Assembly: GCA_903915155.1 (NCBI GenBank)
Contig: CAIWRU010000098.1
Location: forward strand, 1 to 41,992
DNA: 41,992 nucleotides
Origin: an uncultured Mucilaginibacter sp.
Lineage (GTDB): Bacteria; Bacteroidota; Bacteroidia; Sphingobacteriales; Sphingobacteriaceae
Reading direction: 5' to 3'
Both the position numbers and the translations under genes were made by a program. Every line of letters begins with the position of its first letter. Position 1 is the first letter of the stretch. The notes beneath the pieces are model-generated. The model had not been told where the DNA came from and made no database searches. It worked only from the letters and a program-made list of their open reading frames with translations. Shown here piece by piece: positions 1-41,992 of this stretch.

Positions 1-161
1 AATAACGAACCATAAATTTTTTTATGATATTTGGTGCATGTTATAGCATCTATAAACGTTAATTTCTGTTAAATAATACCATTGAAAAACTGTTTTTTTT
101 AAATAAAGCTATAAAATTTCTGATATTTACGCCGCTTTGAAAAAACCCTTAATAACAATAC

Positions 162-3100
162 ATGCAATACAAAAAAATCAATAATCTTTTAGGCTGGCTT
201 TGTTTCGTTATAGCCTCAATAACCTATATCTTAACCTTAGAGCCGTCTGTAAGTTTTTGGGACTGCGGCGAGTTTATTTCATGTGCCTACCGTTTACAGG
301 TTGCACACCAGCCGGGTTACCCTTTGTTTGCCATGCTGGGCAAAGCATTCTCCTTATTATCAATGGGTAATGCTGCAAAAGTGCCTTATTTTACTAACGT
401 TGGCTCGGCCCTGGCTAGTGGCGGCACCATTATGTTCCTGTTTTGGACCATAACTGCACTTGCCAAAAAGCTGACTGGTGGCAGAGATGAGGCAGCGGCA
501 CAAACAAACCTGTACGTTATTATGGGAGCCGGCTTAGTTGGTGCGCTGGCATTTACTTATACCGATACCTTCTGGTTCTCGGCAGTAGAAACCATCGTGT
601 TTGCATGGTCGTCATTTTGTACAGCCCTGGTTTTTTGGGCAATAATGAAATGGGATGCCCACGCCGATGAACCGGGAGCCGATAAGTGGATCATATTTAT
701 AGCCTATGTTATTGGTTTATCAATTGGTATACACTTATTGAACTTGCTGACAATACCTGCAATAGCACTGGTTTATTACCTGCGCCGCACCAGCGCTATT
801 ACCACCAAAGGTGCTGTTATTGCTGTATTGTTGGGTATACTAACGCTGGTATTCATACAATACGGCATCAGGGAATACACCATTAAATTCTCTGCTTATT
901 TTGATTTGTTCTTTGTTAACACATTAGGTTTTGGTTTCGGCAGCGGGTCCATATTCTTCTTCGTGTTGTTAATAGTTGTACTGATAGCCGGTATAATATA
1001 TAGTATCCGTAATAAAAAGCCAATGCTTAACCTGGCCTTTTTGTGCGTAACATTTATTTATTTGGGGTATAGCTCATTTGCTTATATACCTATCCGCGCT
1101 ACGGCTGGTACCAATTTGGATAATACGCACCCCGATAACGCCTTTACCTTAAACAGCTATCTTAACCGCGAGCAATACGGCGAAACGCCTTTATTATACG
1201 GGCCATATTACGACGCCAAACCTATCGACCAGAAAGAGGGTGGCAATATTTACCGTAAAGGGAAAACCCAATACGAAGTAGCGAGTAAAAAACTGACTAC
1301 CGTATACGACCATACCACCATACTGCCGCGTATGTACAGTACCGATGGTCAGGATCCGCAGTTTTATAAGGAATGGCTAAGGATACCCGACGGACAGGCG
1401 CCGACTATAGTTGATAACTTTAAGTTTATGTTCAGCTGGCAAATGTACCAGATGTACGGGCGTTACTTTTTGTGGAATTTTGCAGGCCGCTACAACGATA
1501 TGGATGGCCAAAGTGAAATGGCCGGTATTGATGGTAACTGGACCACCGGTATTTTTGATGGCGGCAAACATTTGCCAAAATCAATAGTTGGCGGCGACCC
1601 TACACACCCGCTTGAAGGTGTAACTTATACTCCGCTTTTCGCACTGCCATTGATATTAGGTTTACTAGGTATGCTATACCACTTTAACCGCCGCCGTAAG
1701 GATGCTTTGGTGATAACTTTATTATGGTTTTTCACCGGCCTGGCTATCGTTTTATATGTAAATCAGCCTAGCATACAGCCGCGCGAGCGTGATTATTCAT
1801 ATGTGGGCTCGTTCTATGCCTTTGCCATATGGATAGGGTTGGGAGTTGTTGCCGTTGTAGAATTACTACGGATGAAACTCAACGTAAAAATGGCAGCCAT
1901 AGCGGCTACTGGAGTTTGCTTACTTGCTGTACCGTTTGTGCTTGCAAAAGAGGAGTGGAAGGCTCATGACCGTTCGACAAAATTAACGCCGCACGATATG
2001 GCCTATAACTATCTTATATCGTGCCCGCCAAATGCCATATTGTTTACATATGGCGATAATGATACCTACTCGTTATGGTACGACCAGGAAGTGGAAAACA
2101 TACGGCCCGACGTGCGTATTGTGAATCTTAGCCTGTTCACAGGCGATTGGTACATACGCCAGATGACCCACAAAATGAATGAGTCGGAACCGTTGCCTAT
2201 TACCATGCCTTTTGAAAAATATAAAGATGGTGTGCGTGATGTGGAATATTATAATGACGCGAAAGTGCCGGGTTATACTGAAGTGAGTGATCTGTTTGAC
2301 TTCCTGACATCAGACAACAAAGCAGCCCAGGTGCAATACCAAAATGGCGATTGGTCAAACTACCTGCCAACCAAAAACCTTAAAATAACGGTTAACAAGG
2401 ATGAGGTGATCAAAAGCGGTGTAGTACCTGAAAGCGATAGAAGTAAACTTACGGATACCATGTTATGGAAATATACTTCGAACTATGTGATGAAGGATAA
2501 CCTGGCCATGTTTGATATACTTGCACACAACCACTGGAAACGCCCTATTTGTTTCACCGTGACCGTTGGCCCTGAAAACCTGATAGGTTTACAGCCATAC
2601 CTGTATAAAGAAGGTTTCACTTACCATTTAATTCCGTTTAAGGTTGATACCACCACTAAAGACCAAATGGAAAAAGTACATGTTGATACGATGTACAAGA
2701 ACATAATGACTAAGTTTAAATGGGGCAATTTTAAAACGGCCAAATACCTTGACCACGAGTCGACCACCATGTTCTACCCGGTTATGATGACCACTTTCCT
2801 TGATCTGACACAAAGCCTGATACACCAAAATAAATTGGATTCGGCGCGCAACGTATTAAACTTGTACGATAAGGAAATGCCCGATATTAATCCGTTTATT
2901 GACGTAATAGCCCGTAAATTCTACCTGGCACAGGCATGTTATACCTTATATGGTAAAAACAATTTGAAATACCAGGATATGGGGAAATTAGGCACTACGT
3001 TTGTAACAAACATTGATAATTACCTGGTAGACCAGTTGGACTATAATTATTACCTGCTGCAAAATAACAGCGACAATTTAAGCATGCGCGACGTGCAGAT

Positions 3101-3233
3101 AGGTGTACAACTGCTTGCAGGTATAACTGATTTTGCAAAGGACGCGCATCAAACCGCGTTATATAATAAATTAACGGCTCAGGATAAAGATTATCAAGCC
3201 AAATTTGCTTCGATTTTAAGCAGGCAGCAGTAG
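162..3233 (+). CDS. DUF2723 family multi-pass membrane protein
   Basis: A 1023-residue protein of the DUF2723 family, which is related to the eukaryotic TMEM260 O-mannosyltransferases and belongs to the GT-C-like membrane glycosyltransferases. A first membrane segment lies at about residues 10-28. It is followed by the acidic loop motif WDCGEF (33-38) and by HQPGYPLF (49-56), the family's usual N-terminal signature. Further hydrophobic helices run to about residue 330 and again at about 490-610, including the conserved RERDYSYVGSFYAF stretch. The last 400 residues look soluble and would face the periplasm. The likely role is transfer of a sugar from a lipid carrier to exported proteins, but this rests on family knowledge and the substrate is unknown. 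The gene stands alone and converges on the histidine kinase downstream, with a hairpin between them. The upstream 161 bases are AT-rich and hold no gene. Confidence 0.85.
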   Translation: MQYKKINNLLGWLCFVIASITYILTLEPSVSFWDCGEFISCAYRLQVAHQPGYPLFAMLGKAFSLLSMGNAAKVPYFTNVGSALASGGTIMFLFWTITALAKKLTGGRDEAAAQTNLYVIMGAGLVGALAFTYTDTFWFSAVETIVFAWSSFCTALVFWAIMKWDAHADEPGADKWIIFIAYVIGLSIGIHLLNLLTIPAIALVYYLRRTSAITTKGAVIAVLLGILTLVFIQYGIREYTIKFSAYFDLFFVNTLGFGFGSGSIFFFVLLIVVLIAGIIYSIRNKKPMLNLAFLCVTFIYLGYSSFAYIPIRATAGTNLDNTHPDNAFTLNSYLNREQYGETPLLYGPYYDAKPIDQKEGGNIYRKGKTQYEVASKKLTTVYDHTTILPRMYSTDGQDPQFYKEWLRIPDGQAPTIVDNFKFMFSWQMYQMYGRYFLWNFAGRYNDMDGQSEMAGIDGNWTTGIFDGGKHLPKSIVGGDPTHPLEGVTYTPLFALPLILGLLGMLYHFNRRRKDALVITLLWFFTGLAIVLYVNQPSIQPRERDYSYVGSFYAFAIWIGLGVVAVVELLRMKLNVKMAAIAATGVCLLAVPFVLAKEEWKAHDRSTKLTPHDMAYNYLISCPPNAILFTYGDNDTYSLWYDQEVENIRPDVRIVNLSLFTGDWYIRQMTHKMNESEPLPITMPFEKYKDGVRDVEYYNDAKVPGYTEVSDLFDFLTSDNKAAQVQYQNGDWSNYLPTKNLKITVNKDEVIKSGVVPESDRSKLTDTMLWKYTSNYVMKDNLAMFDILAHNHWKRPICFTVTVGPENLIGLQPYLYKEGFTYHLIPFKVDTTTKDQMEKVHVDTMYKNIMTKFKWGNFKTAKYLDHESTTMFYPVMMTTFLDLTQSLIHQNKLDSARNVLNLYDKEMPDINPFIDVIARKFYLAQACYTLYGKNNLKYQDMGKLGTTFVTNIDNYLVDQLDYNYYLLQNNSDNLSMRDVQIGVQLLAGITDFAKDAHQTALYNKLTAQDKDYQAKFASILSRQQ

Positions 3234-3253
3234 TTCAGTTTGCAGATAGCAGC

Positions 3254-3288
3254 GGGCAGTTAGCAGTTTTTATAGTTGCTAACTGCCC
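3254..3288. terminator. Perfect 12-bp hairpin between convergent genes
   Basis: Arms GGGCAGTTAGCA (3254-3265) and TGCTAACTGCCC (3277-3288) pair perfectly over an 11-base AT-rich loop and are followed by an AT-rich tract. The hairpin lies between two convergent genes, so it probably ends transcription from both sides. It sits inside a wider low-complexity palindrome (about 3236-3335) built from variants of GCAGTTAGC and GCCAACTGC, which looks like a dispersed repeat rather than a bespoke terminator. Confidence 0.6.
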
Positions 3289-3333
3289 ATTTTATATTTA
3301 ACAGATGCCAACTGCAAACCGCCAACTGCAAAC

Positions 3334-4812
3334 TCAAAGTGGCAGGCTGAAAGAAAAGGTTGATCCCTGGCCTTCCTTGCTTTCTACCCATATTTTGCCC
3401 TTGTGGCGCTGTATGATTTCGCTTGCCAGGTAAAGGCCTATACCAAAGCCGGATATAGTTTTAATGTTTTCGTTCTCAACCCGGTAAAATCGCTGGAAAA
3501 GTTTCTCCTGGTCTTTGTATCTTATGCCTATACCTGTATCACTAACCGAAACTTGTACATTATTGTCAAAAACACCGCTCGACACGGTAATCGTGCTTTC
3601 TTTTGGCGAGTATTTGATGGCATTGCTTAAAAAGTTGCTTACAACCTGGCCTATCCTTTCACGGTCGGCATTTATTATTATCGTTTTGCCCGGGTTAAAA
3701 ACAATTTGATGATGGTAACTAACCAGTAAGGTTTCGGTAATTATTTCGGTTATAAGTTCATTAATATCAAAAGGCTGTATCTTAACCTGCAGTTTGCCCG
3801 ATTCAAGCCGGGAAAGATCAAGGAAGCCATACACCAGGTCCGCCATTTTATTTACCTGGTTTCCGGCTTTCACCAGCGCGTTGTTTATAAACGGGTCGCC
3901 TCCTTTGGTTATCTTTTTTTCTAACAGTTGTATATAGGCTTTAAGAGATGTAAGCGGAGTTTTCAGCTCGTGGCTTGCCATAGCTATAAAGTCGTTCTTG
4001 CGTATTTCATCACGCTTGCTTTCAGTTATATCAAGTACCGTGCCCAGCATACGAATAGGCTTATGGCTGGCATCGAATATAATAACGCCCTGGGTCTTTA
4101 TCCAGCGTACTGATGTGTCAGGGCAGGTAATCTTCACTTCATATAAATACTCACCTGTTAATATCGCCTGTCTGAATGATGGCTTGATGATATTATCCAT
4201 GTCGTCAGCAGTTATCTGGCTTCGGAATGCGGCAAGTGAAAGTACCTCATCGGCATTATGCCCAAATATTTCTGCCATACGCGGCGAATACTCAAAGGTT
4301 TGGTCAACCAGGTCCAGGTCCCACGTGGCAAGGCCGGTAGCTTCATTTGCCAGGCGTAACCTATTGGCAATTTCAATAGCTTCTTCCCGGGCTTTTACCT
4401 CTTTGGTAATATCAACAACGGTATTTAATATATAGGCTATTTTGCCATCAGTACCTATGATAGGCACATTGCTGCACGACCAATGGTGTTCTTCATAAGT
4501 ATAAGTATCAGGGTCGAACATGTCATACCGGTAGCTGGGTATATCAATTTTTCGCCCTGTTTCAACCACCTTTTTAAATATGTGCTGGGCCTTTATATTG
4601 TCATCAATAGTTGCGTTTTCCGGAAAAACCTCAGAGAAACCTCTGCCCAATATGGCGTCGCGGGTAGTGGCCGTTACCGCCAGGTAGGTGTCGCTTGCCG
4701 CAAGTATAGTAAACCGCGGGGCATCAGCCTTAACCAGCAGCGATCCCGGCGACTTTTCAAATACGGTACGGAAAATATCTTCTGGTAAAGTATGCAGCGG
4801 TCCGGCGCTCAT
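3334..4812 (-). CDS. PAS-domain sensor histidine kinase
   Basis: A 492-residue histidine kinase without an evident membrane segment, so probably cytoplasmic. Two PAS domains come first (about 10-140 and 150-265); each ends in a PAC-like segment (NTVVDITKEV, GTVLDITESK). A HisKA domain follows with phospho-accepting His281 in SHELKTPLTSL. The HATPase domain has N box Asn397 (FLSNAIKYSP), G1 box DTGIGI, an F box (LFQRFYRV) and G2 box GFGIGLYLASEI. All catalytic boxes are present, so it should be active. There is no receiver domain and no adjacent response regulator gene, so it is an orphan kinase. It lies 168 bases downstream of the broken DUF2383 gene on the same strand. The signal sensed cannot be told from the sequence. 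Confidence 0.9.
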   Translation of the reverse strand: MSAGPLHTLPEDIFRTVFEKSPGSLLVKADAPRFTILAASDTYLAVTATTRDAILGRGFSEVFPENATIDDNIKAQHIFKKVVETGRKIDIPSYRYDMFDPDTYTYEEHHWSCSNVPIIGTDGKIAYILNTVVDITKEVKAREEAIEIANRLRLANEATGLATWDLDLVDQTFEYSPRMAEIFGHNADEVLSLAAFRSQITADDMDNIIKPSFRQAILTGEYLYEVKITCPDTSVRWIKTQGVIIFDASHKPIRMLGTVLDITESKRDEIRKNDFIAMASHELKTPLTSLKAYIQLLEKKITKGGDPFINNALVKAGNQVNKMADLVYGFLDLSRLESGKLQVKIQPFDINELITEIITETLLVSYHHQIVFNPGKTIIINADRERIGQVVSNFLSNAIKYSPKESTITVSSGVFDNNVQVSVSDTGIGIRYKDQEKLFQRFYRVENENIKTISGFGIGLYLASEIIQRHKGKIWVESKEGQGSTFSFSLPL

Positions 4813-4980
4813 TTTTGGTTAATATGGTTTTGGGCAGATGAATTATAGTGCATATTATTTATGCCATATAAAGCGCAGTAATATTAGTAAAATTAGTTTT
4901 ATTAACCATATCATAAAATAAAGCGCCTGTATATTTTCAATAATATGTGAGCGCTTTAGCGTAAACAATAAAATGTGTTA

Positions 4981-5492
4981 TCAGTTACTTTCAACTTTAT
5001 CATTTTTATTTGTTTGCAGGTGTACGGCCACAGCAGCATCACGCAGATTTTTTATATTGTCGTGTGCGCTTTTTAATTCTTTAAGCTGGTGGCTTAGAAG
5101 GGTTACTAGTTTATCGTCCTTCCATATCAGTTCCTTATCATCAAGCGCGTTGCGGTAAGCCGTATTGGCAATATCTTCACCGTATTCACAATCCGCTAAA
5201 ATGGAATGTCGGTCTTTTGTCGAGAATTTGGCACGCACATCTATCCACGCCTGGTAAAACTTACCTCCTAAAGTTGTGCCGGTTGATGGGTCGCCGCCTA
5301 AACGTGAATATGGTCGCTTAGCTCAGACTTGTATTTTTTGCTGTCGTCAATATAATCCAGGAACAATCTTTTCAGGTCATCGTCGCTGGTGCTTTCCGCG
5401 GCTTTTTGATAGCCGCTTATTCTGTCGTTATTTATTTTCACCAAGTCATTTAATGCTGATATCTGGTGTTCAATGTGTTGTAAAATTCCCAT
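4981..5492 (-). pseudogene. DUF2383 (PA2169-type) four-helix-bundle protein, frameshifted
   Basis: Two reading frames together make one protein of about 170 residues of the PA2169/DUF2383 family, ferritin-like four-helix bundles often linked to stress. The first frame (5298-5492, 64 residues) holds the N-terminal helices (LNDLVKINNDRISGYQKAAE, LFLDYIDDSKKYKSEL) and stops at TAG. The second frame continues without its own start from about 5299, reading LGGDPSTGTTLGGKFYQAWIDV and then the later helices with KDRHSILADCEYGED, ending at 4981. The junction is at a run of three A on the plus strand (5300-5302); one more A there would restore a single frame reading ...DHIHVLGGDP.... This may be a true lesion, a phase-variable tract or a sequencing error. 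No other gene is coupled to it. Confidence 0.8.
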
Positions 5493-5597
5493 GGCAGTAT
5501 ATGTTTGTCATATTTTATAACATAACGGTTTAGCTAATGTTTTTATAAGAAACGAATTACTGAATAAGGAAAGTTCCCCTTTTAGAGCGGGAGGGGG

Positions 5598-6893
5598 TTA
5601 AATAGTAAAGAACATAGCTACCGCGGCGGCGCCCATGGCCACAAATGTGAACCATAACAAACCGGTTGATAGCCACCCACTCCTATATTCGCCCATTATG
5701 TTCTTGTTTCGCGCTATTTTGGCTATCAGGAATAGCAGCGGTACGGCTGCAACGCCATTCAATACAGCAGCATATATCAAAGCTTTAACCGGGTCAATAC
5801 CAATAAAATTAATCATTAAGCCGATTATTGAGGCAATGGTGATAACACCATAAAAACCATGCGCCTGCTTCAGCTTAAAATTCAGGCTGGCTTTCCAATT
5901 AACTGCTTCGGCCACCGCATAGGCTGCCGAACCCGACAGTACAGGTACTGCAAGTAATCCCAGGCCAATAATGCCTATTGAAAATATCAGCTTCGCTAAA
6001 AAACCCGCATTGGGAAAAGAATTAACCAGCGGCTCAAGCGCTTTGGCTGCATCGGCGGCGGTATTAATATCGCGTACGCCGCTGTTGTGCAAAACGGTGG
6101 CACCCACCAATAATATGCACCAGGTAGTTATTTCAGATATGATCATCCCGGCGTTATTATCCAGCCGCATGCTACGTATACGGTCCCAGGTGACTATCGA
6201 CCGGCCGTTTTTTATGCGATGTTTTTCTTTCTGTTCCTCAACTTCCTGTGATGCTTCCCAAAAAAACATATAGGGCGATATGGTTGTGCCTACTACCCCG
6301 ATAATGATGAACAGGAAGGCAAAATTAAATTCAAAATGCGGTATAACAGTAGCTTTTAATACCGTTAGCCAGGGTTGTTTTACAATAAATACAGTTATGG
6401 GGTAAGCGAGCAGCGCAAGGGCCAGCCACTTTAATATTTTTGAGTAAACCTTGTAATTGGTAAATATTTCGAGCACTAATATAACGGCGGTAAAAAATAA
6501 AGTTAAAAAGGTAAAATTTACAGGAATCAGCAATTGCGCCGCCGAAGCCATTGCGCCAATATCGGCACCAATGTTTATGGTGTTTGCAACTACAACCAGG
6601 CCCACTACCGCATAAAGTACGGTACGGCTGTAATGCTCCTTAACAATTGCGGCTATGCCTTTACCTGTTACCAGGCCAATACGCGCGCAGGCTTCCTGTA
6701 CAGCCGTCATAAAAGGCAACATATAAAGCGCTGTCCATAGCTGTCCGTAACCAAACTGTGCGCCCGTTTGCGAATAGGTAGCAATGCCCGACGGGTCGTC
6801 ATCGGCCGCGCCGGTTGTCAGGCCCGGGCCCAATAGGGTAAAAAACTTCCAGAATTTTCTTTTGGTTGATTTTTTGTTTGGGGTTGGTAGCAT
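5598..6893 (-). CDS. NRAMP-family (NRMT-like) divalent metal transporter
   Basis: A 431-residue integral membrane protein with about 11 hydrophobic helices and the NRAMP fold, which normally moves Mn2+ or Fe2+ into the cell with protons. Helix 1 carries DDDPSGIAT (31-39) where classical MntH proteins have DPGN. The unwound part of helix 6 reads GTTISPYMFF (202-211) instead of the MPHN-type motif with its metal-binding methionine. These changes resemble the NRAMP-related transporters proposed to carry Mg2+ as well as Mn2+, so substrate range may differ from MntH; that is inference. A charged loop (EVEEQKEKHRIKNGR) follows helix 6. The gene is monocistronic and divergent from kaiC across 379 bases. 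Confidence 0.82.
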   Translation of the reverse strand: MLPTPNKKSTKRKFWKFFTLLGPGLTTGAADDDPSGIATYSQTGAQFGYGQLWTALYMLPFMTAVQEACARIGLVTGKGIAAIVKEHYSRTVLYAVVGLVVVANTINIGADIGAMASAAQLLIPVNFTFLTLFFTAVILVLEIFTNYKVYSKILKWLALALLAYPITVFIVKQPWLTVLKATVIPHFEFNFAFLFIIIGVVGTTISPYMFFWEASQEVEEQKEKHRIKNGRSIVTWDRIRSMRLDNNAGMIISEITTWCILLVGATVLHNSGVRDINTAADAAKALEPLVNSFPNAGFLAKLIFSIGIIGLGLLAVPVLSGSAAYAVAEAVNWKASLNFKLKQAHGFYGVITIASIIGLMINFIGIDPVKALIYAAVLNGVAAVPLLFLIAKIARNKNIMGEYRSGWLSTGLLWFTFVAMGAAAVAMFFTI

Positions 6894-7272
6894 TGTAAGG
6901 GGATTGTGCAGTCGAATATTTTATTAAAGATAACACTATAAACAGTCTATTAGTTTGGCTAACTAATACGCTTTTATTAAATATTAATTTAAATGATATA
7001 TTGCAAATAGTAATTATAGTTGTAGGATATTTTATTTACAAATAAAACATCTTGCTATATTGTCTGTTTAAAATATCACTAATATATTGGTAAATATTCC
7101 TGTTCATTTATACCTGCGTGTAATAAACTATTTACGCTGCTTTTACAAATTTTTGTACCTCTCCAAAAACAATTTCCACCAATTTGCGATTGTAAGAAAT
7201 TAGAATTTAAAAAAGGGAATAAATATTATTAGCTGATACACAACACTATTTTAAATTAAAACTTGTTGCAAA
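6894..7272. other. Intergenic region between divergent transporter and kaiC
   Basis: This 379-base, AT-rich stretch separates the divergently transcribed transporter and kaiC genes and must contain the promoters of both. I found no convincing TTG-N19-TAnnTTTG promoter, no hairpin and no small reading frame with coding character. Confidence 0.5.
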
Positions 7273-8991
7273 ATGAGTAAAACTCAGAAAAAAGAAAATA
7301 AAAAGAATCATCATGCCGTGTTGCCAAAAACACCAACAGGGATAACCGGCCTTGATGAAATAACAAGCGGTGGCTTGCCGTTAGGCCGCCCTACGCTAGT
7401 ATGTGGCGATGCAGGCTGCGGCAAAACTTTATTGTCTTTAGAGTTTATTGTACGCGGCGCAACTGAATTTAACGAGCCTGGAGTATTTATGGCTTTTGAA
7501 GAAAAAGCGGCTGAATTAGCAGCAAATGTTACTTCATTAGGTTTCGACCTGGAAAAGCTACAGGCTGAAAAGAAAATAAAAATAGACCACGTTCATATTG
7601 ATCGTACCGAAATAGAAGAAACAGGCGAATATGACCTGGATGGCTTATTTATACGCCTTAACTACGCTATTGACAGTATAGGCGCCAAAAGGGTGGTATT
7701 GGATACTTTGGAAAACTTGTTTTCAGGCCTTTCCAACCAGGCGCTGCTCCGAGCCGAATTACGCAGGCTGTTCCATTGGTTAAAGGAAAAAGGCGTCACC
7801 GCCATTATAACCGGCGAACGTGGTGATGGCAAATTAACACGGCAAGGGCTTGAGGAATATGTATCCGATTGTGTCATCCTGCTTGATCATAGGGTCATCA
7901 ACCAAATTTCAACCCGCAGGCTGCGTATTGTAAAATACCGTGGCTCGGTGCATGGCACAAACGAATACCCGTTCCTGATCGATGAGGATGGTATTTCCGT
8001 TTTGCCGGTAACTTCCTTGAAATTAGAAAAACCGGTATCGTCTGATCGGGTGTCGTCGGGCATACCCTCACTCGATAAAATGTTGGATGGCAGGGGATTT
8101 TTTAAAGGGAGTAGCATATTGGTATCTGGCACAGCCGGAACAGGTAAAACAAGTATAGCGGCTTACTTTGCCAGCGAAACCTGCCGTAGCGGTAAGCGTT
8201 GTATTTATTTTGCGTTCGAGGAATCGCCCAATCAAATTATCAGGAATATGCAATCCATAGGTGTGGACCTGCGGCAATACGTTGATAAGGGGGTGTTAAA
8301 GTTTTTCGCATCCCGGCCCACGCTGCATGGTTTGGAAATGCACCTGGTATCAATGTACAAGTTGATAAAGCAATTTAAACCCGCAACTGTAATACTTGAC
8401 CCCATAACTAACCTCATCACAGTAGGCTCGGTAAGCGAAGTAAAATCGATGCTGATACGGCTGATAGATTTTTTACAGGAAGAACAAATAACAGTAATGT
8501 TCACGGCCCTTACTTTGAATACCATTGTAAGTGAGCAAACCGACGAAGGCGTTTCATCGTTAGTTGATGCGTGGCTGCTGGTTCGCGATATTGAATACAA
8601 TGGCGAACGTAACCGTGGGATGTATATCATGAAGTCGCGGGGTATGAAGCACTCTAACCAGGTTCGCGAATTTGTGATAACGGATAAGGGGCTCGACCTG
8701 GTGGAAGTTTATCTTGGGCCCGATGGCGTGCTTACCGGTTCGGCAAGAGAGGCACAGCTATTGCAGGAACAAACAGGTGAGGTTTTGCGCGACTACGCCG
8801 TAAGCCGTAAGGATCGCGAGGTTATTCGTAAGCGCAAGGTACTGGAGGCAAAAATATCGAGCCTGCAAACTGAGTTTGAATCTGTTGAAGAAGAACTGAA
8901 CAAGACCTACCAGGAAGAAGAGCTGATAAAGCAGGTGGCCGAGAAAACCCGCCATGAAATGACGCATTTAAGGCGGGAAGGCAAAGGATAA
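7273..8991 (+). CDS. kaiC: KaiC-family double-RecA ATPase
   Basis: A 572-residue KaiC homologue with two RecA-like domains. CI has Walker A GDAGCGKTL (45-53), catalytic glutamates E76/E77 (FMAFEEK) and Walker B RVVLDTLENLF (D144). CII has Walker A GTAGTGKTS (286-294), E316/E317 (FAFEES) and Walker B ATVILD (D376). In CII the motif TDEGVSS (423-429) aligns with TDSHIST of cyanobacterial KaiC, so Ser428/Ser429 stand where Ser431/Thr432 are autophosphorylated and Thr423 matches Thr426. The C-terminal 75 residues are a charged, coiled-coil-like tail (ISSLQTEFESVEEELNK) unlike the KaiA-binding tail of cyanobacteria. It heads an operon with two kaiB genes and a histidine kinase. Its role is probably a phosphorylation timer or stress-signalling hub; self-sustained rhythm is not implied. 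Confidence 0.93.
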   Translation: MSKTQKKENKKNHHAVLPKTPTGITGLDEITSGGLPLGRPTLVCGDAGCGKTLLSLEFIVRGATEFNEPGVFMAFEEKAAELAANVTSLGFDLEKLQAEKKIKIDHVHIDRTEIEETGEYDLDGLFIRLNYAIDSIGAKRVVLDTLENLFSGLSNQALLRAELRRLFHWLKEKGVTAIITGERGDGKLTRQGLEEYVSDCVILLDHRVINQISTRRLRIVKYRGSVHGTNEYPFLIDEDGISVLPVTSLKLEKPVSSDRVSSGIPSLDKMLDGRGFFKGSSILVSGTAGTGKTSIAAYFASETCRSGKRCIYFAFEESPNQIIRNMQSIGVDLRQYVDKGVLKFFASRPTLHGLEMHLVSMYKLIKQFKPATVILDPITNLITVGSVSEVKSMLIRLIDFLQEEQITVMFTALTLNTIVSEQTDEGVSSLVDAWLLVRDIEYNGERNRGMYIMKSRGMKHSNQVREFVITDKGLDLVEVYLGPDGVLTGSAREAQLLQEQTGEVLRDYAVSRKDREVIRKRKVLEAKISSLQTEFESVEEELNKTYQEEELIKQVAEKTRHEMTHLRREGKG

Positions 8992-9017
8992 TTGTTTAAC
9001 CTGAAGAATTTATAAAA

Positions 9018-9302
9018 ATGACAATAGATAAAAAATATGAACTAAGGCTTTACATTGCAGGTAAAACGGCAAAGTCTGTTGCTGCATTGCATAACCTTAA
9101 GAAATATTGCGAAGAGCATTTAAAGGGCCAATATAAAATTGAGGTGATAGACCTTTTGGTGCAACCGCAATTGGCCGAAGGCGACCAGATATTCGCCATA
9201 CCAACACTGGTAAGAAAAGTGCCTGAACCGATACGTAAAATTATCGGCGACCTTTCAAATGAAGAAAAAGTATTGGTTGGCTTAAATATTCGGCCTGCAT
9301 AA
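9018..9302 (+). CDS. kaiB: KaiB-family protein, copy 1
   Basis: A 94-residue KaiB homologue spanning nearly the whole protein, with the N-terminal [21 protein letters not shown] strand and helix and the C-terminal [16 protein letters not shown] motif. In cyanobacteria KaiB refolds from its ground state to a thioredoxin-like form when it binds the CI ring of KaiC, and then captures KaiA or competes with output kinases. The gene starts 26 bases after kaiC and ends 10 bases before the second kaiB, so the genes are cotranscribed. It lacks the acidic C-terminal tail of the cyanobacterial protein. It differs clearly from the second copy, so this is an old duplication rather than a recent one. Confidence 0.92.
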
Positions 9303-9312
9303 CATACACTGC

Positions 9313-9636
9313 ATGACAAAGCAAAATACCGAGCCGGACTACGAAGATTTAAGCGGGAAACAAGTTTACATTTTACGATTGTTTATAACAGGCGCCTCGC
9401 CTAATTCTTCGCGCGCTATCGCCAATTTAAAAGCGATATGCGAAACGCATTTAAAGGGCAATTATGAGCTGGAGATAACTGATGTTTATCAGCAGCCATT
9501 AATAGCCCAACGTGAGCAGGTTATTGCATTGCCTATGCTTATTAAAATGTCGCCATTGCCTGTACGCAGGTTGATTGGCGATATGTCTGATACTGAAAAA
9601 GTATTGAGAGGGCTTGGTTTATCAAGCTCGAATTAA
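9313..9636 (+). CDS. kaiB: KaiB-family protein, copy 2
   Basis: A 107-residue KaiB homologue. It has a short N-terminal extension and then VYILRLFITGASPNSSRAI, the family strand-loop-helix in which the APNS/SPNS loop is closer to cyanobacterial KaiB (TPNSVRA) than that of copy 1. The C-terminal part reads LPVRRLIGDMSDTEKVLRGL, again close to the cyanobacterial sequence. Only 3 bases separate its stop from the histidine kinase start, which suggests translational coupling. In other bacteria with several KaiB copies, only some bind KaiC; by sequence this copy is the better candidate for the canonical KaiC partner, but that is inference. Confidence 0.92.
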   Translation: MTKQNTEPDYEDLSGKQVYILRLFITGASPNSSRAIANLKAICETHLKGNYELEITDVYQQPLIAQREQVIALPMLIKMSPLPVRRLIGDMSDTEKVLRGLGLSSSN

Positions 9637-9639
9637 CAA

Positions 9640-11307
9640 ATGGAACAGGAAAAGGATACATATTATAAAGATCTGTTAAGCGAGAACGAAGAGCTTCGCA
9701 TGCAGCTGGAGGAGGCGAATGATACCATACACGCCATCCGTACCGGGCAGGTTGATGCGTTTGTAGTTGAAAGCGATGGCGGGCACCAGCTTTATACATT
9801 AAAAACTGCCGACCAAACCTACCGCGTTTTTATTGAAAAAATGAATGAAGGCGCTGTTACGCTTAACCGCGATGGCCTTATTTTGTATAGTAATTCGCGC
9901 TTTGCAAGTATGATGGGCATGCCCCTTGAAAAAGTGCTTGGTTTGTCATTTGACAAATTTATCCCAAAACTATCGCGCAAAAAGTTCAATAAGCTAATAG
10001 CTAACAGTTGGGAGGAAGATTGCAAAGAAGAAATAATACTGCAGGGTAAGAACGACAGTCTTATACCCTGCCTGCTTTCATGCAATACCCTTGAAATGGA
10101 TGAGGGTATTGCTTTGAGCCTGATACTTACAGACCTGACCATATTAAAAGAAGCTGAACAGCAGCTAAAGCAAAAGAATGAAGAACTGCAAGCAGCGCAA
10201 AATGCTACAAAAAAGTTGAATGACAAGCTGGAAGACACTGTTAGGGAACGTAAAAGCGAACTTTTCATCAGTCGCGAACACTTTCGTTTACTGGCTAACA
10301 ATATACCGCAAATGACCTGGACCAGCTTACCAGATGGGGAAGCCAATTTTTATAACCAGCAATGGTATGATTACACCAGGCTCGGTAATTTTCAAACAAA
10401 AGAATTAGCATTAAAAGAAATTGTGCATCCCGATGATCTCGCGATCACAATGGAGAAATACAAGGCAGCGCTTGCATCGGGTAATGTATTTGAGGTAGAA
10501 AACCACTACAGGAATGGTGCCGACGGCAGCTACCGCTGGCACCTGAACAGGGCCATCCCATTGCATAATGATGATGGTAAGATAATTTTATGGGTAGGTA
10601 CCGCAACAGATATAGAGGACCAGAGAAAGGCGATGGAAAAGAAGGATGAGTTTATCGGCATAGCCAGCCATGAGCTGAAAACGCCGCTTACCAGCCTCAA
10701 AGGATATTTACAGTTACTGGCATCGTACAAAAAAGATGAATTGCCACCGTCTATAAAAACTTATGTTGAAAAGGCTAATTCATCAATGAACAAGCTACAG
10801 CGTTTAGTAAATGATTTGCTGGATGTAAGCAAAATACAGGCCGGGCGCTTAGAGTATAAATTGGGTAAAATTAATCTTGCCTTGCTTATAGCTTCGTGGG
10901 TTGAGAATGCCGAGCATATTTACCCTAACAGCAATTTTCATAACCAGGCAAATGATGATTTTTGGATAGACGGTAATGCCGAGCGTTTGGAACAAGTATT
11001 AATGAACCTGATAAACAACGCTGTAAAATATTCGCCAGACAATAAGAATATCATTATTAAAACATTGCGACAGGGCGACAAGGTGCGCGTATCGGTAACC
11101 GACTTTGGTATTGGTTTGTCGGGCGAACAGATAGAACGCATATTCGAGCGGTTTTACCGGGTTGAGGACAAGAAATTTATGGCTGGTGGGCTGGGTATGG
11201 GTTTGTATATATCAGCCGAGATAATTAATGCCCACAACGGTAAAATTGGGGTGGAAAGCACGCCGGGCAAAGGCTCAACCTTTTATTTTGATCTGCCTTT
11301 AATATAA
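9640..11307 (+). CDS. PAS sensor histidine kinase of the kai operon
   Basis: A 555-residue cytoplasmic histidine kinase. It begins with a coiled coil (about 8-30) and the segment HAIRTGQVDAFVV (31-43), then a PAS domain (60-170), a long coiled coil (170-215), a second PAS/PAC domain (210-330, ending WVGTATDIEDQRK), HisKA with His344 (SHELKTPLTSL) and a HATPase domain with N box LINNAVKYSP (Asn459/460), G1 DFGIGL and G2 GGLGMGLYISAEI. All boxes are intact. It is the last gene of the kaiC-kaiB-kaiB operon, so it is the likely input to or output from KaiC, the place SasA or CikA hold in cyanobacteria. Unlike SasA it has no KaiB-like sensor domain; the separate kaiB genes may serve instead. No response regulator lies nearby. 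Confidence 0.92.
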   Translation: MEQEKDTYYKDLLSENEELRMQLEEANDTIHAIRTGQVDAFVVESDGGHQLYTLKTADQTYRVFIEKMNEGAVTLNRDGLILYSNSRFASMMGMPLEKVLGLSFDKFIPKLSRKKFNKLIANSWEEDCKEEIILQGKNDSLIPCLLSCNTLEMDEGIALSLILTDLTILKEAEQQLKQKNEELQAAQNATKKLNDKLEDTVRERKSELFISREHFRLLANNIPQMTWTSLPDGEANFYNQQWYDYTRLGNFQTKELALKEIVHPDDLAITMEKYKAALASGNVFEVENHYRNGADGSYRWHLNRAIPLHNDDGKIILWVGTATDIEDQRKAMEKKDEFIGIASHELKTPLTSLKGYLQLLASYKKDELPPSIKTYVEKANSSMNKLQRLVNDLLDVSKIQAGRLEYKLGKINLALLIASWVENAEHIYPNSNFHNQANDDFWIDGNAERLEQVLMNLINNAVKYSPDNKNIIIKTLRQGDKVRVSVTDFGIGLSGEQIERIFERFYRVEDKKFMAGGLGMGLYISAEIINAHNGKIGVESTPGKGSTFYFDLPLI

Positions 11308-11329
11308 ATAGTAGTACGATTTGAAATGA

Positions 11330-11366
11330 CAAAGCCGCCCTACTTAAATGGAGCGGCTTTGTTATT
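11330..11366. terminator. Bidirectional terminator after the kai operon
   Basis: Arms CAAAGCCGC (11330-11338) and GCGGCTTTG (11353-11361) form a perfect 9-bp stem that extends with one mismatch into flanking A-rich and T-rich tracts. It lies between the histidine kinase stop and the end of the converging receptor fragment, so it can end transcription from both strands. Confidence 0.75.
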
Positions 11367-11381
11367 TAACAATTTATTTTT

Positions 11382-11906
11382 TTAGAAAGCGAAGCCAACG
11401 CGTGCGAAAAACCGACGGCCGTTTTCACCCATTTGCACGGCATCAAACGGACCGGCCGGTTCGTTGTTAAAATCCCATCCTTTAGCACCAACAACGTATC
11501 CCAAATCTGGGTGAACGTTAAACACGTTGTCGCAGCCAATAGATATACGGGCGTTCTTGCTTATTTTGTAAGCAAAGTAAAGGTCGCTGGTTACTTTACC
11601 TGAATACAAGTATTCATCGGGCACAAGTGTGTTAGCGTCTACATCAAGCGGTACTTGAGGGTGGATACCATCGGAGTTTTGACCATAACCATAAAGGTCT
11701 ATCTTGCCAAAATAAGTAAAGCGTGTGCCGGCAGTAAATTTCTTGTAGCCATACTCCGGATTCAACGAGAATTTTTCAGGCGGGGCCGAAGCCAAAATAA
11801 ATTTCTGCTCACGGTCACTTAAAAATGTCTGCCTTAACTGATGGCAGCCGTTTTTCGTTTTTAAACTATAGGTTGCCAGATTGTGGGTATGTATCCCCGG
11901 TTTCAA
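11382..11906 (-). pseudogene. C-terminal remnant of a TonB-dependent receptor
   Basis: A 174-residue frame whose last 140 residues look like the end of an outer-membrane TonB-dependent receptor: REQKFILASAPPEKFSL, alternating barrel strands such as FTAGTRFTYFGKIDLYGYG and ARISIGCDNVFNVHPDLGY, and a final strand ending RRFFARVGFAF with the terminal Phe used by the barrel assembly machinery. Full receptors are 700-1000 residues with a plug domain; here the plug and most of the barrel are missing, and the first 30 residues have no clear match to a receptor. Only 83 bases separate its start from the divergent crotonase gene, so the rest of the receptor is not merely out of frame nearby. It is best read as a decayed relic. 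A functional short protein is unlikely. Confidence 0.72.
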
Positions 11907-11989
11907 AATCTACCATAAATAAAATTAAATTTTTCTTTTACCTTGCCAAAATGCGAAATGTGTAATTTCACTTTATAAACTTATAAACC

Positions 11990-12766
11990 ATGCCAGCAAC
12001 CGAAAACGGCAACGTAACTTTAAACATCAGCGTTGAAGGTATCGCCACCATAAGCTTTTACCATCCGGCGCAAAACTCGTTGCCTGCCGCTTTACTTGAT
12101 GAACTTACCACTACTATTGTGCAAGCCGGTAGTGACATACAGACTCGCGTTATCATACTAAAAAGCGAAGGCGACCGCACTTTTTGCGCCGGCGCAAGCT
12201 TTGAAGAGTTGCTACAGATAAAAGACAAAGAAGCTGGCGCCATATTCTTCTCGGGCTTTGCAAGGGTGATCAACGCCTGCCGTACATCGCCCAAAATTGT
12301 AATTGCACGGGTGCAGGGTAAAGCCGTTGGAGGCGGGGTAGGCCTCGCCGCCGGGGCCGATTATTGCCTCGCTACCGAAGCAGCCGCAATTAAATTAAGC
12401 GAACTGGCTATAGGTATAGGACCATTTGTTATTTCGCCTGCGGTGGTAAGAAAGATAGGATTACCGGGTTTTTCGCAATTAACCATCCGCGCCACCGATT
12501 TTCAAAGCGCGCAATGGGCAAAGGAAAAAGGGTTGTATAACGAAGTATATGCTGATATAGCTAGTATGGACGAAGCATTAGATGGGCTGGCTCAAAAGTT
12601 GGCATCGTATCATCCTGAGGCGCTGACCGGCCTTAAGCAGATACTTTGGGAAGGTACTGAAGATTGGGATAAACTGTTACACGAACGCGCCGCTACCAGC
12701 GGCGAACTGGTGCTATCGGAATTTACACAGCAGGCTTTACATGCTTTTTTAGGTGGGAAGAGATAG
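11990..12766 (+). CDS. Enoyl-CoA hydratase/isomerase family protein
   Basis: A 258-residue crotonase-fold enzyme of usual length, acting on acyl-CoA thioesters in the cytoplasm. The two oxyanion-hole segments are visible: TFCAGASFEELL and GKAVGGGVGLAAGADYCLAT. The active-site region reads KLSELAIGIGPFVISPAVVRKIG, which resembles the LIPAVISPYVV segment of 3-methylglutaconyl-CoA hydratases (LiuC/AUH group) more than fatty-acid crotonases. A role in leucine or related acyl-CoA breakdown is therefore plausible but not proven. No other acyl-CoA genes flank it. It is followed by an intergenic palindromic repeat. Confidence 0.82.
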   Translation: MPATENGNVTLNISVEGIATISFYHPAQNSLPAALLDELTTTIVQAGSDIQTRVIILKSEGDRTFCAGASFEELLQIKDKEAGAIFFSGFARVINACRTSPKIVIARVQGKAVGGGVGLAAGADYCLATEAAAIKLSELAIGIGPFVISPAVVRKIGLPGFSQLTIRATDFQSAQWAKEKGLYNEVYADIASMDEALDGLAQKLASYHPEALTGLKQILWEGTEDWDKLLHERAATSGELVLSEFTQQALHAFLGGKR

Positions 12767-12775
12767 AAAAGTATC

Positions 12776-12926
12776 TGTCATTTCGATGAGCAGAAGGGAT
12801 GGGTAAAGCAAGGGGCGAAGATAAATCTTATACATCATGCATTGCGGTCATGCACAGCGTAAATGCAGGGCGTAGAGGATTTCTCCTCGTTTCCCCGCAT
12901 TCCCCCTCAAACTCGTCGAAATGACA
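12776..12926. repeat. Dispersed palindrome, TGTCATTTCGA family
   Basis: Terminal arms TGTCATTTCGA (12776-12786) and TCGAAATGACA (12916-12926) are perfect inverted repeats around an imperfect, partly self-complementary core that includes GATTTCTCCTCGT. The element at 39612-39717 has the same ends and the same GATTTCTCCTCGT core, so the two belong to one family. It fills the space between convergent genes (crotonase and cbpM) and carries no coding frame. It resembles a REP-like or MITE-like element. Confidence 0.7.
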
Positions 12927-12946
12927 AAAGGGAGAATTAAAGGTTG

Positions 12947-13243
12947 TTAATCTTCCTCGTACAATCTTAGCCGGTTTTTTAATCCGCGTAAGTTTTCCTG
13001 CATTTGTTCTACACGATCAAGCAGGTGGGTGATGGCCTCAATGCCCGCTATGTTTATCTCCAGGTCGTGGTGCAGGTGTATCATGCGCTCCAGCTTTTGC
13101 AGTTCGGTTTCGGCTATGTAAGGCGTTTCATTTACTACAGTAATTTGTACCAGCCCGGCCTCATGCAGCGAATTGATGAACGTGTATTCCACATCATGAT
13201 ACCTGCAAAAATCAACGGTTGCTATTAAATGTGTATTTGCCAT
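12947..13243 (-). CDS. cbpM: CbpM-family chaperone modulator
   Basis: A 98-residue protein resembling CbpM, the small MerR-like helical modulator that binds the J-domain of CbpA and blocks its stimulation of DnaK. It starts with a short segment (VDFCRYHDVEYTFINSLHEAGLV) typical of the family's helix-turn-helix-like part and ends in a long amphipathic helix (LDRVEQMQENLRGLKNRLRLYEE). It is 12 bases downstream of the J-domain gene on the same strand, which is the known cbpA-cbpM arrangement and supports the assignment. Confidence 0.85.
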   Translation of the reverse strand: MANTHLIATVDFCRYHDVEYTFINSLHEAGLVQITVVNETPYIAETELQKLERMIHLHHDLEINIAGIEAITHLLDRVEQMQENLRGLKNRLRLYEED

Positions 13244-13255
13244 GGGGTTAATTTT

Positions 13256-14170
13256 TTATGATTTTGCCAATTCTTCAAATAATGCCTTTTGTTTATCGGT
13301 AAGGTTGGTAGGGAGTTCAATCTCGTAGGTGAGGTACAGGTCGCCAAAAGTATCGGCCTTTTTGTAAACCGGCATGCCTTTGCCTTTTAGTTTTACCTTG
13401 GTGCCATTTTGCGTTTCGGGAGCTACTTTCAGTTTTACCTTTCCGGTGAGGGTATCGGCAGTAATTTCGCCGCCTAAAATAGCCGTATATAAATTAAGTT
13501 TTACCGTGGCGTATAAATCGTTGCCGTTGCGTTTAAATTTTGGATCGTTTGCCACTGAAAATGCTATAAAAAGATCGCCTGCCGGGCCGCCATTAACACC
13601 CGGTCCGCCATGGCCGGTAATTTTTATGGTTTGCCCGTTTTCTACACCTGCCGGGATGGTGATGCGTATATTTTTGCCGTTAACTGTAAGCGTTTGTTTC
13701 TGTGTTTCGCTTACATCTTTCAGGCTTAAATTTAATTCGGCATTATAATCCTGCCCGCGATAACCGCCCTGCCTGCCGCGCCCGGCCCGTGCGCTGCCAC
13801 CACCGCCAAACATCGACTGGAAGAAATCCGAAAAATCACCGCTCTCACCACCGCCAAAACCTTCAAAATCAAAGCCCTGCGCACCGCCATAGCTTTGCTG
13901 CCTGCTTTGTTGTTGTTGCCGGGCCTGTTGCTCATAAGCTTCGCCATGCTGCCAGTTTTCGCCGTACTGGTCGTATTTTTTGCGTTTGTCGGGGTCGCTT
14001 AATACCTCATTGGCCTCGTTCAGTTGCTGGAACTTTTTATTGGCCTCGGCATCGTTGGGGTTAAGGTCGGGGTGATATTTACGCGCCAGTTTGCGGTAGG
14101 CATTCTTAATATCCTTTTCCGACGCTTTTTTATCGACCCCTAAAATTTTATAATAATCAATAAAAGCCAT
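13256..14170 (-). CDS. cbpA: J-domain co-chaperone, CbpA/DnaJ class
   Basis: A 304-residue DnaJ-class II co-chaperone. The J-domain spans about residues 3-70 with the HPD motif at 33-35 ([10 protein letters not shown]), which stimulates DnaK ATPase. A Gln- and Gly/Phe-rich linker follows (about 75-140; [22 protein letters not shown]). Two C-terminal beta-sandwich domains bind client peptides (about 145-300, including [22 protein letters not shown]). The cysteine-rich zinc centre of classical DnaJ is absent, which matches CbpA. The following cbpM gene should encode its inhibitor. Upstream, TAACTTTA is a possible -7 element but lacks a well-placed -33 partner. Confidence 0.93.
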
Positions 14171-14362
14171 TTTTTTAACAGGGTATGTTGGTTGATGTGT
14201 TTAACTGTAAAGTTACGTGGTTAGTTTTAATGCAGGCTGTTTTTTATTTTATGCTTGACAAAATAGCAAAACAACGGTTTGATAAATTTAACATTTTTTA
14301 AACCTTCGGCATGCAACCTTCCCGTAAATTTACGTGTCTTATAAGCAAATAAACTCGTTTAA

Positions 14363-14722
14363 ATGGAAGAAGTACTGCCCCAGTTAAAAGAATTTATAGT
14401 TGACTATTGCACAAGGTATAAAATACAGCAGGTTGATCCTTGTGCTTTATACCTGGATACCAGCATTGACCTGGACCTTGATATTTTTGATATTGAGATA
14501 GACCTTTTTTTGGCTGAGTTTACCGAAACCTTCCGCGTGGATGATTCAAAATTTACGTGGTATAAATACGGCTACCCCAAAGGTTCGGCGAGTGTGAAAG
14601 TGATAAAGACGGTGTTTGGTTACCGTTCGCCATGGGTAAAGCGGTTATCGCACAAAATATATAAACCCAAATTCAGGGTTAGGAATTTGCAGGAGGCTGT
14701 TAAAACAGGCAGGCTGCTGTAA
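14363..14722 (+). CDS. DUF1493 family small protein
   Basis: A 119-residue acidic-to-basic protein whose first 75 residues match the DUF1493 pattern, a family with an acyl-carrier-protein-like helical fold: ALYLDTSIDLDLDIFDIEIDLFLAEFTETFRVD followed by aromatic residues. The family has no established biochemical role, and the serine used for phosphopantetheine attachment in carrier proteins is not apparent here. The C-terminal third is basic. It is transcribed alone. TAAATTTA at 14325-14332, inside a 12-bp palindrome, could be its -7 promoter element. Confidence 0.65.
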   Translation: MEEVLPQLKEFIVDYCTRYKIQQVDPCALYLDTSIDLDLDIFDIEIDLFLAEFTETFRVDDSKFTWYKYGYPKGSASVKVIKTVFGYRSPWVKRLSHKIYKPKFRVRNLQEAVKTGRLL

Positions 14723-14899
14723 TTAGGTTAGTAAATAGATAATTGGTTTTTGATCAGACAATTTTCTAATAATTAACTATAAAAGGATACAAAGCAAACT
14801 CATGCTCCAAAGCAATAAATGGCAGGCAGCTTTCAACGTTCTGTAATTTATGGGTTTGCGGCGTATCCTTATTGATTTTTTTTCAGAGGAAACGATGTA

Positions 14900-15121
14900 T
14901 TATAGATCAGAAACCCGTGTATGAACCCTCTTTACATAGTTACGTATATCGAGCACTATGCCGGCGAATATGTAGAATATAAGCGGGAAGCCTACTGCCA
15001 GGAATGAGGAGTAGATGAAAAATAGCCGTATTTTATTGGTGGAAATATTAAACCGGCGCCCAAGGTAAGTACATACCCCAAAAGAGTAACGTTCGAAAAA
15101 TGTGAGAATCCTTTGCAACAT
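14900..15121 (-). CDS. PspC-domain inner-membrane protein
   Basis: A 73-residue protein with a single PspC-like domain: a short N-terminal part with RYSFGVCTYLGRRFNISTNKIRLFFIY, then a hydrophobic segment (SSFLAVGFPLIFYIFAGIVL, about 38-57) and a basic tail. In enterobacteria PspC relays envelope stress; here no other phage-shock genes are present, so function is inferred only from the domain. It is the last gene of a three-gene group (DUF2851, a 37-residue peptide, PspC), starting 14 bases after the small peptide gene. Confidence 0.72.
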   Translation of the reverse strand: MLQRILTFFERYSFGVCTYLGRRFNISTNKIRLFFIYSSFLAVGFPLIFYIFAGIVLDIRNYVKRVHTRVSDL

Positions 15122-15135
15122 ATCAACCTGTATTT

Positions 15136-15249
15136 TTAGTGTTTACTCAATAGCGGCTTTACCAGGTACCTGTAAATTAAATAAAGGGCCGCAAGTGCTA
15201 CAAGCCCGTTAAATATCGTCCACAATGTTAATCCGCTTCCCGGGTTCAT
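15136..15249 (-). CDS. Small single-pass membrane peptide (37 residues)
   Basis: This short gene runs between DUF2851 and the PspC gene. Its ATG (15249-15247) overlaps the TGA stop of DUF2851 (15248-15246) as ATGA, a typical translational coupling. The 37-residue product starts MNPGSGLTLWTIFNGLVA, has one hydrophobic helix and ends with a basic tail (RYLVKPLLSKH), so it should sit in the inner membrane with its C terminus inside. The overlap, the charge pattern and the close PspC gene support a real gene. No family is recognised and the function is unknown. Confidence 0.6.
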   Translation of the reverse strand: MNPGSGLTLWTIFNGLVALAALYLIYRYLVKPLLSKH

Positions 15250-16544
15250 TTGTATATTTTGTTGTCAGCCAGTATTTTATTACCGATGCCGCAATGCAGG
15301 CACTTTTTAAAATTACAATAATTATTCTTTAACTCCAAAACCGCCTGCGATTCAAAAGCATTTTTAGCTTTTACACCCAAAACGCCAAAATTGGCAATTA
15401 TATTGTTTTCTTCTGCCGGCAAATTTTCCAACAGTTTAAGGCTGCGACTGGTATAATATTCCAGCTGCAGGTGCCTGCCATAACTAAACAGAAATACAGC
15501 CAAAGTGTTGAGCAGCAATACATCAATGGATGAAGTGCCGAGGTTTTTGGATGATGGTTTGGATGGTACATCAAAACGATAATGATCTTCCCAATAGGGG
15601 TTTACATTTATCTCGGTAAACAGGTCGCGCAGGGATTTGACCTCTCGGATATCCAATATTTTAGAGAACAGGTGGTTTGACCTCACTATTAAAGCCGCGA
15701 ACTGTGCCAGCCTGATGGTGGGGAAATTTTGCGGGCGCATGCGCATGAACTTCCACAAATGGTTATCGATAGGCGTGAGGCTGTACTTTTTTCTAAGGAA
15801 ACTGTATTCTTCTTTTAGCTTTTTGGGATATTCGTCAATCAGATCGCCCTCTAAAAATCCTGCTTGCCCAAATACCAATGCCTCTATCTGCATAGGGTTA
15901 TTTTTATGTTTGGCGAGGATGTTTTGCGGCAGCGATTTTGCCAACAGCTCAAATGGCAAGGCGTTGGTTTTAAAGCCGAAATTGGCGGCAAGGAACTGGT
16001 AAAAGGTTTCTTCCCAATCGCCACGATTGTTATTGAGGGCTTTGATGACGGTTTTGGCTCGTTTTTCCAAACGTTCAATTAAAACCCGGGTAAGCCAAGT
16101 GCGGATGGTCATATCATCCACATGGCCTATGCTACCCTCGCAGGGGATGATGGTTTGGTTGCCATACACCAGCGAATGAAAGCGGTTATACAACTCGGGA
16201 GGGATGCGGTTCTCCAGTTCGAGCGTTGGCATACGGCGGCCATCTGATAATATCACGGGTTCATCGTCGCGGTAAACTACATGCAGGATGACGTTATTAT
16301 AGGCCTTGTCATTAGTATGGTCATGCTTGCGCCAGTCGGACGAGGGGACATGCACCTCTACATTACCTGCCCAGGTTGTATCGCCAATGCGGATACGGGC
16401 GTTATGAAAGTCGGGACCTGAATGGGTGTTGTGCATCCCAGCTGAAAATATTTCTATCTCTTCACCGTCTACGGTTTTGAGGTTGGATTTATCGAACAGG
16501 CGAAATTTCCATACGTAGTGTAAAAAGTCTTCGGTGAAAAGCAT
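15246..16544 (-). CDS. DUF2851 family protein
   Basis: A 432-residue protein of the DUF2851 family, widespread in Bacteroidota and of unknown function. The N-terminal part is typical: FLHYVWKFRLFDKSNLKTVDGEEIEIFSAGMHNTHSGPDFHNARI, then WAGNVEVHVPSSDWRKHDHTNDKAYNNVILHVVYRDD, with repeated His and Asp residues that could bind metal or act in hydrolysis. The C-terminal end has a Cys pair region, NNYCNFKKCLHCGIGNK, which could hold a metal. It lies 105 bases after aroC and may be partly co-transcribed with the aromatic operon, although a functional link is not evident. Confidence 0.88.
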   Translation of the reverse strand: MLFTEDFLHYVWKFRLFDKSNLKTVDGEEIEIFSAGMHNTHSGPDFHNARIRIGDTTWAGNVEVHVPSSDWRKHDHTNDKAYNNVILHVVYRDDEPVILSDGRRMPTLELENRIPPELYNRFHSLVYGNQTIIPCEGSIGHVDDMTIRTWLTRVLIERLEKRAKTVIKALNNNRGDWEETFYQFLAANFGFKTNALPFELLAKSLPQNILAKHKNNPMQIEALVFGQAGFLEGDLIDEYPKKLKEEYSFLRKKYSLTPIDNHLWKFMRMRPQNFPTIRLAQFAALIVRSNHLFSKILDIREVKSLRDLFTEINVNPYWEDHYRFDVPSKPSSKNLGTSSIDVLLLNTLAVFLFSYGRHLQLEYYTSRSLKLLENLPAEENNIIANFGVLGVKAKNAFESQAVLELKNNYCNFKKCLHCGIGNKILADNKIYK

Positions 16545-16649
16545 AGGTTTAAATATACTAATAAAAGTAGTAAATTAATTGCCTTTAACATTAACTAGAA
16601 GAAAATTATTCAGAGAGCTTTGGTCTTTCAGCTTTAGGCTTTTAGCTCA

Positions 16650-17741
16650 TTAAGCCAAAATGCTATTCCTGTTCCTCAACCAATGATCTGCCAAAACCAA
16701 AGCGGCCATAGCTTCAACAATAGGTACAGCGCGGGGCACTACACATGGGTCGTGGCGGCCTTTGCCGGATATTTCGGCGGTGTTGCCTTCGCTATCAACA
16801 GTGGCCTGGCTTTGCATAATGGTGGCTACGGGTTTAAAGGCCACCCTGAACTCGATAGGCATGCCATTGCTGATGCCGCCCTGTATGCCACCTGAAAAGT
16901 TGGTGATGGTTTTGATATCGCCCTTTTGGTTCACAAAAATGTCGTTATGTTCAGAGCCACGCATTTCGCTGCCTGCAAAGCCGGAGCCAAATTCAAAACC
17001 GTGTACGGCATTAATGCTCAACATGGCTTTACCCAGTTCGGCGTGGAGCTTGTCAAAAACGGGTTCGCCTAAGCCAACGGGGCAGTTTTTTATATAGCAG
17101 CTGATTTTTCCGCCAACGGTATCACCCTGCTTGCGGATGCTGTCGATGAATTCTATCATTTCCTCGGCAGTTGCCGGATCGGCACAGCGTACGATGTTTT
17201 TTTCGCGCTCGTCGATAAAATCCTGCGCGCTGGTAATTTCAACATTCGGAGCGTTTATTTTGCCAACGCTGCTTACGTGGGCCACGATCTCAATGCCCTG
17301 GCTTTTCAATAATAACTTAGCTAAAGCGCCTGCTGCCACACGTGCCGCAGTTTCGCGGGCTGATGAACGGCCGCCACCACGGTGGTCGCGGATGCCATAC
17401 TTGGTTTGGTAGGTGTAGTCAGCGTGTGATGGTCGGAAAACGTTGGTATTATGGCTATAGTCTTTTGAGCGCTGATCTTCGTTGGGTATCAGCATGGCAA
17501 TGGGTGTACCGGTAGTTTCGCCTTCAAACACGCCCGACAATATTTTTACCGTATCGCTTTCTTTACGCTGGGTAGTTATTTTGGACTGACCGGGTTTGCG
17601 TTTGTCGAGTTCGCCCTGGATGTATTCCAGATCCACAGGCAACTGCGACGGGCAGCCGTCGATGATTACGCCAATGGCTTCGCCATGTGATTCGCCGAAT
17701 GTTGTTATGCGGAATAGTTGCCCGAATGAATTGCCTGCCAT
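16650..17741 (-). CDS. aroC: Chorismate synthase
   Basis: A 363-residue chorismate synthase, the last enzyme of the shikimate pathway. It converts EPSP to chorismate using reduced flavin. Family signatures are clear: [23 protein letters not shown] at the start, [14 protein letters not shown] with [22 protein letters not shown] in the middle, and [26 protein letters not shown] near the end. It is downstream of aroA, the previous pathway step, in the same operon. A repeat element fills the aroA-aroC gap, and its purine-rich end (GAGGGGG) lies just before the aroC ATG. Confidence 0.97.
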
Positions 17742-17742
17742 A

Positions 17743-17847
17743 AGCCCCCTCTAAATCTCCCCCGGTAGGGGAGACTTTGTTTTTTTTTGTAAATATGATA
17801 ATTTCTTTTTTAAAAGCCCTCCCTACCGGGGAGGGTTGGGTGGGGCT
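17743..17847. repeat. Inverted repeat spanning the aroA end and aroC start
   Basis: Left arm 17743-17778 (AGCCCCCTCTAAATCTCCCC...) and right arm 17813-17847 (AAAGCCCTCCCTACCGGGG...) are imperfect inverted copies around a T-rich centre. Both ends touch genes: the right arm covers the last residues and the TAG stop of aroA, and the left arm ends one base before the aroC ATG on the minus strand. This sequence type looks like a dispersed intergenic repeat. In the mRNA it would form a long GC-rich hairpin that could affect aroC translation. Confidence 0.7.
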
Positions 17848-19121
17848 ACTCTAAATCCCACCTTCTCCAAATCCTTCCAAAACGCCGGGTATGATTTTTC
17901 AACTACATCAGCATCTTCAAATTCCACTTCAGGAATAATCAAAGCAAGCGGCGCGAAGGCCATTGCCATGCGGTGATCTTCGTAGGTGTTGATGAAAACC
18001 TTTGCGGGGATATATTTTTCGCTGCAATCCAGCTTGTATACCTGTCCCTTCTCGATCAGCTTAACACCAATTTTTGCCAGCTCATTTTGCAATGCTTTTA
18101 CACGGTCGGTTTCCTTTATTTTCAGGGTTTCAAGGCCGGTAAATGTTGCTTCATGGCCCAGCGCCGCGCATACTACGATGATGGTTTGCGCCAAATCGGG
18201 GCATTCCTTCAGGTCGAATATTTTGCGGGCAATCGGTTTTACTTCCTTTTGCAAATGTACGCCACCATCCTTAAACTGCGAGGTGATGCCGAAGTTAGCC
18301 ATGATCTCGGTGATAACGCTATCGCCCTGTAAGCTATATTGCGTTAAACCGGGCAGGAACAGGTCTGCCTCATCGGCCAAAGCGGCTATCGCATACCAAT
18401 ATGATGCCGCGCTCCAATCGGGTTCAACAGGCAGTAAAGTTTCCCTGAACTCCTGGTGCACAATGCTGATCACATTATCGTTCCATTGGTGTTGAATGCC
18501 TGCCTGCTGCAACATTGCCAGCGTCATCTCCACATAAGGTTTGGACGTAAGATCGCCCTCGATGTGCAGTTCCAAACCTTGTGGTAGTTGTGAAGCGATC
18601 AACAATAAAGCCGTAATATATTGGCTGCTGATATTGCCTTTTATGCTGATAGTGTTGGTCAACTGCTCAAAACCACCTTTTATTCGCAGTGGCGGGAAGC
18701 CTTCGTTTTCTTCGTACTCAATATTTGCCCCCAGTTTGTGCAACGCATCCACCAAAATACCTATGGGGCGTTGCTTCATACGTTCGCTGCCTGTTAGTAT
18801 CACTTCATCATCCTGCAACGTAAAATACGCGGTAAGGAAACGCATGGCAGTGCCGGCGGGACCGATGTTTACCAGTCTTAAGTCTTCAGTCGATAGTCTT
18901 GAGTCAGCATTGTCTTTCTGACTTTGGACTCCCGACTTGAGACTAAGGACTTGAGCCAACGTCACCGCATCCGCAGCATCTGACATATTCTCCACCTTCA
19001 CTTTGCCTTTGCTCAGGGCTTCGATAATAAGCGCGCGGTTGCATTCGCTTTTGGAGCCGGTGAGCTGAACGGTGCCGGTGGCGGTTTTTGTTTTTTTAGT
19101 AAGGATGATATTTTTACTCAT
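17823..19121 (-). CDS. aroA: 3-phosphoshikimate 1-carboxyvinyltransferase (EPSP synthase)
   Basis: A 432-residue EPSP synthase that joins shikimate-3-phosphate and PEP. Recognised motifs are LTGSKSECNRALI, NIGPAGTAMRFLTAY, PDWSAASYWYAIAAL, CPDLAQTIIVVCAALG, KIKETDRVKALQNEL and YEDHRMAMAFAPLAL, so the catalytic core is intact. I chose the ATG at 19121; the codon before it is GTG. Two features are odd. Residues of about 59-85, between DAVTLAQVL and NIGPAGTAMR, are encoded by a palindromic repeat and are not expected from the family. The last residues (APPNPPR) and the stop lie inside a second repeat. The gene follows DAHP synthase by 7 bases. Confidence 0.95.
   Translation of the reverse strand: MSKNIILTKKTKTATGTVQLTGSKSECNRALIIEALSKGKVKVENMSDAADAVTLAQVLSLKSGVQSQKDNADSRLSTEDLRLVNIGPAGTAMRFLTAYFTLQDDEVILTGSERMKQRPIGILVDALHKLGANIEYEENEGFPPLRIKGGFEQLTNTISIKGNISSQYITALLLIASQLPQGLELHIEGDLTSKPYVEMTLAMLQQAGIQHQWNDNVISIVHQEFRETLLPVEPDWSAASYWYAIAALADEADLFLPGLTQYSLQGDSVITEIMANFGITSQFKDGGVHLQKEVKPIARKIFDLKECPDLAQTIIVVCAALGHEATFTGLETLKIKETDRVKALQNELAKIGVKLIEKGQVYKLDCSEKYIPAKVFINTYEDHRMAMAFAPLALIIPEVEFEDADVVEKSYPAFWKDLEKVGFRVAPPNPPR
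18873..18955. repeat. Palindromic repeat inserted in frame within aroA
   Basis: The segment is built from variants of AGTCTTGAGTC. One half (AAGTCTTCAGTCGATAGTCT..., 18880 onward) is mirrored by the other (...GACTTGAGACTAAGGACTT, ending about 18953), so it forms an imperfect stem of about 26-30 bp with a loop near 18906-18919. It has no stop in the aroA frame and encodes a Ser/Lys/Gln-rich stretch (SLKSGVQSQKDNADSRLS...). It resembles the low-complexity intergenic repeats seen elsewhere in this window rather than a protein domain. Confidence 0.72.
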
Positions 19122-19128
19122 CACAAAA

Positions 19129-20253
19129 TTAAGCGTGGGTCAATTTTTCAGCGGGTTGCGCTTCGCCTTTGTTCATCACTTCTGTTTGCCTGCGGATTGA
19201 TTCTGCGTGCAACAACTCTAATAATTTCTCAGTAAACTCAGGGCTTAGTTTTAATGCTTTTGCGTAAGCGGTGCGTTTTTGCAATATCTCGTCCCAACGG
19301 TTAACCTGTAAAATGGTGATGCCGTTATCTTTTTTGTACTGACCTATCTTTTCAGCTATCTGCATGCGTTCAGCAGTTTTTTGTATCAGCAGGTCGTCAA
19401 TCTTGTCAATCTTACTGCGCAGTTCCGACAAAGCATCTTTCACTACAGCATCGCTTATTTCAGGTTTGCGTAAAGCCAAATGATCAATAATTTCAGCTAA
19501 AGCGGCAGGAGTTACCTGTTGAGCGGCATCTGTCCAGGCTACAGAAGGGTCGATGTGTGATTCGATCATCAAACCTTGCATATCAAGGTCAAGCGCTTTT
19601 TGCGAGATGTAACCGATCAATGAACGGTTGCCGGTAATGTGGCTTGGGTCATTGATGATAGGCAATTCGGGCGCTAAAGTTTTAAGCTGGATGGCGATAT
19701 CCCACATCGGCTCGTTGCGGAACGCTGATTTTTCGTACGATGAGAAACCGCGGTGTATGGCTGCCAGTTTGGTGATACCCGCATTGTTTATACGCTCCAA
19801 AGCACCTATCCATAATGAAAGATCGGGGTTTACCGGGTTTTTAACCATTACGGGTACGTCAACACCTTTAAGTGCGTCGGCAATTTCCTGTACGGTGAAA
19901 GGGTTAACAGTTGAACGCGCGCCTACCCAAAGGATGTCAACGCCTGCTTTTAAAGCTTCTTCAACGTGTTTCGCGGTAGCAACCTCAACAGCGGTTGGCA
20001 AGCCGGTTTCTTCCTTGGCACGTTTAAGCCATTCAAGGCCGATGCTGCCAATACCTTCAAACTCACCCGGACGGGTACGTGGTTTCCAGATCCCGGCACG
20101 TAAAGCGGATACTTTACCTGTAGCGGCTAATAAATGTGCTGTAGCTACCAGTTGCTCTTCAGTTTCGGCACTGCAAGGGCCCGCAATTAAAAGCGGTTCT
20201 TTACCTGTTTTTATCCAGGTGTGAAGGGGTTGTATGTTTAAATTTAGTTTCAT
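19129..20253 (-). CDS. Bifunctional DAHP synthase / chorismate mutase type II
   Basis: A 374-residue fused enzyme. The N-terminal part (about 1-260) is a DAHP synthase of the Ibeta/KDO8P-like kind: LLIAGPCSAETEEQL, RAGIWKPRTRPGEFEGIG, ILWVGARSTVNPF, VMVKNPVNPDLSLWIGALERI, and PIINDPSHITGNR. It condenses PEP and erythrose-4-phosphate, the first step of the pathway. The C-terminal part (about 265-360) is an AroQ-type chorismate mutase (LRSKIDKIDDLLIQKTAERMQIAEKIGQYKKDNG, NRWDEILQKR). The mutase domain often also gives feedback control by prephenate or chorismate. It lies between pheA and aroA, so first, branch and middle steps share one transcript. Confidence 0.95.
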   Translation of the reverse strand: MKLNLNIQPLHTWIKTGKEPLLIAGPCSAETEEQLVATAHLLAATGKVSALRAGIWKPRTRPGEFEGIGSIGLEWLKRAKEETGLPTAVEVATAKHVEEALKAGVDILWVGARSTVNPFTVQEIADALKGVDVPVMVKNPVNPDLSLWIGALERINNAGITKLAAIHRGFSSYEKSAFRNEPMWDIAIQLKTLAPELPIINDPSHITGNRSLIGYISQKALDLDMQGLMIESHIDPSVAWTDAAQQVTPAALAEIIDHLALRKPEISDAVVKDALSELRSKIDKIDDLLIQKTAERMQIAEKIGQYKKDNGITILQVNRWDEILQKRTAYAKALKLSPEFTEKLLELLHAESIRRQTEVMNKGEAQPAEKLTHA

Positions 20254-20328
20254 CTTGTTTTGAGTTTTGCCGGTTAACCCGGCACTATTTATGTTTTTTA
20301 ATTTTTACTAATCTCTATTATCTAATCA

Positions 20329-21228
20329 CTAATCCCTAACCTTTATCTTTATATATTTCCTTTTTTCAGGTTTCTTGAATTGCTCGGTAGTGGGTTGTTC
20401 TTCGTGCCTTTCATATTCGCCCAAAACGTTAAAGTTGTGGGTGTATTTCAGCATCTGGCGTATGGCAGTATCATAATTTTTGCTGTCCTTCCATTCCACA
20501 TCTACATAAAAATTATACTCGTTTGGTTTACCAAGTACGGGCATACTCTGTATTTTGCTCATATTCAGGTTTTGCTCGGCGAAAATGTTTAGCACCTTAG
20601 CCAGCGAACCCACCTTATTGCTTACCTGGAAACATAACGATGCTTTATTCGGCGTGCGTTTTACCTGTGTATCATGATGGGTGATGATGAGGAAACGGGT
20701 AAAATTCTTTTTGTTCGATTCGATGCGGCGCTCCAATATGTCCAGCCCGTAGAGATTTGCGGCTAAAGTATTGGCAATAGCTACGGTGTCGGTTAACTGT
20801 TCGTCGCGAATGCGTTTAGCGCAAGCGGCAGTATCGCTGCTTTCAACGATAGTGAGATTCGGATATTCATCAATAAAATCAATGCATTGGCGTATGGCTA
20901 TGGGGTGCGAGGTTACATACTTTACATCCTCGAATTTTACACCAGGCAGCGCCATTAAATGCATTTGGATGGGGATATAAACTTCGCCCACAACCGGGAA
21001 GCCATACTGCATCATGAGCGTATAGTTTGGCAATATGCTGCCTGCTATGCTGTTCTCAATGGCCATTACCACGTAGTCAGCCTCGCGTTTCTCTAATGCT
21101 TCGAACGTTTGTTTAAACGAGTTGCATTCAATGGTATGAATATCTTCTCCAAAAAATTTGAATGCAGCCTCTTCGTGGAAGGAGGCGCGGATACCCTGTA
21201 TGGCAACTCTTGTTTTTTCGCTTTTCAT
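20329..21228 (-). CDS. pheA: Prephenate dehydratase
   Basis: A 299-residue prephenate dehydratase without a fused chorismate mutase; that activity is on the next gene. The catalytic domain (about 5-185) shows VAIQGIRASFHEEAA, MAIENSIAGSILPNYTLM, and the NFTRFLII motif (175-182) with the conserved Thr-Arg-Phe. A C-terminal ACT domain (about 196-275, KASLCFQVSNKVGSLAKVLNIFAEQNLNMSKIQSMP) binds phenylalanine for feedback inhibition; the usual ESRP-type motif is IQSMP here. It is the first gene of the aromatic operon and is preceded by a leader peptide and attenuator. The tail is strongly basic (KKPEKRKYIKIKV). Confidence 0.96.
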   Translation of the reverse strand: MKSEKTRVAIQGIRASFHEEAAFKFFGEDIHTIECNSFKQTFEALEKREADYVVMAIENSIAGSILPNYTLMMQYGFPVVGEVYIPIQMHLMALPGVKFEDVKYVTSHPIAIRQCIDFIDEYPNLTIVESSDTAACAKRIRDEQLTDTVAIANTLAANLYGLDILERRIESNKKNFTRFLIITHHDTQVKRTPNKASLCFQVSNKVGSLAKVLNIFAEQNLNMSKIQSMPVLGKPNEYNFYVDVEWKDSKNYDTAIRQMLKYTHNFNVLGEYERHEEQPTTEQFKKPEKRKYIKIKVRD

Positions 21229-21243
21229 AAATGCCCTTTAAAC

Positions 21244-21270
21244 AAAAAATCCCGGCTTGTGGGCCGGGAC
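21244..21270 (-). terminator. Attenuator terminator upstream of pheA
   Basis: On the minus strand TCCCGGC (21269-21263) pairs with GCCGGGA (21256-21250) over a 6-base loop, followed by six T (21249-21244). It lies between the leader peptide and the pheA start at 21228. It is a textbook intrinsic terminator and overlaps the right arm of an alternative hairpin. Confidence 0.85.
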
Positions 21271-21314
21271 TTTTCAGTTTCTTTATATGTTGTTAACGCA
21301 TATTAGTCCCGGCT
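21263..21314 (-). promoter_or_regulatory. Antiterminator hairpin of the pheA attenuator
   Basis: AGCCGGGACT (21314-21305) can pair with AGTCCCGGC (21271-21263), which is also the left arm of the terminator, so the two hairpins exclude each other. The 5' arm overlaps the last codons of the leader peptide. A ribosome stalled on the aromatic codons upstream would leave this arm free and allow antitermination. A ribosome that reaches the stop codon would cover it and favour the terminator. Confidence 0.8.
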
Positions 21315-21368
21315 CTTACTGCTAAAGTAAAAGTAGTAACCATAAAAAAATGCGTTGTTAACTTTCAT
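21303..21368 (-). CDS. Phe/Tyr-rich leader peptide of the pheA operon
   Basis: A 21-residue frame starting with ATG AAA GTT and containing FFYGYYFYF (residues 7-15): four Phe and four Tyr codons among nine. It ends with SSKSRD and TAA just where the antiterminator arm begins. It starts about 20 bases after a good promoter. The composition matches the end products of the operon, so translation of this peptide should sense charged tRNA-Phe and tRNA-Tyr. The peptide itself is expected to have no other function. Confidence 0.88.
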   Translation of the reverse strand: MKVNNAFFYGYYFYFSSKSRD

Positions 21369-21386
21369 TGTTTTTTGTTTGCGTGG

Positions 21387-21416
21387 TAAATGTACGGTTT
21401 AAAATGCGTTTGTCAA
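21387..21416 (-). promoter_or_regulatory. Promoter of the pheA operon
   Basis: On the minus strand TTG (21416-21414) is followed after exactly 19 bases by TACATTTA (21394-21387), matching the Bacteroidota pattern TTG-N19-TAnnTTTR. Transcription would begin about 10-15 bases before the leader peptide ATG. Confidence 0.65.
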
Positions 21417-21549
21417 TAGAAAATTTTATTTTTTTGAAAATAAAGGGGGTGAACGGAATTTTATTTGGGGAAACGGTTTTATTATTTGAACGGATGGGGT
21501 TCGTTTTATAATAAATTTATATTTTTAGTGACCTGCGACTGTATTATAT

Positions 21550-22740
21550 ATGAAAAAATTATTGCTTCTTATTTTTCTTTGTGTAACTATTCAATTTTCA
21601 AACGCCCAGCTTAAAATAGGCGAGACTGTTAACAACATCACTTTTAAAACTATACTCAATGCGCCTGTAAACCGGGCAGATATTAGCCAGTTTAAAGGAA
21701 AAGTTATATGGCTGGAGTTTTGGGCAACCTGGTGTAGCCCATGCGTGGCGGCCATGCCTAATTTACAGAGCTTACAAAAAGCCTACAAAGGAAAACTACA
21801 GGTTATTACCATAACATCCGAAAAAGAAGTGCGCATAAAGCAATTTATCCACAACCGGCCATCGAATCTGTGGTTCGCTATTGATACGGCAGATGCCATC
21901 AGGGCTTATTTTCCTTTTCATACCATTCCGCATTCAATACTTATTGATAAAAAGGGGGTTGTTGTGGCTATAACATCGCCTGAAAATATTACCAAACAAG
22001 CTATAGCCGATGTGCTGGCAGGAAAAAAGATAAACCTGCCGGTGAAAAATGATTTAATAGTTGAAGACCCGTTCAAAACCTTTTTTCCAGCCGATCCAAC
22101 CGTTCAAAGCCGTTTTTTGGTACAGCCTAAAATAGACGGTTTAGGCAGCGCTTATATGAATTATCAACGCGATAGTGTTTTTAAGGACCGTAGATTAAGC
22201 ATGCTCAATTTATCGTTGGAAAATGCTTACCGCATTGCCTATGGCGATGTGCCTTATGGGCGGACACAGGAACTTACCCCAAGAGCTATTGAAGAAGAGA
22301 ATAAATTATATTGCATAGACGTAATTGTACCTAAAGGGCATGAGGCTGATCTAAAGCCTTACATGATCAGACAACTTAGCAGCAATTTTGACCTGCAGGC
22401 TGCAATGGAGAAACAAAGAAAAACGGTATATATATTAACTATTGCGGATACCGCTAAATTTGCCAAACTGAAGAGATCTACTGCTAAGGAAAAAGACTTT
22501 ACGGCCGACCATAGTGACTTTAACGGCCAGGATGTAAAATTGAGCGATCTGGCCGGATACCTTGAAGGGTTTGGTATAGTGAAACTACCGGTAGTTGATG
22601 AAACAGGCGACAATACCAGTTACGACATCAGCCTTAAATACATGCCCGAGAAAAAAGGCGACCTTGAAAATGCCTTAGCCGATCTGGGTTTGCAACTGAA
22701 AAAGGAAGAAAGGGATATTGATATACTGGTGTTCAGATAA
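21550..22740 (+). CDS. TlpA-like thioredoxin with DUF3738/TIGR03435-like C-terminal domain
   Basis: A 396-residue exported protein. Residues 1-19 form a signal peptide (LLLLIFLCVTIQFSNA). A thioredoxin/TlpA domain (about 20-155) has the redox motif WCSPC with Cys62 and Cys65 and the cis-proline region HTIPHSILID. The remaining 240 residues end with LPVVDETGDNTSYDISL and LENALADLGLQLKKEERDIDILVF, which match the end of the TIGR03435/DUF3738 family, best known from soil Acidobacteria. The periplasmic thioredoxin should reduce or shuffle disulfides; the role of the fused domain is unknown. It is convergent with nagB, with only 2 bases between the stops. Confidence 0.82.
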   Translation: MKKLLLLIFLCVTIQFSNAQLKIGETVNNITFKTILNAPVNRADISQFKGKVIWLEFWATWCSPCVAAMPNLQSLQKAYKGKLQVITITSEKEVRIKQFIHNRPSNLWFAIDTADAIRAYFPFHTIPHSILIDKKGVVVAITSPENITKQAIADVLAGKKINLPVKNDLIVEDPFKTFFPADPTVQSRFLVQPKIDGLGSAYMNYQRDSVFKDRRLSMLNLSLENAYRIAYGDVPYGRTQELTPRAIEEENKLYCIDVIVPKGHEADLKPYMIRQLSSNFDLQAAMEKQRKTVYILTIADTAKFAKLKRSTAKEKDFTADHSDFNGQDVKLSDLAGYLEGFGIVKLPVVDETGDNTSYDISLKYMPEKKGDLENALADLGLQLKKEERDIDILVFR

Positions 22741-22742
22741 CA

Positions 22743-23477
22743 TTAACCAATTAATGCGCTGCTTGCTTTATCAAGGTATAAAATAACATCGTGGTGTGTA
22801 CGCAGGATAGTTGCGGGGTTCAACTCATTCACCTCTGCATTTAATGTATTATAAACCGCCTGCGCCTTAGCCGGGCCGGGAACGACTGCGGAAAGATAAT
22901 TGGCGCTTAATAAGGCCGGAATGGTTAACGTAAGCGCATGGCTGGGCACCTCGTCAATAGTCGTAAAACAACCATCATTTACCTGTTGCTGACGGCAAGC
23001 CAAATCAAGTTTAACTTGTTTTACCAGTTTGGGGTCGTTAAAATCAGCAACATGCGGATCATTAAAAGCAAGGTGGCCGTTCTCGCCTATGCCGAGGCAA
23101 ACTATATCGGGCGGGTATTGGGTTAGCAGGTTTTGGTATCTGGTGCATTCTTTATCAACATCTGTGGCGTTGCCATTTAAATAGTTGATGCTTTTAAAAG
23201 GAAGTTTCGAAAAAATGCGATCCTTCAGAAAATTACCAAACGCTTGCGGCGCATCCGCGTGTAAGCCAATATATTCATCCATGTGGAACGCGTTAATGCA
23301 GTTCCATTGAATATCCTTAGTGACAAAAGCTACCAAAAACTCATTTTGCGATGGCGCGGCGGCGAAGATGATATTTACTTCGGGCTGAGCTTTTAAGAGC
23401 GCAGTAATTTTCGCGGCTACCGCAGTGGCGGCGCTTTCGCCCATTAATTGCCGGGTATCAAAAACTTTAATTTCCAA
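22743..23477 (-). CDS. nagB: Glucosamine-6-phosphate deaminase-like protein
   Basis: A 244-residue NagB-family isomerase-deaminase that would convert glucosamine-6-phosphate to fructose-6-phosphate and ammonia. Motifs: AFHMDEYIGL (catalytic Asp region) and CLGIGENGHLAFNDP, the family signature with the catalytic His. The Glu of the usual FNEP relay is Asp here, a conservative change. The start is TTG at 23477, two bases after the nagA stop; no in-frame ATG lies upstream, and the conserved strand IKVFDTR begins at once, so the TTG start is likely. Later Met codons would cut off conserved residues. It forms a coupled operon with nagA. Confidence 0.88.
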   Translation of the reverse strand: MEIKVFDTRQLMGESAATAVAAKITALLKAQPEVNIIFAAAPSQNEFLVAFVTKDIQWNCINAFHMDEYIGLHADAPQAFGNFLKDRIFSKLPFKSINYLNGNATDVDKECTRYQNLLTQYPPDIVCLGIGENGHLAFNDPHVADFNDPKLVKQVKLDLACRQQQVNDGCFTTIDEVPSHALTLTIPALLSANYLSAVVPGPAKAQAVYNTLNAEVNELNPATILRTHHDVILYLDKASSALIG

Positions 23478-23478
23478 T

Positions 23479-24684
23479 TTATATGGGCTGATAAATGTTA
23501 GCGGATGAATATACTATGCGGCCGCTAACGATGGTGGTATAGATATTAATATCTTCATCGAAAATAACCACATCGGCATCCTTGCCTGCGGTTAATGAGC
23601 CTTTTGAGCTATCGATATTTATAATTCTTGCAGGAGTAAGGCTTGCCATCTTAACAGCATCTACCAAAGGAATTTCAGCAAGTTTTACCATATTGGCTAC
23701 CAGCCGGTCGAATGTGGCTATGCTGCCGGCAAAGGCGCTGCGGTCGGGTAGTTTGGCTACGTTGTCTTCAATAATAACCGATAAGCCATTCTTTTTACTT
23801 CCCAAAATACTTTCGCCAGGGGGCATGCCTGCGGCACGCATAGCATCGGTTATGAGCGCTGTTTTATCTGCCCCCTTTATTTTATACACCAGTTTTAACA
23901 ATGGCGCGGGGAGATGAACGCCATCGGCAATGATCTCCACCGTCATGTCGTCTATTAAATAGGCGCTTTCAATAACTCCGGCATACCTGAACGCGTTGCG
24001 CCTTGATACGCCGGACATAGCAGAATAAAAATGCGTAGCATGAGTAAAGCCATGTGGGTAGGCCGCCACAACTTCCTCATAAATAGCATCGGTATGGGCA
24101 ATGGCGACCATTACGTTCTTTGATCGCAGGTAATCGGCAAATTCCAGTGCACCTTTCAGTTCGGGAGCCGCGCTCCAGCGTTTTATGTTTTTGCTGTGGG
24201 ATAGTATTTCGGTGTATTCATCCACAATCGGGGGGCGGATGTAACGCGGGTCTTGCGCGCCGCGCTGGTTTATGGCAAAGTACGGGCCTTCAATATGTAA
24301 GCCGATAAATTGCGCCCCTTTGTGGTTTTGTTTATCGGCTATGTCGTACATATCCAGTGTTGCCAGTAGGTCGTCCTTTTCGCAACTGAGGGTAGTGGGC
24401 ATCAAAGCGGTTGTACCGTGGCGTGCATGTAATTCGGCAGCGCCGAGGAAGGCTTCGAGCGTATTATCCATAAAATCATGACCTCCGCCGCCGTGTACAT
24501 GAATATCAATAAAACCGGGAGATATGTATTTACCCTTCGCATCGATCTCCAGCGCGCCGGGATGGTCGATGTTATGTTCGCTTACCTCAATAATTTTTCC
24601 GTCGGCTATAAGCAAACATCCGCCATTGATGATATGGTTCGGTGTGATGATTTTACCGTTGTATATTTTTATTTTGTCTGCCAC
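23479..24684 (-). CDS. nagA: N-acetylglucosamine-6-phosphate deacetylase
   Basis: A 401-residue amidohydrolase that removes acetate from N-acetylglucosamine-6-phosphate, feeding NagB. Metal-binding motif GFIDIHVHGGGGHDFMD, GLHIEGPYFAINQRGAQDP, GFTHATHFYSAMSG, and ALITDAMRAAGMPPG are in the expected order, followed by ASLTPARIINIDSSKGSLTAGKDADVVIFDED. The length is normal. It is the first gene of a two-gene operon with nagB. The cluster lacks a transporter and a kinase, so the substrate may come from cell-wall recycling or from another locus. Confidence 0.95.
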   Translation of the reverse strand: MADKIKIYNGKIITPNHIINGGCLLIADGKIIEVSEHNIDHPGALEIDAKGKYISPGFIDIHVHGGGGHDFMDNTLEAFLGAAELHARHGTTALMPTTLSCEKDDLLATLDMYDIADKQNHKGAQFIGLHIEGPYFAINQRGAQDPRYIRPPIVDEYTEILSHSKNIKRWSAAPELKGALEFADYLRSKNVMVAIAHTDAIYEEVVAAYPHGFTHATHFYSAMSGVSRRNAFRYAGVIESAYLIDDMTVEIIADGVHLPAPLLKLVYKIKGADKTALITDAMRAAGMPPGESILGSKKNGLSVIIEDNVAKLPDRSAFAGSIATFDRLVANMVKLAEIPLVDAVKMASLTPARIINIDSSKGSLTAGKDADVVIFDEDINIYTTIVSGRIVYSSANIYQPI

Positions 24685-24745
24685 CCGTTTGCTTTGTTGA
24701 AGGTAGGGAAAATTTTAAAGTTCGGGGAGATGCCGCCGATATTTT

Positions 24746-25204
24746 TCAGGCCGTTTTAAACTTCGCCAGCCTCGCCAATGCCTGCTGCCGTACCTTGTTT
24801 TTCATCAGTGGTGTCCAGCCCAACAAAATGCCTTTAACGCCAAATGCCTGCGCTGCCCATTTCCAAAAACTGAAATGATCGGTATGCCTGGTGATCTTTC
24901 CATCTGCAAATTCAAATTGCGCCGATACTTTATTTATTACCTTTCTGCCGGTTAGGCTAAAGGTATATTCGGCCACCCAATTGGCGCTGCCGTTTTTTTC
25001 ATCAGCTTTGATATTGCTCGCGGTTATTTTAATGCCGGGTGTTTTGAGCAGCATGCGCCACATGTTTTTGGCATCGGTGCCTTTTAGCGGGCCAAAGGCG
25101 GGGTCTTCAAATTGTATGTCATCGGCATAACAGTTTACCATGCCTTCGGCATCGGCAGCAGCAAATGAGTGGTAGAATTTTTGTATGAGTTCGATGTTAT
25201 CCAT
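24746..25204 (-). CDS. NTF2-like (SnoaL-type) protein
   Basis: A 152-residue protein with the NTF2-like cone fold pattern: an N-terminal helix (IELIQKFYHSFAAADAEGMVNCYADDIQFEDPAFGPLKG), a middle strand set and ITRHTDHFSFWKWAAQAFG near the end. Such proteins bind small hydrophobic ligands or act as isomerases or hydrolases, but the activity cannot be read from the sequence. The tail is basic and may be unstructured. It stands alone between nagA and the sterol desaturase gene. Confidence 0.8.
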   Translation of the reverse strand: MDNIELIQKFYHSFAAADAEGMVNCYADDIQFEDPAFGPLKGTDAKNMWRMLLKTPGIKITASNIKADEKNGSANWVAEYTFSLTGRKVINKVSAQFEFADGKITRHTDHFSFWKWAAQAFGVKGILLGWTPLMKNKVRQQALARLAKFKTA

Positions 25205-25263
25205 CTGACAGGCTAAATTGATGGATGAATGTACGGTTTATATTGTTAATCATTAGCCAATGA

Positions 25264-26184
25264 TCAGGCCGCGTTGCTTTTTAAGTTAGGCGAATTCTGT
25301 TGTTCTTGATATTCCCGCTGCAAAGTCCTTGCTGTTTGTGTACTGCCATCATGGCTCCAGCCGGGTGGGTTGAAGAAATATTTTAGTTTGGTTTTAAAGT
25401 TTGGCGCCTGTTTAACATCGCGCAATAAGGCTTTCCATTCGTGGAAGAGAATATTTGCCGGGTCGGTATCTTCCGGTTGATGGGTGAGGCCGTATTTAAT
25501 GGGCTCGGGCAGATTTTCTTCGCGGAAGGTGCCGAATAGCCTGTCCCATATAATAAGTACCATGCCCATATTTTTATCAAGATAAGGCACATTGGAGGCA
25601 TGGTGCACACGGTGATGCGATGGTGTTACAAATAAATAACCGTACCATTTAGGCAGGGGCACATTATACTGCGTGTGTACTATGTTGCCATAAAGCTGGG
25701 TAACAAGGTAAGCGTACAATATATCTATAGCACTAAAGCCTATTAAAGCAAGTGGTAAATAAAAGAATACCCGGTACAATGGTTCAAAAACAGTGGAACG
25801 GAATCCGGTGGTTAAGTTAAAATGCTCGGATGAATGGTGCGTAACGTGCACGGCCCAAAACACGCGCGAATAATGCCCTACATAATGCAGCACCCAATAC
25901 AGGAAATCCTGTAGGATGATAAGTACAGTCCAATAGATCCATGCATTTTTTATCTCAAAGAAACGATAACGCCATGTAAAGTCAAGAATAAAAAAGGTAG
26001 CGAATTTTACGACGAGATTTATTATAAAAGCGAGTGAGGTAAGATAAAGATTGGTAATTGTATCACGCTTTTCATAATATTTACGGTCCTCGCGGTAGCT
26101 TAACCACATTTCAGCAAGGGTAAGCACTATCAATAGCCCTATCAGGATTATAACTGCTTGTTCCCTGTGATCTAAATGGGGCAT
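25264..26184 (-). CDS. Sterol desaturase / fatty acid hydroxylase family protein
   Basis: A 306-residue membrane di-iron oxygenase of the sterol desaturase/fatty-acid hydroxylase superfamily. Several hydrophobic helices occupy residues 10-190. The histidine clusters that hold the iron pair are seen in order: HYVGH, HVTHHSSEHFN and HRVHHASN. It likely hydroxylates or desaturates a membrane lipid. The gene begins 3 bases after aroB, in the S4-aroB-desaturase operon. The link with the shikimate pathway is not obvious and may be only co-transcription. Confidence 0.9.
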   Translation of the reverse strand: MPHLDHREQAVIILIGLLIVLTLAEMWLSYREDRKYYEKRDTITNLYLTSLAFIINLVVKFATFFILDFTWRYRFFEIKNAWIYWTVLIILQDFLYWVLHYVGHYSRVFWAVHVTHHSSEHFNLTTGFRSTVFEPLYRVFFYLPLALIGFSAIDILYAYLVTQLYGNIVHTQYNVPLPKWYGYLFVTPSHHRVHHASNVPYLDKNMGMVLIIWDRLFGTFREENLPEPIKYGLTHQPEDTDPANILFHEWKALLRDVKQAPNFKTKLKYFFNPPGWSHDGSTQTARTLQREYQEQQNSPNLKSNAA

Positions 26185-26187
26185 TTT

Positions 26188-27255
26188 TTATAGTGTTGCG
26201 TAATACCTTAAACTATCGCAAAGTTCGTCTTCTGTACAAATATTGTCAATACTGTAATGGCCTATTTTTTTCAGCAGGGTGCAATTTATTTTGCCATTTT
26301 GGTTCTTTTTATCCTTTTGCATCAGGCTGAACAGTTCAGCGTTCCATGATTCTTCTAAATGATATTTAGGATACAGGCGTGTGATCACCTCCACTATTTC
26401 GTTCAGATCGGCTTCGCTCATGCCAATTTTTTTGTGCGATAGCCATGCTTCGCATATCATCCCTATCGCAATGGCCTCGCCGTGGGTGATATTTTTACCG
26501 CCATCATGCAATAGCGAATAAGTTTCGACAGCGTGACCAATAGTGTGCCCGAAATTGAGGCTTTTGCGGATACCCATTTCTTTTGGGTCCTCAATTACTA
26601 CTTCGTTCTTTATCTCAACCGACCGGTAAACCAATTCGGCTGTTGGGCGCGAGAGGTCGCTGTTTTTTAGCTGGTTCCAGTAATCAGCATCGCATATTAA
26701 ACCATGCTTAAGCATCTCGGCCAAACCTGATAGTATTTGGCGTTGTGGCAGTGATTTTAAAAAATCATACTCAATAAATACCGCTTTTGGTTGTGCGAAG
26801 GTGCCGATGATATTTTTTATACTATCGATATCGATCCCTGTTTTGCCACCTACTGACGCATCAACCTGTGACAGCAGGGTAGTGGGTACGTGTACAAAGT
26901 CAATACCGCGTTTAAAGGTAGATGCTGCAAAACCGCCCAGATCGCTGATAACACCACCGCCAAGGTTTATCATAAGGCTTTGGCGGTCGGCGCCAAAATC
27001 TATCAGCATTTTCCATATGCCTATACAAAAATCAATATCCTTGCTTTCTTCGCCGGCATTTATCTCAATCAGGTCAAAATTAGTTATGCCTGCATCGTTC
27101 AATAATTGTTGAACGGCAGGCAGACAATGCTGCGCGGTATTTTCATCGGTCAGGATAAAAAACCGTGAATAGTTTCCTTGCTTTACAAAATTTACAAGCT
27201 GTGCAATGCTATTATTAAAGTATATAGGGTAATTTATGCTCTGAATATTGTCCAT
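26188..27255 (-). CDS. aroB: 3-dehydroquinate synthase
   Basis: A 355-residue 3-dehydroquinate synthase, step two of the shikimate pathway, which cyclises DAHP with NAD+ and a divalent metal. NAD-binding MINLGGGVISDLGGFAAS and DASVGGKTGID are present; metal ligands come from LSGLAEMLKHGLI, NFGHTIGHAVE and THGEAIAIGM. It lies 4 bases after the S4-domain gene and 3 bases before the desaturase, away from the main aromatic operon, so it is probably regulated separately from the pheA attenuator. Confidence 0.97.
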   Translation of the reverse strand: MDNIQSINYPIYFNNSIAQLVNFVKQGNYSRFFILTDENTAQHCLPAVQQLLNDAGITNFDLIEINAGEESKDIDFCIGIWKMLIDFGADRQSLMINLGGGVISDLGGFAASTFKRGIDFVHVPTTLLSQVDASVGGKTGIDIDSIKNIIGTFAQPKAVFIEYDFLKSLPQRQILSGLAEMLKHGLICDADYWNQLKNSDLSRPTAELVYRSVEIKNEVVIEDPKEMGIRKSLNFGHTIGHAVETYSLLHDGGKNITHGEAIAIGMICEAWLSHKKIGMSEADLNEIVEVITRLYPKYHLEESWNAELFSLMQKDKKNQNGKINCTLLKKIGHYSIDNICTEDELCDSLRYYATL

Positions 27256-27259
27256 ATAA

Positions 27260-27466
27260 TTAAATCACCACGATCTTGTTGTTCCTGAATTCAATCACAT
27301 CGCCTTTTCTTACTTTCAGGCGTTTGCGGTAATCAACCTGGCCATTATATTTCACTTCGCCCTCAGTTACAACTATTTGCGCCTCGCCGCCGGTTTGCAC
27401 CAGGTTGGCTGCTTTTAGTAATTGTATGAGCGGAATGTAGTCGCCTGTTACTTTAAATTCGATCAT
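27260..27466 (-). CDS. S4-domain RNA-binding protein (YbcJ-like)
   Basis: A 68-residue protein consisting of one S4 domain: YIPLIQLLKAANLVQTGGEAQIVVTEGEVKYNGQVDYRKRLKVRKGDVIEF. It resembles E. coli YbcJ, a small RNA-binding protein of unclear role. It is the first gene of the S4-aroB-desaturase operon. TATTTTTG (27481-27474 on the minus strand) matches the TAnnTTTG -7 element only a few bases before the start, which would give a very short leader. Confidence 0.85.
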   Translation of the reverse strand: MIEFKVTGDYIPLIQLLKAANLVQTGGEAQIVVTEGEVKYNGQVDYRKRLKVRKGDVIEFRNNKIVVI

Positions 27467-27534
27467 GGAGCGGCAAAAATAAACTATTCAAAGAATAATG
27501 AGTTATGTTACGTTGTAATTTATAATATTTGTAA

Positions 27535-28737
27535 ATGCTTTCGAACGTAACTGACCTCAAAGCAGCCCCAGTATCCAAACTCTCGTTTGAAGATACCGAG
27601 GTCGCTTTTCGACATGCAACCAACTTTGAGCTTAAACGCGCATATTGGTTGTTCAGGATCATTAATGTTAATTTTTTAGTTAAGATAGGTCCTCCCATTA
27701 CCAACTTCGCCATTAAAATTGGCCTGCCCATCAAGGGGCTGATAAAAGCCACCATATTTAAACACTTTTGCGGCGGTGAAACCATCACCGAATGTGACCA
27801 CACCATTAAGAATCTTTATAAGGGTGGCGTAGGCACCATTCTAGATTATTCGATAGAGGGCGAGGAAGATGAACTGGTGTTTGATAGTACCCGCGATGAG
27901 ATCATCCGCACCATTGAACGTGCCACGGGCGATAAGGCTGTACCTATTACTGTATTTAAGGTTACGGGTGTGGGCCGTTTTTCATTATTGGAGAAACTTG
28001 ATGAGGGCGCCGCGCTTACACCTGTTGAACAAACAGAGTGGGAAAAAGTACAAGCACGTGTTTTTGCTATTTGCGATAAGGCTTATAAGAATAGTATCCC
28101 GGTGATGATTGATGCCGAGGAAACCTGGATACAAAAAACAATAGACCAGTTGGCTATTGATATGATGGTGAACTTTAACAAGGAAAAGGCTATTGTTTAT
28201 AACACCTACCAAATGTACCGCCATGATAAACTTGCATCGATAAAAGCAGACTATGAATTGGCTGTTGCAGGCGGCTTTATTTTAGGTGCTAAAATTGTGC
28301 GCGGCGCTTATATGGAAAAGGAACGCAAACGGGCTGCTGAGAAAGGCTACCCATCGCCCATACAGCCTACTAAAGAGGCCGCCGATAACGATTATGATGC
28401 TTCGCTAAGATTTTGTGTAGAACATATTGAACATGTAGCTATTGTTGCCGGTACACATAATGAAGAAAGTTGCCGGTTACTCGCAAGCTTGCTGAACGAA
28501 AAACACATAGACCCGCAGAACCCGCATGTATATTTTTCGCAATTGTTGGGTATGAGCGATAACCTGAGTTTTAACTTGGCTAATGCCAAATATAACGTAG
28601 TTAAGTATGTGCCTTACGGGCCAATAAAGGCGGTGTTGCCTTACCTCTTCCGCCGGGCACAGGAGAATACGGCCATCGCAGGGCAGATGAGCAGGGAATT
28701 GAGTTTGATTGTGAGGGAAAGGAAGAGGAGAGGGTGA
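27535..28737 (+). CDS. Proline dehydrogenase
   Basis: A 400-residue monofunctional proline dehydrogenase with a beta/alpha-barrel that oxidises proline to pyrroline-5-carboxylate with FAD and passes electrons to the quinone pool. Supporting stretches: YKGGVGTILDYSIEG, VMIDAEETWIQ, KIVRGAYMEKERKRA, VAGTHNEES, and the C-terminal YVPYGPIKAVLPYLFRRAQENTAI with the RRxxEN substrate-binding motif. There is no fused pyrroline-5-carboxylate dehydrogenase, as usual for Bacteroidota. It is divergent from the S4-aroB operon with a 68-base gap, and the downstream region carries repeats. Confidence 0.93.
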   Translation: MLSNVTDLKAAPVSKLSFEDTEVAFRHATNFELKRAYWLFRIINVNFLVKIGPPITNFAIKIGLPIKGLIKATIFKHFCGGETITECDHTIKNLYKGGVGTILDYSIEGEEDELVFDSTRDEIIRTIERATGDKAVPITVFKVTGVGRFSLLEKLDEGAALTPVEQTEWEKVQARVFAICDKAYKNSIPVMIDAEETWIQKTIDQLAIDMMVNFNKEKAIVYNTYQMYRHDKLASIKADYELAVAGGFILGAKIVRGAYMEKERKRAAEKGYPSPIQPTKEAADNDYDASLRFCVEHIEHVAIVAGTHNEESCRLLASLLNEKHIDPQNPHVYFSQLLGMSDNLSFNLANAKYNVVKYVPYGPIKAVLPYLFRRAQENTAIAGQMSRELSLIVRERKRRG

Positions 28738-28785
28738 ACCAGGATTTAACGGATCTTTAAGATTTACAGGATATATATAAATTTT

Positions 28786-28858
28786 TGTCATTGCGAGCGA
28801 TAGCGTGGCAATCGCGAACTATGCAGAATTCGCGATTGCTTCGTCGTCCCTCCTCGCA
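28786..28858. repeat. Dispersed palindrome, GTCATTGCGAG family, truncated
   Basis: Inner arms GCAATCGCGAA (28808-28818) and TTCGCGATTGC (28829-28839) are perfect inverted repeats. The left end reads TGTCATTGCGAG; the right end should finish with its complement but breaks off after CTCGCA, just before the stop of the converging amidohydrolase gene. The preceding bases (28737-28780, GAACCAGGATTTAACGGA...) resemble one half of the repeat at 37854-37946. Confidence 0.6.
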
Positions 28859-28864
28859 TAAAAA

Positions 28865-31800
28865 TTAATTTCCATCAGGCAAACTTATCATGCCGCCTTT
28901 GCTCATTTGCCAGTAGAAGTGCAGGCGCGGTTTTTCACGGTTACCTATTTCGTTCATGGAATCTGTATCGTATAGCCGACCGTTTACCATTACATATTTT
29001 ATCCGTTCGCTGTTGCGTATTTCTTCAAGCGGGTTGTCGTTCAGCACTACCAGGTCCGCTAGTTTGCCAACTTCAATTGAGCCTATTTCTTTATCCAGGC
29101 CTAAATAGGCTGCACCGTTTAAGGTTGCGGCGCGGATAACTTCCATAGGCGACATACCGCCCTGTGCCAGCATCCACATTTCCCAATGCGCACCAAGGCC
29201 CTGCAACTGTCCGTTGGAACCGAGGTTAATCTTTGTGCCGCCGTCGGCTATTTGCTTTACAGAGCGCGAAACATCAATATGGCCGTAATCGCCGTATTCG
29301 GAGGTACTCCTTCGGCGCGAACGCGCGTCAATTATATATTGCGGGGTGAAATTCAGCAGGTATTCGTTTTTCCAAACATCCAGCCTGTCGTACCAATAGT
29401 TTTCGCCAAATTGAGTTCCCTGGCTCACTATCAATTCGGGTGTATAGGCTGTTTTGCTGCTGTTCCACAGTGTTTTCACATCTTTGTATACGGGCCAAAC
29501 AGGCACGTTATGTTCAATGCCGGTGTAGCCGTCGAGGATCATGTTCATGTCTGGGAAAAGTGTTGAGCCTTCTTCTGGCAGCACTTCCATTTGCAGTTCG
29601 CGTGCTGCTGCTATTATCTGCTGCCGTTCATCGCGGCGGGGCTGGTCGGTACTTTCAACGGTGAAAATACCTTCGGCTTTCAACCTGCGCAGGTTTGAGC
29701 GGGCATCCTCCAAACTATTGATCACCGCTTTTGAGTCATCGTCAGTATCATACAAAATGGTGCCGGCAACATATACCCGGGGGCCTACCATATTGCCGGC
29801 CTTTACCATTTCGGCCTGGCTCAGTGCCATTTCGGTGTTGGTTGAAGGGTCGTGTACCGTGGTTATTCCGTAGGCCAGGTTAGCATAATAGTTCCAGTCC
29901 TGCTGGGGCGAGATTCCGCCTGAGGCGGGATGTAAATGGGCGTGAACGTCAACAATCCCCGGCATTATGGTTTTGCCTGCAAGGTCGAATATTTTGGCAT
30001 CGGCAGGTATCTGTGTATCGGCCGCATTACCTATTGCGGCAATTTTATTTTGATCGATAATGATAGTGCCATGCTCAATTACTTCGTCGCCTTTCATAGT
30101 AATGATGCGGACATTCTTGAGTGCTATTTTACCTGTGGGTACATCGGTTTTTAGTTTCAGGTTAATGTCGATGCCGGCTGTATCAGTTGCGCTTGCATTA
30201 AAGGCATTGGTAATATCCCTGCTGTAATAGCGCGGACCGAGCGTCCACATTATTTTCTGGCCGTCCTTGCTCCAATGCAGGCAGGTGCCTGCGTCGCGGG
30301 TTATTTTTGTAAGGGGGATGGTTTTATTGTTGGCTGAAAGTTCCTGCGCATTGCCTATGCCAACCATGGGGGTGATGTAGCAGTTAAAGAACTCGGTAAA
30401 GGCCATCCATTTACCATCGGGGCTGGGCATAAACTGCGTTGCATAATCAGATGTGTACAGCATTTTTTGGTTCGCGCCGGTGGTGTCCATCACCATAAAG
30501 CTTTTTTTGCCATCGGTGATGCTTTGGTAATAGATTTTTGCATCGTTGGCGGTAAATTGAGCGTCGGTGCCGTTGCTAACCACCAGTTTGGGCGTACCGC
30601 CTGTAGCCGGGATGGTGTAAATGCCGGGGTTCTCGCCAAAATCAAAGCCAGATACATCGTTCCCTGTGCCTTTGCTGTATATTATTTTATCGCCTTTGGC
30701 CGAAAAACGTGGCGTATAATAATAGCCTTTTTCGGATGTGAGGCGGGTTACGAGGTGAGTGGTAAGATCAACTTTATTTATTGATGCCTTTAATTCGTCG
30801 GTCCAATCTATGTAGATCAATGATTTACCATCGGGACTAAAAGCAGGTGCGTATTCCAGGTCGTTAGTGGCTGTAATACGGTGGGGGATACTGTCGGGTA
30901 AAATTTTAGTGTAGATGTAACCCGCGGCATTAAAGGCCACCATTTTGCCATCGGGCGAAGTAGTGAGATGACGTATCATTTTTGCAGCAAAGTTATCGGT
31001 ATACACTTTTTGCTGGTAATGCAGCGCCTCGGTTATGTTTTGGGTTGTTGCAACTTCAAATGGTATAGGTGTTGTGTTGAGGCTGGCAACTTCAAGGCTC
31101 CAAATCTTGCCTTTGACATAAAATACAATGTTTTTACTATCGGGTGTCCAGCTAAAGTTAGGGTAAACGCCAAATATGGCCCATGTTTCCTGCTGATCGC
31201 GCGATAAGTCGTCATACACAGGCCATTCTTCGCCAGTGTTGATATTGCGCAAATACAGTACAGTTTTAAGGCGCACACGTTTTACAAAAGCCATTAGTTT
31301 ACCATCCGGCGATAATTGCGGGCGGCAGGCCCCGCCTGTGCCATGCGATACGATATTTACCTCGCCTGTTTCGCGGTTAAGGCGCTTTATGGCGTAGATG
31401 CCTTTGTTGGGATCGGGATTAGGGCCGGGCATTACGTTTTCGCTCCAATACACATATTTGCCATCAGGTGATACTACGGGTTCGCCCGCATCCTGCTCGT
31501 CATTTTTGAGTTTGGTGAGTTGTATGCCGTCGCCGCCTGTGCGGTTGTACAGCCACATTTCACCAGCGCCCTGGTTGTGTATGCCTATAAAGTGCTTGCG
31601 TGCCACCAGGTACTGGCCATCGGGTGTCCATGCTGCGTTATTGAGCAGGGCGTAAGTTTCTTTGGTAATAGAATGTTTGTCACCGCCGTCGGCATTCATT
31701 ACCCAAATATTATCGCCGCCTTCTTTATCGCTGGTGTATGAAATAAGCTTACCATCGGGACTGAACCTTGGCTGCACTTCCCATGCCTTGCCGCCAGCAA

Positions 31801-32029
31801 GCAAACTTGCCTTGCCGCCCGTAATGGGCATGCTATAAATATCGCCCAATAAGTCGAACACAATGGTTTTACCGTCAGGACTTACATCCACGTCAATCCA
31901 CGTACCTTCATCGGTAGTAATAGTTACTTTTTTTGAAGGGCCCGGCGGGTTATCGATATTCCATTTTTGGGCATTGGCGAGGGCGGTAGTAAATAACAGT
32001 AATATAATAGTAGTATATATAATCTTCAT
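28865..32029 (-). CDS. Exported TolB-like beta-propeller / amidohydrolase
   Basis: A 1054-residue secreted protein. A signal peptide (residues 1-20, TTIILLLFTTALANA) comes first. A TolB/WD40-like propeller follows (about 30-610) with many repeats of the form SPDGKxIxF/Y, for example DVSPDGKTIVFD, RFSPDGKLISYTS and VVSPDGKYVYWS. An amidohydrolase domain takes the rest (about 645-1035): GIVDVHAHLHP with metal-binding His pair, YGITTVHDPST, and the end segment LGLDKEIGSIEVGKLADLVVLNDNP. It probably hydrolyses a peptide-like or cyclic amide substrate in the periplasm, with the propeller as a docking or oligomer domain; the substrate is unknown. It is monocistronic. Confidence 0.9.
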   Translation of the reverse strand: MKIIYTTIILLLFTTALANAQKWNIDNPPGPSKKVTITTDEGTWIDVDVSPDGKTIVFDLLGDIYSMPITGGKASLLAGGKAWEVQPRFSPDGKLISYTSDKEGGDNIWVMNADGGDKHSITKETYALLNNAAWTPDGQYLVARKHFIGIHNQGAGEMWLYNRTGGDGIQLTKLKNDEQDAGEPVVSPDGKYVYWSENVMPGPNPDPNKGIYAIKRLNRETGEVNIVSHGTGGACRPQLSPDGKLMAFVKRVRLKTVLYLRNINTGEEWPVYDDLSRDQQETWAIFGVYPNFSWTPDSKNIVFYVKGKIWSLEVASLNTTPIPFEVATTQNITEALHYQQKVYTDNFAAKMIRHLTTSPDGKMVAFNAAGYIYTKILPDSIPHRITATNDLEYAPAFSPDGKSLIYIDWTDELKASINKVDLTTHLVTRLTSEKGYYYTPRFSAKGDKIIYSKGTGNDVSGFDFGENPGIYTIPATGGTPKLVVSNGTDAQFTANDAKIYYQSITDGKKSFMVMDTTGANQKMLYTSDYATQFMPSPDGKWMAFTEFFNCYITPMVGIGNAQELSANNKTIPLTKITRDAGTCLHWSKDGQKIMWTLGPRYYSRDITNAFNASATDTAGIDINLKLKTDVPTGKIALKNVRIITMKGDEVIEHGTIIIDQNKIAAIGNAADTQIPADAKIFDLAGKTIMPGIVDVHAHLHPASGGISPQQDWNYYANLAYGITTVHDPSTNTEMALSQAEMVKAGNMVGPRVYVAGTILYDTDDDSKAVINSLEDARSNLRRLKAEGIFTVESTDQPRRDERQQIIAAARELQMEVLPEEGSTLFPDMNMILDGYTGIEHNVPVWPVYKDVKTLWNSSKTAYTPELIVSQGTQFGENYWYDRLDVWKNEYLLNFTPQYIIDARSRRRSTSEYGDYGHIDVSRSVKQIADGGTKINLGSNGQLQGLGAHWEMWMLAQGGMSPMEVIRAATLNGAAYLGLDKEIGSIEVGKLADLVVLNDNPLEEIRNSERIKYVMVNGRLYDTDSMNEIGNREKPRLHFYWQMSKGGMISLPDGN

Positions 32030-32361
32030 TATGAGCAGTTGTTTGTGGTTGCAAATGTAAAACTATTGAGGGATATAGAAGGTTTGGCGATTGTCAGAAT
32101 TAAGCAGGGGCAGATAGGGCATAATAGTGATAGCGTTTGTTTCTTAAGTTTCGGATTTTTTATAACGGGGATTTTGGTTAATAATTGTTTTTGAGATGTT
32201 GCCTGTGAGGACACAGGCAAAGGGATGTATTTCAAATTTCGGGAATTGGAATGGGAAAAGTGGTGACACTATTTTTCAGTAATTCACACTCTGCTGCCGC
32301 AAGCGTCTCGCTTGCGACAGAGGAAGAAAAATTATATATTTGATACTAAACATTATCACGT
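32030..32361. other. Intergenic region between amidohydrolase and lipoprotein genes
   Basis: This 332-base stretch lies between divergent genes and must hold both promoters. I see a GC-rich 8-bp palindrome (CGCAAGCG-TCT-CGCTTGCG, 32298-32316) and a promoter for the lipoprotein. The remainder is AT-rich and shows no gene. Confidence 0.5.
32312..32342 (+). promoter_or_regulatory. Promoter for the small lipoprotein gene
   Basis: TTG (32312-32314) and TATATTTG (32335-32342) are spaced by 20 bases, a full match to the -7 consensus TAnnTTTG. The start codon follows 19 bases later. The -33 element lies inside the right arm of the palindrome at 32298-32316. Confidence 0.5.
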
Positions 32362-32820
32362 ATGAAGAAACTTTTATATTTGGTCTTTATAACAGTAGTC
32401 GCAACTGCTTGCTCAAAAAATCAGCCAACACCTATAACCAGTATTTCAGTTGTTGGAAAATGGACATTTGTGAGTGATTCGTTGAAGGATTTTGAAAACG
32501 GCGTAGCTACAGGTGCCAAATATAGTTTGCGGGTTGATACGCATCCGTTTTTTCAGTTTAATGTAGACTCAACAGGTGTTGTGAATTATAATGGGCTTTG
32601 GCCTGAAGATTCATTTTTCTTCACTTACGCAATGAGTGCAAAAACAATTAAATTAGATTATCCTGGTCGTTCACCTTCGTTCGTTTCAGATACAGATATA
32701 ATTTATAATGTCACAATATTAAATGCTACTAAAACCGACCTTTTTATAGTAATTGATGCTGTCGGCAATCCAAATAATTTTGATGAAAAGGAATTTATTC
32801 ATTTGATCAAATCGTCCTAA
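32362..32820 (+). CDS. Small lipoprotein, lipocalin-like
   Basis: A 152-residue lipoprotein. The N terminus KKLLYLVFITVVATAC has a lipobox ending at Cys17, so the mature protein would be lipid-anchored in the cell envelope. The next part, SISVVGKWTFVSDSLKDFENG, and the strand-rich remainder fit the lipocalin-like domains common in Bacteroidota surface lipoproteins, but no exact family is recognised. Codon use is AT-richer than in its neighbours. It is transcribed alone and ends 89 bases before recQ. Confidence 0.7.
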   Translation: MKKLLYLVFITVVATACSKNQPTPITSISVVGKWTFVSDSLKDFENGVATGAKYSLRVDTHPFFQFNVDSTGVVNYNGLWPEDSFFFTYAMSAKTIKLDYPGRSPSFVSDTDIIYNVTILNATKTDLFIVIDAVGNPNNFDEKEFIHLIKSS

Positions 32821-32909
32821 CACCACGCTTGCAGTAGCAAAAGACAAAAAGTCGAGTAAAAGTTTATAGCAAACTATTCCCGCAATTTGATAGTTTTGGT
32901 AGCAACGCT

Positions 32910-34802
32910 ATGACCATACAGGAAATCCTTAAACAGTATTGGAACCACGACGCTTTCAGGCCGATGCAGCAGGAGATCATCCAGTCGGTATTGCTGGGGC
33001 ATGATACTTTGGCGCTGTTGCCAACGGGTGGAGGTAAGTCGGTATGTTTCCAGGTTCCTGCTTTGGCTAAGGAGGGGATATGCATTGTGGTGTCGCCGTT
33101 GATAGCCCTGATGAAGGACCAGGTGGAGAATTTGAAGGCGAAGGGGATAGATGCGGCGCAGGTAGTATCGGGCATGAGTAAGCGCGAGATAGACCTGGCG
33201 CTGGATAATTGTATTTACGGGGCTGTTAAGTTTTTGTATTTATCGCCCGAGCGGCTGTTGTCCGAGCTGGTGCGCGAGCGCATTAAATACATGAACGTGA
33301 ATTTAATAGCGGTGGATGAGGCGCATTGTATTTCGCAGTGGGGGTATGATTTCAGGCCGCCATATCTGCACGTTGCCGATCTGAGGGAGTTACATCCCGA
33401 TGTACCGGTACTGGCGCTAACCGCTACGGCCACCGCTGAAGTGAGGGTGGATATACAGCAAAAGCTAAGGTTTAAAAATCCTAACGTATTCCAGAAAAGT
33501 TTTGAGCGGAAGAACATCAGCTATGCTGTATTGAACGAAGAAAACAAGAGCCGTAAGTTGCTGGATATTGCCAATGGCGTAAAGGGCTGCGGTATTGTAT
33601 ATGTGCGCAGCCGTAAAGAAACTGTTGAGATAGCGAAGTATTATAACGATAACGGCATCCACGCCGATTATTACCACGGGGGGCTGCCAACGGGCGAACG
33701 TGGCAGCAGGCAGGATAATTGGGTGAATAACCGCACCCGCATCATTGTAGCTACCAATGCCTTCGGGATGGGGATAGATAAGCCCGACGTTAGGTTTGTG
33801 ATACACAAGGATATGCCCGAAAGTTTGGAGGCGTATTACCAGGAGGCTGGTCGCGCAGGGCGCGATGAGCATAAGGCTTACGCTGTTTTGCTGTATAGCC
33901 CGGCAGATAGATATAAAGAAGAGAAAAAATTCGAACTTAACTTTCCGCCCATTGAGGAAATAAAGAAGGTTTATCATGCACTGGGCAGTTATTATCAATT
34001 GGCATATGGCACAGGTGAGGGTGTAAGCTTCGATCTTGATATCGGCGATTTTTGCAGCAGGTATAGCCTCGATCCCATTAAGACCTTAAGCTCGCTTAAA
34101 TTTTTGGAGCAGGATGAGTATTTGTCGTTTAACGAGAGCGTGTTTTTGCCGTCGCGGTTCAGGTTCGAGGTAATGAACGAGCAATTGTATAATTTCCAGA
34201 TACAGAACAGCGGCTGGGATCCGTTCATTAAAACTTTGCTGAGATCTTACGGCGGGGCGTTTGAGAATTACGTGCGCCTGCGTGAGTTTGATTTGGCGCG
34301 GCGCACCAATATGAGTACGCAGCAAGTTATTGACGGACTGAAGCAACTACAGGAATACGGCATACTGAATTACCTGCCGCAAACCGATCATCCACAGGTA
34401 ACCTATTTAAGGCCGCGGATGAAGGATAACGAGCTGCATATTAATAAACGATTGATAGAAGAGCGCAAAGCAAATTATCGCCAAAAAATAGAGGCTGTTT
34501 TTGCCTATGCCACCCATAAAAAATGCCGCAGCCAGATGTTGCTGGCTTATTTTGACGAAACCAACGCCCCCAAATGTGGTATTTGTGATATATGCCTTGC
34601 CGAAAAGCGTCAGCGCAACGCCGCCGAGATAGGCGATGCGATAACCAACGAGATAGTGGAATTGCTGAGTGTATCATCAATGGATATTGGGGAGTTGGTT
34701 ACTTCGCTTAAAAGCGGTGTGGAAAAGGAGCGGATGGAGACGATACGGTTGCTGCTGGATGCGGGGAAATTGAAGACGGATGGGATGGTGTATTATCTGT
34801 AG
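32910..34802 (+). CDS. recQ: RecQ-family ATP-dependent DNA helicase
   Basis: A 630-residue RecQ helicase that unwinds DNA 3'-5' during recombination and repair. Helicase motifs: AFRPMQQEII, Walker A LLPTGGGKS (38-44), DEAH box VDEAHCISQWGYDFRPPY (136-139 for DEAH), ALTATAT and the later GMGIDKPDVRFVIH and QEAGRAGRDEHKAY. The RQC zinc site is shown by KKCRSQMLLAYF and CGICDIC. The HRDC domain of E. coli RecQ is absent; instead a short winged-helix-like tail (IVELLSVSSMDIGELVTSLK) ends the protein. Many Bacteroidota carry such a shorter RecQ, and a second copy elsewhere is common. Confidence 0.93.
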   Translation: MTIQEILKQYWNHDAFRPMQQEIIQSVLLGHDTLALLPTGGGKSVCFQVPALAKEGICIVVSPLIALMKDQVENLKAKGIDAAQVVSGMSKREIDLALDNCIYGAVKFLYLSPERLLSELVRERIKYMNVNLIAVDEAHCISQWGYDFRPPYLHVADLRELHPDVPVLALTATATAEVRVDIQQKLRFKNPNVFQKSFERKNISYAVLNEENKSRKLLDIANGVKGCGIVYVRSRKETVEIAKYYNDNGIHADYYHGGLPTGERGSRQDNWVNNRTRIIVATNAFGMGIDKPDVRFVIHKDMPESLEAYYQEAGRAGRDEHKAYAVLLYSPADRYKEEKKFELNFPPIEEIKKVYHALGSYYQLAYGTGEGVSFDLDIGDFCSRYSLDPIKTLSSLKFLEQDEYLSFNESVFLPSRFRFEVMNEQLYNFQIQNSGWDPFIKTLLRSYGGAFENYVRLREFDLARRTNMSTQQVIDGLKQLQEYGILNYLPQTDHPQVTYLRPRMKDNELHINKRLIEERKANYRQKIEAVFAYATHKKCRSQMLLAYFDETNAPKCGICDICLAEKRQRNAAEIGDAITNEIVELLSVSSMDIGELVTSLKSGVEKERMETIRLLLDAGKLKTDGMVYYL

Positions 34803-34838
34803 CAGTTTACCTATCGCTTCGAATCGCTACGCTATGTG

Positions 34839-35011
34839 TTACTTTTGGCTTGATCCAAAAGTAACCAAAAGATCAAGACAACAAGGATGCTTCCACCCGC
34901 CCTGCCGGTTCTTAACGCTTTTTTTTCGTTAACCGGTGCTTGGCGCACCTATTAACATGCAAAAAAGCTAAACCGTCATTCCCGCCATACGCCCGGCCCG
35001 CCCTTGTTGTC
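34839..35011. repeat. Nested palindromic repeat downstream of recQ
   Basis: Three inverted pairs are visible: TTACTTTTGG / CCAAAAGTAA (34839-34848 and 34855-34864), TTAACG / CGTTAA around a run of T (about 34914-34934), and GACAACAAGG / CCTTGTTGTC (34877-34886 and 35002-35011) enclosing the middle one. This mix of nested arms looks like a dispersed element. The first hairpin could also help end recQ transcription. The remainder of the 453-base gap up to 35255 is AT-rich and shows no gene; it should contain the promoter of the next gene. Confidence 0.6.
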
Positions 35012-35255
35012 ATTTGGCAAACGCTCTTTTTTGCTGTTGCTTTTCGTGTTCCATCTTCAAATCAGCACATTCTCAAATTTTCAAATCAATTTTCCTTCCC
35101 ATTTCACCGATGTTTTTTCAAGGTTTACCGAGATAAACAGGGCGTACATCTATTAGGAGCTATATAGGTGTAACGTTAGTTGGGGTTGCAATGTCTTATG
35201 GTTGTATTTAATGAAATAACAATACAAACAATTGACAATCAAAAAAATAAAGATC

Positions 35256-35861
35256 ATGAAAACTCAAGTAATAACCATCGCCGCTATAATAGCCTTAGCC
35301 TTTGGAACCGTAAATGTAAACGCTGCCACAAAACATAATGCAGCCACCGTGTTAGAAAACGTAAGCAAAATCAATAACATCGAAGTACACGGAAATGTAC
35401 AGGTGTATGTATCTGACGGCCCTGCCGACCAGGTGAAAGTGTACAACGATTACTATGCAGAAAATGCCTTAGTACAAAGCCAAAACGGTACCTTACGTAT
35501 ATCATCATACAAAGCCGAAAAATTGGTAGTATGGGTAACCGTAAACGAATTAAAAAGCATAAACGCTTATGACAACGCCGAAGTAAGCTCATTTGGTAAA
35601 CTTGCCGAAATTGAACTTAACGTGAACCTGTTCGACAAAGCAACAGCCACTCTTAATATCGACTCATATACTGCCGATGTAAACGTGAACGACCACGCTA
35701 AAGCTACTCTTACAGGTGCCGCCAGCGAATGTAACTTAACTTACGCACAGGCTGCTACTGTAAACCATGTAAGCTTTACCGCCGATCACTTAAACAAAGC
35801 GGCAAAGAAAGAAGCTAAAAGAAGCGAGTTAGACGAAATGGTTGCATTAGCTAACTTATAA
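35256..35861 (+). CDS. Exported GIN-domain (DUF2807) protein
   Basis: A 201-residue exported protein. I chose the ATG at 35256 because the signal peptide KTQVITIAAIIALAFGTVNVNA begins there; the frame extends 24 bases upstream only from a TTG. The mature part is a beta-helix-like GIN domain: NINNIEVHGNVQVYVSDGP, VYNDYYAENALVQSQNGTLRISS, NELKSINAYDNAEVSSFG, and repeated short strands. It ends in a charged helix (NKAAKKEAKRSELDEMVAL). GIN proteins are widespread in Bacteroidota and thought to act at the cell surface, perhaps in adhesion; no activity is proven. A second GIN gene follows. Confidence 0.82.
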   Translation: MKTQVITIAAIIALAFGTVNVNAATKHNAATVLENVSKINNIEVHGNVQVYVSDGPADQVKVYNDYYAENALVQSQNGTLRISSYKAEKLVVWVTVNELKSINAYDNAEVSSFGKLAEIELNVNLFDKATATLNIDSYTADVNVNDHAKATLTGAASECNLTYAQAATVNHVSFTADHLNKAAKKEAKRSELDEMVALANL

Positions 35862-35907
35862 TATCCACACCCTTCAGACTTTTGCAAAAGTTCCATCATA
35901 TAACGCG

Positions 35908-35937
35908 AGCTGCGACCTACGGGCCGCAGCTTTTTTT
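35908..35937 (+). terminator. Terminator after the first GIN gene
   Basis: AGCTGCG (35908-35914) pairs with CGCAGCT (35925-35931) over a 10-base loop, followed by a run of T to 35937. This indicates that the two GIN genes are separate transcription units. Confidence 0.8.
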
Positions 35938-36002
35938 CTGTTTAATGTAACCGTAGTTGTATATTAGTTGTCAAATCCCAAAAAAAACTTAATCTATATA
36001 TT

Positions 36003-36725
36003 ATGAAAAAGCTTCACTTAAATATTTTATTGATACTTGCTTTTGTTGCAGGCACGGCCTTATCGGCATGTGATATGGCTCGCTGTGTGCACGGTTCCGG
36101 CAACAAGATAACCGAAAACCGCAAGGTGAATGACTTTACCAGGATAAAAGTCGATGGTGATTTTAAAATTATTTTAAAGCAGGACAGCTCGCTTACCTTG
36201 AACATTAATGCCGATGATAACATAATGAAGATCATTGAAACAAATGTTAGCGGCGGCAGGCTGCATATCCATACCAAACAGCACATTTGCAGCGGCGGAG
36301 AAATAACTATAACCATTGGTGTGCATAACCTGAAAGGGCTTAAAGCATCGGGCGGTAATGAAGTATCATCCGACGGAAACATAAAAGTTAAGGATATAAA
36401 CTTTGACCTGGCCGGGGCCAGCAAATTAACGCTCGACCTTAACGCCAACAATGTTACTACGAGCGGCAGTGGCGCTACCGAAATGAATTTAAAAGGGCAG
36501 GCTACATCGCACAGCATTAACATGAGCGGCGTAGGCAAATTAAACGCGTTTGATTTTGTTGTAGGCAGTTGTGATATTGAATCATCGGGTGCAAGTGATT
36601 GTAAGGTTAACGTGCTGCAAACATTAAAAATAAGCAGTAGCGGCGCCACGTCAGTAAAATATAAAGGCCACCCAAGTATAACACAGGATAAATCGGGCGC
36701 ATTATCAGTTGAGCCGGCAGATTAA
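36003..36725 (+). CDS. GIN-domain (DUF2807) lipoprotein
   Basis: A 240-residue protein with a lipoprotein-type N terminus (LILAFVAGTALSAC, Cys22) and a GIN domain (PF10988 type): VNDFTRIKVDGDFKIILKQD, GGRLHIHTKQHICSGGEITITIGVHNLKGLKASGG and repeated Ser/Gly/Ala-rich strands such as TTSGSGATEMNLKG and SSGASDCKVNV that fold as a right-handed beta helix. It is likely anchored in the outer membrane or facing the periplasm. Function is unknown. It follows a first GIN gene, from which it is clearly distinct in sequence, so the pair is an old duplication or a functional set. Confidence 0.85.
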   Translation: MKKLHLNILLILAFVAGTALSACDMARCVHGSGNKITENRKVNDFTRIKVDGDFKIILKQDSSLTLNINADDNIMKIIETNVSGGRLHIHTKQHICSGGEITITIGVHNLKGLKASGGNEVSSDGNIKVKDINFDLAGASKLTLDLNANNVTTSGSGATEMNLKGQATSHSINMSGVGKLNAFDFVVGSCDIESSGASDCKVNVLQTLKISSSGATSVKYKGHPSITQDKSGALSVEPAD

Positions 36726-36751
36726 GTAAAGGCTAAAAAATAATTGCATAG

Positions 36752-36777
36752 GGTCGGGGTTTATCCCGGCCTTTTTT
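36752..36777 (+). terminator. Terminator after the GIN lipoprotein gene
   Basis: GGTCGGG (36752-36758) pairs with CCCGGCC (36765-36771) through one G-U pair and is followed by six T. It is a good intrinsic terminator. Confidence 0.8.
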
Positions 36778-36801
36778 GTTTTAAAAAGATGCGTTAAGTG
36801 C

Positions 36802-36831
36802 TTGTAAATTAAATTGAAACGATTATTTTTA
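36802..36831 (+). promoter_or_regulatory. Promoter for the cytochrome c gene
   Basis: TTG (36802-36804), exactly 19 bases, then TATTTTTA (36824-36831), close to the Bacteroidota consensus and with the same spacing as the pheA promoter. The start codon of the cytochrome follows 28 bases later. Confidence 0.45.
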
Positions 36832-36859
36832 CGTAACCTTTAACAATTTCTTATCCCGC

Positions 36860-37852
36860 ATGAAAAAATTTGGCAAATGGGCTGCCTACGTGGTTGTCTC
36901 ATTCATCCTGCTTGTAATTATTGTTGTTTCGTATGTTGTTTTAGCGCTGCCTAATGTGGGCAAGCCCGAAATTATTGCCATAGCTATAACGCCCGAACGT
37001 GTGGCAAGGGGTGAATACCTGGCTAATCATGTCACCGTATGCACCGATTGCCACTCCAAGCGCGACTGGACAGTATTTGCCGCGCCTCTTGTACCGGGCA
37101 CTCTTGGCGGCGGCGGAGAGAAGTTTGATGCCAGCGTTGGTTTTCCCGGCGATGTTGAAGTGCCGAATATCACCCCATATAATTTAAAAAACTGGACAGA
37201 CGGCGAGATATTCAGGGCGATAACCTGCGGGGTAGAAAAGGATGGCAAAGCTATATTCCCGCTGATGCCGTGGCCTTTTTACGCGAAGATGGACAGGGAA
37301 GATCTGTACTCGATTATAGCATATATCCGCACACTTAATCCTATTAAGGCCGATCGGCAGGCCAGTACGCTTAGCTTCCCGTTGAACATACTGGTGCATA
37401 CGATGCCCGGCAAAGCAACACTCGGAACCAAACCGGATGAGCATGATATGCTTAAATATGGCGCTTACCTGGTAAATGCCGCCGCCTGCTTTGAATGCCA
37501 CACCGATGTAGATAAAGGCACGCCACTGCCAGGTATGGATTTTGCCGGAGGCCGCGAATTTGGCGTGCCCGGAGGAAAGATACATTCGGCCAATATTACC
37601 CCCGACAAAACTACCGGTATAGGATCATGGACGAAAGACCAGTTTATACAGCACTTCAGGCACTATGCAGACGCTGCTCTTAAACCAACCCACGTAAATA
37701 CAGGCGAATTCCAAACCATTATGCCGTGGTATGCTTACGGGAAAATGAAGCAAAGTGACCTTGAAGCGATATATACTTATTTAAGAACGGTTAAGCCGGT
37801 TGAGCATAAGTTTGTGAAGTTTGTGTCGAATAGTGAGGTGGCGGCAAATTAA
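36860..37852 (+). CDS. Membrane-anchored diheme cytochrome c
   Basis: A 330-residue protein with an N-terminal membrane anchor (AAYVVVSFILLVIIVVSYVVLAL, about 8-30) and two class I cytochrome c domains in the periplasm. Heme-binding motifs are CTDCH (61-65) and CFECH (210-214). Likely axial methionines lie in PLMPWPFYAKM and TIMPWYAYGKM, each in the second half of its domain. The arrangement resembles the diheme subunits that carry electrons from periplasmic dehydrogenases to terminal oxidases. No dehydrogenase gene is adjacent, so the electron donor is unknown. Confidence 0.9.
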   Translation: MKKFGKWAAYVVVSFILLVIIVVSYVVLALPNVGKPEIIAIAITPERVARGEYLANHVTVCTDCHSKRDWTVFAAPLVPGTLGGGGEKFDASVGFPGDVEVPNITPYNLKNWTDGEIFRAITCGVEKDGKAIFPLMPWPFYAKMDREDLYSIIAYIRTLNPIKADRQASTLSFPLNILVHTMPGKATLGTKPDEHDMLKYGAYLVNAAACFECHTDVDKGTPLPGMDFAGGREFGVPGGKIHSANITPDKTTGIGSWTKDQFIQHFRHYADAALKPTHVNTGEFQTIMPWYAYGKMKQSDLEAIYTYLRTVKPVEHKFVKFVSNSEVAAN

Positions 37853-37853
37853 A

Positions 37854-37946
37854 TCTGAACCATGATTTGTGGGATTTAAGAATTCTCATGATTTAATAAC
37901 TGTGGGCATCCTGTTCATCTTTTAATCAGGAAAATCATGGTTCAGA
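37854..37946. repeat. Dispersed palindrome, TCTGAACCATGATTT family
   Basis: Terminal arms TCTGAACCATGATTT (37854-37868) and AAATCATGGTTCAGA (37932-37946) are perfect 15-bp inverted repeats around an AT-rich core containing GGGATTTAAG and ATCCTGTTCATC. It begins at the stop codon of the cytochrome gene. A related half-copy lies at 28737-28780. It resembles a non-coding mobile repeat. Confidence 0.75.
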
Positions 37947-38047
37947 CAAAAAAATGGAACTTCATTATTCATCATTCAATATTCGGTGTTCGATATTATA
38001 TTACCCATTTGATTTCAGCACTCTTCACAAATTCTTATAATTTTTCA

Positions 38048-38055
38048 TACCTTTG
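38048..38055 (+). promoter_or_regulatory. Possible -7 promoter element of tig
   Basis: TACCTTTG matches the Bacteroidota -7 consensus TAnnTTTG fully. No TTG lies at the expected distance upstream (TTC at 38024-38026 is the nearest), so the -33 element is weak. The leader to the tig start would be about 75 bases. Confidence 0.4.
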
Positions 38056-38137
38056 CGCCTCTAAAAATGGTGTGGTTGGCATTGCTATTGATACTATACC
38101 ACAACAGATTGAATATTAATTACCCGCAAAAAAAGAT

Positions 38138-39502
38138 ATGAATATTTCACAGGAAAAAATTGATAACCTGAACGCAGTTCTGAAAATTAACATCGACCCT
38201 GCAGATTACACGCCACGTGTTGATAAAGCCATTAAAGATCAGGCTAAAAAAGCTAAGATACCAGGGTTCCGTCCGGGTATGGTGCCGCCGTCGCACATTA
38301 AGCGTATGTATGGTAAAAGTATATTGGTTGATGAGATAAATAACTTATTGTCAGATACTTTAAATAAATATATCGAAGATGAGAAGTTAGAGGTACTGGG
38401 CCAGCCGTTGCCAAAAACCGGTGAAGATAACAAAGAATATAACTGGGATTTTGCCGACAACTTTGAGTTTAATTACGAAGTTGGTTTGGCGCCTGAGTTT
38501 GATATAGCCTTTTCGGCCAAAGATAAACTGACCGATTATGTAATAAAAGTTGATGACGAAACTTTAGAAAGCCGCATCAAAAATATCCGTAAAAGCTATG
38601 GCAAAATGACAAATCCTGACGTATCGGCAGACGATGATGTACTTTATGCCGAATTAGTACAGCTTTCGCCGGATGGTTCTGTTTTTGAGGACGGGATAAG
38701 CAATACCACATCGGTAAGATTAGATCAGGTACAGGATGAGAAAGTGAAAAAATCACTGATCGGCCTGAAAAAAGATGATGTGGTAACGCTGGATGTTCAG
38801 AAAGCTTATAACAATGACGCGACTCGCATCGCGGCCATTTTAAAGATCGACGAAGACACAGCGGCTGATTTAAAGTCGAATTTCCAATTAACGGTTAAAA
38901 ATGTGAACCGTTTAGCGGAAGCCGACCTGGACCAGGAGTTCTTTGACAAATTATTTGGTGAAGGTGTAGTAACTGACGAAGCAGGCTTCAGAGCTAAAAT
39001 TACTGAAGAGCTGGAATCGATGATGGTACAGGACAGCGAGCGCAAGCTACAGGACGAAATTTACCATTATGCTATTGACAAGGTGAAGTTTGATTTACCC
39101 GACGAGTTTTTAAAACGCTGGCTAAGGGCCACAAACGAAAAACTAAGCGAGGATGAATTGCAGGGTGGCTATAATGATTTCGCTCAGAACCTGAAATGGA
39201 CACTGATCGAGAACAAGATCATAAAGGATAACAACATCGATATAAAATACGACGAGGTTTTTGCCCTTGCTAAGCAGCGTTTGGCACAACAGTTCCAGAT
39301 GTACAGTCCGCAGCCTATTGCTGAGGATCAGTTAGCGCAGTACACTGTTCAGTATCTACAGAATAAAGAAAATGCCAACAAAATATTCGAAGAGCTAAAG
39401 GCGCTTAAGGTATTTGATTACGTTAAAAGCGTTGTTACTTTAGATAAAAAGGATATAGGCTTTACTGATTTTAACAAATTGGTAGCTGAGCATAAGCATT
39501 AA
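38138..39502 (+). CDS. tig: Trigger factor
   Basis: A 454-residue trigger factor, the chaperone that meets nascent chains at the ribosome exit. The N-terminal ribosome-binding domain has the signature IPGFRPGMVPPSHIKRMYG. The middle domain (about 150-260), which has FKBP-type prolyl isomerase activity in E. coli, is divergent here, as is usual in Bacteroidota. The C-terminal helical domain (about 260-454) forms the client cradle. It precedes clpP and clpX, the widely conserved tig-clpP-clpX order, but a terminator separates it from clpP. Confidence 0.94.
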   Translation: MNISQEKIDNLNAVLKINIDPADYTPRVDKAIKDQAKKAKIPGFRPGMVPPSHIKRMYGKSILVDEINNLLSDTLNKYIEDEKLEVLGQPLPKTGEDNKEYNWDFADNFEFNYEVGLAPEFDIAFSAKDKLTDYVIKVDDETLESRIKNIRKSYGKMTNPDVSADDDVLYAELVQLSPDGSVFEDGISNTTSVRLDQVQDEKVKKSLIGLKKDDVVTLDVQKAYNNDATRIAAILKIDEDTAADLKSNFQLTVKNVNRLAEADLDQEFFDKLFGEGVVTDEAGFRAKITEELESMMVQDSERKLQDEIYHYAIDKVKFDLPDEFLKRWLRATNEKLSEDELQGGYNDFAQNLKWTLIENKIIKDNNIDIKYDEVFALAKQRLAQQFQMYSPQPIAEDQLAQYTVQYLQNKENANKIFEELKALKVFDYVKSVVTLDKKDIGFTDFNKLVAEHKH

Positions 39503-39566
39503 TATTTTAGTACTTAGTAGCTAGTATCAAGTATCAAGACAAAAAATACTTGCATATAGATTATCA

Positions 39567-39604
39567 CCAAAAGCAACTCGTTAAAGTTGCTTTTGGCGTT
39601 TTTT
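39567..39604 (+). terminator. Terminator after tig
   Basis: CCAAAAGCAACT (39567-39578) and AGTTGCTTTTGG (39585-39596) form a perfect 12-bp stem with a 6-base loop, followed by a run of six T (39599-39604). Confidence 0.85.
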
Positions 39605-39611
39605 AGCCGCA

Positions 39612-39717
39612 TGTCATTTCGAACGTAGAGAGAAATCTTATAAAAGATGATTAGTAGGATGTCTTGCTGGGAAGCAAGGCGTATAAGATTTCTCCTCGTA
39701 CCTCGTTCGAAATGACA
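39612..39717. repeat. Dispersed palindrome, TGTCATTTCGA family
   Basis: Three nested perfect stems: TGTCATTTCGAACG / CGTTCGAAATGACA (39612-39625 and 39704-39717), GAGAAATCTTATA / TATAAGATTTCTC (39630-39642 and 39682-39694), and CTTGCT / AGCAAG in the centre. Its ends and core match the element at 12776-12926. It sits between the tig terminator and clpP and carries no gene. Confidence 0.8.
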
Positions 39718-39842
39718 GATTGGATTTGAGCTTTCACCAAAAATTTACTTTAGAAAAACTTTATGGTTCAAATCTTATTGAAGTAAAAACTATATTTAGG
39801 GCGATTAAGCCCAGTAAACATTAACAAGGAAAAATAACAATC

Positions 39843-40577
39843 ATGGACAGTATTGATAAAAATGAATTCAGAAAATACGCTGTTAAACATCACCGCATTA
39901 ACAGTTTACAAGTAGATAAATATATCTCAAACTTTGACCGTAACCGTATGGCAAGCGGTATTGCTACCAATTTGCCAATGGATTATACGCCTTATATTAT
40001 TGAGGAACGCCAGCTGAACATTTCACAATTGGATGTATTCTCCCGTTTAATGATGGATCGTATTATTTTCCTGGGAGATCCTATTTATGATCAGAATGCA
40101 AACGTTATCCAGGCACAGTTGTTATTCCTTCAATCGGCAGATTCAAAACGCGATATTCAGCTTTATATCAACTCGCCGGGAGGTTCAGTTTACGCCGGGC
40201 TGGGTATTTATGATACCATGCAGCTGATATCAAATGATGTGGCTACCATCTGTACCGGTATGGCCGCTTCAATGGGCGCTGTATTGTTATGTGCCGGTGC
40301 CGAAGGCAAAAGAGCTGCTTTACCACATTCAAGGGTGATGATACACCAGCCATCGGGCGGTGCACAGGGACAGCAATCGGATATCGAGATATCTTATCAC
40401 GAAATAACCAAGCTGAAAAAAGAATTATACCAGATCATTGCCGATCATAGCGGTGCATCGTTTGAAAAGGTTGAAAAATCATCAGACCGTGACTACTGGA
40501 TGATTGCCGAAGAAGCAAAAGAATTTGGTATGGTTGACGAGATTTTACGCGGCAACGGTAAAGCCAGTAAACAATAA
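39843..40577 (+). CDS. clpP: ATP-dependent Clp protease proteolytic subunit
   Basis: A 244-residue ClpP serine protease. The catalytic triad can be assigned: Ser143 (TGMAASMGAV), His168 (MIHQPSGG) and Asp217 (SSDRDYW), at the same spacing as in E. coli. About 45 residues precede the conserved start region (DYTPYIIEERQLN), an N-terminal extension usual in Bacteroidota. ClpP forms tetradecamers that degrade proteins unfolded by ClpX, encoded next. TTTG-N17-TACTTTAG (39725-39753) is a weak promoter candidate. Confidence 0.96.
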   Translation: MDSIDKNEFRKYAVKHHRINSLQVDKYISNFDRNRMASGIATNLPMDYTPYIIEERQLNISQLDVFSRLMMDRIIFLGDPIYDQNANVIQAQLLFLQSADSKRDIQLYINSPGGSVYAGLGIYDTMQLISNDVATICTGMAASMGAVLLCAGAEGKRAALPHSRVMIHQPSGGAQGQQSDIEISYHEITKLKKELYQIIADHSGASFEKVEKSSDRDYWMIAEEAKEFGMVDEILRGNGKASKQ

Positions 40578-40583
40578 ATAGGT

Positions 40584-40675
40584 AATTTGTTGATTTAGTG
40601 AGTGGTTAATTAAATGAACGGTTGGTTAAATAACTAATACCCCGGTTAGCTAATCAACCACTCACTACAACAATT
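40584..40675. repeat. Inverted repeat between clpP and clpX
   Basis: TAGTGAGTGGTT (40596-40607) and AACCACTCACTA (40656-40667) are perfect 12-bp arms, extended outward by AATTTGTTG and CAACAATT. The centre is AT-rich with GGTTAGCTAAT-like words. It could weakly reduce readthrough into clpX or be a dispersed repeat; no T tract follows. Confidence 0.6.
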
Positions 40676-40725
40676 TCGTATTTTAATTGTATTTAGTTAA
40701 ATTTGATAAACAAAAGCGAATTTTG

Positions 40726-41964
40726 ATGAATAAGAACAGCAAGGAAATAAGGTGTTCATTTTGCGGCGCAGGTAAGCAGGATTCCCTTATGCTGATAGCC
40801 GGGCTTGATGCACACATTTGTGATAAATGTGTGAACCAGGCTAACGAGATATTGGCCGAAGAGCTGAAAGTGCGCAAGGTGAAAACTTCTCCTTCAACCC
40901 CCGGCATATTAAAACCTGCCGAAATAAAAGGCCATTTGGACCAATATGTTATTGGCCAGGACGACGCCAAAAAAATACTATCCGTAGCCGTTTACAACCA
41001 TTACAAACGCCTTAACCAGCGTATTGATAAGGATGAGGTGGAGATAGAAAAATCGAACATTATAATGGTTGGCGAAACCGGTACGGGTAAAACTTTACTG
41101 GCAAAAACGCTGGCTAAAATATTAAATGTGCCTTTTTGCATTTGCGATGCCACCGTATTAACCGAAGCCGGTTACGTGGGCGAAGATGTGGAAAGCATAC
41201 TTACCCGTTTGTTGCAAAGCGCTGATTATGATGTAGCCACTGCCGAACGCGGTATTGTTTATATTGATGAGGTTGACAAAATAGCCCGCAAGAGCGACAA
41301 CGCATCCATAACGCGCGATGTAAGTGGTGAAGGTGTGCAACAGGCTTTGTTAAAGATACTGGAAGGCACCATGGTTAACGTACCACCACAAGGTGGGCGT
41401 AAGCACCCCGACCAAAAAATGATAACCGTTAATACCAGCAACATATTATTTATATGTGGCGGGGCGTTTGACGGCATCGACCGTAAAATAGCTAACCGCC
41501 TGCGCACGCAAACCGTTGGTTACAAGCTGAAACGCGAAGACGGCGAGGTAGACATGAAGAACCTGTACAAGTACATTACACCACAGGATCTGAAATCATT
41601 CGGGTTGATACCTGAGTTGATAGGCCGTTTACCGGTGCTTACTTATCTGAATCCGCTTGACAGGGAAGCCCTGCACAATATATTGACCGAACCAAAAAAT
41701 TCACTGCTTAAACAGTACAAAAAACTGTTTGAATACGAAGGCGTGAAACTGGATTTCGATAACGAAGTGCTCGACTTTATTGTTGACAAAGCGGTTGAAT
41801 TCAAACTCGGCGCACGTGGTTTACGCTCAATATGCGAAGCGATAATGATTGACGCGATGTTTGAGTTCCCATCCAAAAAAGATGTGAAACAACTCACCGT
41901 AACGCTTGATTACGCACGCGAGAAATTCGAGAAATCAGATTTGAAGAAGTTGAAGGTAGCTTAG
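40726..41964 (+). CDS. clpX: ATP-dependent Clp protease ATP-binding subunit ClpX
   Basis: A 412-residue ClpX unfoldase. I chose the ATG at 40726; an in-frame TTG 39 bases upstream would add residues not seen in the family. The N-terminal zinc domain has CSFCGAG and ICDKC. The AAA+ domain has Walker [11 protein letters not shown], sensor and Walker B region [14 protein letters not shown], the conserved [16 protein letters not shown], and the C-terminal ELIGRLPV and [13 protein letters not shown]. It unfolds tagged proteins and feeds them to ClpP. Confidence 0.97.
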
Positions 41965-41992
41965 TTTTAAGCCAAAATTCAAAAGTAAAAAT

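Follow-up and report, generated by a model that had tools for sequence, protein, structure and literature searches.

How does a palindromic repeat come to lie inside the coding sequence of a core-metabolism gene, and does it represent a single element that settled there once? We addressed this question in a window of 41,992 nucleotides, by which we mean the whole stretch of DNA that was analysed, whose host is a Mucilaginibacter relative. A preliminary description of this DNA had placed a palindromic repeat, in frame, inside aroA, and this was borne out. The palindrome spans 80 bp at positions 18874-18953 of the plus strand, within an aroA gene encoded on the minus strand; the open reading frame at 17823-19124 is intact, and its product matches the NCBIfam model TIGR01356 with 306.5 bits against a cut-off of 287.25. 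The parts of the locus are:

17823..19124, minus strand: aroA, EPSP synthase, with GTG at 19124 as first codon or, alternatively, ATG at 19121
18920..18953, minus strand: 5′ arm of the insert (coding sense), CAAGTCCTTAGTCTCAAGTCGGGAGTCCAAAGTC, AGTC-core heptamers
18906..18919, minus strand: spacer between the insert arms, 14 bases
18874..18905, minus strand: 3′ arm of the insert (coding sense), GACTCAAGACTATCGACTGAAGACTTAAGACT, GACT-core heptamers

The units of the insert are degenerate 7-bp words, AGTCnnn followed by GACTnnn on the coding strand, which are read in frame through AroA, and the insert as a whole is 7-periodic (p = 0.0004 against codon shuffles). Because the units are degenerate, a generic repeat finder reported neither a direct nor an inverted repeat at 18600-19200. 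The best stretch of the insert has 18 of 28 matches, one below the threshold of our genome scan, so that the insert is absent from the genome-scan lists. The addition had been put at about 26 residues, a figure that equals the length of the array (80 bp), but the net gain is nearer 11-17 residues when short array-free loops are taken as the reference. Loops of 14-20 residues with no array are common in related genera, whereas the same measuring rule gives 31 residues in the window; a short, array-free loop is likely to be the ancestral state. An AlphaFold2 model of AroA, built from 33 aligned sequences (mean pLDDT 90.3), matches EPSP synthase structures, best of all 7tm4 (TM 0.84). As supposed in the preliminary description, which had taken the insertion to be probably tolerated as a surface loop, the insert falls in a low-confidence loop of this model: residues 65-75 and 77-79, between the helix at 50-63 and the strand at 83-85, have pLDDT values below 50. 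Judged from the model, the loop is probably disordered. EPSP synthase 5xwb has, by alignment, a segment of similar length at the same position; the length of the loop therefore varies between phyla, and it is the repeat origin that stands out.

In most Mucilaginibacter loci that we examined, one AroA loop, just before the conserved NIGPAGTAMRF segment, holds a heptamer array. We compared the best 80 of 321 loci from named relatives, that is, from Mucilaginibacter or from unplaced Bacteroidetes MAGs near it. A motif rule found a loop insert in 78 of these 80 loci, with lengths of 28-60 codons (median 35). The remaining two, L143 and L150, escaped this rule because their motif is VGP instead of IGP; both stay in frame, the loop of L143 being short and array-free and that of L150 long but without a recognizable array. 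At all 80 loci the site is read through without a stop codon or a change of frame. An assembly artefact is unlikely, as the pattern recurs in named strains whose records are separate, and a search of plasmid records gave no match to the insert. Pooled over the 78 inserts, identity at a lag of seven nucleotides was 0.465, compared with 0.256 in codon shuffles, and further peaks appeared at 14, 21 and 28. Significant 7-periodicity (p < 0.01) was found in 63 of the 78 loops and in none of 78 downstream aroA controls of equal length (one at p < 0.05), counts that are not independent draws since the loci are related.

The words that build the arrays differ by species and include AGTC/GACT, GAGAT/ATCTC, GACCAT/CCATNGAC, GAAATC, GCAGT, CTCAC, CAACT and others; the insert of L125 carries CAACTGA words. 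By class labels that are simple motif counts and hence somewhat rough, 23 of 79 rows belong to the AGTC/GACT class and 14 are unclassified on both sides. No common element sequence or peptide was found among the 78 inserts. What the inserts share is an orientation: AGTC occurs 111 times in 5′ halves and 14 times in 3′ halves, GACT 15 and 103 times, and GC skew is greater in the 5′ half of 72 of the 78 inserts. In the 5′ halves AGTC is evenly spread over the three reading frames (38, 36 and 37 occurrences), which indicates that the unit is a DNA word and not a peptide; GACT in the 3′ halves falls into the three frames 39, 41 and 23 times. Since heptamers in tandem shift frame from one unit to the next, what repeats is not the peptide.

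Word classes change often at this site. On a quick AroA gene tree of 79 rows, made with the insert left out, at least 32 changes of word class are needed for the 5′ arm, at least 39 for the 3′ arm and at least 43 for both. Among 21 pairs with more than 92% AroA identity, the class label differs in 12; L093 and L136 differ in label only, their inserts being 0.86 identical, and L128 and L154 share a label (unclassified) yet have inserts that are 0.60 identical. Unrelated inserts, 0.49-0.64 identical, occur at 94.8-96.5% AroA identity (insert left out) in the pairs L087/L102, L077/L090, L095/L100 and L095/L103. The 60-bp bins that touch the insert are 0.92 and 0.97 identical in L087/L102, two MAGs whose inserts are 0.49 identical, and 0.90 and 0.92 identical in L077/L090; in the named strains they are 0.95 and 0.85 identical (L095/L100) and 0.93 and 0.88 identical (L095/L103). 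L075 and L078 both have an AGTC 5′ arm and differ in the 3′ arm. In L110/L122 and L132/L145 the spacer before aroA contains a common array and the loop arrays are nonetheless different. Close relatives with similar flanking codons thus have resident arrays that differ entirely or in a single arm. We also considered a long recombination tract carrying the insert together with its surroundings; in neither L087/L102 nor L077/L090 does flank identity fall close to the insert. In L095/L100, about 360 bp downstream of the insert are 0.82-0.87 identical, somewhat below the identity further on, which leaves room for a longer exchanged tract in this pair. A divergent patch lies upstream of the gene in L096/L098, L081/L083 and L082/L084, and for these pairs, as for L095/L100, recombination may have been involved.

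The aroA loop is also occupied more often than the neighbouring spacers. With one detector, 78 arrays were found in the loops of 54 of the 78 loci, compared with arrays in 7 of 76 spacers before aroA (49 long enough to scan, 27 too short) and in 12 of 75 spacers after it (73 long enough, 2 too short). Across the 537 kb surrounding aroA, the same detector scored two arrays in other coding sequence. Two hits scored as elsewhere in aroA straddle the aroA stop codon.

Arrays of the same kind lie between genes. Those in the window are:

3234..3268, plus strand: intergenic heptamer array, 5′ arm, GCAGTTN-type
3299..3340, plus strand: intergenic heptamer array, 3′ arm, AACTGCN-type, partner of 3234-3268
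20304..20350: intergenic array of CTAATCN-type heptamers
37958..38001: intergenic array of ATTCNNT-type heptamers
39499..39549: intergenic array of AGTANNN-type heptamers

The array at 3234-3340 lies between convergent open reading frames and has the two-arm architecture of the aroA insert. The genes beside the array at 20304-20350 are presumably those for DAHP synthase and prephenate dehydratase. In the genome to which the window belongs (222 contigs, 3.73 Mb), four consecutive GACTNNN words gave 36 overlapping matches, four of them in the aroA insert, and the backward pattern gave none. The forward pattern is present in 50 of 61 genus genomes and in 17 of 81 family genomes (9 of 25 genera). 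Backward word-pattern controls are not empty elsewhere (131 and 128 matches in G085, 0 and 41 in G020, 15 and 104 in G031), and these matches are probably other words of the same kind. The density of GACT words in a genome has a weak link to the word at aroA (one-sided p = 0.04, 30 of 61 genomes; p = 0.09 after four hits per genome are subtracted).

A sample of 303 kb from the window's genome contained 30 arrays, 27 of which were not labelled coding, and 400 kb from genome G026 contained 21, of which 19 were not coding, with genes called by a simple longest-ORF script. The five coding-labelled arrays comprise two at the start end of an open reading frame, one internal to a frame, one overlapping a frame edge and the one in aroA. 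When the detector was relaxed slightly, an array was found in 41 of the 315 intergenic gaps measuring 60-400 bp. The two halves of an array gap match as inverted copies with a score of 16.39, compared with 9.80 for swapped halves, and 20 of the 41 gaps score at least 15, as do 6.5% of swapped pairs. Array-free gaps are above their swaps as well (11.34 versus 9.06), and in two top-scoring array gaps the score comes from other palindromes; terminators and other repeats therefore contribute. In the left half of a gap, arrays are G-rich by 15 to 2 (2 equal), and in the right half they are C-rich by 15 to 1 (2 equal), a G-rich-first polarity that holds whatever the directions of the genes; a detected array stands in both halves of 10 gaps. 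Mismatches are uneven over the seven heptamer columns (z = 8.1, 51 arrays), and in none of these 51 arrays are more than three columns invariant. The insert is a member of a dispersed, mostly non-coding class of degenerate heptamers, often arranged as two facing arms, G-rich and then C-rich.

Repeats of other forms were seen alongside. In the 400-kb sample of G026 (L055-L074) there were 14 period-8 arrays besides 10 of period 7, and unit length may differ by genome. G016, G041 and G056 carry long perfect GACTAAT arrays scattered genome-wide, unlike the degenerate arrays elsewhere. A long intergenic inverted repeat containing GTCATTGCGAGGTACGAAGCAATC, another type of palindromic repeat, was observed at L060:17702-17960 (G026).

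The pairing of the two arms differs between aroA inserts. For the predicted RNA hairpin, the fold z-score is below −2 in 33 of the 78 inserts and below −3 in 20; L087 (−12.8) and L102 (−7.0) have different words and are both strong hairpins. Over all classes, the arms of one insert match each other better than swapped arms do (mean 10.28 versus 7.24; 0 of 5000 permutations). Within the AGTC/GACT class (23 inserts) own arms are no better than swapped ones (14.22 versus 14.57); the all-class match is therefore a match of word class. Covariation of the arms' variable bases was not found within the AGTC class, and some inserts pair unrelated words in their two arms. Some intergenic hairpins, by comparison, are near-perfect inverted copies, variable bases included (24 of 24, 25 of 26 and 24 of 25 positions).

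A different kind of repeat occupies the site at locus L080, where the loop contains AAAGTCTCCCCTACCGGGGGAGATTTAGAGGGGGCT, a 36-bp palindrome, in frame. Counting itself, this palindrome matches at least 40 sites in its own genome; the L075 genome gave at least 42 matches and the L078 genome 4, and all seven of the copies fetched from outside aroA are non-coding. L075, with 95.5% AroA identity to L080 (insert left out), has an AGTC array in the loop instead. L080 is direct evidence of a dispersed, mostly non-coding repeat within the AroA loop, a direct capture of an intergenic repeat. As an observation on dispersal, the 36-bp palindrome CTCCCC...GGGGGAGATTTAGAGGGGGC at L080:3196-3231 is spread through three genomes of Mucilaginibacter type, G181, G182 and G183, with several copies near the end of an open reading frame. 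For the heptamer inserts of L087, L102 and L078, no full-length, near-identical donor was found among the candidates scored. What these searches yielded was either isolated arms, some 22-40 bp long and with identity of up to 100%, or complete hairpins with 73-75% identity, and shared grammar alone could be enough to produce either. In most larger genomes the donor and repeat searches scored the first 40 candidates, so that their counts are lower bounds.

Beyond Mucilaginibacter, the heptamer test (p < 0.01) was passed by 11 of 52 distinct loops, in six genera of the family (g3, 3 of 3; g12, 2 of 2; g13, 1 of 1; g14, 2 of 13; g21, 2 of 10; g22, 1 of 1). Of 46 family loci read in one set, three gave no loop; the genome G170 of g14 was counted twice (L172 and L220), so that 53 loops tested are 52 distinct ones. 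In other families of the class, 20 AroA loops (of 27 loci fetched; 7 were not read) are short by eye. Two other genera have a second low-complexity AroA insert near residues 293-301 (loci L201 and L202; genomes G109 and G067), which is not heptameric by eye.

We compared the inserts with described systems. The most similar described case is the set of heptamer hairpins in the P6b region of the Nostoc tRNA-Leu intron, in which degenerate heptamers of the classes TDNGATT and NNTGAGT repeatedly replace each other (PMC4476775). The aroA inserts resemble them in having degenerate 7-nt units in two arms, which are predicted to pair into a hairpin in part of the set, a fixed site, word classes, and replacement of a class or region at that site. 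In the Nostoc description, the host is a group I intron, the classes are two and the stem is always built of heptamers (PMC4476775); the aroA inserts, by contrast, lie in translated DNA of a protein-coding enzyme gene, have seven or more word types, often pair weakly and belong to Bacteroidota. TAACTGA direct repeats are described from Beggiatoaceae, cyanobacteria and five Bacteroidetes, where they are mainly intergenic and often end just before a start codon; sets internal to open reading frames lie mainly at protein ends, and one inverted pair is mentioned (PMC4679880). Both they and the aroA-type arrays are mainly intergenic heptamer arrays, but the words of the window are AGTC/GACT and not tandem TAACTGA (the CAACTGA words of L125 are related to it), and two-arm hairpins, many words and a site in aroA do not appear in the part of that description available (PMC4679880). 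Rickettsia palindromic elements (RPEs) are described as families of about 150 bp with a conserved encoded peptide that have entered many unrelated genes (PMC10969869). The L080 insert, a short, high-copy and mostly extragenic palindrome, resembles REP-like dispersed palindromes (PMC3733652); the heptamer arrays differ from these in having no fixed sequence. Among the open-licence literature matches listed (titles and starts of abstracts), none concerned an aroA gene with heptamer inserts or described heptamer hairpins with two arms from Bacteroidota, and the phrase hairpin-elongation mechanism was absent.

The likeness to RPEs had been drawn in the preliminary description, and it holds in part. 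Like RPEs, the aroA insert is a palindromic repeat read in frame in a protein gene and compatible with its function (PMC10969869), as seen in the window and in the unbroken frame at all 80 named loci, and L080, whose loop holds a high-copy dispersed palindrome, is the case nearest to the RPE idea. The likeness fails for a common element sequence encoding a conserved peptide, since both words and peptides differ. As to spread into unrelated genes, the stretches scanned contained few candidates: besides the five coding-labelled arrays of the two samples, one of them in aroA, there were the two arrays in other coding sequence within the 537 kb surrounding aroA. The aroA inserts are members of neither the Nostoc P6b hairpins nor the RPEs. 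Copies of the repeat type in intergenic DNA, which the preliminary description had anticipated, were indeed found by scans of the window's genome, and the sequence of the insert, checked across relatives, is not conserved. The idea of one element domesticated once was too narrow: a single domesticated element is ruled out by the reuse of the site with different words, and it is occupied by different heptamer arrays throughout the genus, as well as in some further genera of the same family.

Taken together, these data suggest that AroA probably has a tolerant loop in which the non-coding repeats of the genome are repeatedly installed and swapped. The array in the loop would have been replaced many times, and in a disordered, tolerant loop a repeat could persist as long as it left the frame open. 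New arrays could come from the genome's own repeat pool through recombination or template switching between short matching heptamers, and the peptide of the loop would be a by-product of words that act at the level of nucleic acid. Several observations count against this reading: no full-length donor emerged among the candidates scored, the link between genome word density and the aroA word is weak, 15 of the 78 loops are non-periodic at p < 0.01, L143 has a short loop free of arrays, the tract exchanged in L095/L100 may have been longer than the insert, and mere tolerance of the site does not account for the higher occupancy of the loop relative to the adjoining spacers. Arrays might instead be made on the spot, with 7-nt replication slippage and self-templated (hairpin-primed) synthesis building both arms and homogenizing them to one word, so that a change of word would mark the birth of a new array and not an import. 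The match of arms within an insert over all classes and the near-perfect intergenic hairpins speak for such synthesis, which we regard as possible but doubtful: own arms have no advantage in the AGTC/GACT class, the same few words recur in many lineages, the uneven column mismatches are unlike plain slippage, and L080 captured a different repeat.

It is unlikely that a mobile element of the RPE type inserted into aroA and was then domesticated. A palindrome that is read in frame in a housekeeping gene, and whose repeat type has non-coding copies elsewhere, would fit that history, as would L080, but the 78 inserts lack a common sequence or peptide, the site is reused with many words, and few arrays occur in other coding sequence of the stretches examined. 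Retention of the insert as an RNA or DNA hairpin that regulates the aro operon is more improbable still. Part of the set is predicted to form strong RNA hairpins, arm polarity is fixed and occupancy of the loop is high relative to its neighbours; on the other hand, 45 of the 78 inserts fall short of z < −2, some arms carry unrelated words, and polarity in intergenic DNA is independent of gene directions. That ribosomes skip the insert in the manner of a translational bypass element, leaving it out of the protein, would be suggested by the hairpin in a coding gene and by analogy, and seems hardly credible, given that all 80 named loci are read through without a stop or frame change.

Returning to the reading of a tolerant loop with exchangeable repeats, the finding means that a core-metabolism gene repeatedly rewrites about 30-60 of its codons with repeats that are otherwise mostly intergenic. 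As a tentative extension, Sphingobacteriaceae might possess palindromic elements that are defined not by a sequence but by a grammar (two heptamer arms, better-conserved and variable positions, and the G-rich arm first irrespective of gene direction), with whole hairpins or single arms being swapped. Such elements might be made or moved by machinery that acts on single-stranded hairpins, and the aroA loop might be a preferred swap site that gives an essential enzyme a species-specific cassette. The site provides many natural variants of one protein loop whose peptide is set by DNA repeats. Constant in position, simple to align and diverse even between near relatives, it is also useful as a natural recorder of the origin of degenerate heptamer arrays, of the way their grammar is maintained and of the replacement of one array by another.
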